In this document: piece after piece, positions 1-39,893 of the stretch
Position numbering within the stretch: position 1 is the first letter of the stretch
Layout: every line of letters starts with the position of its first letter
Source: a virus
Virus record (IMG/VR): IMGVR_UViG_3300037189_001648
Coordinates: 1-39,893 of that record
Direction: 5' to 3' (one strand)
Length of the DNA: 39,893 nucleotides
The notes under the pieces: model-generated
Told to the model about the DNA's origin: nothing
Databases searched by the model: none
What the model saw: only the letters and a program-made list of their open reading frames with translations
Program-made: the position numbers and the translations under genes

Positions 1-5
1 CCACA

Positions 6-749
6 ATGGAAAATATAGGTTTCGTTGAAAAAACGGATAATGAAAAAACAGATATGATAAAGTTCTTAGTTGATAGAGCTAAAGGCATTAATACTTCTAA
101 GATAATTAAGGAGGTAAGTCCTATGACTGACGCAACAGAAAACGTGGCAGCAGAAGCTCCAGTAGCAGAAGCTCCAGCAGTTGAAGAAACACAGGTCGCT
201 CCAGAGGCAGATACCGCTGCCGAGTTGAATGTCGAAAAGTCTGAAGAAGTAGATGCTGAAAAGTCAGCTACTGCTGGTGGCCCTGCTGCTGGCTCCGAAG
301 GCATGGACGATGAAGACGATGAAGAAGATGAAGAAGACGCTATGAAGGGCAACTACAAGGAGAAGTCGGAAGACTCCGCTTCTGTAGAGCCTGCTGTAGA
401 AAAATCTGAGTCAACCGAAGAGGTATCTAAGTCAGAGGATGTCGTTACAGCAGCAGTTGCTGAAATTCGTGACGGTATCACAACAGCCTTTAGCGATCTA
501 ACATCAGTAGTAAAGTCACTTGGTGACGAAATTGCTGAGCTAAAGAAGTCACTTGATCTAGCAAATGCAAAACTTGCAGATGCAGAAAGCGACTTTAATG
601 AGTTTGGAAAGAGGATTGATGCTGTTGAGGCAGACACCGCTTTCCGTAAGTCTGGCGATCTAGGCGAGATTGTACAGAATCAACCTGAAACGGTTGAAAA
701 ATCCCTATGGGGCGGACGTTTCCTCAAAACTGCCGATCTATTTAGATAA
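6..749 (+). CDS. Scaffold-like acidic protein, possibly the 3' end of a longer protease-scaffold gene
   Basis: The frame is open from the left edge to the stop at 747-749. Two starts are possible: an ATG at 6 without a clear ribosome site, or the ATG at 123, which has a perfect AGGAGG at 109-114 eight bases upstream. The product from 123 begins MTDATENVAAEA and is about 208 residues long. It is dominated by Glu, Asp, Ala and Lys, with an almost pure Asp/Glu run near 300-340, followed by a helical, coiled-coil-prone segment (about nt 450-630). No enzyme motif is visible. Such acidic helical proteins directly before the major capsid gene are usually scaffolds that guide procapsid assembly and are later removed. 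The 39 in-frame codons before 123 read like coding sequence, so this may be a nested start inside a protease gene (lambda C/Nu3 arrangement). Role is inferred from position and composition. Confidence 0.6.
   Translation: MENIGFVEKTDNEKTDMIKFLVDRAKGINTSKIIKEVSPMTDATENVAAEAPVAEAPAVEETQVAPEADTAAELNVEKSEEVDAEKSATAGGPAAGSEGMDDEDDEEDEEDAMKGNYKEKSEDSASVEPAVEKSESTEEVSKSEDVVTAAVAEIRDGITTAFSDLTSVVKSLGDEIAELKKSLDLANAKLADAESDFNEFGKRIDAVEADTAFRKSGDLGEIVQNQPETVEKSLWGGRFLKTADLFR
109..125 (+). promoter_or_regulatory. Strong Shine-Dalgarno and internal ATG of the scaffold-like gene
   Basis: AGGAGG at 109-114 lies eight bases before an ATG at 123-125 that is in frame with the surrounding open frame. This is one of the best ribosome sites in the window, so translation very probably starts here even if a longer upstream form also exists. 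Confidence 0.65.
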
Positions 750-774
750 GAAAATTCACTTAGGAGGTGACAAT

Positions 775-1887
775 ATGTCGGAAGAGATTAAGAAAAACTA
801 TCCAGGAGCTGGCGCTAACGAAGTAAACGGCGAAGGTGCATTTGCGTCTGGAGGTGTTGGAGGGGTAACTGATCCAGGGCTAAACACCCTAGGCAACATC
901 CCAACAGCCGAATTTGGTGTTACAAGTGGTCCAAATGCCGTAAATCCTTCGGGTGATGCAGCAAGCGGTATCCTACGCCCTGAACAGGCACGTCGTTTTA
1001 TTGACTACGTGTGGGATGCTACAGTTCTCGCCAAAGACGGTCGTCGTGTAACTATGCGAGCCAACACAATGGAACTAGAGAAGGTTAACGTCGGTGAGCG
1101 TGTTATCCGTGCTGCAGCCCAGGCTGATGCAACATACACAAACACTGGTGCAACATTCTCAAAGGTAGAGCTAACCACCAAGAAGATTCGCTTGGACTGG
1201 GAAGTTTCTGCTGAAGCACTAGAAGACAATATTGAAGGAGGTGCACTTGAGGACCACCTAGTCCGTTTGATGACAAACGCTTTTGCTAATGACATCGAAG
1301 ATCTAGCGATCAACGGAACAGGAACTGGCCCAGATGCATTCCTTTCAATCATGAACGGTTTTGTTAACAAGACCGTTACTGGAGATGCACACGAGGCTGT
1401 TGTAACAGTAGCCAACAATGCATGGACTCCAGACGTAATGCAGAACATCATCTTGGCAATGCCTCGTAAGTACCGTGCGATCAAGAACAACCTAAAGTTC
1501 TACGCAGGTACCGATGCATTCCAGGGTATCGTAAAGAACAATGGTACACTTGCAGACGCAATTGCTGAAGCATTTTCACCAGCTACTGGCGGAACCGAAA
1601 GAAACCGTCAGTCTTACCTAGACGGAGCTGCTCAGACACTTGGTACTGCACGTACCACTCGTGTTCTTGGCATCGACGTTCAGGAAGTTCCTTACTACCC
1701 AGATGGTTATGTTGACCTAACCTTCCCAGCTAACCGTGTTTGGGGTTTCCAGCGTGACATCGTTGTAAACCGTGAGTACGTTGCAAAGAAGGACACAATT
1801 GAGTACACCGTATTCGTACGTTTCGGTATTCAGTTCGAAGAGGAAGACGCCATTGCGTTCGCAGATGCTGGAGCAGACGCTTCATAA
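775..1887 (+). CDS. Major capsid protein, HK97 fold
   Basis: A 370-residue protein starting at the ATG 775, chosen because AGGAGGTGA at about 763-771 precedes it; the longer frame from 670 overlaps the upstream gene and has no ribosome site. The Gly/Asn-rich flexible N-terminus (about residues 1-60) is followed by the regular alpha/beta pattern of HK97-type capsid proteins: a long helix and E-loop region (RPEQARRFIDYVWD onward), a KIRLDWEVSAEALED spine segment, and a C-terminal strand block ending FGIQFEEEDAIAFADAGADAS. It would form the icosahedral shell. It sits directly after the scaffold-like gene and is closed by a strong terminator, as expected for a highly expressed virion gene. Leucine is mostly encoded by CTA (11 of 20) and never by CTG. 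Confidence 0.85.
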   Translation: MSEEIKKNYPGAGANEVNGEGAFASGGVGGVTDPGLNTLGNIPTAEFGVTSGPNAVNPSGDAASGILRPEQARRFIDYVWDATVLAKDGRRVTMRANTMELEKVNVGERVIRAAAQADATYTNTGATFSKVELTTKKIRLDWEVSAEALEDNIEGGALEDHLVRLMTNAFANDIEDLAINGTGTGPDAFLSIMNGFVNKTVTGDAHEAVVTVANNAWTPDVMQNIILAMPRKYRAIKNNLKFYAGTDAFQGIVKNNGTLADAIAEAFSPATGGTERNRQSYLDGAAQTLGTARTTRVLGIDVQEVPYYPDGYVDLTFPANRVWGFQRDIVVNREYVAKKDTIEYTVFVRFGIQFEEEDAIAFADAGADAS

Positions 1888-1902
1888 TCTGTAAAACCTT
1901 TT

Positions 1903-1945
1903 AAGGGGGCAGGGGCTTAACGGTCTCTGCCCCTTTATTATTAAT
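1903..1945 (+). terminator. Rho-independent terminator after the capsid gene
   Basis: A 14-bp stem (left arm 1903-1916, right arm 1923-1936, including a few G-T wobbles) closes a six-base loop TTAACG and is followed by an AT-rich tail starting with TTT. It lies 15 bases after the capsid stop codon and would end or attenuate capsid transcription. Confidence 0.85.
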
Positions 1946-1950
1946 TAATC

Positions 1951-1959
1951 TGTTATAAT
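1951..1959 (+). promoter_or_regulatory. Extended -10 promoter for the head-tail connector operon
   Basis: TGTTATAAT: a TGn extended -10 element (1951-1953) with a perfect TATAAT (1954-1959). No convincing -35 box is seen at the right distance. The predicted start near 1966 leaves a short leader that contains AGGAGG just before the ATG at 1981. It follows the capsid terminator, so the next operon can be driven separately. Confidence 0.65.
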
Positions 1960-1980
1960 ATATATAAATAGGAGGTATTT

Positions 1981-2433
1981 ATGTCTGAAGATATTAATAC
2001 AAATAATGAACCAGTAATTGAAGAAGAGTTGGCTCAGGCTCCAGAAACTAAGGTAGAAGAAGTAGCCGAAGAGCTAGGAATTACCGCATCAATTTCTGAA
2101 GATGTCAAGCCAGCAGTCGAAGAAAACAATGTTATCGATTCAGTACAAAAGGTAGTTCCAGCTGCCCGTAAGTCATCTGGAATTGTAAATCTAAAGAGCG
2201 GAGCGTTTGGCTCAGCATCTGCAGAAAAGGCAGAAAAGAAGCCTGCCAAAAAGCAAGAGCCAAAAGAAGAAACCGTAGCCATTCATTCTACCAGAAATGT
2301 AACCTGGAATGAAGTTGGCAAAGTTTACACTGGCTACAACATTGTGAAGAAGTCAGCTGCAGAAAAGTGGCTAACTCGTGGTCACATAAGACTTGCAACT
2401 CCAGAAGAAGTTGCTAAAGAGTTCGGTAAGTAA
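1981..2433 (+). CDS. Virion-region protein with disordered N-terminus and conserved C-terminal domain
   Basis: A 150-residue protein with AGGAGG eight bases before the ATG. Residues 1-95 are low-complexity, rich in Glu, Ala and Lys, and probably disordered. The last 50 or so residues form a compact segment (NVTWNEVGKVYTGYNIVKK, then WLTRGHIRLATPEEVAKEF) that looks like a small folded domain typical of short phage head genes between capsid and connector. First gene of the operon that continues through the neck genes, with only three bases before the next ATG. A head decoration or head-completion role is possible from position, but I do not recognise the family with certainty. Confidence 0.5.
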   Translation: MSEDINTNNEPVIEEELAQAPETKVEEVAEELGITASISEDVKPAVEENNVIDSVQKVVPAARKSSGIVNLKSGAFGSASAEKAEKKPAKKQEPKEETVAIHSTRNVTWNEVGKVYTGYNIVKKSAAEKWLTRGHIRLATPEEVAKEFGK

Positions 2434-2436
2434 AAC

Positions 2437-3348
2437 ATGGAAATTCTGAGAGTCTCGCCATATCTAGACGTTAATTTTGAAGCATTGACAGTACCAGCTG
2501 GATACACCAATGCAGAATTTAAGATTACCGTAACTGATATGGCGGACTTGTCAGAAACCTCTACAACATCTACAAAATCAACTGGACAAAAAATAGTTGT
2601 CGTTTTGCCAGGAGAATATGACAACTCTTATAGAGTGAGAATATTTGCTCCAGACTCATCAATACTTATAGACGAAACTGTAGAGCTAGTTAGGCCGTAC
2701 ATTGATCCAGCTACAAAGGCAGAGTTGCCATCAGAAATAGCGGCATTTGCCGAAAAGGAAGAATTGGCTAGGGCAGTCATAGACTCAATAGTTCCAGACG
2801 GATTCTATCTCAAGAAGGTTGTCCTAGAGACCACTGGTCTTGGATTGGACTATATCCCAGTTTGGGTAGACGCAAAAAAGATTTTAAAAGTATACGAAAA
2901 CAATGTTTTGGTATTCGACGCACTTAGCCCAGAAACATCCAGAACGCTTTACAAGATTTCAGATGACAAAACAGCCATTGTGGAAGACTACACTGGAACC
3001 TTTAATAGAAGAGAGGGTGCTCCACTAGAGCTTCCAGCTTCTCCATCAGACTATGTAGACCTAGCATACTTTGGACGTAGAGGATTCCCACACACTTTTG
3101 ACTACAGGATATTCCTTGAGGCTGGGGTATACGCAGTCCCATCAGACATTGCAAGAGCAACCCAGCTTCTTATAGATGACATTGAATGCGGAAAGCTAGA
3201 ATATTACAAGAGATACGTCTCATCCTACAATACAGATCAATTTAAGATTCAGTTTGACAAGCAATCGTTTGAGGGGACAGGAAACCTTATTGTAGACAAG
3301 ATACTTTCTAAGTATATAAAGTCTATTCGTAAAATTGGAGTTCTATAA
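2437..3348 (+). CDS. Head-tail connector (adaptor-type) with extra N-terminal beta domain
   Basis: A 303-residue protein. The last 100 residues (from about VDLAYFGRRGFPHTF) carry the helical pattern of gp6-like adaptor proteins that dock under the portal, including an IARATQLLIDDIECGKLEYY helix and a final FEGTGNLIVDKILSKYIK helix. The first 200 residues are beta-rich, resembling immunoglobulin-like or tail-spike-like sheets (for example KIVVVLPGEYDNSYRVRI), and are not part of a minimal adaptor, which usually has only about 100-150 residues. Its stop overlaps the next start as TAATG, so the two genes are translationally coupled. Adaptor role is inferred from order (capsid, connector, closure, neck, tail terminator) and the C-terminal helices. 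Confidence 0.6.
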   Translation: MEILRVSPYLDVNFEALTVPAGYTNAEFKITVTDMADLSETSTTSTKSTGQKIVVVLPGEYDNSYRVRIFAPDSSILIDETVELVRPYIDPATKAELPSEIAAFAEKEELARAVIDSIVPDGFYLKKVVLETTGLGLDYIPVWVDAKKILKVYENNVLVFDALSPETSRTLYKISDDKTAIVEDYTGTFNRREGAPLELPASPSDYVDLAYFGRRGFPHTFDYRIFLEAGVYAVPSDIARATQLLIDDIECGKLEYYKRYVSSYNTDQFKIQFDKQSFEGTGNLIVDKILSKYIKSIRKIGVL

Positions 3349-3794
3349 TGATTTGCGAAACTCCAGACTTCATGTTCCCCATGAAGGCAGATATCTTTTA
3401 TCCAACCATTTCTCAGAATGCCTATGGATCTGTACAAAAAGAATGGATGCACGACAGAACAATAGCCTCTAGCTTTACTACTGCTGGTACAGACTGGGCT
3501 CAAGAAGTAAAGCCAAACAGGGCAATTATTGAAAACTCGGTCCTTCTTGGAAGAGCAAAAACCGACATCCGTATTTCAGCCAGGGACTCTAAAAATGCAA
3601 TAACAAACATTATTGTCACTAACATCAGGGACAAGAATGACAATGAGATTTATCTAGAAACTTCTGGTCCAAGAACTGGAAAGTCAACTATATTTGAAGT
3701 CGCCACAGTAGAGCCATTTGTAGGTCCATTTGGATCAACAGAATACTACAAGATAGTTATTCGTAGATCAGAGAATCAGGCGGCAACGCTATGA
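3348..3794 (+). CDS. Head closure (stopper-like) protein
   Basis: A 148-residue beta-rich protein placed between the adaptor-like gene and an HK97 gp10-like gene, where tailed phages encode the head-closure protein that seals DNA in the head after the adaptor binds. It starts with a segment read as MKADIFYPTISQNAYGSVQKEW, matching the usual beginning of such proteins (a short strand, then a loop mentioning the reporting format Y-G-x-x), and ends in strands such as YYKIVIRR. Start overlaps the preceding stop (TAATG) and the end overlaps the next gene by four bases. Assignment rests mainly on gene order and size. Confidence 0.55.
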   Translation: MICETPDFMFPMKADIFYPTISQNAYGSVQKEWMHDRTIASSFTTAGTDWAQEVKPNRAIIENSVLLGRAKTDIRISARDSKNAITNIIVTNIRDKNDNEIYLETSGPRTGKSTIFEVATVEPFVGPFGSTEYYKIVIRRSENQAATL

Positions 3795-4468
3795 TGAAAT
3801 CAAAGATTGACTCTAGAAAGTTTATGAAAGATATGAACAATATCATGAACTACTCTATTGGATTCTTAGATGGAATAAAGCTTGGCAAGAATGAGCTTCT
3901 TAATAATATAGGTAAGAATACCGTACAAATTTTGCAGCAATTTATAGACGCTAATGCTAGAGTAAATCCAGAAGCCTTGCATCACGTATACGAGTGGTCT
4001 AGAACTGGAAGCCCAGATGCTAGACTATTTGACATTAACTATACTGTGAGTGGGCTAGGCCTATCACTAAAGTCTAACTTTAGACAGTCTACCTCTGTTA
4101 AGATGGGGTCAAATGTTCCATTTTATAACAAGGCAGCAATAATGGAAAATGGTATTGGTGTTACAATTAGTCCTAGACGATCAGAGGTCCTAGCTTTTGA
4201 CGATAACGGTGAACAGGTCTTTACAAGAAAACCAATATCTGTTTCAAATCCTGGTGGAGATAACGTAGAAGGCAGCTTCCAAAGAACATTTGATGATTTC
4301 TTTAGGAATTATTTTACCCAGGCATTCCTAAGCTCTAGCGGAATTGGGCGGTACCTTTCTAATGCAGAAGTATTTAAGAAAGATATGAGAAGTGGCAGTA
4401 GAATAGGTAAATCCAAGGGAATATCAACAGGCTATCGCTGGATAGCTAATGCAGGTTTGGAGATATAA
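3791..4468 (+). CDS. Neck/tail-connection protein, HK97 gp10-like
   Basis: A 225-residue protein whose N-terminus is a long helix (through about residue 55) followed by a segment with a TG-S-P-D-A pattern and a beta block, as in HK97 gp10-type proteins that link the head to the tail tube. A candidate aromatic and Pro-rich loop (FYNKAAIMENGIGVTISPRR) lies at about residues 111-131. The C-terminus is rich in Ser, Gly and Lys. ATGA overlap with the previous gene and TAATG overlap with the next show tight coupling. The name is from order and general shape; sequence similarity could not be tested. Confidence 0.5.
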   Translation: MMKSKIDSRKFMKDMNNIMNYSIGFLDGIKLGKNELLNNIGKNTVQILQQFIDANARVNPEALHHVYEWSRTGSPDARLFDINYTVSGLGLSLKSNFRQSTSVKMGSNVPFYNKAAIMENGIGVTISPRRSEVLAFDDNGEQVFTRKPISVSNPGGDNVEGSFQRTFDDFFRNYFTQAFLSSSGIGRYLSNAEVFKKDMRSGSRIGKSKGISTGYRWIANAGLEI

Positions 4469-5076
4469 TGGCTATTCATTACCCACCAGTTTTTATAAAC
4501 AACTATCTTTCTGAAAAGGTTAGTGGCTACTTTGGTGCTCAGACTGGACGGGACGTAAGTCTTCCATTTTTCCCAACAAGTCCAACAGACATTAATGCAC
4601 TAACAGAGTCATTTCCAAACGGAAGCGGATTATTTGCGGTATATGACAGAATGTTTAAGATGAGAAGAACAGCCTTCCCACACATTAAAAGAGAGCAACT
4701 ACTCTACTACTTCTACAAAATGCAGGATACCCCAGAAGAGCTTATCGAGACATCTCAGCTAGTTATGGATCTGTTGGACAGAGGAGACGAATCAGCTCAA
4801 GAGCTAAACTCTTGGATTGCTAACATTCACATTGCTCAGGGCAAAAAGACAACCCAGGTTGCAAACGTTGTTACTGGACAAAACGAAACCTTTAAAGTCG
4901 TTACTTTTGGCTCTGGACCATCCGCAAAAGACTTTTTGCTACCGTTTTTCCACGAAATTAAGATCTACCAGCTAGAAGAAACCAGGGATATTATTGACTT
5001 TGGTACAGCCAGAACCTATGCTGGAAACAAGATAATTGTAGACTATGACTGGCACTATTCAGCGCCAATATCTTAA
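4468..5076 (+). CDS. Tail terminator / tail completion protein
   Basis: A 202-residue protein directly before the major tail protein, the usual place of the tail terminator that caps the tail tube and joins it to the neck. The first 55 residues carry many aromatic residues (HYPPVFINNYLSEKVSGYF), the middle is helical (EELIETSQLVMDLLDRGDESAQELNSW at about residues 91-117, where residues are summarised rather than quoted in full), and the C-terminus has strands ending KIIVDYDWHYSAPIS. This N-terminal helix, central sheet and late strand order fits lambda gpU-like proteins, but the match is loose. Confidence 0.5.
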   Translation: MAIHYPPVFINNYLSEKVSGYFGAQTGRDVSLPFFPTSPTDINALTESFPNGSGLFAVYDRMFKMRRTAFPHIKREQLLYYFYKMQDTPEELIETSQLVMDLLDRGDESAQELNSWIANIHIAQGKKTTQVANVVTGQNETFKVVTFGSGPSAKDFLLPFFHEIKIYQLEETRDIIDFGTARTYAGNKIIVDYDWHYSAPIS

Positions 5077-5096
5077 ATAATCCTTTCATAAATGGG

Positions 5097-5110
5097 TGTA
5101 TACTTATACA
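5097..5110 (+). other. Short perfect dyad in the gap before the major tail gene
   Basis: TGTATA, two bases, then TATACA: a perfect 6-bp inverted repeat in the 81-base gap 5077-5157. There is no T-run after it, so it is not a classical terminator. It could be an operator for a small DNA-binding protein or the tip of an mRNA hairpin ahead of the highly expressed major tail gene; it could also be chance. The rest of the gap holds only the ribosome site AGAGGTGA for the next gene. Confidence 0.3.
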
Positions 5111-5157
5111 TGAGGAAACACGCCTTTAATCTATTAAAGAAAAAGAGGTGAAAAAAT

Positions 5158-5796
5158 ATGGCATATACACGTGGTTCAAGTGCAAACATCATTGTTGGTG
5201 CAGCTGCACTTTTTACATACGAGCCTGTTGGAGGAGCTTCACAGCTTACCGAAGCAGACTTGCCAAGCTACGTTGACGATGTATCGTACAGAACTACACT
5301 TTCTGACGACGCAGACTTCAGAAACGTTGGTTACACCATGAACGGTTTGGAAATTGTTTTCCAGCCTGATTTTGGTGAGGTGCAGGTCGACCAGGTTCTA
5401 GACGTTGCAAAGCTATACAAGCAGGGTATGCAGGTTAACCTAAACACAGCATTTGCTGAGGCAACATTGGAAAACTTGCTATTCTCACTAGCTGGTCAGG
5501 ACGAAGACTTGACTACCGTTGGTGGCAACCCAACCCTAAACCTATCTGCTGGTGACATTGGAGAATGTCCAGTAGAGCGTGGTCTAGTGGCTGTTGGTCC
5601 TGGTACAGGAGACTGTGCTCTAGGTGACCAGATCGAAAGAGTCTACGCCGCATACCGTGCGCTTTCAATTGAGAGTGTTACAGTATCTGCTAAGCGTGAC
5701 GAACCAACCATGTTCGAGGTTTCTTTCCGTCTGCTTCCAAACGATAACGCATCATATGGTAAGATCGTAGATCGCACCATTCCTGCTGCTTCGTAA
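5158..5796 (+). CDS. Major tail protein (tail tube)
   Basis: A 212-residue protein with the ribosome site AGAGGTGA just upstream. It starts MAYTRGSSANIIVGAAALFTYE (quoted only in part: AYTRGSSANIIVGAAALF) and shows alternating strands, an acidic loop (LTEADLPSYVDD), and a final strand block (ESVTVSAKRDEPTMFEVSF) as in tail-tube proteins that stack in hexameric rings around the tape measure. It is flanked upstream by the tail terminator gene and downstream by the two chaperone genes, the standard position. Two internal cysteines (about residues 141 and 154) are unusual but not diagnostic. A very strong terminator follows 11 bases after the stop. Confidence 0.75.
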   Translation: MAYTRGSSANIIVGAAALFTYEPVGGASQLTEADLPSYVDDVSYRTTLSDDADFRNVGYTMNGLEIVFQPDFGEVQVDQVLDVAKLYKQGMQVNLNTAFAEATLENLLFSLAGQDEDLTTVGGNPTLNLSAGDIGECPVERGLVAVGPGTGDCALGDQIERVYAAYRALSIESVTVSAKRDEPTMFEVSFRLLPNDNASYGKIVDRTIPAAS

Positions 5797-5806
5797 TAAA
5801 ACTAAT

Positions 5807-5853
5807 AAAGATAAGGCTATTCGGTCATTTGTTGACTGGGTAGCCTTATTTTT
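5807..5853 (+). terminator. Long-stem rho-independent terminator after the major tail gene
   Basis: The arms 5807-5827 and 5833-5853 pair over about 21 bases (perfect ATAAGGCTA / TAGCCTTAT core, with G-T wobbles elsewhere) around a five-base loop TTTGT, and the right arm ends in TTTTT. It ends the capsid-to-tail-tube transcription unit. Its right arm contains the -35 box and spacer of the next promoter. Confidence 0.85.
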
Positions 5854-5861
5854 GTTATAAT
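5832..5861 (+). promoter_or_regulatory. Promoter with leaderless start for the first chaperone gene
   Basis: TTGACT (5832-5837), an 18-base spacer, then TATAAT (5856-5861) preceded by TG plus one base (5853-5855). The predicted transcription start, seven bases after the last T, is 5868, which is the A of the next gene's ATG. There is no ribosome site, so the mRNA is predicted to be leaderless, a common mode in Actinobacteria. Confidence 0.75.
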
Positions 5862-5867
5862 GGTTAG

Positions 5868-6563
5868 ATGGCTACTAAAATATATGACGTTGAGAGCATA
5901 ACTCTTATGGACGGCACGGAAGTTAGCCTAACTCCACTAAAGATTAAATATCTTAGAGAATTTATGGAGCTGTTTGAGTTTGTAAAAAATGCAAGTAATG
6001 ACAGTCAAGCTGTTTTATTTTTGACGGAATGTGCAAAAATAGCTATGAAGCAATATACCCCAGACAGGTTTGACCTAGAAGACAATGCCGATATTCACAC
6101 TATTTATAAGATCATAGAGGTAGCCGCTGGAATCAAGGTAAAGCCAGATTCTGAAGAAACTGTTAAAGACCAGGCCGTAGAGAGTGGTTCTACATGGGAA
6201 ACCCTTGACCTGGCAAAGCTAGAGGCAGAGGCATTCTTGCTGGGTATCTGGAAAGACTATGAACAACTAGAGTCATCGCTATCTATGCCAGAATTAATGG
6301 CCACCCTAGAATCTAAAAGAGAGCTAGACTATCAAGAAAAAAAGTTTTTGGCTGCCATTCAGGGAGTTGACATAGATAAAGACAACAAGAAGAGCTCTAA
6401 CGCATGGGAACAGATGAAGGCAAAGGTCTTTAGTGGTGGAACCACAAAGGATCCAAATGACGTTGTCGCCCTGCAAGGGGTAGGAGCCCAGAAGGCTGGC
6501 TTCGGCATTGGCATGGGGCTAAGCTATGAAAAGATAGACAAAAAGAGTGCAACTGTGGTATAA
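5868..6563 (+). CDS. Tail assembly chaperone, long form (gpGT-like)
   Basis: A 231-residue protein. Residues 1-95 match the 106-residue product of the next gene at about 40% identity in a hand alignment (shared ITL-DGT, PLKI, ECxxIAMxQY and YKI-E-A-GI). Residues 100-231 are unique: a helical part (LAKLEAEAFLLGIWKDYEQL, then a KRELDYQEKKFLAA stretch) and a basic Gly-containing tail. Tail assembly chaperones bind the tape measure protein and help tail-tube subunits polymerise. In most phages the long form is made by a programmed -1 frameshift from the short gene; here it is a separate gene. Translation is predicted to be leaderless, from the promoter ending at 5861. Short form and tape measure gene follow directly. 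Confidence 0.75.
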   Translation: MATKIYDVESITLMDGTEVSLTPLKIKYLREFMELFEFVKNASNDSQAVLFLTECAKIAMKQYTPDRFDLEDNADIHTIYKIIEVAAGIKVKPDSEETVKDQAVESGSTWETLDLAKLEAEAFLLGIWKDYEQLESSLSMPELMATLESKRELDYQEKKFLAAIQGVDIDKDNKKSSNAWEQMKAKVFSGGTTKDPNDVVALQGVGAQKAGFGIGMGLSYEKIDKKSATVV

Positions 6564-6564
6564 T
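6557..6564 (+). promoter_or_regulatory. Extended -10 promoter before the short chaperone gene
   Basis: TG at 6556-6557 plus one base and TATAAT at 6559-6564, the last codons of the long chaperone gene: the stop codon TAA (6561-6563) is inside the box. No clear -35. Start predicted near 6571, leaving a 19-base leader with GAGAGG before the ATG at 6590. It could raise short-form over long-form expression. Confidence 0.55.
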
Positions 6565-6589
6565 TTAATCAACCATATGAGAGGAAAAA

Positions 6590-6910
6590 ATGGCTACAAC
6601 AGTAAATGAAGAAAAGACAATTACACTAATTGATGGAACAAAGGTGGCAGTTCGCCCACTAAAGATTTCTCTACTGCGTCCATTCATGTCCAAGTTTGAG
6701 GGCATTGCAAAGGTGGCAGAGGACAACGAGAAGTCGATGAGCCTACTGATGGAATGTGTACAGATTGCTATGCAGCAGTACAAGCCAGAGTTGGCAGCTG
6801 ATGCAGCAGCTTTGGAAGAGCTTCTAGACCTTCCAACTGTGTATAAGATTGTAGAAGAGGCATCTGGAATTAATCTTACAGATGCAGCTTTGCTAAACAA
6901 TCTTAAGTAA
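6590..6910 (+). CDS. Tail assembly chaperone, short form (gpG-like)
   Basis: A 106-residue protein, paralogue of the N-terminal part of the preceding gene, with the same order of motifs: ITLIDGTKVAVRPLKI, then MECVQIAMQQYKPE, then TVYKIVEEASGI. It lacks the C-terminal extension. Ribosome site GAGAGG lies about five to eight bases before ATG 6590. Together with the long form it would replace the G / G-T pair made by frameshifting in lambda-like phages. The stop is 23 bases before the tape measure start, too little room for a frameshift extension, and no slippery heptamer is needed. High abundance of the short form would fit its own promoter. Confidence 0.75.
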   Translation: MATTVNEEKTITLIDGTKVAVRPLKISLLRPFMSKFEGIAKVAEDNEKSMSLLMECVQIAMQQYKPELAADAAALEELLDLPTVYKIVEEASGINLTDAALLNNLK

Positions 6911-6933
6911 AAACAACAAAGAGGTGCTAGTGA

Positions 6934-9900
6934 ATGGCTGATTCTGAAGCCAATATTAGAATAGATATTGATACTTCGTCAGCTCTGGCAAGTATTAAAA
7001 ATCTGCAGCGTCAGATTTCGGCCTTTCACACACAAATGCAAGCATCTGGAAATGCAGCTAATGCTGCTATGTCCAGAAACATGCAGAAGAGTCTTGTTGA
7101 CTCTATTAATGCTACTGGCAAGTTTTCTGCCAATCTTTCTACAATAAAAAGCACTACAGAATCTTTTACCAATGCCCTGGAAAAGAACAAGCTCTCTATG
7201 GGAGAGTACTTTAGGTACGCTGGGGCATCTACAAAAACATTCGGACGACTATTCAGATCCGAGTTTGACACAATTGAAAAGGTATCTAGAGAAAGAGTAA
7301 AGACTCTTCAGACCCAATACATTAAGATGGGTCGTGATGCTAGCGGTGCCCTTCAGGCAATTAACGTTAGACCACTTGTTCTAGATATGAATAACTTGGC
7401 TACCCAGACAGCCATGACTGCTCAGAAGCAGCAACTATTCAATCAGCTTGTAAAGCAAGGATCTACAAATCTTTTAAACTGGGGTAAAAATACTCAGTGG
7501 GCTGGTCGCCAGCTTATGGTTGGTTTTACTATTCCTCTTACAATGCTTGGGACTGTTGCCTCTAAGACATTTATGAAGCTCGAAGAGCAGGCAATTCGTT
7601 TTAGACGTGTTTATGGTGAAATGTTTACAACCACTGCTGAAACAGAAAAGGCTTTGGCTGGTATTAGAGACCTTGCAAATGAGTTTACAAAATATGGTGT
7701 TGCCGTAGAAAAGACTATGGAGCTAGCAGCCGATGCTGCAGCAATGGGTCAAATGGGCGCAGGATTAACAGCTCAGGTTGCAGAGGCAACAAGACTTGCC
7801 GTTTTGGGTGGGGTAGAACAGCAAGAAGCACTAAAAACTACAATATCTTTAACTAGTGCTTTTGGTGTTGCAACCGAAGATCTTGCAAGAAAAACAGACT
7901 TTCTTAACGCTGTTGAAAACCAAACTGTTGTAAGTATTGAAGACTTAACTATTGCCATTCCAAAAGCTGGTCCAGTAGTTCAACAGCTGGGTGGAGACGT
8001 CGAGGACTTAGCATTTTTCCTAACCGCCATGAAAGAAGGTGGAATTAATGCCTCTGAAGGTGCCAACGCACTTAAGTCTGGTCTTGCCTCTTTAATTAAT
8101 CCAACTGGCAAAGCTGCAGAAATGCTGGCTCAATTTGGAATAAATGTAAAAAATATTGTAGAGTCAAATAAGGGCGACGTAAAAGGTCTAGTCATTGATT
8201 TTGCTAATGCATTGGATACGCTAGATCCTCTAAACCGTGCTAGAGCAATTGAGCAGCTATTCGGTAAGTTCCAATTTTCACGTATTTCAACACTATTTCA
8301 AAACGTAATTGGACAAGGAAATCAGGCAAGCCGTGTTCTTCAGCTATCTAAGGCAACCGCAGAAGAGCTTGCGATACTTTCAGAGCGAGAATTAAAGAGA
8401 CTAGAGGATTCTCCAGCTTACAAGTTTAAGAAAGCAATGGAAGATCTTCAGGCATCTCTTGCCCCATTTGGAGAACAGTTTATTAAGCTTGTTACACCAA
8501 TTATTGATTTTGGAACATCGCTACTAAAACAGTTTAACAATATGAGCGAAGGCGGAAAAGCCTTTGTAACTGGACTTATTACAACATTGGGATTAATTGC
8601 GCCAGCGGCTCTTATGACTATAGGTCTAGTTGCCAACGGTGTTGCAAACCTGGCAAAGGGATTTAATGCCTTAAGGTTATTCTATCAAAGATTGTCTGGG
8701 TCTTCTACAGAGCTAGGATCTGCAACCCAATACATGACCCAAGAGCAGCTGGAAGCAGCAGCCGTAGCAGCATCTTTGAATCAATCTCATGCAATGCTTA
8801 AGCAAACCTTCACTTCTGAGGCAGCAGCCCTAACTCAGCTAATTGGAGTTTATCAGGCAGCAACTAGAGCACAGCTAGCAATGAATGCGGCTGCCGCAAA
8901 TCAAAGAATTTCTATTGCACCGCCAATAACTAGAATTCCTGGAGGCAGAAGAGCTCAGTCACCACAGGGAACCATTGATGGCATACCAGGATATGCACGT
9001 GGAATTCTTTCTGTTCCAGGTCCTAAGGGGGCTGGAGATGTTGTGCCAGCCATGCTTTCACCAGGAGAAGCAGTTATTCCTGCAAGACAATCCCAAAAGT
9101 ACAGTGGAATTATTTCATCTCTTATTGCCGACAACGTTCCTGGCTTTGCTTTTGGACGAAATCCATTTGCATCGATGCTAGGTAAATCCAGAGTTGCTGT
9201 AAGGATGGGTTCAGGAAACTTTATAAGTGCTCTACAGTCACAAGGAAAGAATGCAAGATATCAAAGCGCATTTGACACACAAAGCGGGGCAGATTACCTC
9301 ACAAAGTATGGTCGCCAAAACCCAAAGCAGCAAAAGCTTCGTGCAAAAATGGAGTCCGATGTTTTTGGTCTAGATCCCAAGACTACTTCAGGATCTGCTA
9401 GGCCTACATACGGATATGCAAAAACTTCTGTTCTTCAGTCAATAGTTAATTCACTGTTTGGAATTAAGGGAAGAAACTTTAATGCCCTTACCAGAAAGCC
9501 AACAGATAAATCTTTGGGTATGTATGGAGATATAGATCTTATAACTAAGGGTTCTGTTGCAAGAAGGTCTTCTGCATACCCTGGTGATATCCTGATGGAT
9601 TACTATAGAGCAAAAAGCTCAGGTGGCCGAGGCACATTCCAGATTGCTCCAATGCGAGGCGCATCAGCTGGACAACTAAGTTCTTTTGAAAGACTGGGAA
9701 TGCCCTTTGGCAGCAACCTAACTCCAGGAACTAAGAACCAGTACACCACTAATCCAAGATCTCCATACGTAGAAACATATACTCCTGGTGGATTTGGATT
9801 TGCCGAAATTGAAAAGGTAATTGCTAGCAATCCAGCAATGGCAAAGCAGATCAAGTCAGAATTAAAATCTGCAGGTCTTGGCTCAATCCGTGTTACAGGG

Positions 9901-12900
9901 CCTGGCTTTATAGCAAGGCTATTTAAAAAGCTTGGGGTTCCAGGATATAGCAAGGGCATCGCCTCTGTACCAGGCGGTTCTCAGTCTGGACTTTTCCAGG
10001 GATTGATGAGTGGAACGATAGGTGCAGCACTAGCCCTTACTGACCAAGATAGAGCGGTATTCCGTGATCTTAACCTAACTGGCTCCCAGCAAAAGAAATA
10101 TTCTGAGCTTCTAGGATACACCTATAGTGGTGGCAGAAGCTATAGAACTGTCCCAACAAGCTTAGCCATGTTTGATGCTGCAGGATCTGCTGACATTGGT
10201 AGACAAATTCTTGCAAAATTAGCACAGGCAAATATCGGTAGCCAAGATGCTGCATCTATAATGAGCGATGCTGCAAATGAATCAAAAACACAGCTAGGTG
10301 CTCAAAAAACTCTTAGAGCCATAGACTCATTAATTTTAACTGCAAACCAGAGTGGAACTAAGCTAGGATCAGGAGTCTTAAAGAAATCTTTCAGAGAAGC
10401 TATGGGCATACAAGCTTTTTCAATTAAAAAAGAATTTGCTCATATCGGATCTGGAACAAAAATATCTGCTGCAGAAGCATTAAGGCTATCTGATCAGGGA
10501 ATACTTAAGCTTTCTCCTAGTCAAAAAAGAGCTTTGCAAACAGTTGCCGATCCAAATGCTACAATGTTAGACCTAAAGAGTGGCTTTGGTTTTGACATAG
10601 AAAACAAAGAAATAGGGCCAGATGGAAAGCTAGTAAGACTAAATGCTCAAATGGCAGAAGGGCAAAATTCAGATGGGTCAATTAAGTATGCAAAGGGAGC
10701 AGACAAGGATGCATTACTTAGAGAATTCAGAAGATCTGGCATTTCTAAATGGGATCGCTCTATTATTTTTGGCGGAGGAGACCCAGCTGCTTTAGCTCCT
10801 CAGACGAAGATGTTTGATGACACCATCACTAAAATTTTAGACGATCTTCCGCAAGGAACAAAGGTAGTAGATTCTGAAGCATCAGCCAGATACTTAGAAA
10901 GTAAAGGTGTCAAAGCCATAAGTATGGAAAGAATTTATGACTTAGCCAAAAAGCGTTTGCCAGCAGGAACTAAAGATTTACAGTACATCTTTAAAAGATC
11001 ACAAACTTCACCAGCCGAAATAAGAAACAAAGACCTTCCTGGCTTTAAGAGCAAGGGGCTGGAAAGAAAGCCAATTGGGATACCAATGAGGCCACTGGCT
11101 AAGCAGTTCCCAGGATCTAAAGAAAACCTTGAATATGCTAAGTCTCCAAATACTAATTTCTTTAAGGCATTCTTTAGAAGAAGAGGCTTTGCCTTTAATA
11201 AGGGCGTAGTGTCTGTTCCAGGCCCAAAGGGTGCTGGGGACATCGTTCCAGCAATGCTTTCTCCAGGAGAAGCTGTAATACCAGCTCAAATGTCAAAGAA
11301 GTATGCACCACTAATTAATTCTATGATTGCCGATAACGTACCTGGATACGTAAAAGGAAAGACGGCACCTGGAGGTACGCTACCAAATACAGCTGAGCCA
11401 GTTCAGGTTGAGCTTACCCAAAAGTCATCAAGAGGTCTTGCTGGCAATCTAAAGCAGGGCTTTGGCGATGCAGCTAGAAGAGCAATTGCAGCAGCTACTG
11501 GAGTTAGAGCTCCAGGAACTGGAACGGCCCCAGCCGATCTTGATCCAACAGAACCAGCCACAGCAGGAAAGAGATCTATGGCTGGTCGTGTAGGCGGAGT
11601 TGGCATGCTTGCTGGTACCGCTGCTATGATGTACAGCATGACTGGAGGCCCAGCGTCAGACTTAGCTGGAATGGCCTCGCTACCATTAATGATGCTTCCT
11701 ATGATTGCAAATAAAATAGGTTTGGCACTAGTTGCAGTTGGGGCTTTAGCTGCAGGAATTATTTATCTAACCACTAAGCTATCAGATGCCACTAAGGCTG
11801 GGCTAGAGGCTGGTAAGTCTATGGCAATGACAAGCGAAAAGCTTAACGAAATGTCTGAGATTACTGGAAAAGTAACAGCAAGTCAAATTGCCGAAAGACA
11901 AAGAGAAAAACAGCTAAGTGGTCAAGGTGCAAAGAAGAGAGAGTTCGGACAAAACTTCTTAGAATCTCAGGCTGGAAAGAAGCTGCTTTCCGATGCAGAG
12001 GCAATGACAACATCTGGAATGAGCAGTGCAGAAGTTGCCTCAAGCATTGCTAGCCAACTTTCTTATGCAATAATGCAGGGTGCAATAACTGACCAACAGG
12101 CTAGAAGTATTGCGTTTGGGCTTTCAGAAAAACTCGGAGACTATTCTATAAGCGCAAACATCGGTGGAAAGTTAACACAGCTTTTTGGTCCAAACGGAGA
12201 GAACCTTCTTAATGGAGATCCAATAGAAATTTCTTTGGCAATCCAAAAAGATTCTCTTGCACAGCAAAACAAGGCTTTTGACAACTCAATAGAATTAATG
12301 AAAAAGAATGCCGAGGTATCTGGTGGTTCTGTAGGCAACCTAATCGGTGCTGGAATTATGACAGCCGTTGGGGCAGCCCTAACTGCAACTGGTATTGGTG
12401 GTCTTCTTGGTATCGGACTTATTTCTGGAGGTGTTGCTGCAGCTGGTGCAACCCTAGGAGTAGAGGCACTCGGAGATCAGGAAGAAAACAACAAGGCTCG
12501 TGGCGTAGCCGTACAGCTTGGTGCAGAACAAATTGCACAAAACCAGGGATTGCTAGATTCTCTAGAAAGACAGTACGACGGTCAGATATCCCAGCTTGAG
12601 GCAGAAAAAGAAGCTGCAACAACTAGAAAAGAAAGACTTGCCATAGAGAAGCAGATTAGCGATAAGATTGCTGAAAGAAATGCTGGGCTGGCAAAACAAA
12701 AAGCAGCAAATGCAGCGGTATTTGATTCTCTAGTAGAGCAAGCAAGAATAATGGGATCTGGCTTCACAGACTCAATAAACTTGGCGATTGATTCAAGATT
12801 TGCAAATGCAACTGGAGCCATGAAGGCAGCTGCTGATCTAGCGAAGAGTTCGCTGGCTGGGTTGGAGCAGGGAGACTTTAAGACAACGCTTCAGATAGGT

Positions 12901-15591
12901 TTGGCAAGCGGCGAATTTGATCCAGTCACTATTTCAAACCTCATTAATGCTAATAAAGAATCTAACGGCAATATCAGCTCTAAGTTTAATCTAATGGTAA
13001 AAGCAGTTGGAACTGCAGATTCAAACCAGGTAATTCAATTACTAAATGCCGCAGGGGTTGAAGGTAAAGAGTACGAGGCCGTCTTTAGCCTTGTTACTAA
13101 AGATAAAGCAGACATAGACTATAACCTAAAGGCACTTGCTGAACTAAACAGCATGCAGAGTGAATATGGTATAGGCGTTGAAATAACTGCCGAAAACACT
13201 GAAGTTATCGGAAATCTAGTAAAGGACACAAAGGGTCTTCCAAAGGAAGTAACTCAGACAGTCTTGACAAACTTCATATCTACGATGCCAGCTGGTCCAT
13301 CAAAGGGAATCCTGGAATCAGTTCTTGCAAATTGGGATGTCTTGTCTGGTGGAAAGAAAACAATGAATGCAGAGTTAATTGTTGACTTTGCAATTGGAAA
13401 ATACAACCAGACAGCCGTTGACGCTTGGTACTACACGGTTGGCCCAGGTAAAAACATCAGAAGCGAAACTGCAATGTCTAGAATTACTGCAGAACAGCGG
13501 ATGGCTGCATTCCTTGGTCAACCATCTGAAACTGATGGTGGTACTGGAACCAACACTGAGGGAGAGACAACAACTACTGGTGCAGGAGCTAAAAAGACAA
13601 CCTGGATTGATGACACACTTAAAAAGCTAAAGAACCTAACTAATGCATCAATTAATGCAAACGGTGGACTAAAAGAGCTAAAGCGTGTAATCGATGGAAC
13701 TAAGCTAAACGTGTTCGACGGACTTGGACAAAAACTTGCAAAAGCTGGCATTTCAGAAGCATTTGCTGATGAGCTTATGGGCATGGGCAAAGATGCTAGA
13801 AAGAAATTTGTTCAAATAGGAAAAGATGGAACAGCAATTCTTACTAAGGCTGGTAAGAGAAGAGAGGCCGCTTATGCTAGAATTGCAGTTGGTGAATTTG
13901 GGCTAAATCAGGCTAGAACCATTCAAGAGACAAAAGACCAGACTGTTGCAGTAAACAGGCTAGTAGCTGCAGGATTATCTCTAGAAGAGGCCTACAACGC
14001 TGTTGAAAATGCTGGAGTAGCAGCTGCGCTTGCTGGAAAGCAGATAAGTGAATCTGCACTTACTAAGCTAATTGCAGATACTAAGGCTGCAACTGCTGCA
14101 ACAAAAGAATTCCAAAATGTAGCCTCAGTTCAGATAGCCGCACAAGATGCAAACAACTTGGCTAAGGCTGCTAACGCTCTTGAAAAGAGCTCTTACAGCT
14201 TTGCAGAAAGACAGGCAATTCTTAGCGACTCAGCACTCACAGAGCTATTCCTGAGCGGTAAAAATCAAAAGCTTCTTCAGGCTAGAGTAAAGCAAATCCT
14301 TAATCCAGAGTTCTTACAGGGTCTGTTTGACGAAGGCTTTAATGCTGCAATGAATGCAATCTCAGTAAAAGAAAGAAAGATAGAGCTAGACTTTGAAGTA
14401 AAGACTCAGCCAGATCTAAAGATTATTGATGCTGCACAGAATGATATCGATAAGATATCGTTTACAATTGATGACCTTCAGGCTGGAATAAAGGAAATTG
14501 CAGACCAGGAAGATGTGGTTAACAAGAAGTACGCTGACCGTAGCAAGGCCCTGAGTGAGATAAAAGAAATAAACTCAGACCTAGTAGCTCAGCAAAAAGC
14601 TCAGCTTACCGTAGCAGATGCACTATCTAGAGGAGATATTGCTGCAGCTGCAAAGGCAGCCCAAGATCTTCGTGCTACTCAGGCTCAAACAAGCATAGAC
14701 GCTCAGCAAAAGGCCCTAGAGCTTTCAAAGGAGAAAGAGCTAGCGACCCTAGTATCTTCTAATGGCAAAACTAGAAAGCAGCTAGAAGATGAGATTAAAA
14801 AGTTGCAAGATGAAATCTTTGCTATAGAGGAAAAGAGGCTGGAGCCAGCACAAGAAAGAATTAGATTAGCAGACATCGAGAAACAAGCCCTTATAGATTC
14901 CGTAACTGTTTTGGATAAGACTAGACTAGCTTGGCAACAAATCGAATCCGAAATAGAGAACTCTAGAATTGGAAGTACTCGCTATACTGAATCAATTTCT
15001 AATGCAATCGCAATGGTAGAAAGCTTAAAGACTGCATGGAAAAATGCTACTCCAGGAGAAACGCAGGTTGACGTTCCTCTGGTAAGTCAGGGCACTGGGG
15101 CTCAGGCTCCAGTTGCAGGCCAGCCAAATGCCGAATTTAAGGGTACAAGGCCAGGCCCAGATCACGATGGGAAAAAGAAGGGTGAGGTTTGGGTTGGTCC
15201 AAATGCAACCTGGAAGTGGGATGGCAAGAAGTGGAATAAGATTTCTAATGTTGGCAAGGTTAATGCAGCTAAGTTTAACCAGGGTGGCTATGTTGCCAAG
15301 ATGTTTGCGGGTGGAGGCCTAGCCAACGTAAAGTTTGCCAAGGGCGGAACCGACATTGTCCCAGCAATGCTAACACCTGGCGAATTTGTAATGAGAAAGT
15401 ATGCTGTTGAGAACTTTGGCCTAGATAATATGAAGGCAATAAATAACGGAACATATTCTGGCGAATCAGTGTATAATTATAGTATCAACGTAAACGTACA
15501 AACAGATGCTAACGCAGACCAAATTGCAAGGAATGTAATGACACAGATTAAGAGAATTGACTCTCAGAGAATCAGGGGTAATAGGTTCTAA
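6934..15591 (+). CDS. Tape measure protein with embedded enzyme-like insert
   Basis: A 2885-residue protein, ribosome site GAGGTG seven bases before the ATG. It sets tail length and is ejected with the DNA. Residues 1-200 are helical; residues 210-545 look like the TP901-type tape-measure core (PhageMin_Tail family). Hydrophobic stretches near 545-575, 1550-1612 and 1803-1845 can span membranes. Residues 742-1417 are not coiled-coil and are flanked by two near-identical hinge motifs (see repeats). Within them, residues about 760-1000 resemble ADP-ribosyltransferase-type domains of phage MuF/DUF3626 proteins (candidate R823, S879/S880, E947). Residues 1030-1410 are an unrecognised module. The rest (1860-2740) is helical and coiled-coil-like, ending with a third hinge copy. 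By the usual 0.15 nm per residue rule the tail would be about 320-430 nm, depending on whether the insert counts. Ends with a TAATG overlap. Confidence 0.9.
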   Translation: MADSEANIRIDIDTSSALASIKNLQRQISAFHTQMQASGNAANAAMSRNMQKSLVDSINATGKFSANLSTIKSTTESFTNALEKNKLSMGEYFRYAGASTKTFGRLFRSEFDTIEKVSRERVKTLQTQYIKMGRDASGALQAINVRPLVLDMNNLATQTAMTAQKQQLFNQLVKQGSTNLLNWGKNTQWAGRQLMVGFTIPLTMLGTVASKTFMKLEEQAIRFRRVYGEMFTTTAETEKALAGIRDLANEFTKYGVAVEKTMELAADAAAMGQMGAGLTAQVAEATRLAVLGGVEQQEALKTTISLTSAFGVATEDLARKTDFLNAVENQTVVSIEDLTIAIPKAGPVVQQLGGDVEDLAFFLTAMKEGGINASEGANALKSGLASLINPTGKAAEMLAQFGINVKNIVESNKGDVKGLVIDFANALDTLDPLNRARAIEQLFGKFQFSRISTLFQNVIGQGNQASRVLQLSKATAEELAILSERELKRLEDSPAYKFKKAMEDLQASLAPFGEQFIKLVTPIIDFGTSLLKQFNNMSEGGKAFVTGLITTLGLIAPAALMTIGLVANGVANLAKGFNALRLFYQRLSGSSTELGSATQYMTQEQLEAAAVAASLNQSHAMLKQTFTSEAAALTQLIGVYQAATRAQLAMNAAAANQRISIAPPITRIPGGRRAQSPQGTIDGIPGYARGILSVPGPKGAGDVVPAMLSPGEAVIPARQSQKYSGIISSLIADNVPGFAFGRNPFASMLGKSRVAVRMGSGNFISALQSQGKNARYQSAFDTQSGADYLTKYGRQNPKQQKLRAKMESDVFGLDPKTTSGSARPTYGYAKTSVLQSIVNSLFGIKGRNFNALTRKPTDKSLGMYGDIDLITKGSVARRSSAYPGDILMDYYRAKSSGGRGTFQIAPMRGASAGQLSSFERLGMPFGSNLTPGTKNQYTTNPRSPYVETYTPGGFGFAEIEKVIASNPAMAKQIKSELKSAGLGSIRVTGPGFIARLFKKLGVPGYSKGIASVPGGSQSGLFQGLMSGTIGAALALTDQDRAVFRDLNLTGSQQKKYSELLGYTYSGGRSYRTVPTSLAMFDAAGSADIGRQILAKLAQANIGSQDAASIMSDAANESKTQLGAQKTLRAIDSLILTANQSGTKLGSGVLKKSFREAMGIQAFSIKKEFAHIGSGTKISAAEALRLSDQGILKLSPSQKRALQTVADPNATMLDLKSGFGFDIENKEIGPDGKLVRLNAQMAEGQNSDGSIKYAKGADKDALLREFRRSGISKWDRSIIFGGGDPAALAPQTKMFDDTITKILDDLPQGTKVVDSEASARYLESKGVKAISMERIYDLAKKRLPAGTKDLQYIFKRSQTSPAEIRNKDLPGFKSKGLERKPIGIPMRPLAKQFPGSKENLEYAKSPNTNFFKAFFRRRGFAFNKGVVSVPGPKGAGDIVPAMLSPGEAVIPAQMSKKYAPLINSMIADNVPGYVKGKTAPGGTLPNTAEPVQVELTQKSSRGLAGNLKQGFGDAARRAIAAATGVRAPGTGTAPADLDPTEPATAGKRSMAGRVGGVGMLAGTAAMMYSMTGGPASDLAGMASLPLMMLPMIANKIGLALVAVGALAAGIIYLTTKLSDATKAGLEAGKSMAMTSEKLNEMSEITGKVTASQIAERQREKQLSGQGAKKREFGQNFLESQAGKKLLSDAEAMTTSGMSSAEVASSIASQLSYAIMQGAITDQQARSIAFGLSEKLGDYSISANIGGKLTQLFGPNGENLLNGDPIEISLAIQKDSLAQQNKAFDNSIELMKKNAEVSGGSVGNLIGAGIMTAVGAALTATGIGGLLGIGLISGGVAAAGATLGVEALGDQEENNKARGVAVQLGAEQIAQNQGLLDSLERQYDGQISQLEAEKEAATTRKERLAIEKQISDKIAERNAGLAKQKAANAAVFDSLVEQARIMGSGFTDSINLAIDSRFANATGAMKAAADLAKSSLAGLEQGDFKTTLQIGLASGEFDPVTISNLINANKESNGNISSKFNLMVKAVGTADSNQVIQLLNAAGVEGKEYEAVFSLVTKDKADIDYNLKALAELNSMQSEYGIGVEITAENTEVIGNLVKDTKGLPKEVTQTVLTNFISTMPAGPSKGILESVLANWDVLSGGKKTMNAELIVDFAIGKYNQTAVDAWYYTVGPGKNIRSETAMSRITAEQRMAAFLGQPSETDGGTGTNTEGETTTTGAGAKKTTWIDDTLKKLKNLTNASINANGGLKELKRVIDGTKLNVFDGLGQKLAKAGISEAFADELMGMGKDARKKFVQIGKDGTAILTKAGKRREAAYARIAVGEFGLNQARTIQETKDQTVAVNRLVAAGLSLEEAYNAVENAGVAAALAGKQISESALTKLIADTKAATAATKEFQNVASVQIAAQDANNLAKAANALEKSSYSFAERQAILSDSALTELFLSGKNQKLLQARVKQILNPEFLQGLFDEGFNAAMNAISVKERKIELDFEVKTQPDLKIIDAAQNDIDKISFTIDDLQAGIKEIADQEDVVNKKYADRSKALSEIKEINSDLVAQQKAQLTVADALSRGDIAAAAKAAQDLRATQAQTSIDAQQKALELSKEKELATLVSSNGKTRKQLEDEIKKLQDEIFAIEEKRLEPAQERIRLADIEKQALIDSVTVLDKTRLAWQQIESEIENSRIGSTRYTESISNAIAMVESLKTAWKNATPGETQVDVPLVSQGTGAQAPVAGQPNAEFKGTRPGPDHDGKKKGEVWVGPNATWKWDGKKWNKISNVGKVNAAKFNQGGYVAKMFAGGGLANVKFAKGGTDIVPAMLTPGEFVMRKYAVENFGLDNMKAINNGTYSGESVYNYSINVNVQTDANADQIARNVMTQIKRIDSQRIRGNRF
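8989..9156 (+). repeat. Tape-measure hinge motif, copy 1
   Basis: Residues 686-741: G-Y-A-R-G then SVPGPKGAGD, VPAMLSPGEAVIPA, and IADNVPG near the end. It is nearly identical to residues 1418-1475 and brackets the insert. The VPAMLSPGEAVIP core is common in tape-measure proteins, where it may be a flexible or processing-linked segment; that function is not established. Confidence 0.85.
9211..9935 (+). other. ADP-ribosyltransferase-like segment inside the tape measure
   Basis: Residues about 760-1000 of the tape measure. The order of motifs matches phage MuF-linked and DUF3626 enzymes that share the R-S-E ADP-ribosyltransferase pattern: YQSAFDTQSG, then RPTYGY (R823), YGDIDLITKGSVARRSSAY with P-G-D after it (S879, S880), and PYVETYTPGGFGFAEIEKV (E947). 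What is seen is the order and spacing of these motifs; that the domain is an active ADP-ribosyltransferase is inferred. Confidence 0.5.
9940..11160 (+). other. Unrecognised module in the tape-measure insert
   Basis: Residues about 1003-1409. It begins with a short third partial hinge (GYSKGIASVPGG), then a predicted mix of helices and strands without heptads. Noticeable segments are FAHIGSGTKISAAEAL, a TMLDLKSGFGFDIENK stretch, and WDRSIIFGGGDPAAL. I do not recognise a family. It lies between the ART-like segment and the second hinge repeat. Confidence 0.4.
11185..11358 (+). repeat. Tape-measure hinge motif, copy 2
   Basis: Residues 1418-1475, near copy of residues 686-741, with GVVSVPGPKGAGD, VPAMLSPGEAVIPA and IADNVPGYVKG. 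Marks the end of the insert. A shorter relative (GGTDIVPAMLTPGEFV) occurs near the C-terminus at residues about 2804-2819. Confidence 0.85.
15340..15393 (+). repeat. Tape-measure hinge motif, C-terminal degenerate copy
   Basis: Residues about 2803-2820 read AKGGTDIVPAMLTPGEFV: it keeps the VPAML-PGE core of the two longer copies and is followed by a basic helix. It shows the motif recurs at the end of the protein, not only around the insert. Confidence 0.7.
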
Positions 15592-16229
15592 TGTCCACCC
15601 TTGAATACATGTCTGGTAGAAAAAGATATCAGCGTCCACAGGCCTTGCTATTTGCAGACAATCCAGGAACGATTATTGATGGTTTCTATGTGCCAAACGG
15701 TCTTGAGGTTAACCAAGAAACAACAGAGGGTGCATCTGCATCAGATCTAGATCAATTCTTAATCCTTTCAGACGACAATAGGGCAGAGCTTGGCTTTAAC
15801 GTAAACAGAATTGAAAACAGGAAACGAATGGTAAATGGTAGGATGAGGTCCTATCATATTGCTGACAAGCTAGAGATTTCTGCTTCTTGGGATATGTTGC
15901 CATCAAGATCGTACACATCATATCCTGGATTTGATGAAGAGGGAAGATCTCAATACTACAAGAACAACACTCAGGAATTTACTTCAGATGGTGGTGCTGG
16001 TGGAGTAGAGATTCTAGACTGGTACGAAAAACACAGTGGATCTTTCTGGGTATACCTTGCATACGACAAGCACACAAATTTTGGTAGAGATGCTGGTTCA
16101 TACACAAACCTGCAGAAATACAATGAAGTTGTCGAAGTATTCTTTTCAGACTTTTCTTACGGGGTTGTTAAGCGTGGTGGCAGCAACTATGACTTTTGGA
16201 ACATATCTCTTAGCCTGGAAGAGGTATAA
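15591..16229 (+). CDS. Distal tail protein (Dit-like)
   Basis: A 212-residue protein, overlapping the tape measure stop (TAATG). It lies between tape measure and hub gene, the position of the distal tail protein that forms a ring at the tail tip and adapts the tube to the baseplate. The C-terminal half has the pattern FWVYLAYDKHTNFG... VVEVFFSDFSYGVVKRG, ending in strands like Dit N-terminal domains. The middle includes a Tyr-rich loop (SYHIADKLEISASWDMLP). No enzymatic motif. The stop overlaps the next ATG and an AGAGG sits upstream. Dit-like role is from position and beta-rich structure; a general minor tail protein is the alternative. Confidence 0.55.
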   Translation: MSTLEYMSGRKRYQRPQALLFADNPGTIIDGFYVPNGLEVNQETTEGASASDLDQFLILSDDNRAELGFNVNRIENRKRMVNGRMRSYHIADKLEISASWDMLPSRSYTSYPGFDEEGRSQYYKNNTQEFTSDGGAGGVEILDWYEKHSGSFWVYLAYDKHTNFGRDAGSYTNLQKYNEVVEVFFSDFSYGVVKRGGSNYDFWNISLSLEEV

Positions 16230-19200
16230 TGTTTAAAGATGTCAACTTACAAAATCACCTAGAAACATCTTCAACAATAAAGGTAGAGTCTGCAGTCATA
16301 GCAGAATGGAACCTGAATATTGCAGAAAATATTTTTAGGTTGGGAAACTATCGCTATAGGCCAACAGACCCAGTGTCATCAGTTTATCGAACAATCCCTA
16401 ATAACTTTGATGAAAATGACGAGGGTAATTTTTATACTGGCGCTACAGATGCAGACATTGTTATTGACGGCGGTATGGGTAACGACAATGTACCTCCAGC
16501 CCCATTCATATCTCCAAAAGAAAAAGAAAAGCTTCTTTATTCATTAGAAGATTGCTTCAATAGGTTTAGGCCAAGATCTGGAATCAATAAGCTGCGTTAC
16601 TTTGACACACAGTTTTCTCACCACTCAAACATAGATCTTGTAAAAAGACCAAGATTTTATATGGCTAGCAAAGATGATAAGTTTAAATACTGGACTTCAT
16701 ACAGAACTGAGGGTGGCCAGGAGTTTGGAATTGCCAATAAGAAAGTAAATAATCAGTTTTACATTAGCGATGCCGCACCATATATAGTCTATAAAGAGCA
16801 AATCCCAGTAAACAGAATTGTTGTAAAAATGCAGACTGGCGTTGGTTCAGTTGATCTCGGCCCATTTGGCAATTCTTTCCAATCTTTTGAGGACCCATTT
16901 TTTGGATTTAACAATCAGAGAACTCCAAAAAGATGGAAGATTCAGTATCTTAATAATAATATTTGGACAGACGCAATTTCCTTTGACGAGAACTCGTCTA
17001 GAATAAACGGTCAGCCAATAGTTGGCATTGATGGCTATGTGGAAATATCCTATGGATTAAACATTCCAGATAAATACAAAACCATATTAAGATATGCTGG
17101 TGAAGTTGCTTCAGAAATTTTGCTGCCACAGACATCTTCAGTTGGAGACGCCTATCTGGTTGGAGCTACAGCTTCTAGCTTAGGAACCTATCATGTTTGG
17201 ATGGGGTCTGAATACGAGACATTCGTACCAAGCTATGGCTGGTATTTATCACAAGATGAAATTGACAGTAGGACTGCCACAGTCAAACAGTTTGTATCGC
17301 CACCAGAATATATTACTGGCACAAGCACAGAAAAGAAATATAGAGAGTTCGAATATATTCAGGGCATCAGAATTGTAGTAGACACCATGAATGTGTACGA
17401 CTCTACCCTAGACCTAATAGAAATGTCTCCGAGACTAACTGCCGATCTATCAGATAGGACTATATCGTTTTCTGCTACCAAGCCAGCATCAGACCTAGGT
17501 CTAAGCGGAATGCCAGTCGGACAATTATTGGCAGCTACTGGAAGGTTGAGTATCTTTGACTATGACCAGGCATTTAATAAAAATAATACTAACAGTATTA
17601 TCTCTAAATATTCTGGCCAAAACCTACAAATCAAACTATTTGAAGTAGTTAAAGACGTGGAGGTTTCGCCAGGCAAAACAGAAGACTTTTTTATTCCTAT
17701 AAAGGTTTTATACGCAGATGGATTTCCAGAAACTAATTCACTAGATAGGCAAGTTGACCTAGAGCTTAGGGATCTTCTATTCTATTTTGAATCAATAACT
17801 GCTCCAGAAATACTAATTCAAAATGCGTCTGTTAGCTATGCCGTTGCTCTATTGCTAGATTCTATTGGATTTTCAAATTATGTATTTAAAAGAAACGAAG
17901 AAGACACAGAGGTCGTAATCCCATACTTTTTCGTTGGCCCAGACACCTCTATAGCACAGGCATTAGAAAATATTGCGGTATCAACACAGACAGCCATGTT
18001 CTTTGACGAATACAACAATTTTGTTATGATGAGCAAAGAATACATTCTGCCATCCGAGGGCCAGCGTGAAATCGATATGACGCTATATGGATCTAAAGAC
18101 AGCATATCTGAGGGCGCATATAAGAATAAAGCAACTAACACATCTCTTGCCAACATTGAAGATATTTCATTCCAGCCAAATTTGGTATACAATGATGGAA
18201 AGATAACCTATACATCCAGATACATTCAAAGGTCATATAGTTCAATAAAACAAGCAAGCATGATTGACAGAGACAAAACCTGGATTTATAAGCCAGCGCT
18301 ACTCTGGGAAATTAGCGGAACAGAAGCCACCAAATCAATCAATGAGGAGGCAAGCAATCAGTCATCATACGTTTTAGCTGCAATACCACTTAACTCAGAT
18401 CTTGCTGCAGATTTGCCACAGGTTGTAAATCACAGAGTGGTCAACAACGTTATGGATCTGGGAGAAGGTGTGTATTGGATAACACGCTATAACGGCTACT
18501 TCTATGCTAATGGAGAAATTATAAGGTATGATGCTGTGCAATATAGCGTACCAGGAGCTGGAATATTTAATCCAGAAACAAATCAGTTAGAGAATAACGT
18601 CTGGATTTCTAGCACTCAAGAATACCAGAACTACTTTTCAAAGATTCCGTTTAACGGAAAGATATACCCAACAGGACTGGTAAGAATTTACTCAGAGCCA
18701 AACTATGAGATAATAAACGGAATTACTAGGTTGCAAAATGGACCTGTTGCAAAGCACGGTAGAAAACAGTTTGGCACCGACCTAGTAGCTCACAAAGCTG
18801 GACTAGATAACTACTGGTCAAGCAATCAAAATATTCGTGGCTGCACTATGGACTTTAACTACCTAGTCTCTGGCACAGATGCGCTTGAATCCGATATTGG
18901 TCACGCTGGAGTCAACAACACTCTTGCAGAAAAGACAACAAGAAACGGAATCATAAAAAACTTCTTTAGCAACTCCTTCTCTAAAGAGTCAGATGTAGCA
19001 AGTCTTTACTCTACTCAAAGTGGAACAGTTCAGTCATCAGCCTTGGTAATGAATGGTCCAACCTTTGCAACAACTGAAAAGCCAGTCGACTTTATCTCTT
19101 ATGTTTTTAAGCCGTTAAATAAATCATTTAGGCATTTTGGAACAAGAATGCGCATTATTGGTAAAATTGAAAACAGCAGGGTGCGTGGCCAGACACCTAT

Positions 19201-20866
19201 TGGAAGTACAACATACTACACAGCAACTGGCGGTATATCGGAATCACTAGAAAGCCAGAACAATAATGGTCAGACATCATCTGCAAATAATACACCAGAC
19301 CAAAATATAAATATTAGCGGTGCTTCTGGCGGGCTAGCTGTCATGGTTAATCCAGAAACAAATGTTGGCTACTACTTTGAAATTGCTGCCCTAACAGAAA
19401 ACAACGTAGAGTCATACTCTTCTACTTCAGATATATTTAATATTGTGTTTTATAAAGTAAAAGAAAATGTTTCGTTTACCTATGACACTGGCGGATTTGC
19501 TATCGATGGAATTTATGAAGTAAATACCCTAACAAGCAAGGTTCCAGGACAAGAGCTCATAATAAATGGAAATACTGCACAAATAGGAGACAGGGTTTTA
19601 GTTGAGGATCAGGCTCCAAATACAGAGCAAAATGGCTACTACCTTGTTACTAATATTGGTGGAAGCTACACAGATCCAGAAACTGACGAAGTGATAAACT
19701 ACAAGTGGGAGCTTACGAGAGACGATAAGGCCCTACCGATTAAACTTTGGTCTGGACTATCTAAGATAATTGTAGACAATGGAATTTTTACTGGCCAGTA
19801 TCGTATGACTGGAGAAGAGAATCCAACCGTCTACGATTTAGCAGTAGAGTATCAAAACATAGGCACAAAGAGAAGATTCTTCCTATACATCAACAATAAG
19901 CTTGTAGCCACAGTAGATGATGAAAATCCCCTACCAGTTTACAACAACATGGGATTATTTGTACGTGGATCATCCAGGGTAATGTTTGAAAACCTTTATG
20001 CTCTTGCAAATAACTATAGTCAAAATACTGGGGCATCTATAAATACACCAGTTAACTCTGCATTCCAAGATCCAGAGATAGACTTAAACGAAGCATTTAG
20101 AAAATACGCTATGAGTGGAATGATTCAGTCAACATATCTTTCTGGCATTAGCCCACTCGAACCGCCAAGATACAATATGTATTTTGAAGAGTTTGGCACT
20201 ATTATGAGGGAAGCTTCATACCTTAACGTAAAGTATGACAAGGCGTATCCAGCTCTATACTCAAAGATTTCACCAACTTTTAATTCCATAAAGGGATATA
20301 CAGTATCTGGCTATATTCCTGGTGCGTATGGTGCAGAGTTCTTAATCTTTAACTCTACTGATACTGCTATTAGCCTAGATGAGACTACTGGAAATTACTT
20401 AAGAATTCAGGGCATTACCTTTACCCAGTCTTCGCCACAGGAGCTTACAGTAGACGACTACTTCTCTAAGCGTGGAGATTTTTCAAATCCACAAACCGTT
20501 GGCTCAAACCTGGTCATCTCTCCAATTAAAGAAAAGAAAGAATACCAGGACATAAAAAATAGCAGAATTACATATGGCAAGAGAGAGTTCACGCTTGACA
20601 CTCCATACATTCAAACCCAGGATGACGCTAACGATTTGATGGGATGGATAATATCAAAAATCATGAAGCCAAGGATGGCCGTTGGAATTAGGCTATTTGG
20701 TGCGTCTACACTTCAGCTAGGAGATATTGTAAATATTAATTACAAGTCGGATGCAAACGTAGACCAGGTTTTATCTCCAGAATCTAAGTTTGTGGTATAC
20801 AATATAGAGTATTCAAATAATGGATCAGGGCCAGAAATAACGGCATACTTAAGTGAGGTAGTTTAG
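16229..20866 (+). CDS. Baseplate hub / tail tip protein with lectin-like insertion
   Basis: A 1545-residue tail protein. The N-terminal 400 residues and the region around 560-640 (for example IAQALENIAVSTQTAMFFDEYNN) resemble the tail-hub fold that plugs the tube tip; the last 70 residues carry a typical final hub strand pattern (STLQLGDIVNINYKSDANV). Between them, residues about 905-1270 form a beta-rich segment with concanavalin/LamG-like features (a FRHFGTRMRIIGKIENSR stretch, FFLYINNKLVATVDDENPLP and VYNNMGLFVRGSSRVMFENL), which is a common carbohydrate-binding fold in phage tails. The hub therefore probably carries its own cell-surface-binding domain. It is followed three bases later by the next tail gene. 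Family names are inferred from pattern only. Confidence 0.7.
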   Translation: MFKDVNLQNHLETSSTIKVESAVIAEWNLNIAENIFRLGNYRYRPTDPVSSVYRTIPNNFDENDEGNFYTGATDADIVIDGGMGNDNVPPAPFISPKEKEKLLYSLEDCFNRFRPRSGINKLRYFDTQFSHHSNIDLVKRPRFYMASKDDKFKYWTSYRTEGGQEFGIANKKVNNQFYISDAAPYIVYKEQIPVNRIVVKMQTGVGSVDLGPFGNSFQSFEDPFFGFNNQRTPKRWKIQYLNNNIWTDAISFDENSSRINGQPIVGIDGYVEISYGLNIPDKYKTILRYAGEVASEILLPQTSSVGDAYLVGATASSLGTYHVWMGSEYETFVPSYGWYLSQDEIDSRTATVKQFVSPPEYITGTSTEKKYREFEYIQGIRIVVDTMNVYDSTLDLIEMSPRLTADLSDRTISFSATKPASDLGLSGMPVGQLLAATGRLSIFDYDQAFNKNNTNSIISKYSGQNLQIKLFEVVKDVEVSPGKTEDFFIPIKVLYADGFPETNSLDRQVDLELRDLLFYFESITAPEILIQNASVSYAVALLLDSIGFSNYVFKRNEEDTEVVIPYFFVGPDTSIAQALENIAVSTQTAMFFDEYNNFVMMSKEYILPSEGQREIDMTLYGSKDSISEGAYKNKATNTSLANIEDISFQPNLVYNDGKITYTSRYIQRSYSSIKQASMIDRDKTWIYKPALLWEISGTEATKSINEEASNQSSYVLAAIPLNSDLAADLPQVVNHRVVNNVMDLGEGVYWITRYNGYFYANGEIIRYDAVQYSVPGAGIFNPETNQLENNVWISSTQEYQNYFSKIPFNGKIYPTGLVRIYSEPNYEIINGITRLQNGPVAKHGRKQFGTDLVAHKAGLDNYWSSNQNIRGCTMDFNYLVSGTDALESDIGHAGVNNTLAEKTTRNGIIKNFFSNSFSKESDVASLYSTQSGTVQSSALVMNGPTFATTEKPVDFISYVFKPLNKSFRHFGTRMRIIGKIENSRVRGQTPIGSTTYYTATGGISESLESQNNNGQTSSANNTPDQNINISGASGGLAVMVNPETNVGYYFEIAALTENNVESYSSTSDIFNIVFYKVKENVSFTYDTGGFAIDGIYEVNTLTSKVPGQELIINGNTAQIGDRVLVEDQAPNTEQNGYYLVTNIGGSYTDPETDEVINYKWELTRDDKALPIKLWSGLSKIIVDNGIFTGQYRMTGEENPTVYDLAVEYQNIGTKRRFFLYINNKLVATVDDENPLPVYNNMGLFVRGSSRVMFENLYALANNYSQNTGASINTPVNSAFQDPEIDLNEAFRKYAMSGMIQSTYLSGISPLEPPRYNMYFEEFGTIMREASYLNVKYDKAYPALYSKISPTFNSIKGYTVSGYIPGAYGAEFLIFNSTDTAISLDETTGNYLRIQGITFTQSSPQELTVDDYFSKRGDFSNPQTVGSNLVISPIKEKKEYQDIKNSRITYGKREFTLDTPYIQTQDDANDLMGWIISKIMKPRMAVGIRLFGASTLQLGDIVNINYKSDANVDQVLSPESKFVVYNIEYSNNGSGPEITAYLSEVV

Positions 20867-20869
20867 TAA

Positions 20870-21403
20870 ATGGGTGAATTTAGAATAATGCCATTTCCGA
20901 TTATTCCAGAGTTAAAAACTAGGACACGTGAACAACCAGTAAAGCCAGCAACTCCAGATCTAATCCTGTTTGACCAGGAGGGCATCGAAGTAGAAATAAT
21001 GGCAGACCTACTCTTTGAAGACATCGGAGGACAGGAACTGCTCAGTATTTCACGCAATGATATTATTAATGGACAGGACGTAATAAACCAGCCTATTAAA
21101 AACATAAACGATATTGCCCTACAGTATAACTCCCAGAACATTCTTTTCTCACCACAGAATTCTTCTGCCTTTTTCAATAACTTTCCAATTAAGCTTGAAA
21201 ACTATCTACCAAATATCCAGATAGATGAACCAGAAGATCCAGCAAATCCAAATAAGAACAAGATTGTTTATTTAGATAATAATGGAAACCTAAATATAGA
21301 GGTCATTAACATAAATCCTGGGTATCAAATAGAGGTCCAGATATTGGCCTCAGAAGATCGACTTAGTGATACAATATATGTAGATATAGAGGAAGCACCA
21401 TGA
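20870..21403 (+). CDS. Baseplate-associated minor tail protein
   Basis: A 177-residue protein placed between hub and fibre genes. The first 60 residues are Pro- and Glu-rich; then MADLLFEDIGGQELLSISR is a segment often seen near the N-terminus of short baseplate proteins. The rest is Asn/Ile-rich with a VYLDNNGNLNIEVI strand and ends in an acidic EEAP. The stop overlaps the next start by four bases (ATGA). I do not recognise an exact family; membership in the tail tip complex is inferred from position. Confidence 0.5.
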   Translation: MGEFRIMPFPIIPELKTRTREQPVKPATPDLILFDQEGIEVEIMADLLFEDIGGQELLSISRNDIINGQDVINQPIKNINDIALQYNSQNILFSPQNSSAFFNNFPIKLENYLPNIQIDEPEDPANPNKNKIVYLDNNGNLNIEVININPGYQIEVQILASEDRLSDTIYVDIEEAP

Positions 21404-22554
21404 TAACAAATACAGGCAAAAACATATTAGCCAAATACTTGATTGGGCAGGCACCAGCCTATGCCTCTTACATTGCTGTGGGCTGTGGCCCTAAGCCAAT
21501 CGCATCTGACGGTGAACTGCTAGATTACTCTGCCAAGAAAAACCTAGACTTCGAGATGTTCCGTGTTCCAATTATTTCCAGGGGATACGTGAACGAAGAA
21601 GGCATGTCAAAAGTTGTATTAACTGCAGAGCTACCAACAGAAGAAAGATATGAGATTACCGAAATTGGTATCTATTCTGCTGGATCAAATCCATCTGCAA
21701 GAGACAATGACAGCAAGATGATATATTCTTTTGGTCAGAATGAAAGATGGGAATATCACACCGCACAGGCTGCAACTTCCATTCCACAGCTTTACGGGCC
21801 ACTTGACGAGGAGAACGAGGATGGACAGATTGAGACTGGCCTACAGGTTTTCCAGACAAACCCAGACAATAGAATTTTTTCTAGACCAGAAAGAATTGCA
21901 AGGTACGAAACCACCAGGTTCTTGAACAATACAATAGTTATTCGTGGAGATGATTCAAGCCTTGTTCCAGATGGTGACGGACACCTAATTCCAACAGACA
22001 TATCTCCTGGAAATCAGTCTAATCACATTCACATTACTGGACTAGTTATTGACCTAAACAAGAGTGCCCCAACTGATGAGCTAAGGCTTGCTTTCTCTGT
22101 TGTTAGCAAAGATGCCAACACTTCTCAAGTGCCAGACACTGTTAGAATCTTGCTAGAGTTTGCATCTTCAGATTCTTCTGTTCCAGAGAATATTGAGTTT
22201 GCTAGATTTGAGGTTAACCTACAAAATGGAACTGGAACTGGACAACATGACTTTGCCCAGAATAGATATGTTGTTGTTAGCAAAAAGATTGAGGATCTGT
22301 TTAAGAGTGCTGGGTTTACCTGGAATTCTGTGGATGTTGTAAAAATCTATGCTTCAGTTGTAAATGGTGGAGCTGTTTCAAGTGACTTCTATGTTTTCTT
22401 GGATGCGCTAAGACTGGAAAACACCACTTCTGAAAATCCACTATATGGTCTTACTGGGTATTCAACTGTAAGAACTCAGGAAGCCAGAACAATTACTAAG
22501 CTTGCCAACACTACAAACTTTATTGAGTTTAGATTTGCAATGGATGTAATCTAA
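21400..22554 (+). CDS. Tail fibre / receptor-binding-type protein
   Basis: A 384-residue protein. It starts TNTGKNILAKYLIGQAPAYA followed by an S-Y-I-A-V-G-C-G-P-K-P run: this is the typical N-terminal collar of tail-fibre proteins that dock to the baseplate, and includes an ITEIGIYS strand. The C-terminal 190 residues (from about 195) are beta-rich with an SNHIHITGLVIDLN start, resembling concanavalin-like jelly rolls used for sugar binding. It is the best candidate receptor-binding protein. TAATG overlap with the next gene. Recognition is from pattern, not from a search. Confidence 0.65.
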   Translation: MITNTGKNILAKYLIGQAPAYASYIAVGCGPKPIASDGELLDYSAKKNLDFEMFRVPIISRGYVNEEGMSKVVLTAELPTEERYEITEIGIYSAGSNPSARDNDSKMIYSFGQNERWEYHTAQAATSIPQLYGPLDEENEDGQIETGLQVFQTNPDNRIFSRPERIARYETTRFLNNTIVIRGDDSSLVPDGDGHLIPTDISPGNQSNHIHITGLVIDLNKSAPTDELRLAFSVVSKDANTSQVPDTVRILLEFASSDSSVPENIEFARFEVNLQNGTGTGQHDFAQNRYVVVSKKIEDLFKSAGFTWNSVDVVKIYASVVNGGAVSSDFYVFLDALRLENTTSENPLYGLTGYSTVRTQEARTITKLANTTNFIEFRFAMDVI

Positions 22555-23063
22555 TGGCAGATGTTGTAAAAAAGGCGGTAGTTTTACAAGCAAACCTTCC
22601 ACCAGTAAATACTCAGACTGAGGCATACAGCGTTAGGTATCGAATAATTTCTGAAGACCGAAACAGGGCCTCTCACTGGTCTCCAGTATATAATATTAAA
22701 CCAGAGTATGAATTAGTGCCATATGGTCAATTGCTGGTAGAAAAGAATGCTGGTCACGTCCTGATCATCTGGAATCCAGTAACAATTAAAAAGAATAATA
22801 ATATTGTTAGAAAAGCTTTACAATACGATGTTTGGCTTAGGTGGCATAAGAGTGATGCGGGAGACTGGACATACTTTGAAAGAATCGAAGGAACCAGCCT
22901 AACAATTATTCCAGTAGATACCTACTTTATCAATGGCGTGGATCAAGAAGACCAGCCTAATAGGCTAGATGTTGAGATATATGTCGTTGGCAATCCAGTG
23001 ACCAGATCAGATGCTCCAGACGCCTTTTTAAAGGTATACTCTAAAGCTAACACAACGATTTAA
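22554..23063 (+). CDS. Minor tail protein with fibronectin III-like fold
   Basis: A 169-residue protein with one beta-sandwich pattern: YSVRYRIISEDRNRASHWSP, then HVLIIWNPVTIKKNNN, YDVWLRWHKSDAGDWTYFE and IYVVGNP. The placement of W, Y and the final strands resembles a fibronectin type III domain, common in phage tail proteins as a spacer or surface-contact domain. It starts in TAATG overlap with the fibre gene, and is followed after 23 bases by a further small tail gene behind a promoter. Confidence 0.55.
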   Translation: MADVVKKAVVLQANLPPVNTQTEAYSVRYRIISEDRNRASHWSPVYNIKPEYELVPYGQLLVEKNAGHVLIIWNPVTIKKNNNIVRKALQYDVWLRWHKSDAGDWTYFERIEGTSLTIIPVDTYFINGVDQEDQPNRLDVEIYVVGNPVTRSDAPDAFLKVYSKANTTI

Positions 23064-23072
23064 TGATATAAT
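23064..23072 (+). promoter_or_regulatory. Extended -10 promoter before the last tail gene
   Basis: TGATATAAT (TG plus one base, then TATAAT at 23067-23072) immediately after the stop codon of the preceding gene. The predicted start near 23079 gives a very short leader, GGAGAAAA, before the ATG at 23087; the ribosome site AGGAG is at its very 5' end. No good -35. Confidence 0.5.
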
Positions 23073-23086
23073 AATATAGGAGAAAA

Positions 23087-23530
23087 ATGGCAAGAATACC
23101 AGTACCAGAGCGTGGGCAACCACTAGACTTGACTTATGTTGCTCAGATTGTTAATGCAGTTAATGAGATGTCGTCGGAGATTTCTCCAGCAGTTTATAAG
23201 TATGTAACTGTTGACACCCCAAGTGCGGGCAAGCAAAGCGTTAGGGCCTCAGAGGCAAGATTTATTGCAGGGTTCGTGCAGGTAGCAAACAACAGCTCAG
23301 TAAACGCAGGAAACGAAAAGACCTTTTCATACAGCTTTCCAACAGACTTTAAGTATCCGCCAATTGTTACAGCTACACTAGTGAATATTGGAAATACTTC
23401 AGCTGGTAAAGACGTTTCAGTTGTAATAACTGGAGTAACCACATCATCTATTGATGGGCTAGTTAAATTTAATATTAGCGGAGACGTATCTGCTGGCGTA
23501 AACCTAATTGCAATTGGAATCCCTAACTAA
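23087..23530 (+). CDS. Small beta-rich virion protein at the end of the tail block
   Basis: A 147-residue protein with AGGAG before the ATG. A short N-terminal helical start (RGQPLDLTYVAQIVNAVNEM) could dock to the tail, followed by a beta-sandwich of 90 residues with a Ser/Asn-rich surface (FSYSFPTDFKYPPIVTATLV), resembling small lectin-like or receptor-binding domains. It is the last gene of the late block. Its own promoter suggests it is made in larger amounts than its neighbours. A tail-tip or fibre-associated role is inferred; no family is certain. Confidence 0.5.
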   Translation: MARIPVPERGQPLDLTYVAQIVNAVNEMSSEISPAVYKYVTVDTPSAGKQSVRASEARFIAGFVQVANNSSVNAGNEKTFSYSFPTDFKYPPIVTATLVNIGNTSAGKDVSVVITGVTTSSIDGLVKFNISGDVSAGVNLIAIGIPN

Positions 23531-23547
23531 TAAAGGCGGGGTATGTT

Positions 23548-24093
23548 TTGGCAGCCAACGATAAGCGATCAATAGAAGAAGAAAAATATAACGAGGCTCC
23601 AGTAATTCCTGGCAACAAAAAGGTCTGGTTCTTAAATGGTGACCTTGTAAGGATCCATCACCTGAATAAGTCTAATGGAATTATGTCTGTTTACAACATA
23701 ACCAAAGACCAGATTGAAAGCTGTCTTATTAGTGATTTTAAGAAGAACAGGGAAAGAGCCTATACCGTAGGACAGACTGCAGACCTTGTAAACAGGCACA
23801 AGAAGTATATGCCTAGTTTGATGAAAAGAGGCGTCATTCCCTTTCCTATGGGCTCCCAGAAGGGCGGAGAGAGGGGCTGGCAGGTTAGGTCCTACTACTC
23901 TGAATCACAGGTCAGAGAAATCCGTGACATCCTTGCCTCTTACCATCAGGGTAGACCAAGGAAAGATAAGCTTATTACAAATGATATAACCCCAACACGT
24001 CAGGAGTTGACAAGGCGTATGGGTGATGGTATACTGACTTATACGAGAACAGAAGACGGCAGATTCATTCCGATTTGGAGTGAATCTATTTAG
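23548..24093 (+). CDS. DNA-binding regulator with MerR-like winged-helix, TTG start
   Basis: A 181-residue protein beginning with TTG at 23548; GGCGGGG at 23534-23540 gives a usable ribosome site and the ATG at 23543 runs into a stop. Residues about 70-130 (AYTVGQTADLVNRHKKYMP ... RGWQVRSYYSESQVREI) match a MerR-type helix-turn-helix, with an SQKGGERGW wing. The C-terminus is basic and includes a second helical part. It is the first gene after the late tail block and the first of the replication block. Its position suggests a phage regulator that switches between these sets, but no target site is proven. Confidence 0.65.
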   Translation: MAANDKRSIEEEKYNEAPVIPGNKKVWFLNGDLVRIHHLNKSNGIMSVYNITKDQIESCLISDFKKNRERAYTVGQTADLVNRHKKYMPSLMKRGVIPFPMGSQKGGERGWQVRSYYSESQVREIRDILASYHQGRPRKDKLITNDITPTRQELTRRMGDGILTYTRTEDGRFIPIWSESI

Positions 24094-24113
24094 TACCTTG
24101 AAAGGGTATGGGT

Positions 24114-24320
24114 ATGGAAAACGACAGCACAAAAGTTAACGTTGCTCTAGGTTATACGCTTAATCTAGGAAACTTCCAATCTCTAAGAATTGATCTTGGG
24201 GTTGTTGACTCAAAGCGAGATGGCGAATCGATTGACGAAGCCTTTACTCGTGTCTACTCATTTGTTGAGCAGAAGCTAATTACTAAGATTAACGAAGCCA
24301 AAGAAGAAGTTTCAGAGTAA
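24114..24320 (+). CDS. Short conserved-type phage protein of unknown function
   Basis: A 68-residue protein from ATG 24114; an earlier ATG at 24108 has GAAAGGG only one base upstream, while for 24114 the distance is seven bases. It has one central beta hairpin (ALGYTLNLGNFQSLRIDLGV) and a C-terminal helix (IDEAFTRVYSFVEQKLI). I do not recognise a function. It is joined to the next gene by TAATG, and belongs to the replication operon. Confidence 0.55.
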   Translation: MENDSTKVNVALGYTLNLGNFQSLRIDLGVVDSKRDGESIDEAFTRVYSFVEQKLITKINEAKEEVSE

Positions 24321-24628
24321 TGCCTGAGCGCAAAGACCGTATGGCTTTGCTCAGCAGATACAGCAAGTTGCATGCAGCAAAGTACAATGAGCGACCCAAT
24401 CTTAATCTAAACGTAGAGCAGTGGGCAGCAGATGCCCTGATTGAGTCGTATGGTATAGAGTTCTGCTACGATCTGCTACAATATTATTTCGACGTTTCTC
24501 AGAGTCCAGCATGGAAATACTTTGCAAACTATGCAGATAAAATCCAGGACTCTAGAAGTCAGTACGAACAAGATTTACAAGAAAGAATACAGAGACGAAG
24601 AATGGCGAGGGAATGGCTAAATGAATAA
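24320..24628 (+). CDS. Small helical protein upstream of the helicase, possible helicase loader
   Basis: A 102-residue, mostly alpha-helical protein with aromatic and basic residues (IESYGIEFCYDLLQYYFD, WKYFANYADKI) and a basic C-terminus (RIQRRRMAREWLNE). It ends in an ATGA overlap with the DnaB-like helicase gene, so the two are made together. In many phages a helicase loader or accessory protein is encoded just before DnaB. That role fits by position, but the sequence shows no Walker motif or other proof. Confidence 0.4.
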   Translation: MPERKDRMALLSRYSKLHAAKYNERPNLNLNVEQWAADALIESYGIEFCYDLLQYYFDVSQSPAWKYFANYADKIQDSRSQYEQDLQERIQRRRMAREWLNE

Positions 24629-25841
24629 CACAGAGGCAAAACTAATATCTGCGGTATTGGAAGATAAACAAGTTCATGTTTTGCTTCAGGCCAACGTCGA
24701 CGGACTTCTAAGAACCCACAACGATATCTGGGATTTCATTAGAAACTATACAGAGCACAATGGATCAGTTCCACCAAAGTCACTGGTCATAGAAAAGTTT
24801 AGAGACTTCCACCCTGTAGATAGCGTTGGTGCAACCAAGCACCACCTAGAAGAGCTGCAGACAGAATATCTTAACGATAGCCTAAAGGATATTATTAGAC
24901 AGGCTGCTGCAGACGTTCAGAATGGCAATGGTACTCATGCCCTAGAGTCGCTCATCTCGCAAACATCAGAGCTTAAGAAAAACACTGCAGCAATTCGAGA
25001 CATTGATGTCACCGACCTAGAGTCTGCCATTGCTTACTTTGAAAACCTAAAGAAGCAGCAAGAAGCTGGAATCGCTGGAATTAAAACTGGCCTGCCAGGA
25101 TTTGACAACTATCTCCCAGCTGGAATTATGCCAGGACAGCTTGGCGTGTTCCTAGCGTATCCTGGAATCGGTAAGTCCTGGCTATCACTTTACTTTGCGG
25201 TACAGGCATGGAAACAGGGAAAGTCGCCACTAGTAATCTCTCTAGAAATGTCAGAGACAGAAGTCCGTAATCGTGTATTTACAATTATGGGCGAAGGTCT
25301 TTGGTCCCACAGAAAGATGAGCTCTGGAGAGGTTGAGCTAGACACGCTTAAGATGTGGCACAAGAATCATCTAGAGGGCAAGCCAGAGTTTCACATTATT
25401 TCTAATGACACTGGTGGAGATATTACGCCATCAGTTCTTCGTGGAAAGATTGATCAATATAAGCCAGACTTCGTAATCGTAGACTACCTTCAGCTTATGA
25501 GCCCAAACCAAAAGTCAGATAACGAAACTGTTAGAATGAAGAATCTTTCTCGTGAGCTAAAGCTTATGGCTATTTCTGAAGCAGTGCCAATCATGGCCAT
25601 TTCTTCTGCAACGCCAGACGATGTTACAAAGCTAGACACCGTACCAACTCTTGGTCAGACTGCATGGTCTCGCCAGATTGCTTACGATGCTGACTGGGTA
25701 ATGGCTTTGGGTCGTGGAACAAATAGTGATATCATAGAATGTGTTTTTAGGAAAAATAGAAATGGATTTATGGGGGAGTTCCTAGTCCAGGCAGATTTTG
25801 ACAGAGGCATTTACAAATACAAAGACTTTGAAGATAAATAA
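24621..25841 (+). CDS. dnaB: Replicative DNA helicase, DnaB family
   Basis: A 406-residue protein. The RecA-like motor shows Walker A at residues 180-188 (YPGIGKSWL), a LVISLEMSETEVRNR motif at about 204-218, and Walker B at 283-293 (DFVIVDYLQLM). A conserved ISS and GQTAWSRQI motif follow (about 328-352). The N-terminal 125 residues form a helical domain (collar) that would bind primase. It unwinds duplex DNA ahead of the polymerase. It begins inside the previous gene and is followed by the primase gene after 25 bases, together forming the primosome. Confidence 0.85.
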   Translation: MNNTEAKLISAVLEDKQVHVLLQANVDGLLRTHNDIWDFIRNYTEHNGSVPPKSLVIEKFRDFHPVDSVGATKHHLEELQTEYLNDSLKDIIRQAAADVQNGNGTHALESLISQTSELKKNTAAIRDIDVTDLESAIAYFENLKKQQEAGIAGIKTGLPGFDNYLPAGIMPGQLGVFLAYPGIGKSWLSLYFAVQAWKQGKSPLVISLEMSETEVRNRVFTIMGEGLWSHRKMSSGEVELDTLKMWHKNHLEGKPEFHIISNDTGGDITPSVLRGKIDQYKPDFVIVDYLQLMSPNQKSDNETVRMKNLSRELKLMAISEAVPIMAISSATPDDVTKLDTVPTLGQTAWSRQIAYDADWVMALGRGTNSDIIECVFRKNRNGFMGEFLVQADFDRGIYKYKDFEDK

Positions 25842-25866
25842 AATATAAAGAATATACGGAAATAAA

Positions 25867-26811
25867 ATGGATAGCAGAGACAGAAGAAGACACTCAAATC
25901 TATACTCAAAAGAGCAGATTAAGAGAGTCCTTGCTGGTGCGGGTATAGATGTTGAATCAGAGGTAGACTCTGACTACATCATATTTTGTCCTTTTCATGG
26001 AAACTACAGGACACCAGCTGGAGAAGTAGATAAGTCTAGCGGCATATTCTTTTGCTTTTCTTGTCACAAGGTTGTAGATCTAGTAGAGCTAATAATGTTC
26101 ACGTCTAACAGAACCTACTTTGAATCTGTAAGATTTATAAAGAGCAAAGAACAAGAGACAAGCCTTGAGCAGGATATTGAAAATCAGCTAAGGCACCAGC
26201 CAGACTATGTCCAGTTCGATGAGCTAACAATTAAAAGGCTAAACACCCAGGCACTAGAGTCCCCTAGAGCTATGAGATATTTTCAGTCTAGGCTGATATC
26301 CGAAGAGTCTGTAAAGAAGTTTTCCCTAGGATTTTCTGAAAAGCAGGATATGGTCACAATACCAGTTCACTCTCCAGACGGCATGGAGGTCGGTTTTGTT
26401 GGTAGATCTATTGAGGGCAAAGAATTTAAGAACACTCCGAAACTTCCTAAGAGCAAGATTCTGTTTAACCTACACAGAATAAAGGCAGCTGGTAAGGTAT
26501 ATGTCGTAGAGTCATCATTCGATGCTATTAGGCTGGACCAGTGCGGATTCCCAGCGGTAGCAACCTTGGGATCAAATGTATCAAACATTCAAATAGAACT
26601 TCTTCAGAAGTATTTCAATGACATTATTGTCATTGCAGATAACGATGAAGCTGGCGGTAACATGAAAGATAAGATAGTTGAGAAACTAGCATCACGTGTT
26701 AGCGTAATACAAATAGACAAACAATACAAGGATATTGGGGATATGACAGACGAAGCAATTAAAGAATTAGACTTTAAGTTTGACAACTCTATCATGTCTA
26801 TGTTAAAATAA
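25867..26811 (+). CDS. dnaG: DNA primase, DnaG type (zinc finger plus TOPRIM)
   Basis: A 314-residue protein. The N-terminal zinc ribbon reads CPFHGN (C41, H44) and CFSC (C63, C66). The catalytic TOPRIM shows VYVVESSFDAIRL (E215) and VIADNDEAGG (D258, D260), the metal-binding residues of DnaG and topoisomerases. It is shorter than bacterial DnaG (about 600 residues), and the C-terminal helicase-binding domain appears to be missing. It makes RNA primers for the polymerase. Gene order helicase, primase, SSB, polymerase indicates a replisome operon. Ribosome site is weak. Confidence 0.85.
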   Translation: MDSRDRRRHSNLYSKEQIKRVLAGAGIDVESEVDSDYIIFCPFHGNYRTPAGEVDKSSGIFFCFSCHKVVDLVELIMFTSNRTYFESVRFIKSKEQETSLEQDIENQLRHQPDYVQFDELTIKRLNTQALESPRAMRYFQSRLISEESVKKFSLGFSEKQDMVTIPVHSPDGMEVGFVGRSIEGKEFKNTPKLPKSKILFNLHRIKAAGKVYVVESSFDAIRLDQCGFPAVATLGSNVSNIQIELLQKYFNDIIVIADNDEAGGNMKDKIVEKLASRVSVIQIDKQYKDIGDMTDEAIKELDFKFDNSIMSMLK

Positions 26812-26842
26812 TAAAACCAAAAATATAAAAATAGGAGAAATA

Positions 26843-27496
26843 ATGAGCGTAATAAAGGGACTAAAAGACATCAACGCCCTGCTTGACAAACCAAAGTATG
26901 ACGAAAATTCACCAAGAGTAAAGTGGCTAAAGCTTGCTGACGGCCAGTCAGTAAAGATCCGCTTTATTGAAGAGCTGGACGAGGATTCAGCTAACTATGA
27001 TCCTAAGCGTGGCTTGGCTATCGTTGTAAAGGAACACACAAATCCAAAGGACTACAAGCGTAAGGCTGTAGACACAATGGACACAGAAGGTCGTGACTGG
27101 GCAGAAGAAATGCACAGAAAAGATCCTAAGGCTGGCTGGAGAGCAAGACTGCGCTTCTACTGCAACGTTCTAGTAGACGACGGTATCGATGCTCCATACG
27201 TAGCTATTTGGTCTATGGGCATTAGCAAGCAGTCATCGTTTAACACAATTCGTGAGTATGCGCTAGAGACTGGAAGTATCTCGAACCTAACCTGGAAGCT
27301 AAAGCGCAATGGTCAGGGAACAGAAACAAACTACACACTAATTCCTTCAGCTCCAGATACAGAGCCATTCAATTGGGCAAGCGTTGAGCCATACCCACTA
27401 GAGATGGCCCTAAAGAAAGTTCCATATGCAGAGCAGGAAGCTTTCTACCTGGGCTTTGACTCGCCATCAGTTACTTCATCCAACATCGACTGGTAG
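26843..27496 (+). CDS. Single-stranded DNA-binding protein, T4 gp32-like
   Basis: A 217-residue protein with AGGAG before the ATG. A short basic N-terminus leads into an OB-fold-like core with many aromatic and basic residues (WLKLADGQSVKIRFIEEL, AGWRARLRFYCNVLVDD, ISKQSSFNTIREYALE). It ends in a short acidic/aromatic tail SSNIDW, the kind of C-terminus by which SSBs recruit partners. It lies between primase and polymerase, where phages encode SSB. It would protect single strands and help polymerase and RecA-like protein. Family assignment is from pattern and position. Confidence 0.65.
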   Translation: MSVIKGLKDINALLDKPKYDENSPRVKWLKLADGQSVKIRFIEELDEDSANYDPKRGLAIVVKEHTNPKDYKRKAVDTMDTEGRDWAEEMHRKDPKAGWRARLRFYCNVLVDDGIDAPYVAIWSMGISKQSSFNTIREYALETGSISNLTWKLKRNGQGTETNYTLIPSAPDTEPFNWASVEPYPLEMALKKVPYAEQEAFYLGFDSPSVTSSNIDW

Positions 27497-27509
27497 AAGA
27501 TAAATAACT

Positions 27510-30500
27510 ATGGCTTATGTTGGCTTACATGTCCACACGCACTACTCACTCTTTGACGGAATCGCCACCCCACAAGAGTATGTAGATCGTGCGGTATCCC
27601 TGGGGATGCCTGCCCTAGCAATCACGGACCACGGGTCTCTTTCTGGACACAGAGAGATGTACCGTGCTGCGAAAGAAAAGGGCATTAAGCCAATCCTTGG
27701 CGTAGAAGGGTACATCACTGATGACCGTTTTGACCACCGTGATAAAGACGAAAGAACTGGTCCACTAGACCTAATCTACAATCACATTATCCTTCTCGCC
27801 AAGAACAAAAAGGGTTTGGAAAACCTAAACAAGCTAAATGAAATTGCATGGACTGAAGGCTTTTACAAGAAGCCAAGAATTGACTACAAGGTTCTAGAGC
27901 AATATAAAGAAGGAATTATTGTTTCTTCAGCCTGTCCATCTGGTGTTCTGGCAAAGGCTATCGAAGCTGGAGAGCTTGCAGTAGCCAAGAAACACATCGA
28001 GTGGTTTAAGAATGTTTTTGGCGATGACTACTACATCGAAATGATGCCACACACAGCCGCAGAAATTAACAAAGTTCTTGTAGAGCTTGCGGATGAATTC
28101 GGGGTAAAGATGATTGCCACCCCAGACTGTCACCACGCAGACACTTCTCAGAAAGAAGTGCAGGAGCTAAAGCTTATTCTAAACACATACTCTAACAAGG
28201 TACAGAAAGACGCTACATATGAAAAGTCTAAGAAGTACGAAAACTTGATGGAAAGACTTGACTACCTATATGGTGCAGATAGGCAGATGAGCTTTAATAA
28301 GTTTGACATTCATCTGCTATCTTACGAAGAGATTAAGTCTGCCATGGAAGCCCAGGGTATTGATAGACCAGACATGTATTCTAATACGGTTGAACTTGCA
28401 GAAAAGATTGAAGACTACAATATTAAAGATGGCCTCAACCTTTTGCCAGTTCAGTATAAGGATCCAGATGGTGAGCTAAAGTCACTAGCTCTTGAAGGGC
28501 TAAAGGAAAGAGGCCTTGATACCAAGCAAGAGTATCTCGACAGACTTGACGAAGAGCTGAAAGTAATCAAGGACAAAAACTTTGGGCCATACTTTCTTGT
28601 GGTTCGTAATATGATTAACTGGGCTAAAAAAGAGGGTATCATGGTAGGCCCAGGACGAGGATCATCTGCTGGATCATTGCTATGCTATTCCTTAGGAATT
28701 ACAGATATTGACCCAATTCCACACGGTTTGCTATTCTTCCGATTTATTAATCCTGAACGTAATGACTTTCCAGATATTGATACAGATATCCAGGACTCTA
28801 GGCGTGATGAGGTTAAGGACTATCTAGTCCGACAGTATCGACACGTAGCATCTATTGCAACGTTCCTGGAATTCAAAGACAAGGGTGTTGTTCGAGACAT
28901 CGCACGTGTTCTAAACATCCCTTTGCCAGATGTCAACAAGGTTCTTAAGATGGTAGACACATGGGATGAATATTGCACCTCAAAGAGCACACTAGAGTTT
29001 AGGCTCAAGTATCCAGAAATTGAAAAGTATGGGGAACAGCTTCGTGGCCGTATTCGTGGTACTGGAATCCACGCTGCTGGAGTTGTTACTAGCAAGGACC
29101 CCATCTTCAGATTTGCACCAATGGAAACTAGAACAAGCCCTGGGTCTAATGAAAGAATCCCTGTGGTTGCGGTAGACATGACAGAAGCAGAGAGAATTGG
29201 TCTTATTAAGATTGATGCTTTGGGTCTGAAGACCCTCAGTGTTCTTAAAGATACTTTGCAGATTATCGAAGATCGCCATGGCAAAAAGATAGACCTTCTA
29301 AAAATTGGCATGGAAGACGATAAGGTATATGAAATGCTATCTAGTGGATACACAAAGGGCGTATTCCAATGTGAAGCTACACCATATACCAATCTTCTTG
29401 TAAAGATGGGTGTAAGGAATTTTTCTGAGCTAGTAGCCTCTAACGCATTGGTTAGACCAGGTGCAGCTAACACCATTGGAAAAGACTATATTGCTAGAAA
29501 GCACGGTAAGCAAAACATTAGCTACCACCACCAGGTTATGAAGAAGTTTACAGAGGATACCTATGGCTGTATTCTATACCAGGAACAGGTTATGCAGGCA
29601 TGTACAGAGCTTGGTGGCATGTCAATGGCTGAGGCTGACAAGGTTCGTAAGATCATTGGTAAGAAGAAGGATGCCAAAGAGTTCGATGTATTTAAGGATA
29701 GATTCGTAGAGGGTGCATCTAGATTCTTAGCTCCAAGCGTAGCTGTAGAGCTTTGGCAAGACTTTGAAGCCCACGCTGGCTACTCCTTCAACAAGTCTCA
29801 CGCTGTGGCCTATTCAACACTATCTTACTGGACAGCTTGGCTAAAGTCCCACTATCCACTAGAATTTATGTTTGCGATTCTTAAGAATGAAAAAGATAAG
29901 GATGCAAGAACTGAATATCTAATTGAGGCAAAAAGAATGGGTATTTCTGTAAGGCTGCCACACATCAATGATTCAGATATTGACTTTAAGATTGAGGGCA
30001 AGGGCATTAGATTTGGACTAACTGCTATCAAGTATATCTCAGACAACATTGCCTCCAAGTATCTTGCTGCTAGACCATTCAAGACCTATAAAGAGCTAGA
30101 AGAGTTTACTATGACCAAGGGCAATGGTGTTAACACTCGTGCCCTCCAGGCTTTGAGAGTTGTCGGTGCTGCAACATTTGAGGACAACCCAAGAAACGAT
30201 GATGACATTCGTGAGAACCTATACGAGTATCTAAACCTACCAGAGTTTAACATTACCGTTCCATCTCACTTCCACGCATTTATAAATGATGTAGAGGAGT
30301 TTGAAGAAAAGGGATCGTTTATTCTTATGGGTATGGTAAAAGGAATTAAGCGTGGCAAGGGCTGGTCTCGTGTAGAAATTCTAGACAAAACAGGAAGTGT
30401 TGGAATCTTTGATGAAGAGCAAACAGCCATTGAGGCTGGTAGGACGTATCTTCTTCTATGTGGCGACAACAGGATTCTTGAAGCTGTCCCTGCGGATGAA

Positions 30501-30785
30501 ATCAGAAAGTCTGACTCAACGCTAGTTAAGTTTTTAAACTACAAGCAACTGCCATACAAGGATGACGAGCTGTTCGTAATTTCTTTTAAGTCAAGAATTA
30601 CAAAGGCTGGCAAGAAGATGGCACTTATGACACTGGCAGATGATGCTAGAGATCTACACTTGGTGACAGTATTTCCCACGGCATACCCAAAGGCATACAT
30701 GATGGTTAAGGAAGGCAATGCCTATAAATTCAGTTTTGGTAAAACAAAAGACGGAACAATTATCTTGGAGGATATAGAAAAATGA
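27510..30785 (+). CDS. dnaE: DNA polymerase III alpha subunit, family C
   Basis: A 1091-residue polymerase. The PHP domain starts at LHVHTHYSLFDG (H7, H9, H11) with ITDHGSLSG (D40, H41), GVEGYI (E66) and later ATPDCHHAD, so metal-binding residues look intact. The palm motif PDIDTDIQD gives catalytic D424 and D426 and KIDALGLKTL gives D569. The C-terminus has an OB-type fold (FILMGMVKGIKRGKGW). The region is shorter than E. coli DnaE (1160), lacking the tau-binding end. It replicates phage DNA. Ends in ATGA overlap with nrdH. I see no clear QxxL-F type clamp-binding motif. Confidence 0.95.
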   Translation: MAYVGLHVHTHYSLFDGIATPQEYVDRAVSLGMPALAITDHGSLSGHREMYRAAKEKGIKPILGVEGYITDDRFDHRDKDERTGPLDLIYNHIILLAKNKKGLENLNKLNEIAWTEGFYKKPRIDYKVLEQYKEGIIVSSACPSGVLAKAIEAGELAVAKKHIEWFKNVFGDDYYIEMMPHTAAEINKVLVELADEFGVKMIATPDCHHADTSQKEVQELKLILNTYSNKVQKDATYEKSKKYENLMERLDYLYGADRQMSFNKFDIHLLSYEEIKSAMEAQGIDRPDMYSNTVELAEKIEDYNIKDGLNLLPVQYKDPDGELKSLALEGLKERGLDTKQEYLDRLDEELKVIKDKNFGPYFLVVRNMINWAKKEGIMVGPGRGSSAGSLLCYSLGITDIDPIPHGLLFFRFINPERNDFPDIDTDIQDSRRDEVKDYLVRQYRHVASIATFLEFKDKGVVRDIARVLNIPLPDVNKVLKMVDTWDEYCTSKSTLEFRLKYPEIEKYGEQLRGRIRGTGIHAAGVVTSKDPIFRFAPMETRTSPGSNERIPVVAVDMTEAERIGLIKIDALGLKTLSVLKDTLQIIEDRHGKKIDLLKIGMEDDKVYEMLSSGYTKGVFQCEATPYTNLLVKMGVRNFSELVASNALVRPGAANTIGKDYIARKHGKQNISYHHQVMKKFTEDTYGCILYQEQVMQACTELGGMSMAEADKVRKIIGKKKDAKEFDVFKDRFVEGASRFLAPSVAVELWQDFEAHAGYSFNKSHAVAYSTLSYWTAWLKSHYPLEFMFAILKNEKDKDARTEYLIEAKRMGISVRLPHINDSDIDFKIEGKGIRFGLTAIKYISDNIASKYLAARPFKTYKELEEFTMTKGNGVNTRALQALRVVGAATFEDNPRNDDDIRENLYEYLNLPEFNITVPSHFHAFINDVEEFEEKGSFILMGMVKGIKRGKGWSRVEILDKTGSVGIFDEEQTAIEAGRTYLLLCGDNRILEAVPADEIRKSDSTLVKFLNYKQLPYKDDELFVISFKSRITKAGKKMALMTLADDARDLHLVTVFPTAYPKAYMMVKEGNAYKFSFGKTKDGTIILEDIEK

Positions 30786-31003
30786 TTACAGTATACACAA
30801 AGCCAGCATGCGTTCAGTGCGATGCCACAAAGAGAATGATGGATAAACTAAAGATTGATTACAACACGGTGGATATTACCCTTGACACAGAGGCCTTTGA
30901 TATGCTAATCTCTAAGGGGTTCAAATCAGCACCAGTAGTAATTACGGATGATGACTCTTGGGCTGGATTTAATCCAGACAAGATCTCAGGATTGGCAGAA
31001 TAA
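30782..31003 (+). CDS. nrdH: Glutaredoxin-like electron donor NrdH
   Basis: A 73-residue protein with the redox motif CVQC at residues 10-13 near the N-terminus (MITVYTKPA then C-V-Q-C), a SAPVVI cis-Pro loop at about residue 49, and a C-terminal SWAGFNPDKI. These are the hallmarks of NrdH, the thioredoxin-reductase-dependent donor for class Ib ribonucleotide reductase. It overlaps the polymerase gene (ATGA) and the RecA-like gene (TAATG). Its enzyme partners nrdI and nrdE lie nearly 8 kb downstream, so the nrd genes are split across two operons. Confidence 0.9.
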   Translation: MITVYTKPACVQCDATKRMMDKLKIDYNTVDITLDTEAFDMLISKGFKSAPVVITDDDSWAGFNPDKISGLAE

Positions 31004-32010
31004 TGACAACGATAGAGGAAGCCTTGGCTCAGCTAGATCCAAAGATCAGAAAGCGAATAGGCCCTGGGGTAGGGATTAAGACTGAAATGCAGCCTACGCC
31101 CAGTATAGGGCTAAATAGAGCCCTTGGAGGAGGCCTCCCATACGGAAGGCAGGTCCTTCTGTGGGGTAGCAAATCTAGTGCAAAGTCATCCTTGTGCCTA
31201 CAGACAATTGGTCTTGCACAAAAAGAGGGAAAGCTGTGTGCCTGGGTTGATGCAGAGATGTCCTACGATGAAGAGTGGGCAAAGAAACTAGGCGTTGATA
31301 CAGAAAAGCTAATCTATTCAGAAGCAAGAAGTATTAACGACATGGTGGATGTGACTGTAGCCCTGCTACATGCTGGAGTTGACCTTGTGGTAATCGATAG
31401 TATTAGCTCTTTGTTGCCAGCGGTATACTTTGAAAAAGATTCTACAGAACTAAAGCAGCTAGACCAGACAAAGCAGATTGGTGCAGAGTCTAAAGATCTA
31501 AAGCATGCTTGGATGATGATTAACTATGCTAACAATAGAGAAAAGCCAGCTTTGGTAATTGCAATTTCTCAGGCAAGAAATAACATTACTGCAATGTATA
31601 CCCAGTCAGTCCCTACTGGCGGAAATGCAACACAGTTCTTCTCGTCAACAATCATTAAGTTGTTTTCTTCTAGCTCAGATACAAAAGCAATTAAGGGCAA
31701 GATTAAATCTGGAGACAAGCTTATCGAACAAAAAATTGGAAGACGTGTTCTTTGGGAAGTTCAAAACTCAAAAACTTCTGCTCCAGGAGAAACTGGTGAG
31801 TACGACTTCTTCTTTAGGGGAGACATGATTGGTGTTGACGAAATTGGAGATCTTGTTGATACTGCAGAAATGATGGGCATTGTAGAGCGTACTGGTGCCT
31901 GGTATATTCTTCCAGATGGATCTAAGGTCCAGGGTAGAGATGGATTCGTAAATAAGGTTAGAGAAGATCTAGAGCTACAGCAGTCTATTAGGGATAAACT
32001 TAATGTCTAG
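31003..32010 (+). CDS. RecA-like recombinase
   Basis: A 335-residue RecA-type ATPase. Walker A is GSKSSAKSS (residues 55-63; RecA has GPESSGKTT), the catalytic Glu motif is WVDAEMSYDEE (about 79-89), Walker B is LVVIDSISSLLP (about 127-138), and a loop with SQARNNI follows. It lacks a normal bacterial RecA N-terminal domain and resembles phage RecA/UvsX-type proteins. It would drive strand exchange, double-strand break repair and recombination-dependent replication. TAATG overlap with nrdH; stop overlaps the small zinc-ribbon gene by eight bases. Confidence 0.85.
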   Translation: MTTIEEALAQLDPKIRKRIGPGVGIKTEMQPTPSIGLNRALGGGLPYGRQVLLWGSKSSAKSSLCLQTIGLAQKEGKLCAWVDAEMSYDEEWAKKLGVDTEKLIYSEARSINDMVDVTVALLHAGVDLVVIDSISSLLPAVYFEKDSTELKQLDQTKQIGAESKDLKHAWMMINYANNREKPALVIAISQARNNITAMYTQSVPTGGNATQFFSSTIIKLFSSSSDTKAIKGKIKSGDKLIEQKIGRRVLWEVQNSKTSAPGETGEYDFFFRGDMIGVDEIGDLVDTAEMMGIVERTGAWYILPDGSKVQGRDGFVNKVREDLELQQSIRDKLNV

Positions 32011-32182
32011 CTATTCTGTTTATCACGGAATCTTTAAGTGTCATACATGCAAAGAAGACGTAAAGACCCTAAGGCTCTACCCAGATACAAAAGAGCTGAC
32101 CTGGATGTGTTCTCAAAAGCACATGACCTTGGTAAACTTAAACACTAAAAAGAGTAAGAGGAAAAATGAGCGAAAAGGGTGA
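32003..32182 (+). CDS. Tiny zinc-ribbon protein
   Basis: A 59-residue protein (ATG 32003, TGA 32180-32182). It starts in the last codons of the recA-like gene and runs 17 bases into the next gene. The pattern FKCHTC (C13, C16) and MCSQKH (C36, H40) is a CxxC-x19-CxxxH zinc-binding pair. The C-terminus is very basic (KKSKRKNERKG). Its setting between recombinase and nuclease points to a nucleic-acid-binding accessory role, but this is inferred. Confidence 0.7.
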   Translation: MSSYSVYHGIFKCHTCKEDVKTLRLYPDTKELTWMCSQKHMTLVNLNTKKSKRKNERKG

Positions 32183-32453
32183 GTCCAAAAGAATTGGTGC
32201 TAAGCAGCACAAGAATTCTGGCAGGAATACACAAAAGGGAGACGCATCCTGGGAAAACTTCGTTATTGACTTTAAGGAAGTTGGCAAGTCATTTACACTT
32301 AATAAAGATGTATGGGCAAAAGCTACGACTGATGCACTAAAGAACGGCAAGGACCCAGCAATCGTTGTGGTCCTAGGAGAATCAGGAATTAAGACAAGAC
32401 TAGCAGTTATAGAGATGTCAATTTTAGAACAACTAATAGAGGATAATAAATAA
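32166..32453 (+). CDS. Hjc-like PD-(D/E)XK nuclease, candidate Holliday junction resolvase
   Basis: A 95-residue protein with the arrangement of archaeal Hjc and RecB-like nucleases: N-terminal basic SGRNTQKGD (D26), then IDFK (D35-x-K37, an unusual Asp in place of Glu of the E-x-K pair), then SFTLNKDVWAKATTDAL and a PAIVVVLGE strand. The GD-x8-D-x-K spacing and the SFTL helix match this family. It would cut recombination intermediates made by the RecA-like protein. Ribosome site GAGGAAAA lies upstream. The identity is inferred from motif layout. Confidence 0.55.
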   Translation: MSEKGESKRIGAKQHKNSGRNTQKGDASWENFVIDFKEVGKSFTLNKDVWAKATTDALKNGKDPAIVVVLGESGIKTRLAVIEMSILEQLIEDNK

Positions 32454-32454
32454 A

Positions 32455-33063
32455 ATGAAAATATTACTACTGGATATAGAAACAACTCCAATGCAGGTTT
32501 ATGCTTGGGGACTATGGGATCAAAACATAACCATTGATCAAATCATTAAGCCAACAGAAATGCTATGCTTTGGTGCTAGATGGCTAGACAAAAAGAAGGT
32601 TATCTTTAAATCAGTCCATCATGACGGCAAGAAGGAGATGCTTCAAGAGCTTCACGGCCTAATGGAAGAGGCAGACATCCTTGTCGGCTGGAACTCTGCT
32701 GCATTTGACCACAAGCACATCAATAGGGAATTCCTTGAGAATGGGATGACCCCACCTTCACCAGTAAAAGACCTAGACCTTATGAGCATCACTAAGGCTA
32801 ACTTCCAGTTTCCATCCAATAAGCTTGACTACGTAGCCCAGGCACTTGGCGTGGGTTCAAAGGTTAAGCATTCTGGGTTTAGCCTTTGGGTTCGATGCAT
32901 GGAGGGTGACAAGAAGGCCTGGAAGGAAATGAAGGAATATCAGGTTCAGGATGTCAACCTCCTAGTTGATCTATACTACCACCTATTGCCCTGGTTTACT
33001 GGTAAGGCAAGCGTTACCAGCAAGGAAAAGCAGGGAATCCAAGAATCTGGCTTCGTGCTATAA
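32455..33063 (+). CDS. DnaQ-like 3'-5' exonuclease (DEDDy)
   Basis: A 202-residue RNase H-like exonuclease with three motifs in order: LLLDIETTP (D7, E9), WNSAAFDHKHI (D85), and YQVQDVNLL (Y162, D166), the DEDDy set. It is of the size of a stand-alone proofreading exonuclease. It lies in the same operon as the polymerase and could act as separate proofreader or remove 3' ends. The stop codon TAA (33061-33063) is inside the -10 box of the next gene's promoter. Confidence 0.8.
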   Translation: MKILLLDIETTPMQVYAWGLWDQNITIDQIIKPTEMLCFGARWLDKKKVIFKSVHHDGKKEMLQELHGLMEEADILVGWNSAAFDHKHINREFLENGMTPPSPVKDLDLMSITKANFQFPSNKLDYVAQALGVGSKVKHSGFSLWVRCMEGDKKAWKEMKEYQVQDVNLLVDLYYHLLPWFTGKASVTSKEKQGIQESGFVL

Positions 33064-33064
33064 T
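33056..33064 (+). promoter_or_regulatory. Extended -10 promoter with leaderless start
   Basis: TGCTATAAT: TG plus one base at 33056-33058 and TATAAT at 33059-33064. The predicted start, seven bases on, is 33071, exactly the A of the next gene's ATG; no ribosome site is present. No -35. The promoter overlaps the exonuclease stop codon. Confidence 0.65.
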
Positions 33065-33070
33065 TATACT

Positions 33071-33382
33071 ATGGAGAAAAACGAAAACAGTAATACGATT
33101 GATAAGATAAATGGTCTCTCTGAAATAGCAGATTACATGCAAGATGAGGAGCTTACACAGGCTCTAACATTTATTGCAAAAGCTATTATCAAGCCAGACA
33201 TTCCTATTAACGTCGTTACTCTCGAAATAGTTAGATTGCAGGCTATTGCTGCAAAGCTATCGCTAAAAGCCACATGGATGGCAAATGTTGATAAAGGAGA
33301 TAGGGCGAAGAAGAACTTATACTATACGGCAGCAGAGGCAGTTGGACAACTGGTTTCTGCCCTAAAGTATATAACTCGCTAA
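33071..33382 (+). CDS. Conserved-type helical protein of unknown function, leaderless
   Basis: A 103-residue protein starting at ATG 33071. A longer frame from 32966 is open, but it would overlap the exonuclease gene and has no signal, whereas 33071 coincides with the predicted transcription start. The protein is helical, with a first part DEELTQALTFIAKAIIK, a central NVVTLEIVRLQAIAAKLS and a Lys-rich AKKNLYYTAAEAVGQLVSAL end. No catalytic motif. Encoded between exonuclease and Cas4-like nuclease, so a role in replication or recombination is likely but unproven. Confidence 0.6.
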   Translation: MEKNENSNTIDKINGLSEIADYMQDEELTQALTFIAKAIIKPDIPINVVTLEIVRLQAIAAKLSLKATWMANVDKGDRAKKNLYYTAAEAVGQLVSALKYITR

Positions 33383-33388
33383 ATTATT

Positions 33389-34189
33389 ATGGCACAAAAC
33401 TTATTAAAACAAATAATGGTAAAAAGCCCAGGAGAAGGTCCTTCTTTTGTGGACAAGGATGCCTTAATAGAAAAGATTAGATCTGGCTACACTATTAACC
33501 GTGTAGATAAGTTTACCAAGAAAAACTCTTTTGCTCCAAGCACAATAGCATTCTCTCATGGTGAATGCCCTAGGTATTGGTATCTTGCATTTGAAGGCGG
33601 AGTCTTTGAGGACAATGCAGATGCTTATGGTGGAGCTAACATGACGGCTGGAACAAAGGCTCACGAGCGTATTCAGGAAGCCATGAGCAACGTGCCAGAC
33701 TTTCTTGTGGATTCAGAGTTCAAGATTACTTATAATGATCCTCCGATTTTTGGATTTGGAGACGTCATTCTTAATTGGGGTGGCGAAGAACTTCTTGGCG
33801 AGATTAAGACTATGCCAAGCGAGGGATTTGAGTATAGAAAGGCTGCTGGTAAGGCTAAGACTGGCCACCTAATTCAGCTACTAATCTATATGAAGATTCT
33901 TAAAAAAGCAAGAGCGGTGCTAATTTATGAAAACAAGAATAACCATGACCTATTGATTATTCCAGTTGAAATAAATGACTATTACAAAAAGTGGGTAAAT
34001 GCAGCATTTGATTGGATGAAAGAGGTTCGTAAGGCTTGGGAAGACAAGAAGCTTCCAACCAAGAACTATCGTTCAAACTCAAAGATCTGCAAAACATGTC
34101 CTTTGACAAAGGTGTGTGCAGATGCTGGTGTTGGAGAGCTAAAGATCAAATCCTTGGAGCCACTTGATGAAACATTGCCAATGGTGTGA
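33389..34189 (+). CDS. Cas4/RecB-type nuclease with iron-sulfur cysteines
   Basis: A 266-residue PD-(D/E)XK nuclease. Motifs in order: C60 in ECPRYW, H92 in GTKAHERI, D125 in FGFGDVIL, E138 and K140 in LLGEIKTM, Q163/Y167 in HLIQLLIYM, and the cluster KICKTCPLTKVC (C234, C237, C243). C60 plus the three C-terminal Cys are the usual ligands of a 4Fe-4S cluster, as in Cas4 and AddB-like nucleases. It would process DNA ends for recombination or packaging. No CRISPR locus is present here. The ATG at 33389 has no ribosome site; an in-frame ATG at 33416 is an alternative. Confidence 0.75.
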   Translation: MAQNLLKQIMVKSPGEGPSFVDKDALIEKIRSGYTINRVDKFTKKNSFAPSTIAFSHGECPRYWYLAFEGGVFEDNADAYGGANMTAGTKAHERIQEAMSNVPDFLVDSEFKITYNDPPIFGFGDVILNWGGEELLGEIKTMPSEGFEYRKAAGKAKTGHLIQLLIYMKILKKARAVLIYENKNNHDLLIIPVEINDYYKKWVNAAFDWMKEVRKAWEDKKLPTKNYRSNSKICKTCPLTKVCADAGVGELKIKSLEPLDETLPMV

Positions 34190-34466
34190 CGCACAGTTCG
34201 ACACACAAATTTCTTACCAGATCTACTGCTCTGTGAGCTGTAGAGAGGCTGCGACCAAAGAAAAGATTGCGGCTAGGTATCTTGTAAAGAGAAGAACCAA
34301 TAGGGTTTCAAAAGAACGAAAGTGTAAGTCTTGCGATAGCGTCCTATCAATTTATAATGACGAAGTTCTTTGTCCAAGATGTTTAATTATTCCAGGGGAT
34401 GTCTCAAAAGCTCTGAAGGATATAAAGGGGTTGGCCAATGGTAAATCTAAGCCAAATAAAGAGTAG
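34164..34466 (+). CDS. Double zinc-finger protein
   Basis: A 100-residue protein with two zinc-binding clusters: CQWC and YCSVSC near residues 5-26, and KCKSC with LCPRC near residues 53-73, separated by a basic linker (RYLVKRRTNRVSKERK). It starts 26 bases before the stop of the nuclease gene and ends 29 bases inside the RuvC-like gene, so it is nested at both ends. Probably a small nucleic-acid-binding protein. A start at 34167 (MKHCQWC) is equally possible. Confidence 0.65.
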   Translation: MMKHCQWCDAQFDTQISYQIYCSVSCREAATKEKIAARYLVKRRTNRVSKERKCKSCDSVLSIYNDEVLCPRCLIIPGDVSKALKDIKGLANGKSKPNKE

Positions 34467-35019
34467 CCAGCCAGATACAATTTTTGCAATAGATGCTAGT
34501 ACAAATAGCCTTGCATTTGCAGTCTTTAATAAAAAAGATTTAATCTCAACTGGGAAGATTAAGTTTGAGGGAAAAACTAATTACGAAAAGGTTGCAGATG
34601 CCTGCAGAAAGGTTAGCTCATTCTTTTCTATCTATGATGCCGTAGATGCTATTGTAATTGAGCATACAGTATTTATGAATAGTCCAAAGGTGGCAGCTGA
34701 CCTTGCCCTAGTCCAGGGAGCCATCCTGGGGGCTGCTGGGATACACGGCATAAAGATATCTGGATCTGTAAGCCCTATAACGTGGCAAAACTTTTTGGGG
34801 AACAAAAGATTTACAACAAAAGAGAAGCAGGACATTGTTCAGGAATTTCCAGGTAAGTCAAAGGCTTGGTACAAAGCTCATGAAAGAGAATTAAGAAAGC
34901 AGAAGACTATTAGCTTTATTAATACCTACTATGATAAAACAATAGATGATAACGATGTTGCAGATGCCTGTGGTATTGGACATTGGGCCATCAATAATTG
35001 GGAGAAGTTGACAAACTAA
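34438..35019 (+). CDS. RuvC-like Holliday junction resolvase
   Basis: A 193-residue RNase H-fold protein with the RuvC catalytic set: FAIDAST (D19), IVIEHT (E75), and DNDVADACGIG (D173, D176). The S-P-K-V-A-A-D-L loop and a TTKEKQDIV helix fit too. It resolves four-way junctions and can free packaged genomes from branches. It begins in the zinc-finger gene; the next gene starts three bases after its stop. A second nuclease of a different fold (Hjc-like) is encoded 2 kb upstream. Confidence 0.75.
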   Translation: MVNLSQIKSSQPDTIFAIDASTNSLAFAVFNKKDLISTGKIKFEGKTNYEKVADACRKVSSFFSIYDAVDAIVIEHTVFMNSPKVAADLALVQGAILGAAGIHGIKISGSVSPITWQNFLGNKRFTTKEKQDIVQEFPGKSKAWYKAHERELRKQKTISFINTYYDKTIDDNDVADACGIGHWAINNWEKLTN

Positions 35020-35022
35020 ATC

Positions 35023-35178
35023 ATGGCTGCTAAACTACACACAAGCGAAGCATTTCTACGCAAAAGATACTGGATCGATAAAAAGACTCCAGAGGAGATT
35101 GCCAAGGAGTGCGGGGTAAGCGTAGAAACTATCTACCTCTATCTAAAGAAGTTTAATCTCAGAAAGGCTGGGAGATGA
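35023..35178 (+). CDS. Small helix-turn-helix protein
   Basis: A 51-residue protein (stop TGA 35176-35178, overlapping the next ATG as ATGA). After MAAKLHTSEAFLRKRYW comes TPEEIAKECGVSVETIYLYL, a clear helix-turn-helix, then a basic end KKFNLRKAGR. No ribosome site at the usual distance; translation is probably coupled to the RuvC-like gene whose stop is three bases upstream. A TTGACA lies at 35008-35013 in front of it. It could be a small regulator or a packaging-site binding factor; function not known. Confidence 0.7.
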   Translation: MAAKLHTSEAFLRKRYWIDKKTPEEIAKECGVSVETIYLYLKKFNLRKAGR

Positions 35179-35456
35179 ATAAAAGAACTTTTGCGCCAGT
35201 AGCATCAACTATCTTTAGCAGAGAGTATGAGCTTCAGCTAGATAACTTTGTGATACAAAAGGGCGACATCATAAAGGTGCGTGGAGAATACGGAACCAAG
35301 TTTAAGTTTGACAGCCTTGTTACAAACACACTTACTGGGGCTAAGTGGGTCGACTGCTTTGAAATGCAAAGGGGTGCAGCTTCTGCATATAGGTCCTTTA
35401 AGATTGATAAAATAAAGAGAATTCCAACAAAGAGGGGAAGAAGAAATGTCAACTGA
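35175..35456 (+). CDS. Small basic protein of unknown function before the terminase
   Basis: A 93-residue protein with a beta-rich core (FVIQKGDIIKVRGEYGTKFK, then FDSLVTNTLTGAKWVDCFEM) and a basic C-terminus (KRIPTKRGRRNVN). It resembles short DNA-associated proteins found near the small terminase in actinophages, without a known function. ATGA overlap at the start and 11-base overlap with the small terminase gene at the end. Ribosome site for the next gene is AGGGGAAG inside it. Confidence 0.55.
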   Translation: MNKRTFAPVASTIFSREYELQLDNFVIQKGDIIKVRGEYGTKFKFDSLVTNTLTGAKWVDCFEMQRGAASAYRSFKIDKIKRIPTKRGRRNVN

Positions 35457-35979
35457 AGATAAACTAATAGAGCATTTAGATGAAGTAAATAAGGTCGTAG
35501 AAGAATACCTTAAGGGTAATGATCCAACACAGATATCAAAAGAGCTTGTGATACCAAGACAAAAGGTCGTAGCCCATATCAATGAGTGGAAGCAGATGGC
35601 TTCCGACAATGCCGTCATTAGAGCCAGGGCAAAGGAAGCGCTTGCAGGAGCAGACACACACTATAACAAACTAATACAAAAGGCTTACGAAGTTATAGAT
35701 GATGCCACCACCACAGCAAACCTTACAGCAAAAACATCAGCAATTAAGCTGGTATTGGATATTGAAGCTAAAAGAATTGACATGCTGCAGAAAGCTGGTC
35801 TGCTAGAAAACAAAGAGCTAGCAGAAGAGATGCTGGAGATTGAGAGAAAGCAGGATATCCTGGTCGGTATTCTAAGAGACATAGCTGCAGAGTATCCACA
35901 GATTCGTGATGAGATTATGCGTAGGCTATCTGATGTCTCTAAAGAAAAAGAGGTAATCACAATTGTCCACAACGTTTAA
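35446..35979 (+). CDS. Terminase small subunit (candidate)
   Basis: A 177-residue protein immediately before the large terminase gene, overlapping it by 17 bases. The N-terminus contains a helix-turn-helix (EEYLKGNDPTQISKELVIPR with QKVVAHINEWK after it) for packaging-site binding; the rest is a long helical, coiled-coil-like domain that could form the usual ring (NKELAEEMLEIERKQDILV). Size fits small terminases. It would recognise the packaging start and load the large subunit. Identity rests on position and layout. Confidence 0.65.
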   Translation: MSTEDKLIEHLDEVNKVVEEYLKGNDPTQISKELVIPRQKVVAHINEWKQMASDNAVIRARAKEALAGADTHYNKLIQKAYEVIDDATTTANLTAKTSAIKLVLDIEAKRIDMLQKAGLLENKELAEEMLEIERKQDILVGILRDIAAEYPQIRDEIMRRLSDVSKEKEVITIVHNV

Positions 35980-37747
35980 TGAATTCTTTGAGGTTCTTAA
36001 GGCAGACAACTTTGAGGAGAAGCCTGTAGACGCAAAGACATTTGTTGAAGGTGAGAATTATCTTAATCAGCCTCCGCTATCTGAAATCCAGTATCAGATT
36101 GTAGAAGCTATGAGCCAGATCTACAAGCAAGAAGATCTTATTGATCTTATGGGCGATGAAGAGGGTAGAAGATACTACAAGAAGTATACAAAAAATGAAG
36201 TTATTCTACAGCTGGGCAAGGGATCTGGAAAAGACTTTACATCTACCGTGGCCTGTGCCTACATCGTATACAAGCTTCTATGTCTAAAGGATCCAGCAAG
36301 ATACTTTGGCAAGCCATCTGGAGATGCTATTGATATTATTAACGTAGCTATTAACGCACAGCAGGCTAAGAACGTTTTCTTTAAAGGGTTCAAGACTAAG
36401 GTAGAAAAGTCTCCATGGTTTGCAGGAAAGTTTTATGCAAAGGCAGATAGCGTAGAGTTCGATAAGGCTATTACTGTTTACTCTGGTCACTCAGAACGAG
36501 AATCTCACGAGGGTCTTAACCTAATCCTAGCAGTTCTTGATGAGATTTCTGGATTCGCAAATGAGGTTGGGACTGGTAATGACCAGGGTAAAACAGCAGA
36601 CAACATCTACAAGGCCTTCCGTGCATCCGTAGACTCTCGTTTCCCAGACCTTGGCAAGGTTGCTTTGCTATCGTTCCCACGCTATCCAGGAGACTTTATT
36701 TCTCAGAGATACGAAGATGTCATCATGGAAAAAGAAGTTGTCGCCAAGACTCACAAGTTTATTATGAACGAAGATCTTCCAGAAGATGCCCCAGGAAATT
36801 CTATGGAAATATCTTGGGATGAAGATAACATAATCTCTTACAAGTATCCAGGAATGTTTGCGCTAAAGAAACCAACGTGGGAAGTTAATCCAACTAGAAA
36901 GATTGATGACTTCAAGCTAGCTTTTTATACAGATCTCGGAGATGCCATGCAGCGTTTTGCTTGCGTCCCAACCTACTCATCTGATGCATTTTTTAAGCAG
37001 ACAGAAAAGGTTCGTGAAGCAATGATGCTTCGTAATCCTCTGGATGCCTTTAGAAGATTTGATGAAACGTTTGTTCCAGATCCAGAAAAGATTTACTATG
37101 TCCATGCCGACCTTGCTCAGCAACACGACAAGTGTGCGGTAGCAATTGCTCACGTAGATAAATGGGTAAACATTCAGGTTATTAAGGACTACCAGCAGGT
37201 AGCACCAGTCGTTGTTGTGGATGCAGTAGCATACTGGGAGCCAAGGGTTGAAGGCCCAGTAAACCTATCTGAGGTTAAGCAATGGATTCAAAACCTAAGA
37301 AGGCTAGGATTTAATATCGGAATGGTTAGCTTTGACCGCTGGCAGTCATTTGATATCCAGAATGAGCTAAAGCAAGTGGGGCTTAGAACAGAGACGGTAT
37401 CTGTTGCTAAAAAGCACTATGAGGATATGGCAATGCTCATATATGAAGAAAGGCTAGCTATGCCAGCCATAGACCTCCTGTATGAAGAGCTAACAGAACT
37501 TAAGATTATGAAGAATAATAAGGTTGACCACCCACGTAAAAAGTCTAAGGACTTGGCTGACGCCGTTTGTGGGGCGGTATTTGGGGCAATATCCCACACC
37601 CCTAGAGACCAAAACCTTGAAGTAGAGATTCATACTTTCAAAGATAGGCCTAAAACACAGGTTGACAACGAAAGAAGCAATGTGATACAATATAAGCCTA
37701 TCCCAAAAGAAGTAAAAGAATATTTGGATAGATTTAATCTAATGTAA
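35963..37747 (+). CDS. terL: Terminase large subunit, DNA-packaging motor
   Basis: A 594-residue protein starting at TTG 35963, with GAGGT eight bases upstream. Walker A is GKGSGKD (residues 85-91) and Walker B LILAVLDE (187-194, D193 and E194). The nuclease domain (RNase H-like) has HADLAQQHDKCAVAIAH (D383), MVSFDRW (about 456) and KDLADAVCG (D533). It packages DNA into the head and cuts it. It lies 36 kb after the capsid block in this window, away from the structural genes; in many phages it starts the late operon. The end contains the promoter of the next gene. Confidence 0.9.
   Translation: MSTTFNEFFEVLKADNFEEKPVDAKTFVEGENYLNQPPLSEIQYQIVEAMSQIYKQEDLIDLMGDEEGRRYYKKYTKNEVILQLGKGSGKDFTSTVACAYIVYKLLCLKDPARYFGKPSGDAIDIINVAINAQQAKNVFFKGFKTKVEKSPWFAGKFYAKADSVEFDKAITVYSGHSERESHEGLNLILAVLDEISGFANEVGTGNDQGKTADNIYKAFRASVDSRFPDLGKVALLSFPRYPGDFISQRYEDVIMEKEVVAKTHKFIMNEDLPEDAPGNSMEISWDEDNIISYKYPGMFALKKPTWEVNPTRKIDDFKLAFYTDLGDAMQRFACVPTYSSDAFFKQTEKVREAMMLRNPLDAFRRFDETFVPDPEKIYYVHADLAQQHDKCAVAIAHVDKWVNIQVIKDYQQVAPVVVVDAVAYWEPRVEGPVNLSEVKQWIQNLRRLGFNIGMVSFDRWQSFDIQNELKQVGLRTETVSVAKKHYEDMAMLIYEERLAMPAIDLLYEELTELKIMKNNKVDHPRKKSKDLADAVCGAVFGAISHTPRDQNLEVEIHTFKDRPKTQVDNERSNVIQYKPIPKEVKEYLDRFNLM
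37662..37691 (+). promoter_or_regulatory. Strong promoter inside the terL 3' end
   Basis: TTGACA (37662-37667), an 18-base spacer, then TACAAT (37686-37691) with TGa before it. The predicted start is near 37698, giving a 67-base leader with AGGAG at about 37751 before the ATG at 37765. This is the best -35/-10 pair in the window. Confidence 0.75.
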
Positions 37748-37764
37748 ATAGGAGAAATAAATAA

Positions 37765-38625
37765 ATGAATTCATTTAAGAATCCACTAATCGCTATTGCC
37801 TCTGCAGTAGCTCTTGCAGGAGCTATGCTCGTGGCTGTTCCTGCAAATGCTAATACCGCAACGCTAACTATTGCAGGATCTTCTGCTACTGGTGGAACAA
37901 CTGCAGCAACTGCAATTGCTGTTCCAGTTCCAGCAGATAACGATGTTAGCTCTGCAGATGCACTTCGCATTGCACTTACTGGTGTTGCAACAAACACCAC
38001 TGTAACCGCAACTACAACTAACCTAAAGCTTGTGACAAAGGTCACCACTGGTTCAGACGTAGTTAAGGCAGATGCTGGAGCATCTTCTGTATCTGTAAAC
38101 ACAGGTAGCGGAACAACTGCAGACATCTACGTGTACACCACATCAACTGCAACTGGTTCTGTATCAGTTTCTGTTGGTGGAAACACAACTGTTTACCACG
38201 TTAAGGGAACAGCTGGCCCAGCATACACAGTTTCTGTGACTGCTCCAGCTTTTGCAGGACTAGGGTCTGCAGTAAACCTAACTGCGACAGCTCAGGACAT
38301 CTTTGGAAATGCTGTGGAGAATGCTGCAATTACCGCAACAGTTCTTCGTGGCACTGTTACAACACAGTTTGCCTGGAATGCAACTGACAAGGTCTACAAG
38401 GCTGTTGTTACTGCTCCAGCAACAGCTGGAAACGACTTTGGTGTAGCCAGAATTTCTGCAACTGCAGTAGCTGGACTAGCTAAGCCAGTAACAGAGGTAT
38501 CGTTTACTGTAAGCGTACTCAACCTAAACGATGCAATCACTGCTGCAAATGCAAAGATTGCAGAGCTAGAGGCCAAGGTAGCCAAGCTAGCTAAGCGAGT
38601 AGCTAAGCTAAAGAAAAAGAAGTAA
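37765..38625 (+). CDS. Secreted Ig-like surface protein with coiled-coil tail
   Basis: A 286-residue protein. Residues 1-29 are a classic Sec signal peptide (MNSFKNPLIAIASAVALAGA, then MLVAVPANA) with a predicted cut after A29. Residues 30-255 are Thr/Ser/Ala/Val-rich and beta-like, with an Ig-type repeat (FGNAVENAAITATVLRGTV, 181-199). Residues 257-286 form a Lys-rich leucine-zipper-like coiled coil (AKIAELEAKVAKLAKRVAKL). This layout resembles cell-surface proteins of aquatic Actinobacteria. It has its own promoter and terminator, so it is a separate, highly expressed unit. It may modify the host surface, for instance to block superinfection, or be a virion-associated protein. Function is inferred only. 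Confidence 0.75.
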   Translation: MNSFKNPLIAIASAVALAGAMLVAVPANANTATLTIAGSSATGGTTAATAIAVPVPADNDVSSADALRIALTGVATNTTVTATTTNLKLVTKVTTGSDVVKADAGASSVSVNTGSGTTADIYVYTTSTATGSVSVSVGGNTTVYHVKGTAGPAYTVSVTAPAFAGLGSAVNLTATAQDIFGNAVENAAITATVLRGTVTTQFAWNATDKVYKAVVTAPATAGNDFGVARISATAVAGLAKPVTEVSFTVSVLNLNDAITAANAKIAELEAKVAKLAKRVAKLKKKK

Positions 38626-38636
38626 CCTATTAATTG

Positions 38637-38668
38637 AGTGGGGGCATCGAAAGGTGCCCCCATTTATA
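38637..38668 (+). terminator. Rho-independent terminator after the secreted protein gene
   Basis: The arms TGGGGGCA (38639-38646) and TGCCCCCA (38655-38662) form a perfect 8-bp stem around a short loop, followed by TTTATATT. It is 12 bases after the stop, isolating the secreted protein gene from nrdI. Confidence 0.85.
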
Positions 38669-38685
38669 TTATAAAAATCATTGAT

Positions 38686-38714
38686 TTGCAACAAGTTTAA
38701 AAGAGAGGTATAAT
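38686..38714 (+). promoter_or_regulatory. Candidate promoter overlapping the nrdI start
   Basis: TTGCAA (38686-38691), a 17-base spacer and TATAAT (38709-38714), then two bases and the ATG at 38717. The predicted start (about 38721) would fall just after the ATG, so it does not fit a simple leaderless mRNA. The AGAGG at 38704-38708 is the nrdI ribosome site and overlaps this box. Either the transcription start is closer than usual or nrdI is served by an upstream promoter. Confidence 0.35.
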
Positions 38715-38716
38715 AG

Positions 38717-39133
38717 ATGTCCATCAACATAGTATACTTTTCAAACTACTCTGGTAATACTAAAAAATTTGTGGAGAAACTGGGAGACAGCTTTGGGAAT
38801 GTTCACAGAATTCCTATCGATTGGGATCAATCTGATCCCTTGGTTGCCCCCAGTGATTTTGTATTGTTTATTCCTACCTATGGTGGCGGCTCTGAAAGCT
38901 CAGCAGTCCCTAGGCAAGTCAAGAAGTTTTTAAATATTTCCCAAAACAGGGATAACCTTAGGGGTATCGTTGGATTTGGGAACACCAATTTTGGAGAGCA
39001 CTTCTGCAAAGCCGCAGAGGTTATCTCTCAAAAAACTGGGGTGCCAATTATCGCTAGAGTAGAGATATTTGGAACACCAGAAGACCTAAATATTGTAAAA
39101 GAAAGAATGAGGATGTTGTATGACAACGAATAA
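38717..39133 (+). CDS. nrdI: NrdI, flavodoxin-like activator of class Ib ribonucleotide reductase
   Basis: A 138-residue flavodoxin-fold protein. FMN-binding loops are SNYSGNT (residues 9-15), IPTYGGG (52-58) and [10 protein letters not shown] (87-96), as in NrdI. It supplies an oxidant to the NrdF metal site in class Ib enzymes. It starts with a ribosome site AGAGG and overlaps nrdE by 14 bases. NrdF would be expected beyond the right edge. Confidence 0.9.
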
Positions 39134-39893
39134 CGGCTATAGCTACCACGAACTAAACGCAATGCTAAATCTCTATGACGAGAATGGCAAGATACAGTTT
39201 GACAAGGATAGGGAGGCCGCAAAGTCATACTTCTTAGATCACGTAAACCAGAACACAGTATTCTTTCACTCTATTGAAGAAAAGCTAAGCTATCTTGTTG
39301 AAAATGAATACTATGACAAAGATGTCTTAGACCAGTATTCCGCAGAATTTATCAAAGATCTATTTAAGCACACATACTCATATAAGTTTAGATTCCCTAC
39401 ATTTGTCGGAGCCTACAAGTTTTATACATCCTATGCCCTAAAGACTTTTGATGGTGAGCGCTACCTAGAGCGCTTTGAAGACCGTGTCGTAATGAACGCA
39501 CTTATGCTTGCACGTGGTAATGAGCAGATTGCAAAAGACACTGTAGACGAAATTATCTCAGGTCGTTTCCAACCAGCTACCCCAACATTTCTTAATGCTG
39601 GTAAGAAGCAGCGTGGAGAGTTTGTGTCTTGTTTCTTGCTACGTGTAGAAGATAACATGGAGTCAATTGCTCGTGCTGTCGCATCATCCCTTCAGCTATC
39701 AAAGCGTGGTGGTGGTGTAGGTCTTAATCTTACAAACGTTCGTGAACATGGGGCACCAATTAAGAAGATTGAAAGTCAGTCCTCTGGAGTTATCCCAGTC
39801 ATGAAGATGCTTGAGGATGCATTCTCCTACGCCAACCAGCTAGGTGCTCGTCAGGGTGCAGGTGCGGTTTACCTAAACGCTCACCACCCAGAC
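39120..39893 (+). CDS. nrdE: NrdE, class Ib ribonucleotide reductase large subunit, 5' part
   Basis: The first 258 residues of NrdE; the gene continues past the right edge (full length about 700). The ATG at 39120 lies inside the nrdI end. Recognisable motifs are ATPTFLNAG (153-161), SCFLL with the redox Cys at C171, and [16 protein letters not shown] (193-208), all typical of NrdE. It reduces ribonucleoside diphosphates to deoxy forms for phage DNA synthesis, with NrdI, NrdF and the NrdH encoded earlier in the window. Confidence 0.9.

What the first reader, a model, noticed from the sequence alone, without database searches (positions are those of the whole stretch)
9211..9935. ADP-ribosyltransferase-like domain embedded in the tape measure protein
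Residues about 760-1000 of the tape measure do not read like coiled coil. They carry, in order, RPTYGY (R823), YGDIDLITKGSVARRSS (S879/S880) and PYVETYTPGGFGFAEIEKV (E947), the order seen in MuF-linked and DUF3626 proteins that share an R-S-E ADP-ribosyltransferase core. Such domains normally sit on head minor proteins. Tape measure protein is ejected with the genome, so an enzyme here could be delivered into the host at the moment of infection. What is seen: motif order and spacing. What is inferred: enzyme activity and delivery.
Basis: partly seen in the sequence, partly recalled or inferred. Interest (0 to 1): 0.78.

Follow-up and report, generated by a model that had tools for sequence, protein, structure and literature searches.

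The report
Enzyme cassette inside phage tape measure
A phage whose relatives infect actinobacteria carries, spliced into the long protein that sets its tail length and leaves the tail first at infection, a domain with the fold of ADP-ribosylating enzymes, and close relatives carry other unrelated domains in the same slot, as if the tail ruler were a delivery vehicle with exchangeable cargo.

Summary
Residues ~745-992 form a separate globular domain. AlphaFold2 on 22 relatives gives pLDDT 85 and pTM 0.81. The nearest solved structures are the ADP-ribosyltransferases SopF (a DUF3626 protein; Foldseek E 5.6e-7, Z 11.8) and DarT (Z up to 10.4). A family profile also finds SopF by sequence alone (E 1.6e-5). 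So the ADP-ribosyltransferase (ART) fold inside a TMP is well supported. The pattern is nearer DarT/SopF than R-S-E. The same domain ends the MuF head protein of phage TP901-1; sampled TMP copies form one branch, as if captured once. It sits in a variable slot behind a linker repeat (9010-9143, again at 11212-11345). TMPs with ~90% identical cores carry an ART, a kinase-like or other domain there. Active-site conservation and dN/dS of 0.11-0.25 argue for function. Catalysis, target and delivery to host cytoplasm remain inference. I call it a new variant of virion-borne phage ARTs.

The parts
6934..15591 (+). Tape measure protein gene, 2885 aa, one open frame
   Evidence: PhageMin_Tail E 1e-23; PHROG tape measure families
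7669..8265 (+). Conserved TMP core (PhageMin_Tail, residues 246-444)
8575..8631 (+). Hydrophobic, membrane-segment-like stretch (residues 548-566) upstream of the cargo
   Evidence: Kyte-Doolittle window
8992..9156 (+). Linker repeat 1 (residues 687-741, VPGPKGAGDVVPAMLSPGEAVIPA..)
   Evidence: linker profile; DNA repeat 9010-9143, 72% identical to 11212-11345
9166..9909 (+). ART-fold domain (residues 745-992), divergent and DUF3626-related
9340..9342 (+). R803, conserved in 86 of 87 relatives
9400..9402 (+).
9409..9411 (+). Y826 (RPxYG), conserved in 82 of 87; candidate Y of a Y..E active site
9523..9528 (+). Y864-G865, conserved in 84 and 87 of 87
9571..9573 (+). S880, S or T in 85 of 87
9586..9588 (+). 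D885, conserved in 87 of 87
9772..9774 (+). E947, conserved in 87 of 87; candidate catalytic glutamate
9937..9978 (+). Truncated linker remnant between the two cargo domains (VPGYSKGIASVPGG, residues 1002-1015)
   Evidence: sequence
10381..11028 (+). Second cargo domain (residues 1150-1365): confident predicted fold, no PDB match found
   Evidence: homologs in 24 TMPs
11194..11358 (+). Linker repeat 2 (residues 1421-1475), closing the cargo slot
11716..11772 (+). Hydrophobic, membrane-segment-like stretch (residues 1595-1613) downstream of the cargo
15316..15459 (+). C-terminal copy of the linker-type motif (residues 2795-2842)

Best explanation
Residues 745-992 of this tape measure are an ADP-ribosyltransferase-fold domain, a divergent branch related to the phage MuF-linked/DUF3626 domains and structurally close to SopF and DarT. 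It is one of several interchangeable cassettes that this TMP family carries in a slot behind a conserved linker repeat, between two hydrophobic segments. Most likely mechanism: the domain is threaded unfolded as part of the ruler in the tail tube, is ejected with the TMP ahead of the DNA, refolds on the host side of the membrane, and uses NAD+ to ADP-ribosylate a host macromolecule (protein, or DNA as DarT does) that would hinder takeover. Shown here by computation: fold, homology, one branch of TMP copies in the sample, cassette swapping, active-site conservation, purifying selection. Inferred: catalysis, target, refolding, delivery.
For: AF2 pLDDT 85.4, pTM 0.81. The top ten PDB fold hits are ADP-ribosyltransferases or, at Z 7.7, the fold relative tRNA 2'-phosphotransferase: SopF E 5.6e-7 and Z 11.8 over 188 aa, DarT Z 8.9-10.4. 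The second cargo of the same TMP, run the same way, gives no ART hit at E <= 1, which serves as a control. The family profile finds SopF by sequence, E 1.6e-5. 5 of 22 TMP members reach E <= 1 against DUF3626, best 9.5e-7; two were seen above the Pfam cut-off. TP901-1 MuF protein, DSL-LC01 and SWU1 proteins carry the same domain. E947, D885 and G865 in 87/87, R803 86/87. dN/dS 0.11-0.25 where estimable. Tree: 23 TMP copies on one side of a branch, SH-aLRT 95. Swapping: L003 (ART) and L008 (kinase-like) share 90.6% core but 25.5% cargo identity; L005 and L006 91.9% vs 17.9%; 10 changes of ART state on the core tree. 18 of 25 ART copies start 6-14 residues after a linker. Precedent for TMP-embedded enzyme motifs: TM4 mt3 (PMC1796659); lambda TMP is labelled by a host inner-membrane complex during injection (PMC13190303).
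Against: No activity or virion data. The TMP branch has lost residues that are near-invariant in the non-TMP relatives: Q949 (64/64 there, 9/23 in TMPs) and H951 (63/64 there, 0/23 in TMPs). This may mean altered specificity or loss of catalysis. The window sequence alone does not reach any Pfam model. The E/Q-x-E motif of many ARTs is absent. A ~28 kDa fold would not pass the tail tube folded. A few copies look damaged: L127 lacks the RPxYG block and its TMP frame breaks right after the domain. No ADP-ribose-removing Macro domain was found in nine ART-carrying records, though none is required.
Confidence: 0.6

Rival explanations
1. The domain keeps the ART fold but is no longer an enzyme in the TMP branch. 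It serves as ruler length or as a binding module (membrane, chaperone or receptor contact).
For: TMP copies lost the E-x-Q-x-H pattern. L127 lacks the RPxYG block. TMP length sets tail length, and removing the TM4 mt3 motif shortened tails by about 20 nm (PMC1796659).
Against: E947, D885, G865, Y826, Y864 and R803 are in 23/23 TMP copies of the profile alignment although mean column identity is 43%. Unrelated domains replace it in the same slot, which a length-only role does not predict for such specific conserved residues.
Confidence: 0.22
2. An active enzyme that acts elsewhere: on the virion itself, on the cell envelope during passage, or in the producing cell late in infection, rather than in the newly infected cytoplasm.
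For: The cargo lies between two hydrophobic segments, so its final side of the membrane is not determined. The TMP is made late in infection (general knowledge).
Against: NAD+ is cytoplasmic, so an envelope-side ART would lack substrate (general knowledge). The virion-borne precedent T4 Alt acts after injection (PMC5512222).
Confidence: 0.12
3. A classical R-S-E (ARTC/VIP2-like) enzyme with R823, S879/S880 and E947 as the triad.
For: R823 in 21 of 23 TMP copies; S/T at 880 in 85 of 87; E947 invariant. VIP2-type ARTs fused to MuF proteins exist in actinobacteriophages (PMC7302621).
Against: R823 is kept in only 70 of 87, the position -2 to E947 is Y/F, and the fold neighbours are SopF and DarT with R-S-E toxins far below (Z about 3-4).
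Confidence: 0.05
4. Assembly or annotation artefact: a separate gene fused to the TMP by misassembly.
For: Metagenomic source only; no isolate with this architecture was found in the phage collection.
Against: The same fusion occurs in many independent contigs with diverged sequence, in frame without stops, in nine checked records with one copy each.
Confidence: 0.01

Closest known systems
DUF3626 (Pfam PF12294), including the effector SopF, an ADP-ribosyltransferase
   Same: Fold (Z 11.8), profile match by sequence (E 1.6e-5); relatives pass the Pfam cut-off.
   Different: Window sequence alone is below detection; TMP branch lost E-x-Q-x-H; sits inside a phage tape measure. SopF acts on a eukaryotic V-ATPase (PMC10333799).
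MuF minor head proteins with a C-terminal DUF3626 or VIP2 ART domain (TP901-1 gp33; Microbacterium phages)
   Same: TP901-1 gp33 ends in the same domain after Phage_Mu_F; virion protein with an ART passenger.
   Different: Head protein, C-terminal fusion. The nine TMP-ART records checked have no Phage_Mu_F match and one ART copy each. VIP2 is a different ART class (PMC7302621).
DarT DNA ADP-ribosyltransferases
   Same: Fold (Z up to 10.4); R..Y..E order like R51, Y71, E160 of DarT2 (PMC11281641, PMC11543638).
   Different: No match to the Pfam DarT model in the window; lacks Q-x-E.
TM4 tape measure motif mt3 (peptidoglycan hydrolase)
   Same: Enzyme motif embedded in a tape measure protein, counted in tail length (PMC1796659).
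   Different: Acts on the cell wall; here an NAD-enzyme fold whose presumed targets are cytoplasmic.
Polyvalent proteins and T4 Alt
   Same: Virion-delivered proteins with ARTs, kinases and other effectors (PMC5512222).
   Different: Polyvalent ARTs are H-Y-D type and Alt R-S-E; the paper's text has no mention of tape measures.
Tape-measure-related effectors of contractile injection systems (Sle1, Tme)
   Same: Tape-measure-like architecture used for cargo (PMC13277306).
   Different: Bacterial nanomachines; no ADP-ribosylation term occurs in that paper.

Membership tests
ADP-ribosyltransferase fold superfamily | ART fold | tested here: met
   AF2 pTM 0.81; SopF Z 11.8, DarT Z 8.9-10.4
ADP-ribosyltransferase fold superfamily | Invariant glutamate on a late core strand | tested here: met
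   E947 in 87 of 87, on strand 210-215 of the model
ADP-ribosyltransferase fold superfamily | NAD+ binding and ADP-ribose transfer | not testable with these tools
   needs protein and assay
R-S-E (ARTC/VIP2/Alt) class | Conserved R, then S-T/S, then E/Q-x-E | tested here: not met
   R823 70 of 87; position -2 to E947 is Y/F
H-Y-E (ARTD) class | H, Y, E triad (I-Y-E in SopF) | tested here: inconclusive
   Y826 82/87 and E947 87/87 conserved; no conserved H; candidate first position R757 varies
DUF3626 (PF12294) | Window protein passes the Pfam cut-off | tested here: not met
   no hit for the window domain
DUF3626 (PF12294) | Family relatives pass the cut-off | tested here: met
   L006 28.5 and L065 27.6 bits against 27; DSL-LC01 38.8
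DUF3626-like phage domains | E-x-Q-x-H motif near-invariant in non-TMP copies | tested here: not met
   window has E-T-Y-T-P; Q 9/23 and H 0/23 in TMP copies
DarT | Match to Pfam DarT model | tested here: not met
   no match at E <= 0.001
Polyvalent-protein ART | H-Y-D triad (Tox-ART-HYD2) | tested here: not met
   E, not D, in 87/87; definition from PMC5512222
Tape measure proteins with embedded enzymes (TM4 mt3 type) | Enzyme-type domain inside the TMP reading frame | tested here: met
Tape measure proteins with embedded enzymes (TM4 mt3 type) | Contribution to tail length and to infection | not testable with these tools
   needs isolate and microscopy

The most novel reading that the evidence does not exclude
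In this phage lineage the tape measure protein is a modular delivery chassis. Between two membrane-segment-like stretches it carries exchangeable enzyme cassettes (ADP-ribosyltransferase, kinase-like, phosphatase, perhaps nuclease-like, and one domain without a known fold) bracketed by linker repeats, each released into the host at the first moment of infection, much as polymorphic toxins swap payloads on a fixed trunk.
Probability: 0.45. Interest if true: 0.88.

Novelty: new variant of a known kind. Interest (0 to 1): 0.74.

Why it matters
Tape measures are mostly treated as rulers and DNA conduits. A swappable cytoplasm-type enzyme inside one would make the ruler an effector carrier delivered in a few copies before the DNA, and would explain why TMPs with nearly identical cores differ in the middle. 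It gives a list of candidate first-minute effectors, including one confident predicted fold with no known relative, and makes the long-standing question of what an ejected TMP does in the host directly testable.

Tried and rejected
Direct Pfam, PHROG and PDB sequence searches with the window domain: nothing. tblastn against isolated phages with the window domain: nothing; the more canonical relative L006 did find isolates. Two scans of bacterial and archaeal genomes, with the domain and with the TMP core, found no relative, so no prophage host could be named. DarT and DUF3626 Pfam models against the window: no match. Macro and Phage_Mu_F in nine ART-carrying records: none. The fold of the second cargo has no PDB match; absence is not proof of a new fold. 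The kinase-like, ASHIQ and ENN cargo profiles gave no convincing PDB hit. PADLOC: nothing meaningful. No tRNA or Rfam match in the window. R-S-E reading considered and rejected on conservation. Misassembly rejected by recurrence. Prevalence is not estimated from the 25 of 82 TMPs, because some loci were fetched with the domain itself; among 80 loci fetched by TMP core alone, 10 carry it.
Full report
The observation. The window holds one 2885-residue open frame at 6934-15591. It is a tape measure protein: PhageMin_Tail at residues 246-444, E 1e-23, and several PHROG tape measure families. R823, S879/S880 and E947 lie at the stated positions. The neighbours fit a structural module and a replication module: head protease, head and minor tail proteins, then DnaB, primase, DNA polymerase III alpha and RecA. 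The closest isolated-phage TMPs are of Streptomyces phages at about 30% identity, so an actinobacterial host is likely but inferred. The TMP of IMGVR_UViG_3300032307_000117 is identical over the stretches searched, so it is probably the same virus.

The domain is real and separate. By itself the segment has no sequence match in Pfam, PHROGs or PDB. Its relatives, found first among 80 TMP loci fetched by the TMP core and then by profile, align over the whole length. Some of these relatives match DUF3626: 5 of 22 at E <= 1, best 9.5e-7, two seen above the curated cut-off. AlphaFold2 on the alignment gives pLDDT 85.4 and pTM 0.81. Foldseek ranks the SopF structures first (E 5.6e-7 and 1.9e-6), then DarT (7.5e-4). 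VIA-align gives SopF Z 11.8 over 188 residues, DarT 8.9 to 10.4, tRNA 2'-phosphotransferase 7.7, and R-S-E toxins about 3 to 4. A profile from the wider family finds SopF by sequence, E 1.6e-5. SopF carries DUF3626 (PMC6682159) and is an ADP-ribosyltransferase with an I-Y-E triad (PMC10333799). The second domain of the same TMP, treated the same way, finds no ART at E <= 1, so the result is not a habit of the method.

The triad must be revised. Across 87 distinct domains from TMPs, MuF proteins and other phage proteins, E947, D885 and G865 are invariant; R803 is kept in 86, P824 in 85, Y864 in 84, Y826 in 82, S or T at 880 in 85, and R823 in only 70. The R is I in L108, M in TP901-1 and P in SWU1. 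Position -2 to E947 is Y or F, so the E/Q-x-E of R-S-E enzymes is absent. DarT2 uses R51, Y71 and E160 (PMC11281641, PMC11543638). The order and the R-to-Y spacing (23 here, 20 in DarT2) suggest R803-Y826-E947 as equivalents. That equivalence is inference, because no coordinates were available.

Origin. The same domain ends the MuF protein of Lactococcus phage TP901-1 (Phage_Mu_F E 1.2e-27, DUF3626 1.8e-6), and lies in a protein next to the portal gene of Actinomycetia phage DSL-LC01 (DUF3626 7e-10) and in gene 2 of mycobacteriophage SWU1 (1.8e-6). hhalign gives 98.0% probability to the DSL-LC01 protein and 97.5% to the TP901-1 protein. In a tree of 87 domains the 23 TMP copies lie on one side of a branch (SH-aLRT 95), among MuF and other copies. 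A single capture into tape measures is the simplest reading. The caveat is that the TMP loci were sampled through one TMP family. Nine ART-TMP records have a single ART copy, no Phage_Mu_F and no Macro domain.

A cassette slot. Nearly every TMP of the set that is not cut short has a linker (VPGPKGAGD-VPAMLSPGEAVIPA..) near residue 665-725, often a second one later, and a related motif at the C-terminus. In the window the two linkers are a 134-nt DNA repeat, 72% identical, 2202 bases apart. In 18 of 25 cases the ART domain starts 6 to 14 residues after a linker, and in 10 the next linker follows within 28 residues. L101 and L103 have it later, and L100 and L108 carry it far downstream, so the domain moves. 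Other TMPs hold a kinase-like domain (29), the D2 domain (24), ASHIQ (12), ENN (6) or a HAD phosphatase (L064, E 3.6e-11). Cores of 90.6% and 91.9% identity go with cargo identity of 25.5% and 17.9% (L003/L008, L005/L006). L015 and L033 are 91.7% identical in the core and 84.7% at the C-terminus but 19.6% in the cargo. On the core tree ART presence needs 10 changes, and all cargo groups together need 34. The slot lies between hydrophobic stretches 548-566 and 1595-1613.

Function. Active-site conservation against 43% mean identity and dN/dS of 0.11 to 0.25 in pairs where it could be estimated argue for a working domain. Against it, TMP copies lost Q949 and H951, which are 64/64 and 63/64 in the others, and L127 is damaged. 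Delivery rests on established knowledge. TMPs are ejected. Lambda TMP is the phage protein labelled by a host inner-membrane complex during injection (PMC13190303). The TM4 TMP carries a peptidoglycan-hydrolase motif whose removal shortens the tail by about 20 nm for 114 residues (PMC1796659), so embedded domains are part of the stretched ruler and, by inference, must refold later. Virion-borne ARTs are known from T4 Alt and, by fusion, from MuF proteins (PMC5512222, PMC7302621).

Verdict. ART fold inside a TMP: about 0.95. Active enzyme: about 0.65. Active enzyme delivered into the new host: about 0.55 to 0.6. It is a new variant of a known kind. In the papers searched I found no report of an ADP-ribosyltransferase domain inside a tape measure, but only open-licence papers were searchable.

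Noticed in passing
window 10381-11028 (TMP residues 1150-1365): Second cargo domain: predicted fold with pLDDT 90 and pTM 0.80 but no PDB match (best Foldseek E 1.6, VIA Z 2.7); invariant H1170, N1237, G1269, W1273, S1276, D1313 across 20 relatives.
   Followed up: partly
L029:11705-12517 and 10 relatives (alignment A5): Kinase-like cargo in 29 TMPs with invariant V-VKP..A-AE..R-DKDL---N..DVG pattern, no Pfam match.
   Followed up: partly
L064:11696-13378: HAD acid-phosphatase cargo (E 3.6e-11) behind a kinase-like cargo in one TMP.
   Followed up: no
L014:11711-12502 and L034:12014-12616 (alignments A7, A6): Two more cargo families with invariant H, W, N patterns (R-H..W..TG-ENN; SH..W..N..H), perhaps nuclease-like; no database match.
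   Followed up: partly
window 9766-9795 (residues 945-954): TMP copies of the ART domain lost the E-x-Q-x-H motif that is near-invariant in MuF and stand-alone copies.
   Followed up: partly
L127:4100-4620: TMP frame stops right after the ART domain and the RPxYG block is missing; the linker continues in another frame. Decay or an assembly error.
   Followed up: partly
L115:13886-23755: Actinomycetia phage DSL-LC01 encodes a 3289-aa unannotated protein shortly after its DUF3626-type protein; possibly a large polyvalent protein.
   Followed up: no
L178, L147, L149, L160, L170, L181, L183: Several phage loci carry two or three DUF3626-like domains, in one protein or in neighbouring genes.
   Followed up: no

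Follow-up and report, generated by a model that had tools for sequence, protein, structure and literature searches.

Why does a phage carry, between two genes that are neighbors in related phages, a gene for a putatively secreted Ig-like protein with its own transcription signals? The window, that is, the whole stretch of 39,893 nucleotides that we analyzed (positions 1 to 39,893 of IMG/VR virus record IMGVR_UViG_3300037189_001648), derives from a freshwater phage. The gene (37765..38625; this and all features below lie on the plus strand) encodes a protein of 286 aa, P0001. It is preceded by an AGGAG ribosome-binding site (RBS) and spacer (37751..37764) and starts 17 nt past the stop of terL (37747). 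The upstream neighbor, terL (35963..37747), is fixed; downstream lies nrdI (38717..39133), which directly follows terL in phages lacking the Ig-like gene. The base composition of the gene is unlike that of its neighbors: its GC content is 0.462 versus 0.415 and 0.400, and its GC3 0.275 versus about 0.40, although amino-acid bias is part of the cause and the GC3 of the tape-measure gene is likewise low (0.31).

P0001 begins with a Sec-type signal peptide (residues 1-29, 37765..37851; N-terminus MNSFKNPLIAIASAVALAGAMLVAVPANA), with K5, a hydrophobic stretch at residues 7-24, and a cut site after ANA. This is the best-conserved part of the family alignment, and every full-length representative retains it, including those in which the rest of the protein has been replaced. 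P0001 has no lipobox and, as it has no cysteine, is not a lipoprotein. Export to the envelope is predicted from the sequence of the signal peptide, and secretion is backed by the conserved signal peptide together with the fold. The AlphaFold model, based on 49 aligned sequences, has a mean pLDDT of 88, the low-confidence portion being the signal peptide, and shows two beta sandwiches followed by a helix (254-285). The first beta-sandwich domain spans residues 30-150 (37852..38214) and the second, Ig-like and resembling Big_1/Invasin_D3 both in the model and in Pfam matches of relatives, residues 151-253 (38215..38523). According to the model and the alignment, residues 254-286 (38524..38622) form a Lys-rich C-terminal helix (AKIAELEAKVAKLAKRVAKLKKKK), in place of which most relatives have a longer coil. 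The mature protein contains 19.5% Ala, 17.1% Thr, and 13.2% Val. Three features anticipated by the original prediction, a signal peptide, a Thr/Val-rich beta region, and a Lys-rich tail, are thus present, though the Lys-rich tail is particular to the window copy. Modeling a relative that has the typical C-terminus gave the same two domains, a longer helix, and an extended conformation of the final ten residues.

The modeled fold is an Ig-like beta sandwich of the Big_1/invasin type. The model superposes on invasin (1cwv; Z 11.6, 177 residues aligned, rmsd 7.4 across two domains) and on FdeC (4e9l; Z 11.0, 178 aligned, rmsd 3.9), and intimin, InvD, and the S-layer protein SbsC are also among its structural matches (Foldseek, VIA-align). 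As the Ig domains of galactosidases reach similar scores in single-domain matches, the fold indicates an Ig-like domain of the adhesin type and no function. In Pfam, P0001 itself does not match Big_1 (PF02369); weak matches were obtained for relatives, to Big_1 in 16/49 and to Invasin_D3 in 5/49, the relative L119 scoring 21.9 bits for Big_1, below the cut-off of 34.9. No wall-anchor domain was recognised in P0001, and Pfam, NCBIfam, and PHROGs contain no whole-protein description of the family. We rejected the Pfam matches of P0001 to SlyX and DivIC, far below cut-off, as coiled-coil noise, and the sole match of the family profile among PDB chains, a coil match to AcrIF23, as not meaningful (E 0.15). 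LPxTG-like strings in 14 representatives were not retained as sorting signals, those seen being located mid-protein.

Between terL and nrdI the gene forms its own transcription unit, as predicted, with a promoter and a hairpin conserved in relatives. The sigma-70 promoter has an extended -10 box (TTGACA-18-TACAAT, with TG; 37662..37691). It was correctly located, but it sits inside the 3′ end of the terL coding sequence, and it is not the best of the window, since the sites at 24007, 26780, 5832, and 6535 also score 11/12. The consensus match alone is no evidence: the window contains 47 promoter-like sites, against 41 +/- 7 in shuffled sequence. It is the conservation in relatives that makes this promoter more than a chance match. 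In 89 of 105 distinct gene-bearing loci, TTGACA stands exactly 86 nt ahead of the terL stop with an extended -10 after it, while TTGACA occurs at this position in 0/11 loci without the Ig-like gene (Fisher P 1.7e-8, relatedness of the loci being ignored). Third-codon-position entropy falls to 0.51 bits inside the promoter versus 1.40 bits outside, which indicates that the promoter DNA itself is constrained beyond its coding for TerL. Past the stop codon, an intrinsic terminator hairpin (TGGGGGCATCGAAAGGTGCCCCCA plus flanking pairs; about 38636..38661) folds with about -25 kcal/mol. All representatives whose sequence extends past the stop codon have a hairpin at this place, many with TTTTTT; the window's own T tract (ATTTATATT) is weak, and the terminator was not listed by the consensus scanner, so that it was rightly predicted without being "perfect". 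We consider both signals real. A promoter-like site between the terminator and nrdI (TTGCAA-17-TATAAT, 38686..38714; consensus match only) may allow the downstream gene to restart transcription. Among the gaps of the window that were folded, strong hairpins appeared only behind the major capsid, the Ig-domain tail-type, and the P0001 genes, which suggests a high output of P0001. The two former genes (window 1888-1960, major capsid protein; 5158-5867, Ig-domain protein, phrog_2175) are themselves candidate high-output units, with the promoter-like sites 5832 and 6535 nearby.

Is P0001 a lone added gene, as first proposed? It belongs instead to a widespread family, a standard resident of the terL slot, with members at more than 150 IMG/VR loci, mostly directly 3′ of terL. 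Forward scans of IMG/VR yielded >100 relatives; in each of the 79 loci examined from them, terL is immediately followed by the Ig-like gene, mostly with nrdI and nrdA next. These scans are more biased than the reverse search by terL, which gave about 75 readable loci. The Ig-like gene is present in most of these; in 11, nrdI begins within about 20 nt of terL with no gene between, and one (L159) is arranged otherwise. The gene is single copy in the contigs checked, and a check of gene-less contigs of up to 96 kb found no copy elsewhere in them. On the terL tree, the gene-less phages occupy several places, implying at least six changes, three of them forced by well-supported branches, and one gene-less lineage is sister to the window's own clade. 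The gene is therefore not conserved in all members of this phage group, and it is dispensable, as phages without it persist. INPHARED contained no relative of P0001 or of two other variants; thus, no isolated phage carrying the gene is known from this collection.

The surroundings of the gene also vary. In one clade (L119:7692-9755, L127:7259-9178, L131:6986-9085, L151:7029-9179), nrdI is replaced after the Ig-like gene by a gene for a large secreted-looking protein, in which a PA14 domain was matched in L119, L127, and L151. Some of these proteins end in GANSPGSRGGRKW, others in a hydrophobic C-terminus, and in L127 the next gene encodes a small protein that weakly matches a holin. At L036:7026-9071, L068:7076-9121, and L159:5893-7950, a B12-dependent ribonucleotide reductase stands where the window has nrdI and its class I genes; the module for nucleotide reduction is therefore exchanged at the terL site as well.

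The two ends of the protein are similar between phages, whereas middle parts and coil lengths differ greatly. Most relatives end in the coil plus the motif YNxLAxKWNKK(F/N)PKxKVxLxK, of which the window copy lacks the typical form. The final Lys of KWNxK(F/N)PKAKVxLxK is near-invariant (46/49, e.g., L120:5800-6957 and L065:6001-6927). A search with the C-terminal motif gave 120 viral stretches, and in 80/80 fetched loci the motif was exactly C-terminal, in proteins with family-like ends. It is essentially absent from bacterial genomes; we judge three genome matches (Flavobacteriales, Lactococcus, and Bacteroidales) to be probably due to chance, in view of their taxa and of about one match being expected. 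That this end holds the protein to the wall is a guess. Some of these motif-bearing genes occupy a second genomic site in another phage lineage, behind genes for a secreted subtilase, in some cases a pyrimidine-dimer glycosylase, and thioredoxin. To our knowledge, a secreted subtilase is unusual in a phage. The second-site phages have a terL about 56% like that of the window and no Ig-like copy behind it. In this context (L215:4680-9132, L217, L225, L244, L251, L182), a gene for an HslV-family peptidase is also found upstream of the Ig-like gene.

Several comparisons show that the gene moves horizontally, in a moron-like manner. The window and L009 share 97-99% of their DNA across the ORF versus about 79% in the flanks. 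The common block begins at the RBS; as the L009 contig ends in the terminator, only this left edge is defined. The two ORFs differ by 21 synonymous and 0 nonsynonymous changes and encode identical proteins, purifying selection thus preserving the protein. L217, from the second site, and L120, from the terL site, are identical at 95% of residues and 93.8% of the DNA over 1177 bp; the likeness starts 11 nt ahead of the start codon and ends 5 nt past the stop, with no relation between the promoter and terminator regions (no terL is seen on the L217 contig itself). Because the likeness ends at the ORF, the travelling unit is the ORF, and regulation is supplied by the slot. Similarity of terL and similarity of the Ig-like gene are weakly correlated (Spearman 0.28 over 4465 pairs), with discordant cases both ways. 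Single exchange cases could be assembly chimeras, but chimerism as a general explanation is argued against by a pattern that spans many contigs and two contexts. The original proposal of a moron thus holds for the presence or absence of the gene at a precise site, its exchange, and its second site, but not for the promoter and terminator, which do not travel.

What could such a protein do? Its swapping among many phages, combined with its design for export, suggests that it probably alters the surface of the infected cell. The reading we favor, with a probability of roughly 0.4 and by analogy with known exclusion proteins, is that P0001 would be secreted to coat infected cells and thereby block superinfection or re-adsorption. 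The Sec system of the host would export this accessory protein, which would remain on the surface of the infected actinobacterium or be released around it. Two Ig-like domains would be carried on a helical stalk, and the basic C-terminal end may hold the protein to the cell wall. The dedicated strong promoter and terminator would probably ensure a large output, independent of the packaging and ribonucleotide-reductase operons. The phage receptor could then be masked or jammed on the infected cell and on debris; rival phages would be shut out and progeny not wasted. The exposed domains would diversify, and whole ORFs would be swapped under resident promoters. Selection that keeps the protein, together with a variable middle between similar ends, is what would be expected of a surface-exposed protein facing an antagonist.

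Roles in adhesion and surface change are plausible too. P0001 may be an adhesin or aggregation factor, causing infected cells to adhere to one another, to particles, or to uninfected cells and so aiding the spread of progeny instead of exclusion. Its fold is nearest to the adhesins invasin, FdeC, and intimin, its stalk varies in length, and a secreted PA14-domain protein is encoded next to it in one clade. However, invasin-type Ig domains also serve as plain spacers, and the tip of P0001 contains no recognised binding domain; we regard this reading as unlikely. The occurrence of Ig-like domains in many virion proteins, phage structural proteins commonly having them, counts against the coat reading and raises the alternative of an Ig-like decoration or tail protein whose N-terminus merely resembles a signal peptide. 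The gene adjoins terL, and its strong promoter and terminator resemble those of the capsid and Ig-domain tail-type genes. Yet the N-terminus is a textbook Sec signal kept throughout the full-length representatives, and the gene lies apart from the structural gene block and is missing in sister phages with intact neighbors, which makes a virion part distinctly improbable. The coat reading is also opposed by relatives in which a further secreted protein and a lysis-type module adjoin the Ig-like gene, an arrangement that fits a helper of lysis or exit acting late on the wall or membrane. In L127 the gene is followed by the PA14 protein and the small protein with the weak holin match, and in L223 by genes for a secreted protein, a small protein, and a CHAP endolysin; a basic C-terminal end would suit such a role. 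In the window and most relatives, however, the neighbors are terL and ribonucleotide reductase genes, the protein has no enzyme domain, and lysis factors do not usually diversify in sequence or get swapped. We consider this role very doubtful.

The original prediction saw P0001 as host-derived. The host is likely an actinobacterium, judging from gene content and similarity: whiB, a marker of actinophages (PMC6802176), is present in 10/12 long relatives, although absent from the window fragment, and the terL of the window is nearest to those of Streptomyces phages (nearest named terL about 55%), which in the two inspected have other genes 3′ of terL. When 85,000 genomes of bacteria and archaea (GTDB) were scanned with two patterns, which catch 42/63 and 27/63 of the phage representatives, respectively, no relative of P0001 emerged. 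Within the limits of these scans, close relatives occur only in phage contigs, an outcome that the original prediction had itself named as refuting, and a host origin is not supported. Capture of a surface protein from the actinobacterial host, kept as a moron for surface conversion, would agree with the signal peptide and Ig-like architecture, the presence/absence pattern and mobility, and the deviating composition (GC 0.46 vs 0.41; GC3 0.28 vs 0.39), but is highly improbable given these negative scans, the lack of lysogeny genes among the window genes examined, and a promoter and terminator that stay put when the gene moves.

The coat reading can be extended to a dedicated slot in freshwater actinophages, whose variants would be "coat types" each excluding particular competing phages, like surface serotypes. 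This extension is rather speculative and, on balance, doubtful; if it is true, a coat-type slot with its promoter hidden in the end of terL would serve swaps even between distantly related phages. Some of the commonest bacteria of lakes are actinobacteria whose populations are shaped by such freshwater phages. As a widespread, uncharacterised, and swappable protein, presumably of the cell surface and under a conserved strong promoter, P0001 and its relatives offer a concrete candidate for phage-phage competition there, and the conserved slot is easy to survey in metagenomes and metatranscriptomes.

Like phage morons (PMC7067206), the gene is an extra one between genes that adjoin in relatives, with its own promoter and terminator and horizontal movement; unlike them, the promoter and terminator belong to the slot and not to the moving gene, and there is no sign of lysogeny. 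A hypervariable Ig-domain protein gene is similarly found in a Thermococcales module with a biological-conflict context; this module is archaeal, encodes a large multi-Ig protein, and is not a phage slot (PMC8416519). CwpV of C. difficile, a Gram-positive surface protein of variable types, stops phage DNA entry (PMC4737114), but it is host-encoded, phase-variable, anchored by PF04122, much larger, and unrelated in sequence to P0001. Both beta domains of P0001 superpose on the Ig domains of invasin and FdeC (Big_1, PF02369; Invasin_D3, PF09134). Unlike invasin and intimin, P0001 has no outer-membrane barrel, only two Ig domains, and no lectin-like tip, and its family has a helical tail with a family-specific C-terminal motif. 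The lipoprotein Llp of phage T5 jams the receptor FhuA from the periplasmic side, resulting in superinfection exclusion (PMC9586334). P0001, Ig-like and devoid of Cys or lipobox, has no sequence relation to Llp, and exclusion is proposed for it by analogy only. Like Llp, however, it would be a small exported phage accessory protein, whose proposed site of action is the infected cell surface together with cell debris.
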